This document shows positions 1 through 10,000 of a stretch of 10,000 nucleotides of DNA, in pieces. Source of the DNA: Acropora yongei (Eukaryota; Cnidaria; Anthozoa; Scleractinia; Acroporidae); contig BLFN01000232.1 of the NCBI GenBank assembly GCA_014634225.1, forward strand, positions 265,367-275,366, read 5' to 3'. Within the stretch, counting starts at the first letter, position 1. Every line of letters starts with the position of its first letter. The notes under the pieces are model-generated. The model saw nothing but the letters and a program-made list of their open reading frames with translations, did not search any database and was not told the origin of the DNA. Position numbers and translations under genes: made by a program.

Positions 1-655
1 TTTCTATCCACCTGAGATACAAAATTCTACACATTCTAAATATCAGAAACCTATTTTCTGCTGAAAAATGGTTTTGTTCCAAAGAAGGGGGTAAATTTGC
101 TTTGTGGACCCCCAGCATATTCACACTGAAGATTAAGAATAGGATCACCTGCACAAAATAAGGAATGTCAGCTCACCAGTTGTTATTGACAAGTGTAGAA
201 TCCCTTTTAACTGTGGCCACAAAGTTCTGTTGATGATGCTAAGATACCTTTCAAGGGAAATTCAGCAATCACGGAAAGAATGCCAGACAAACCACTTAAA
301 TTTGGAGTTAAGTTCTTTGTCCTTGCAATGTGAAAAGCGGATGTTACAAGAATGTTATCATCTAAGCTGGCAAGGATGATAGACCACGTGGAAATCTAGG
401 CAAAACTAGAGAGACTGTCATGGAACTGAAGCAGGATTTGAATCAAACTAACCATCACCTGTACATGGACAACTTTTCATAAGCCCAATACTTTTGAGAC
501 TTCTCACAGCCAGAGGGATTCAAGCTGCAGGCACAGTGAGACTAAGACAAGTGTATCATACTAATGAACTCAGAGCTGTTCAGTTGAGATCAAGGGGCCA
601 AATTACGTGGTTAAGTTGGAATGAAATGTTAGCTTTGAGATGCAATGATAGAAAA
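1..655 (+). pseudogene. piggyBac-type transposase remnant, catalytic region
   Basis: Decayed DDE_Tnp_1_7 (piggyBac) transposase, with matches spread over all three plus frames. Around 6-50 an R-Y-K-I-L-H-I-L block fits the region before the first catalytic Asp. 143-165 gives D-H-L-H-K-I-R. 232-327 gives D-D-A-K-I-P-F-K-G followed by M-P-D-K-P-L-K-F-G-V-K, the hallmark first-Asp block (Asp codon 232-234; the usual D-E is D-D here). 453-476 gives H-H-L-Y-M-D-N-F, holding the second Asp (468-470). A G-T-V-R-type stretch follows near 530-545. Several stops and frameshifts separate the blocks, so no protein can be made. The copy starts before the window. The third-Asp region (G-V-D) is absent: LINE sequence begins at about 661. 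Family recognition comes from the ordered motifs; exact borders are uncertain. Confidence 0.78.
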
Positions 656-660
656 AAAAA

Positions 661-1260
661 CTGTTAGTCAATCCTCTTGTAACATCACATCTGGATCACT
701 GTAACAGTATCCTTTATGGTCTTCTAACACAGGAACTGGAAAAACTTGAAGCACATCTTGTTACTAGAACTAAACCATACGACCACATCAAACCTGCTCT
801 TGGGAAACTACACCAGCTGCCAGTTGAATCACGTACAATATTCAAAGTTATTCTTATTACTTTCAAGATCCTTTGTGCACTTTCCCCAACCTAGTTGTCG
901 TCCCTCTTATGAGAATATCATCCACCACAAAGTCTACATTCATATTCCGAATCACTTTTTACTGTTCTCATTATGAACTCTGTGACACAGAGTGAACATG
1001 CGTTTTCCTTCTGTGCACCTACATTGTGGGATGCACTTCTTAATTCTCTTAAAAATGAAGTTTCCCTTTCATCCTTTAAATCATTCTTATTTTGGAAATG
1101 TTATTTTTAGTAACAAGGAAAGTTGTATAGGTTTTTACTTATTTAAATTTTTTGTACATTAGTGTGGGTACTATTACTTTTCAAATTTATAATCAACTGT
1201 TATCATCACCATTTTTATTTATTTTTTGTTAATGCCATGTTATTAACAATCTAAAATGCT
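661..1260 (+). mobile_element. 5'-truncated CR1/L2-type non-LTR retrotransposon, 3' end
   Basis: C-terminal tail of a LINE reverse transcriptase plus its AT-rich 3' UTR. Frame 1 from 661 reads L-V-T-S-H-L-D-H-C-N-S-I-L-Y-G-L, the block after the RT palm common to the Jockey/CR1/L2 group, then T-R-T-K-P-Y-D-H-I and L-H-Q-L-P-V-E-S-R. A TAG stop near 891-893 and compensating shifts follow. Frame 1 resumes at 991 with H-A-F-S-F-C-A-P-T-L-W-D-A-L and ends at TAG 1108-1110. About six or seven residues usually present between the K-L-E and H-L-V-T blocks are missing, suggesting an in-frame deletion. 1111-1260 is AT-rich untranslated sequence. The 5' portion (endonuclease and most of RT) is absent, as is typical of truncated LINE insertions. 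It sits inside or next to the piggyBac remnant. Confidence 0.78.
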
Positions 1261-1285
1261 AATATCTTGAAGGGATAAAGGATTC

Positions 1286-1376
1286 CACTCATAGGTAGTG
1301 GCAAAAGAAAGAGGATTTTAGCATCAAAAATTGCTTCCCCCCACAGTTCAAATAAAATTTCATTGATTTGATGGCA
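1286..1376 (+). repeat. SINE tail, truncated copy A
   Basis: The segment 1322-1376 aligns without gaps to 1551-1605 (44 of 55 positions identical by hand count). The flanking 1286-1321 matches the body of the downstream SINE more loosely. No tRNA-like head is visible here, so this is a 5'-truncated or deleted copy. Confidence 0.65.
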
Positions 1377-1419
1377 TATATCCACTATCTATAGGCTTAT
1401 CAATGATCCACATTATGAC

Positions 1420-1612
1420 CATCTCCTAGCTGGCATTAAGCTCAACTGGTAGCACACTGCACCAGCTTCACAGAGGTCAGGTTCGAGTCCCTTTCAGGCC
1501 TTTCTTTCACGACTGCTTAAGTAGCATAACAACACTGTGAGGATCATTATCATTAAAAATTGATTCCAACTGCACTTCAAATGAACTTTCATTAATTTGA
1601 TTGCAACGAAAG
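1420..1612 (+). mobile_element. tRNA-derived SINE, copy B
   Basis: The head contains RNA polymerase III internal promoter boxes. An A-box-like TAAGCTCAACTGGTAG lies near 1437-1452, and a perfect B box GGTTCGAGTCC lies at 1480-1490, with spacing as in a tRNA gene. It is followed by a tRNA-unrelated body (ACTGCTTAAGTAGC, then GAGGATCATTATC) shared in part with copy A. It is not a functional tRNA: no acceptor stem or anticodon arm can be paired. The SINE depends on LINE machinery for movement. Borders are approximate because no clean target duplication was found. Confidence 0.75.
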
Positions 1613-1617
1613 AGTTA

Positions 1618-1704
1618 AAACAAGACCTGTCTGTGCAGCTTGTGGGAACCACTCCAGTGAAACAAAGGCAACCAAGAGGCAAAGGCAAAACATTTGGGGC
1701 CACA
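1618..1704 (+). pseudogene. possible piggyBac C-terminal fragment before the cysteine cluster
   Basis: Frame 1 gives an open stretch containing Q-L-V-G-T-T-P-V-K-Q-R-Q-P-R-G-K. This resembles the R-L-x-G-x-H-F-P and basic linker that precede the C-terminal cysteine cluster of piggyBac transposases. It is in the same frame as the cysteine-rich piece at 1870, with a structured repeat between them. The match is short and the call tentative. An alternative reading in another frame shows a C-A-A-C pair. Confidence 0.35.
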
Positions 1705-1865
1705 CTTACCTCTCAAGGGTGAAGGGGTTAGTGTACTACTCGTAAAGAGTAGGGCACGGAGTTCCTGGTGTTGTGGTCTGGCTCTTACGGGACCGCAGTA
1801 ATTGGCTAACGCTGTTACGGTATCCCTGCCAGAAACCTGGCGAAGCTAAATAAAATAAAATAAAC
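1700..1865 (+). repeat. structured retroposon 3' tail with (TAAAA)n end
   Basis: A GC-richer block with three successive hairpins: CTACTC/GAGTAG (1736-1741 with 1747-1752), GTGGTC/GACCGC (1773-1778 with 1791-1796, one G-T pair) and GCCAG/CTGGC (1828-1832 with 1837-1841). It ends in TAAAA tandem units (1847-1864). This layout is typical of LINE or SINE 3' ends recognised by a reverse transcriptase. No coding sequence is seen. The family was not identified. Confidence 0.5.
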
Positions 1866-1869
1866 AAAA

Positions 1870-2045
1870 GGAAATGATCATCATTGTGTCATGTGTGATA
1901 AGGAATACACAGAGGCCAAGAAAAATGGGGAGACCCTGAAAAGGAAGAAGACCAGCTTCAAAGGTGAGCAGTGTAATGTTTATCTGTGCATTGGCCTTCC
2001 TGCTTTGTGGTGGATTATCACATCAAACCTGAGTACTATTCATGA
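1870..2045 (+). pseudogene. piggyBac transposase C-terminal cysteine cluster
   Basis: Frame 1 from 1870 reads H-H-C-V-M-C-D-K-E-Y, then R-K-K-T-S-F-K and C-N-V-Y-L-C-I. After a frameshift at about 1990-2000, frame 3 gives C-F-V-V-D-Y-H and a natural stop at 2043-2045. The order CxxC, basic R-K-x-T, CxxxxC, P-C-F, Y-H is that of the C-terminal zinc-binding domain of piggyBac transposases (as in the PGBD proteins), which aids DNA-end binding. It is probably the end of the same copy whose catalytic part lies at 1-655; the middle is lost or replaced. One cysteine of the cluster appears changed to Gly. Confidence 0.6.
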
Positions 2046-2588
2046 AAAGCTTTCCTCTCGACCATGCTAACATCCAAATGGATTTTGCAGAAAACTGTGT
2101 TAGACAATGGAGGAAAGGCAAAGTGCCTACTAGAATCAACCCACCAGACTCTGCATCCACCAGTCATTTATTACAAGAATGGTCAAGCTATAATGCAGCA
2201 CAAGAGTTTTGTAATTGTATCACATGAGTTGGTGCATGATTCATCCACCATGATAACCCACATACACAAAGTTGTGCCTGAAATTCCACACGCTTTTCCC
2301 AACTGGCCTGTACATTACTGGACCTAAAGCCCTATATCCCAGTACAGGCACAAGAATGCCTTCTTTAATTTCCAATCACCTGACAATGCTAGTGCCCCAT
2401 CCGCCTGGAACTACTCTGAGGCAGGCCACAGATATGGCCCACGCAATGGTGCCTCTGGTGCAGCATAAATGCTGCCTGACCAATCTGTAAATGCCAAAAA
2501 GGTCTTTTTCCAAGATTCAAACGAGTTCTCTTTCTAGCCAGGAAATTCAACTCCACAACAGGCCTCCAAGTAAAAGTTTGCTTCCAAA
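2046..2588 (+). pseudogene. DFAE-family transposase-like gene, left part, interrupted by insertion
   Basis: Remnant of a protein type I recognise as repeated in cnidarian genomes, without an established name. Frame 2 gives D-H-A-N-I-Q-M-D-F-A-E-N (2060-2095; Asp codon 2081-2083). A frameshift near 2100-2140 leads into frame 3 with L-H-P-P-V-I-Y-Y, H-K-S-F-V-I-V-S and H-Y-W-T. A TAA at 2325-2327 falls where the family usually has an Asp-containing S-D motif. S-Q-Y-R-H-K and P-S-A-W-N-Y-S-E-A-G-H follow, then TAA 2466-2468 and F-F-Q-D-S-N-E-F. The frame continues with stops to F-A-S-K at 2577-2588, where the 4.6-kb element begins. The spaced M-D-F and S-D motifs suggest an RNase H-fold (DDE-type) enzyme; this is inference. 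The other part is at 7229-7387. Confidence 0.65.
2586..2588. repeat. target site duplication AAA, left copy
   Basis: AAA directly precedes the CAC terminus of the 4.6-kb element and matches AAA at 7226-7228. It forms a Lys codon of the interrupted DFAE frame. Confidence 0.8.
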
Positions 2589-2622
2589 CACGCTGGGGAT
2601 TTTGAGCGTCGTTTCTGGCCAC
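2589..2622 (+). repeat. left terminal inverted repeat
   Basis: Fifteen bases are identical to the inverted right end. Counted ungapped to position 34, 24 positions agree, including GGCCAC at offset 28. Confidence 0.85.
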
Positions 2623-2960
2623 GGAAATGCACGAAAAAAAAAATTGGACCGCCACATTGGCCGTGCAGTCTGAACTCGAGAGACTGGATTTAAGTATTTT
2701 TGAAAGCTCCCCAGGCTCCGGAGGTCATGTTTTCCGGCCTGGCATGAAATTTTATGGCTTCTTTGTCGCTTGGTTTTTCGTTTGATACCAAATTTGCCGT
2801 GGTTTAGTTGTAGACAATTCTGTGCTTTGGCAGTCAACAGCAATCAATACTGAAAAGGACTACACATAAACGGTTTTTGGTAATGTTTGGCTTCAAAGAA
2901 TGTAGAAGAGCTCCTAGTTTCTGAGCATAGTGAAGGTACAATACGAAGAATGTTACCAAG
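2604..2960 (+). promoter_or_regulatory. left subterminal region and probable 5' UTR exon of the transposase gene
   Basis: A strong 5' splice site (AAG followed by GTAAGA) lies at 2960/2961. The matching acceptor TTTGCCTTTCAG ends at 3055, giving a 95-base intron in the 5' leader. Transcription must therefore begin within 2604-2960, close to the left end of the element; no clear TATA box is seen. The region is relatively CpG- and GC-rich (for example CTCCGGAG near 2714) and has an A10 run near 2633-2642. A minus-strand ORF crossing the region shows no recognisable domain and is not called. Confidence 0.5.
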
Positions 2961-3055
2961 GTAAGAATTTGTTCTTTTCCAAATTTTGGATTTGTGCCCG
3001 AGTTTTCAGCAAAGTTGTCATATGTAGACCTCAATTTTTTACTTTTGCCTTTCAG

Positions 3056-3241
3056 CTTCCATGCGTGGTGCGCCTTTGAGAGGAAATGATGGCACGTAGA
3101 ATGAGTTTTTATACACGATTCCCTATAGGTAAATATAGGGCAGCAAAGAAATTAGAGCAAGATGAGCTTGTGAAAAAGATGATAGAAACAAAGACCGACC
3201 TGAGCAGGAAGCCGACAAAACTAAAACGTCTTCAAGATAGG
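3056..3241 (+). CDS. transposase gene exon 2 (start codon at 3086)
   Basis: First coding exon of the plus-strand gene of the 4.6-kb element. The acceptor AG is at 3054-3055. An in-frame TGA at 3077-3079 precedes ATGATG at 3086, fixing the start. The exon gives 52 codons rich in Lys and Arg, ending K-R-L-Q-D-R. The donor AGG/GTAAGAG at 3241/3242 is close to consensus and leaves phase 0. An upstream ATG at 3061 opens a short overlapping uORF ending TAG at 3097-3099. The peptide is basic and probably helical; no domain is recognised. Splicing is predicted from sequence only. Confidence 0.6.
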
Positions 3242-3485
3242 GTAAGAGAGCGTTATAGCCAAGCTTGATTTCATAAATTAAAATCGTGTGTAACTGTTGC
3301 CAGCAATTATTTACTTACATGTTATAGTGTAATTTTGATATTCCTTTGTTTAAATTATGGTCATTACCATTTAATAACATGGAGAATGACAAAATACCTA
3401 TAGCAATTCAGGAGCCAGGGTGATCAAAGGTGGGAAGTGCTGATTTATTTATGTATGTGTACTCACATGTGTACTTATCATATAG

Positions 3486-3659
3486 GTGAGTTCTGTGGAT
3501 AGGAGTACAAGTGAGTTAAACAACAAGGTATGTGACTTGCATCAACAGGAACAACTCTTAATTATACCCACAAGGGACTACCCATTACTTACAGGGAGGA
3601 AGGCTGGTGCAACAGGGGGTATGTCATGTTTGGTTTTTCCTCAGAACCCTATTTGTAAG
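3486..3659 (+). CDS. transposase gene exon 3, two possible 3' splice boundaries
   Basis: The acceptor TATCATATAG ends at 3485 and the exon begins in phase 0. Two donors both keep phase 0: AAG/GTATGT at 3527/3528 (14 codons) and AAG/GTAAAG at 3659/3660 (58 codons). If neither is used the frame continues to a stop at 3705-3707, and an AATAAA follows at 3787-3792, so a short terminated transcript is possible. The long version looks protein-like (P-L-L-T-G-R-K-A-G, then L-V-F-P-Q-N-P). I cannot tell from sequence which form dominates. Confidence 0.5.
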
Positions 3660-3786
3660 GTAAAGACTTTTGCCCATCCCCATGTCTCCCCAGCTACATA
3701 TATTTGATACTGTGTATCTGATTAAATATACAATGTACCTGAGGATGGTAGGACTGATGATTCCAAATATTGTGCCAGTTTTTTAA

Positions 3787-3792
3787 AATAAA
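3787..3792 (+). terminator. possible intronic polyadenylation signal AATAAA
   Basis: It lies 80 bases after the stop at 3705-3707, which ends the unspliced exon 3 frame. Use would yield a protein of about 125 residues from exons 2 and 3. AT-rich introns contain such hexamers by chance. Confidence 0.3.
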
Positions 3793-3996
3793 TATTAATT
3801 GGGCTTGTTTAATTGCGCTTGACCACCATACACATTTTATAACCTGTACTGTAATTATTTTATCTTGAAATCATTTGTTGTAACTATACTTTTTTTCTAT
3901 ATTAATATCATATAAATAGTGTGGAGTAAATGAACTTTGAACCTACTGATATTTTGGTGACCCCTTTAAGTTGAATTGAGTCATTTACTTTATTAG

Positions 3997-6217
3997 ATTG
4001 CAAAGAAGAAATCCAAGAAAGAAAATATATTTCCCTTTTCCCTTGTTGAGAAGAGACTACAATCTCCAACAACCCTCTCTGACAAAGGAGACATAAGTGG
4101 CCCAAAAAGAACTTCCAACAGAAAGAAAGATGAGACTAGACGGGCAGCTATGGAAATCCATGGAGGAAGCCCAAACAACATGAAGCCAACCTATGATGGG
4201 CTTTTTGCAACTGTTATAACAGGTGCTCCTGTAGATCAACTGAGGAAGATGTGTTCAGTTTCCCCTGTTTTGAAAGAAAGAGTCATTCCTAACATTGTAA
4301 ATGAAAATGTAAAGGAATTTGAAACCAGTGATGTTAATTTTGTCAGAAGTGTTAATCTATTGTATAAAGATGGTCTTGTCAACAAAGCTAAGTATAACAG
4401 CATCAGGTCATCTTTGAGTATGACCAGCAATGGAGACAATACAGGGAAAAGCCATGTTAAATTTATGAAGAGTTGCCTCATTCCCAAACTCATGCCTTAC
4501 AAGCAATTGATGGCTAAGGTAAATGCCATTAATATTGGTACCTTACATGATGTGAGAGAAACCCTGTGTGATGGTTTGGATGATTCAGACAAAGTAGATG
4601 GGAAGTATAGAAATCTCACTGAATTGCTTTTGAGACTAGCTCAGTTCTACTTAGAAGCTAATAAGCACCGTGTTGATAAACTTAACTGGTCTGGCAAGGA
4701 GGTGGGATCTTTTAAGGTTGCTATGGGGGGGACGGGGCCCCCTTTGGCAAAGATGACACAGCCTTAAGCTGGTTAGTGAGCTTTCTTAATTGTGGTCCCA
4801 AAATTTGTAGCCACGAAGAAAATTTTCTTTTACTAGGAGCGAACTGTAAAGAGGATTGTGAACCCATCAGGCACTATGTGTGTAAGTTAGCTAACGAAAT
4901 GAATGAAGTAGAGAAGAAAACCTTCCCAGTAAATGTTGATGGCAAGGACATCACAGTATCATTCTCTTTTGAAATGTTCCCAAATGACATGAAATACCTA
5001 GCATTTCTCGCCGGTGAACTTTCCAATTCTGCAAAATATTTCTCGTCATTCGCTAACGTAAAAAAAAATGATATTAGTGATGTTACTGCCACTTTTGGGG
5101 TTAAAACATCAAACAAATGGCAACCTTGGGGTTATGCACAGAGAATTGCAGTAGCAGGTGCTGTAGCTAAAAAGAAAGAAGAGCTTGCTAGTTCCAGTTC
5201 GCACCTCAAGCCAGCTACAATTAGACAGAAGGTAACCTCATTTATTGCACAAAAAAGTCTCGACAGGAATTCCCCCCCTTGCTAGGTAAAGCAATTGACA
5301 AAGTTAAGGTGGAACCCTTGCATGTCAAAAACAATGGATGGCAACAGTGGCATTCAACGGTCTTGAAATATGTGTTAGCACGTACCAATGTAAGTAGCTG
5401 TGAGAGTGTCAATGACACTCCTTCCTCAAGCTGCTTTAAACGGTATTACGAAACAGTAAGATTTACCCTAAAGGCCACAAGACTTGCTAAAAAGGTGAGG
5501 AAGTGGTTCTGTGACGGCCGTTTGAAAAACAAGGACCTTGAGTACAGGTTCACAGGGAAGGAATCCTTGATAATGTGTCATCAATTGACATTGCTTTCTC
5601 CTCTTGAACTAGAAGATGACCAACCATAATTTTGCTTTGCATGTGTTTGCTACTATTGCTGTGAACCTAAGGGACACTGTGTCTATATTCAGTAGAATTA
5701 AAGTGAGAGATGAAGAGGTCACAAGTTTGACAGGTGTTACAAGCAATTACTTTAGGGCATGTGCACTCTTTTTTCATCAGTCTCTCCAACTACTTGGACT
5801 ATTGGCCATTGTGTGGCAGCTCACACAAAACAAATTAAACAGGAACTTGGTGTAGGACTTGGGGTCAACACAATGGAGGGCAGAGAAACTAAACATGTCT
5901 CTCTCGCCAGATTTGCACGAAACACCCACCATTCAACGCGTTGGGTGCAGGTATTCAGACATGAATACATCTCCCTTATCTGGCTTAGGGAAAATGGGTG
6001 TGATTTGGTTAAACACACACCCACCAAGAATAAGTATATCCCTGCACGATGCTTCACTGCCACATTTTGCCACTGTGGCAACCAGAAACCCCAAGGGGAG
6101 GCTAAATGTACTTTCTGCAGTCACCCCATACAGCAGACTATTGGTGATTGTATAACGCAAGGTAAAGTGACTGCTCAGGCTAAGAGGTTAGCAGCTAATG
6201 CTAGGGGTGTAATGTAA
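3997..6217 (+). CDS. candidate transposase, main exon, with frameshifts
   Basis: The exon follows acceptor TTTACTTTATTAG (AG 3995-3996) in phase 0. It opens with a Lys-rich segment, then R-R-A-A-M-E-I-H-G-G near 4140-4161. Frames used in order: frame 1 to about 4725, frame 3 to about 5251, frame 2 to about 5620, frame 3 to about 5780, frame 2 to the TAA at 6215-6217. Key blocks: G-G and D-G-A-P-F-G-K around 4725-4752, straddling the first shift; W-L-V-S-F-L-N; N-F-L-L-L-G-A-N; P-N-D-M-K (Asp 4986-4988); G-E-L-S-N-S-A-K-Y-F; E-P-L-H-V-K-N-N (5312-5335); F-T-G-K-E; S-T-R-W; and a C-x-C-G ... C-x-F-C cluster (Cys codons 6068, 6074, 6107, 6116). With exons 2 and 3 the protein would be about 805-850 residues. 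I recognise this as an uncharacterised family recurring in cnidarians. The DG-x-P-F-G, N and hydrophobic order parallels CACTA transposases (Transposase_21). The catalytic role is inferred. Confidence 0.65.
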
Positions 6218-6455
6218 ACATAACTTTATTCTAAACAAGTATCAAAACTGTTTGATAAGTAAGTAAGTATCAAAACTCTTATGTCAACTTATTTATTGTT
6301 CCCTATGTATTGTTGGGCAATTGTCAACACTGAAATGAATGTCATATGTTTTACATGTTATATATTTTACACTATGGAAATAAACTTATTATTGTTCCCA
6401 CAATTTAAACTGTTGAGAAAATGTATTTTACAGTGATGCTAGTGCAGAAAATAAA
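6218..6455 (+). terminator. 3' UTR and polyadenylation signals of the transposase gene
   Basis: AT-rich sequence after the stop at 6215-6217, with AATAAA hexamers at 6379-6384 and 6450-6455. The complement also shows AATAAA (TTTATT at 6292-6297 and 6225-6230) suited to the opposing gene, so the two transcripts may overlap at their 3' ends. Confidence 0.5.
6237..6277 (+). repeat. 13-base direct repeat in 3' UTR
   Basis: AAGTATCAAAACT occurs at 6237-6249 and again at 6265-6277, with GTAAGTAA between them. Function unknown; it may be a simple local duplication. Confidence 0.7.
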
Positions 6456-6565
6456 CAATCACTGAAAAAAGTAGTTCGAGTAATTGTGTTTTCTACAAGT
6501 CCGAAATATGTTGAGGCCAGCCATATTCATTCCATACTCCATAAAAGAAATAACATGTGATCTCC
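6456..6565. other. intergenic stretch between convergent genes
   Basis: AT-rich sequence between the last plus-strand polyadenylation signal and the end of the minus-strand ORF. No coding signal or repeat is seen; it is likely the shared 3' UTR zone. Confidence 0.4.
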
Positions 6566-7132
6566 TCAGTTGTTAAATTTAATAACACACCAAATTCCTT
6601 TTTCGTCATTGATTAAAGCTTGCACTTTCTTTTTACCACTTGCCGATCTCTTAAGGAATTTTTCTTTTTCGATTTTGCTATCCATAATCTCACAAAACAG
6701 ACGTCGCACCTTCGTTTCCCTGGTAAAAACCATTATAATGCGCTTTCTTGTACTGTGCGTGGTAACCCCGTAAGAGCTTCTGGTAGCAATTTGTTGAACT
6801 ATGGCAAATAGATCCCTGCTGAGATTTTCCGAAACAGTAACTCTCCATGGATTTTTCACTCCACACCTTGCGATCATTCGTCGCATAAATGTTTTATACC
6901 ATCTTTTTGAAATACTTGTCAGCATGGGAAATGCTGCCAAGAGCACGTGCCTGTGTTTTTGTCGAACACTTCCAAAATGCTTTTTTGACACTGAAGACGA
7001 ACACATCCTTAACTCACAGAAAGCCTCATTGGTTGGGGAACTTTCCATTCCTGCACTTATCAGCTCATCTTGAGCCAGCTGCAGGGCAGGCAGGACAGTT
7101 GTTTCAAATTTGTTCACACTTGCGTCTGCCAT
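6566..7132 (-). CDS. 188-residue basic protein of unknown function, second gene of the transposon
   Basis: Uninterrupted minus-strand ORF inside the 4.6-kb element. The start ATG (7130-7132) has a good context (A at -3, G at +4) and lies 93 bases inside the right terminus, so transcription would start near that end and run inward. The protein is Lys/Arg-rich, with K-R-W-Y-K-T-F-M-R-R-M in the middle and K-R-S-A-S-G-K-K-K-V near the C-terminus, suggesting nucleic-acid binding or nuclear entry. It has only scattered cysteines and no zinc-finger pattern, signal peptide or membrane segment. I recognise no family. Being free of stops and shifts next to a frameshifted partner supports it as real. 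CACTA elements commonly encode a second DNA-binding protein; by analogy this could be such a partner, but that is inference. A splice near the end (TTTG/GTGTGT) could replace the last residues. Confidence 0.6.
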   Translation of the reverse strand: MADASVNKFETTVLPALQLAQDELISAGMESSPTNEAFCELRMCSSSVSKKHFGSVRQKHRHVLLAAFPMLTSISKRWYKTFMRRMIARCGVKNPWRVTVSENLSRDLFAIVQQIATRSSYGVTTHSTRKRIIMVFTRETKVRRLFCEIMDSKIEKEKFLKRSASGKKKVQALINDEKGIWCVIKFNN

Positions 7133-7225
7133 TTTTAATTTTGAGAAAGCCTACTAATAACACCGCTGACCCTTGACCTCGCGGGAAAGAAGTGGCCTGA
7201 TCTTGCCTCAAAAATCCCCAGCGTG
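7133..7225 (-). promoter_or_regulatory. right terminal inverted repeat and probable promoter of the minus-strand gene
   Basis: The outer 15 bases (7211-7225) are the inverse of the left end. The inner part contains GTGGCC at 7192-7197 at the mirrored offset and a CpG-bearing stretch (CCTCGCGGGAAA near 7177-7188). It directly precedes the ATG of the 188-residue ORF. No TATA box is evident. Confidence 0.65.
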
Positions 7226-7228
7226 AAA
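7226..7228. repeat. target site duplication AAA, right copy
   Basis: Matches 2586-2588 and abuts the GTG end of the transposon. Counting only one AAA keeps the DFAE frame continuous. Confidence 0.8.
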
Positions 7229-7387
7229 GAAGAATGTGATAACAGAAGACAAGATCAATTAAGCAAGGCAAATATATTCTAGGCCAGAGACAGGCACCAT
7301 GAAGCTTCAAAATATTACCCTGTCGCAGTTGCTCCACTAAAAATCAAGTCTACAACAACATCCTGTTACTGCTCCTTGTGCTTTTGA
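7229..7387 (+). pseudogene. DFAE-family gene, right part after the insertion
   Basis: Frame 2 reads E-E-C-D-N-R-R, then L-S-K-A-N, a TAG at 7280-7282, and T-T-S-C-Y-C-S-L-C-F before TGA 7385-7387. With the left part it makes S-K-E-E at the joint and a C-x-C-x-x-C cysteine motif further on, the order expected for this family. It shows that the sequence on both sides of the 4.6-kb element was once one gene. Confidence 0.65.
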
Positions 7388-7456
7388 GAAGAAGGGTTTA
7401 AAGAGATCACAGAATGCCGGTGGCAGCCACACATCATTTCCCTTAGGCCTAAAAAC
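7388..7456. other. short unassigned stretch
   Basis: Between the end of the DFAE frame and the antisense LINE fragment. Nothing recognisable; it may be the LINE 3' UTR (antisense) or the DFAE tail. Confidence 0.3.
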
Positions 7457-7705
7457 TTAGTCAATCCTGAAGGTGTCAGACGTAAATTTACCCATTATTA
7501 AATCAAAGTAACTTCTGAAATTGTTTGCACTTGAAAAACAGTCAAAGTCTCTGTCTACGATAACATCATTCCAGAGATTAACAGAATTATAAAAGAACAT
7601 ACACTTCATGCTATTGGTTTGTGGAATAGGAAGGCAATAAGGTAACCAAGACCTTGTATCATATGGCTTATGTATGGTATTTGAAAGAGCATTTCTGGAT
7701 CAAAT
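7457..7705 (-). pseudogene. non-LTR retrotransposon RT C-terminus, antisense fragment
   Basis: On the minus strand one frame gives K-P-Y-D-T-R-S-W-L-P-Y-C, then F-Y-N-S-V-N-L-W-N-D-V-I and a final N-N-F-R-S-Y-F, with the stop at 7457-7459. The order Y-x-T-R-S, a loop, then V-x-L-W-N and F-K/R-x-x-F is the typical C-terminal tail of Jockey/CR1-group reverse transcriptases. It differs in sequence from the copy at 661-1110. Upstream (towards 7740) a stop appears and similarity fades. Confidence 0.6.
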
Positions 7706-7800
7706 AATCCAGTGCACGTCGAGCCAGGATGTTTTTAAACAGACAGTCACATATTTTCTTTTCCAGGTGAGCTAGCATACCATGTTCTTAAGGTCATGTC

Positions 7801-7971
7801 GCTGTATACAGCGTTTTCAATCATGTGACCACATTTGCATATCATCATGACAACCTACCTAATCCCCCATATTGGTGTTCCATCACAGAATATGTGCTGC
7901 TCGAGAGACACCTGGGACATTCTGTGCAACACTCTGGCATTCTAAGCGAATAAGTTCTAATTTTTGTCATC
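7801..7971 (+). promoter_or_regulatory. probable 5' terminal region of the THAP-DDE transposon
   Basis: Begins with the 12-base perfect palindrome GCTGTATACAGC (7801-7812), then GTTTTCA, CATGTGAC and CCATATTGGTGTTCC, a layout I associate with 5' ends of THAP/DDE_Tnp_4 elements in corals. The inverse partner is not found before base 10000, so the right end lies outside the window or is lost. The outer limit is uncertain. Confidence 0.4.
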
Positions 7972-9540
7972 ATGGTCCTTTGTCTCATTGTCGGATGTGG
8001 CAATAAAAGGAGCAAGATATGGCGCACGACTGAAAAAGTAAGCTTTTTTTGTGTTCGACGTGTTGTTGTCAACCAAGAAGAGTAGATGGAAGAGTTGACT
8101 GAGGCGCGAAGAAGGTGGACTTTGGCGATCAGCAGAGAGAACTTACCTGACTCGATTTTAGAAAATGGCCGGGTTTGCAGCAAGCATTTTGCATCAGGAG
8201 AACCTGCTAAAGACTGGGATCGTTTTGACGTGGATTGGTTCCCTACTATTTGTCTTAGGCATTCTAAACAAGTGAAAGACCCCTAGGCAGCTGAAGTTTG
8301 GTCTCAAAGAGCTGCCGGAAGACGAAAACGTTGATCTGAGTTGCGTGAAAATGAGATAAAAGAGAAAATGCTAAAAATTGACAAAACAGGGGAGACAATT
8401 GAAGAAATACCTTTTTCCGAGGAGGATCGACTGGGTGAAAACCTCGAACAAGATGGAACAACAGATGCTGAACAAACAAACAGTTAAATTGAAGATGAGA
8501 CTAACGCATCAGTCAATGGTGAGCAAACAACAGTGGACGCTGGAACTCAGACAGTGAACTCAGATTTGAAAGTAAAAATCCAAACTCAAGCAGCAATGCA
8601 GACTGATTAATTTGAATACTTATTCACGGAGACAGTCTACCAGCCTTTTACAGAAGAGCACTTTGTTAATAATGAATACAGGGTGCGGTTTTACACTGGT
8701 TTGCCTGGTTTTGATGTACTTAACACCACTCTTTGTTTTGTTAGCCCATTTGTTAGTCGAAAGAGCTGACATTATTTCAAGAATTCATTATGGTTTTAAT
8801 CAAACTAAGACTTGGTGTTCCACAACAAGACCTGGCCTTTCGGTTTGGAGTCTCGCTTTCATCTGTTTCAAGGACATTTACTGCATGGTCGCCTGTTGTG
8901 GATGTAAGGTTATCTCCCCTCACTAGGTGGCCAGAAAGAGATGAGTTATGATATACAATGCCTATCTGTTTCCAGTTTTCTTTTGGGAAGAAAACAACAA
9001 TAATAATAGACTGTTTTGAAGGTTCTGTAGAACGCTCTTCCAATCTGCTTGCAAGGTCGCAAACGTTTTCGAAGTAAAAGCATCACAATACAGTGAAAGT
9101 ACTTATTGGAATCACACCTCAAAGATCGATGTGCTTTACATCAAAAGCATGGGGAGGACTGACTTCTGATAAATACCTAACAGAGAGGTGCGGTTTACTA
9201 AGCAACCTCAAGCCTGGGGACCTGGTATTGGCTGACAGAGGGTTCACAATTAGTGAAAGTGTTGCACTCTATCAAGCACAGTTAGCTTTCCCAGCCTTCA
9301 CAAAAGGCAAGAACCAACTAGATCCATTTGATGTAGAAACACAACAAATTGCAAATGTGCGAATACATGTGGAGCATCTCATTAGACATGTGAGGCAAAA
9401 ATAAACTCTTGTAGTTAACTCTACCACTGGATTACCTCACCTGTTCTAACAATGCTGCAAACTGTCCATTGATTGACAAGATGATCAGAGTTTGCTCAGC
9501 TCTGACAAATCTTTGCCAATCTGTTGTCCCCTTTGAGTAA
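7972..9540 (+). pseudogene. THAP-domain DDE_Tnp_4 transposase (ISL2EU/Harbinger-related), dead copy
   Basis: Almost full-length transposase gene of about 520 codons. Frame 1 from ATG 7972 encodes an N-terminal THAP zinc finger: C-L-I-V-G-C, then V-C-S-K-H-F for the C-x-x-H pair, and a Pro after D-W-F. A Gln/Thr/Glu-rich linker with G-T-Q-T repeats follows (8500-8610). A one-base loss near 8761-8766 moves to frame 3, with R-L-G-V-P-Q-Q-D-L-A-F-R-F-G-V-S and the DDE domain: I-I-I-D-C-F-E (first Asp), L-A-D-R-G-F (second Asp) and R-I-H-V-E-H-L (Glu). A last shift near 9470 gives the family-like end S-V-V-P-F-E and TAA 9538-9540. In-frame stops: 8083, 8284, 8332, 8485, 8608, 8949, 9075, 9402. Eight stops and two shifts rule out function. 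Confidence 0.88.
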
Positions 9541-10000
9541 GCTTTTTAATTCAAGTTTAAGTAAACAAATCTGATTTTTAAATAAGTTGAAATTGGGAAG
9601 TACTGTAGTTTTAGGAATAGATGCTAGTTACAATAACATTAAGGCCTTCACATAGACTATTTACGGGAAGGGACTATAGGTGTATCCAAGTGCTCTATGG
9701 AATGCAATTGTCCCTACAAAGATAAAAATACAAATTTAATTTTTAAGTCAACCTCTAATTCTTATCATAGTATAATCATAGTAGTTTATCAACAGAGCCA
9801 TTGTCAGCACTATGCTTTTGAAATTTAAACAACTTGGAAAGATCCACTGTTGATTATAACTTTCTGTTCATTCCAAGATAAATACATATTTGAGACAAGC
9901 TAGACAAAATACCTGACTTTGTTTCTAAAACTTTCATATCTCAAGTCACTCAAATGTAGGAAACATTTGCAATAAAACATTTTTTAGGGAGTGATACAGA
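9541..10000 (+). other. AT-rich 3' UTR of the THAP-DDE element
   Basis: No ORF or repeat stands out. AATAAA at 9971-9976 is a plausible polyadenylation signal for the dead transposase. The element may continue past the window: ISL2EU-type elements often carry a second, YqaJ-type nuclease gene, but none is visible here. Confidence 0.4.

Follow-up and report, generated by a model that had tools for sequence, protein, structure and literature searches.

The locus raises the question of which kind of mobile element is bounded by short inverted ends starting with CAC, carries two genes between them, and lies between matching 3-bp flanks. Such features call to mind both the CACTA transposons and the RAG-like elements. 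The window (the whole 10,000-nucleotide stretch of Acropora yongei DNA that was analysed) contains one copy, spanning positions 2589-7225 (4,637 bp). It is read here, with a probability of roughly 0.78, as a DNA transposon of the cut-and-paste type, now decayed, which moved by the mechanism proposed below. The features of the element are collected in Table 1.

Table 1. Features of the element and of its immediate flanks, in window coordinates.
Feature	Position	Strand	Description and basis
Left target duplication (3 bp)	2586..2588	.	AAA; read directly
Left TIR	2589..2603	+	CACGCTGGGGATTTT; 15/15 complementary to 7211-7225
Left subterminal block	2614..2622	+	TCTGGCCAC; offset 25; 8/9 identical to right block
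Transposase exon 1	3089..3241	+	51 aa, basic, RFP motif; in frame, GT donor next at 3242
Predicted intron	3242..3996	+	GTAAGA...TTATTAG, phase 0 on both sides; splice sites, uninterrupted joined translation
Transposase exon 2	3997..6217	+	Five overlapping stop-to-stop pieces, changing frame; ORFs
Putative first catalytic Asp codon	4731..4733	+	GGDGAPFG; column D in 92/92, codon checked
Putative second catalytic Asp codon	4986..4988	+	PNDMK; column D in 92/92, codon checked
Putative catalytic Glu codon	5885..5887	+	MEGRETKH (family MEGREAKH); column E in 89/89, codon checked
Second gene, convergent with the transposase	6505..7132	-	Main ORF from 7132 to ~6599; C-terminus in another frame to 6505
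Right subterminal block	7192..7200	-	TCAGGCCAC, read inward; same offset 25
Right TIR	7211..7225	-	Exact reverse complement of left TIR, 15/15
Right target duplication (3 bp)	7226..7228	.	AAA; read directly

The initial annotation had described inverted 15-base ends, a mirrored GGCCAC at offset 28 and AAA on both sides, and all of these were recovered. The termini of the window copy read CACGC...GCGTG, and the terminal inverted repeats (TIRs) are the sole exact 15-bp inverted pair within the window. When the window was shuffled 400 times with its dinucleotides preserved, exact 15-bp inverted pairs occurred 0.12 times per shuffle and were present in 32 of the 400, so that the TIR alone does not settle the matter and needs the 3-bp match and the gene content beside it. 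When identical 3-bp flanks were included, the frequency was 0.0025 per shuffle. GGCCAC is part of the 9-bp subterminal block, which is found in register at both ends (shuffle P = 0.0037, with the block length picked after the block was noticed). The AAA flanks are weak by themselves because the region is AT-rich, and at 5 bp the flanks are unequal (CCAAA on the left, AAAGA on the right). Both genes lie wholly between the two ends. Taken jointly, ends, subterminal block and matching flanks exceed chance in this one copy, from which both boundaries, the TIR and the duplication are known. That these ends delimit a DNA transposon is well supported by the TIR, the second block, the 3-bp flanks and the gene content. 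Searches with the 15-bp terminus returned 46 stretches in viral contigs and at least 120 in prokaryote genomes. None of 166 such loci encodes a relative of four query proteins, and they were accordingly taken as chance matches.

A further argument for the boundaries did not survive. Removal of the element together with one AAA was said to reconnect a coding frame, which was offered as independent proof of both boundaries and of the 3-bp duplication. The joined flanks do read ...KFASK/EECDN... across the junction, but to the left of the junction this frame is open for only five sense codons, and to the right for 17, before a stop interrupts it. Over the whole of 2046-2588 + 7229-7420 it contains four stops to the left of the junction and two to the right. 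A search with the joined flanks scored 587 candidates and, with matches accepted to E = 1, found one relative, P0139 (E = 0.018). P0139 aligns to the left flank up to about base 2492 with 28% identity over 120 columns, and the alignment beyond that base contains nothing convincing. For the right flank in its three frames, 0.352, 0.618 and 0.646 of 500 of its own shuffles reach the score against P0139. The joined score was also unchanged when 0-5 bases of the right copy were omitted. With stops on both sides and a right flank no better than its shuffles, frame restoration fails as evidence: the continuous reading is present, but its use as boundary proof was rejected after the joined-flank and P0139 tests. 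The flanking sequence is a pseudogene in decay, whose frame offers no usable evidence in either direction.

The surroundings of the element hold several other remnants. Positions 2045-2492 represent a decayed gene of the family to which P0139 belongs, beside which the element inserted; the left-flank protein was not found in viral contigs. A second DNA transposon remnant occupies 7981-9401 in two frames, with matches to THAP (~7981-8250), HTH_Tnp_4 (~8763-8918) and DDE_Tnp_4 (~9006-9401), a domain set that we take to be ISL2EU/Harbinger-like. At ~312-476 there is a weak DDE_Tnp_1_7 match (E 0.0032, under Pfam's cut-off). Together with the Cys-rich stretch at 1861-2040, which presumably resembles a piggyBac tail, it is likely a piggyBac remnant. 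The tRNA-like promoter stretch GGTTCGAGTCC at ~1430-1500 may be a SINE; ARAGORN reported nothing there, nor did Rfam at E up to 0.1.

The transposase gene runs on the forward strand in two exons. The pieces of the second exon (3997-4767, 4716-5285, 5225-5629, 5613-5855 and 5756-6217) are collinear with the intact relatives P0001 and P0002, the fourth (5613-5855) having been aligned by eye only. For exon 1, six of the 120 listed proteins supplied N-termini for comparison, and this comparison is biased towards a match because the six were chosen for an early RFP motif. The scores for P0014, P0022 and P0049 were reached by none of 1000 shuffles, those for P0061, P0044 and P0038 by 2, 18 and 29. 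Among the matches listed P0001 is the nearest relative (84% identity over 84% of the read-through query), and it was sister to the window transposase in a 111-row tree with an SH-aLRT support of 100. The frame changes in exon 2 and in the second gene are probably real and not errors of the assembly, though some of them may be. If they are real, the window copy is no longer able to make its own transposase and could be moved at most by transposase made elsewhere.

The predicted transposase belongs to a sizeable family. Scoring of 8,000 candidates gave 240 homologous proteins, of which the best 120 were listed. Five of these 120 carry organism names, and all five are from Anthozoa, which by itself would suggest an anthozoan host: two from Acropora cervicornis and one each from the stony coral Porites evermanni, the anemone Exaiptasia diaphana and the octocoral Dendronephthya gigantea. 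The last of these, P0089 (1124 aa), has an extra N-terminal part ahead of the transposase region that resembles a HECT ligase domain; either a fusion in the gene model or the capture of a domain from the host may account for it. P0114, P0115, P0116, P0118 and P0120 are near-identical 686-residue transposases on end branches of 0-0.015; they are encoded on contigs of differing lengths and may be recent copies of one family member.

None of the best 120 relatives has a precomputed Pfam domain. When 50 members were scanned against Pfam with a limit of E = 10, the matches were scattered and weak, and the 25 families listed out of 31 included none of transposases. Transposase_21 was not matched by the window pieces or four relatives (E up to 1). 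PIF/Harbinger transposons likewise make 3-bp duplications, and their DDE_Tnp_4 domain had no match in the pieces of the element and none listed for the 50 relatives. Among the PDB chains listed by a profile search with the transposase (limit E = 10), none was of RAG1 or Transib, and there was no meaningful match. NCBIfam gave no match for six proteins, and PHROGs a single weightless one (E = 0.31) for three. Pattern matches to the transposase numbered 22 in viral contigs and 237 in prokaryote genomes, none of which was confirmed. Judging from these sequence comparisons, the proteins form a large anthozoan-associated transposase family that is undescribed in the domain libraries searched. No description of it was found among the open-licence papers listed, which were covered through titles and abstract openings, without sequence comparison. 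The coral MITEs described in part of PMC2872659 have TTAA duplications and are piggyBac-like, and were set aside as unrelated.

The putative active site was located in an alignment of 92 of the best 120 relatives, selected mainly for length. Two aspartates, D234 and D319, are invariant (92/92 each), as is E619 in all 89 sequences with a residue in that column. Histidines are found at H429 in 91 of 92 and at H598 in 90 of 90. The D-D-E triad is probably the active site, and the residues around it can be compared with RAG1, in which D600, D708 and E962 are catalytic and C727, C730, H937 and H942 bind zinc (excerpt of PMC4914335); H795 is a further active-site residue (excerpt of PMC7204232). Four local spacings agree to within one residue. 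In 91 of 92 relatives the second aspartate is followed by the places of the former cysteines at distances of 19 and 22 residues, which are also the values in mouse RAG1 as numbered in PMC4914335. By the same numbering, the distance between the two histidines is 5 in the family (90/90) and 5 in mouse RAG1, and that from histidine to glutamate is 21 (89/89) and 20. Three larger spacings differ: D1-D2 is 81-90 in the family vs 108 in RAG1, D2-E 279-305 vs 254, and D2 to the third histidine 89-113 vs 87.

The zinc-binding cysteines themselves are not preserved in the family. The place of C727 is taken by Ser in all 92 relatives and that of C730 by Ala in 81, Gly in 9 and Ser in 2, so CxxC is absent from the RAG1-equivalent place in 92/92. 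Some cysteine is found at most 45 residues from the second aspartate in 62 of 92, and a CxxC anywhere between the second aspartate and the glutamate in only four of 92, at D2+176, +249, +249 and +252. In the H(4)H motif before the glutamate the first histidine is present in 52 of 90 relatives and the second in all 90. The local residue layout therefore looks to be of the RAG1 type with the zinc site apparently lost, and it may have been retained through common descent.

Over 178 aa the second gene shares 85% identity with P0121, and its C-terminal piece, in a different frame, aligns at 47% over 64 columns. It has 18 homologues among 68 candidates, far fewer than the transposase with its 240 among 8,000, and may thus be confined to the closer relatives or have a higher rate of evolution; the rarity is tempered by the dependence of the homologue search on exact 5-residue words. 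A PF26709.1 label is attached to 17 of the 18 homologues, and a Pfam scan of two of them did not recover PF26709. No Pfam match to kelch was obtained for P0121 or P0124 at E up to 1, comparison with solved structures gave no meaningful match, and the gene was not found in viral contigs. An origin as an offshoot of the transposase was considered and rejected, the profile match being not credible (probability 2.6%). The product is a putative transposition cofactor.

Starting from the observed ends, duplication, gene structure, conserved D-D-E pattern and frame changes, the following mechanism is proposed. The transposase would bind both ends of the element, with the 15-bp TIR and the block at offset 25 as its putative binding sites. 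Its RNase-H-like D-D-E site would then cut next to the terminal CAC, and the ends would be joined to the target at a stagger of 3 bp, which would produce the AAA duplication. The second protein would presumably help in this process.

Known transposases with a comparable mechanism are grouped in the CMCT clade, which comprises EnSpm/CACTA, Mirage, Chapaev, Transib, Plavaka, ESTA, Lanisha and RAG1. According to the available part of PMC12730594, its members have D, D and E together with C(2)C and H(3-4)H, mostly CA..TG ends, and duplications of 2-5 bp. The element shares the D-D-E pattern and, in the window copy, the CA..TG ends and a duplication in this range. As C(2)C between the second aspartate and the glutamate is missing at its place throughout the alignment, the element was not filed as a member. 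The likeness to CACTA/EnSpm raised in the initial annotation is supported at the level of mechanism (CAC...GTG, 3-bp duplication, D-D-E with local spacing like that of RAG1) but not of membership, where the CACGC terminus, the unlisted Transposase_21 and the absent CxxC stand against it. Most likely, the element works like CACTA and RAG, although it is not filed under CMCT.

Of the other explanations, an ordinary animal EnSpm/CACTA family already in Repbase or Dfam survives best, and even so it is doubtful. CAC...GTG ends with 3-bp duplications do serve to classify EnSpm (PMC12730594, in part), and an animal CACTA relative without the CACTA terminus, SmTRC1, has been published. However, the excerpt describing SmTRC1 (PMC1636069) credits it with Transposase_21, to which no match is listed for the family of the element, and the loss of CxxC does not fit either. 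It is unlikely that the transposase belongs instead to some other DDE superfamily, such as KDZ, Kolobok, Academ or Zator or one not yet described, and that its RAG1-like spacing and the CAC ends are coincidental. The missing C(2)C speaks for it, no sequence profile ties the family to CACTA or RAG1, and the RAG1 likeness consists of the four local spacings and few residues, with the three larger spacings differing. Yet all four local spacings would have to agree with RAG1 by accident, and so would ends and a duplication length typical of CMCT (PMC12730594, in part).

It is very improbable that the inverted ends pair up by chance and that the genes lie in a larger or otherwise bounded element. 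The frequency of exact 15-bp pairs in shuffles, the single copy and the flank frame test without support would allow this, but the 3-bp flanks match, the second block is in register, both genes lie inside the ends, and the sequence outside them derives at least partly from other remnants.

The reading as a cut-and-paste transposon of CACTA/RAG type bears on wider questions. RAG1 enables antibody-gene recombination and is descended from such a transposase. If the reading is true, a large family with the RAG layout and without the zinc site would help to ask which parts of RAG are essential, and a possible partner unrelated to RAG2 would bear on whether convergent two-gene elements arose more than once. 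The family would also give a name to proteins now labelled hypothetical or uncharacterized in coral and anemone gene sets.

Comparison with RAG-like (RAGL) elements, as far as the excerpt of PMC7204232 describes them, shows both likeness and difference. RAGL elements start with CAC, have a short conserved end and carry a convergent gene pair with a kelch partner; their duplications are nearly always 5 bp, as in RAG and Transib, and RAG1L keeps the zinc-coordinating residues. That the element is a RAG-like or Transib element proper is disfavoured and the least probable explanation of all, since the convergent genes of the window copy, the CAC start and the local active-site spacing are offset by a 3-bp AAA with unequal 5-bp flanks, a second gene without kelch match, and Ser and Ala/Gly/Ser in place of the zinc cysteines. 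The likeness to RAGL, RAG1 and Transib extends to a conserved terminal stretch of ~15 bp and to a cysteine motif after the glutamate, which reads CxC...CxxC in the family vs Cx2Cx3GHx4C in the others.

Compared with EnSpm/CACTA, the element ends in CACGC where these have CACTA, and lacks a listed match to their Transposase_21. SmTRC1 and the animal TRC elements resemble it in being animal elements (4.5-4.7 kb) distantly related to CACTA with a non-CACTA terminus. SmTRC1 differs in that its terminus is CCC, its TIR measures 54 bp, 7 of 14 copies show a 2-bp direct repeat, and it has Transposase_21 (PMC1636069, in part). Lanisha, ESTA and Plavaka are near EnSpm and have the CMCT motifs; by their description in part of PMC12730594, all three retain C(2)C, which the family lacks at its place, as well as H(3-4)H. 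A new clade, which the initial annotation had raised, is plausible. More specifically, and tentatively at less than even odds, the element may represent an undescribed anthozoan lineage of superfamily level, sister to CACTA, Transib and RAG, with a RAG-type layout, loss of the zinc site that has a structural role in RAG1 and, in the window copy at least, a convergent partner unrelated to RAG2. Most likely the lineage is new but its kind already known, judged against the descriptions of the other groups.
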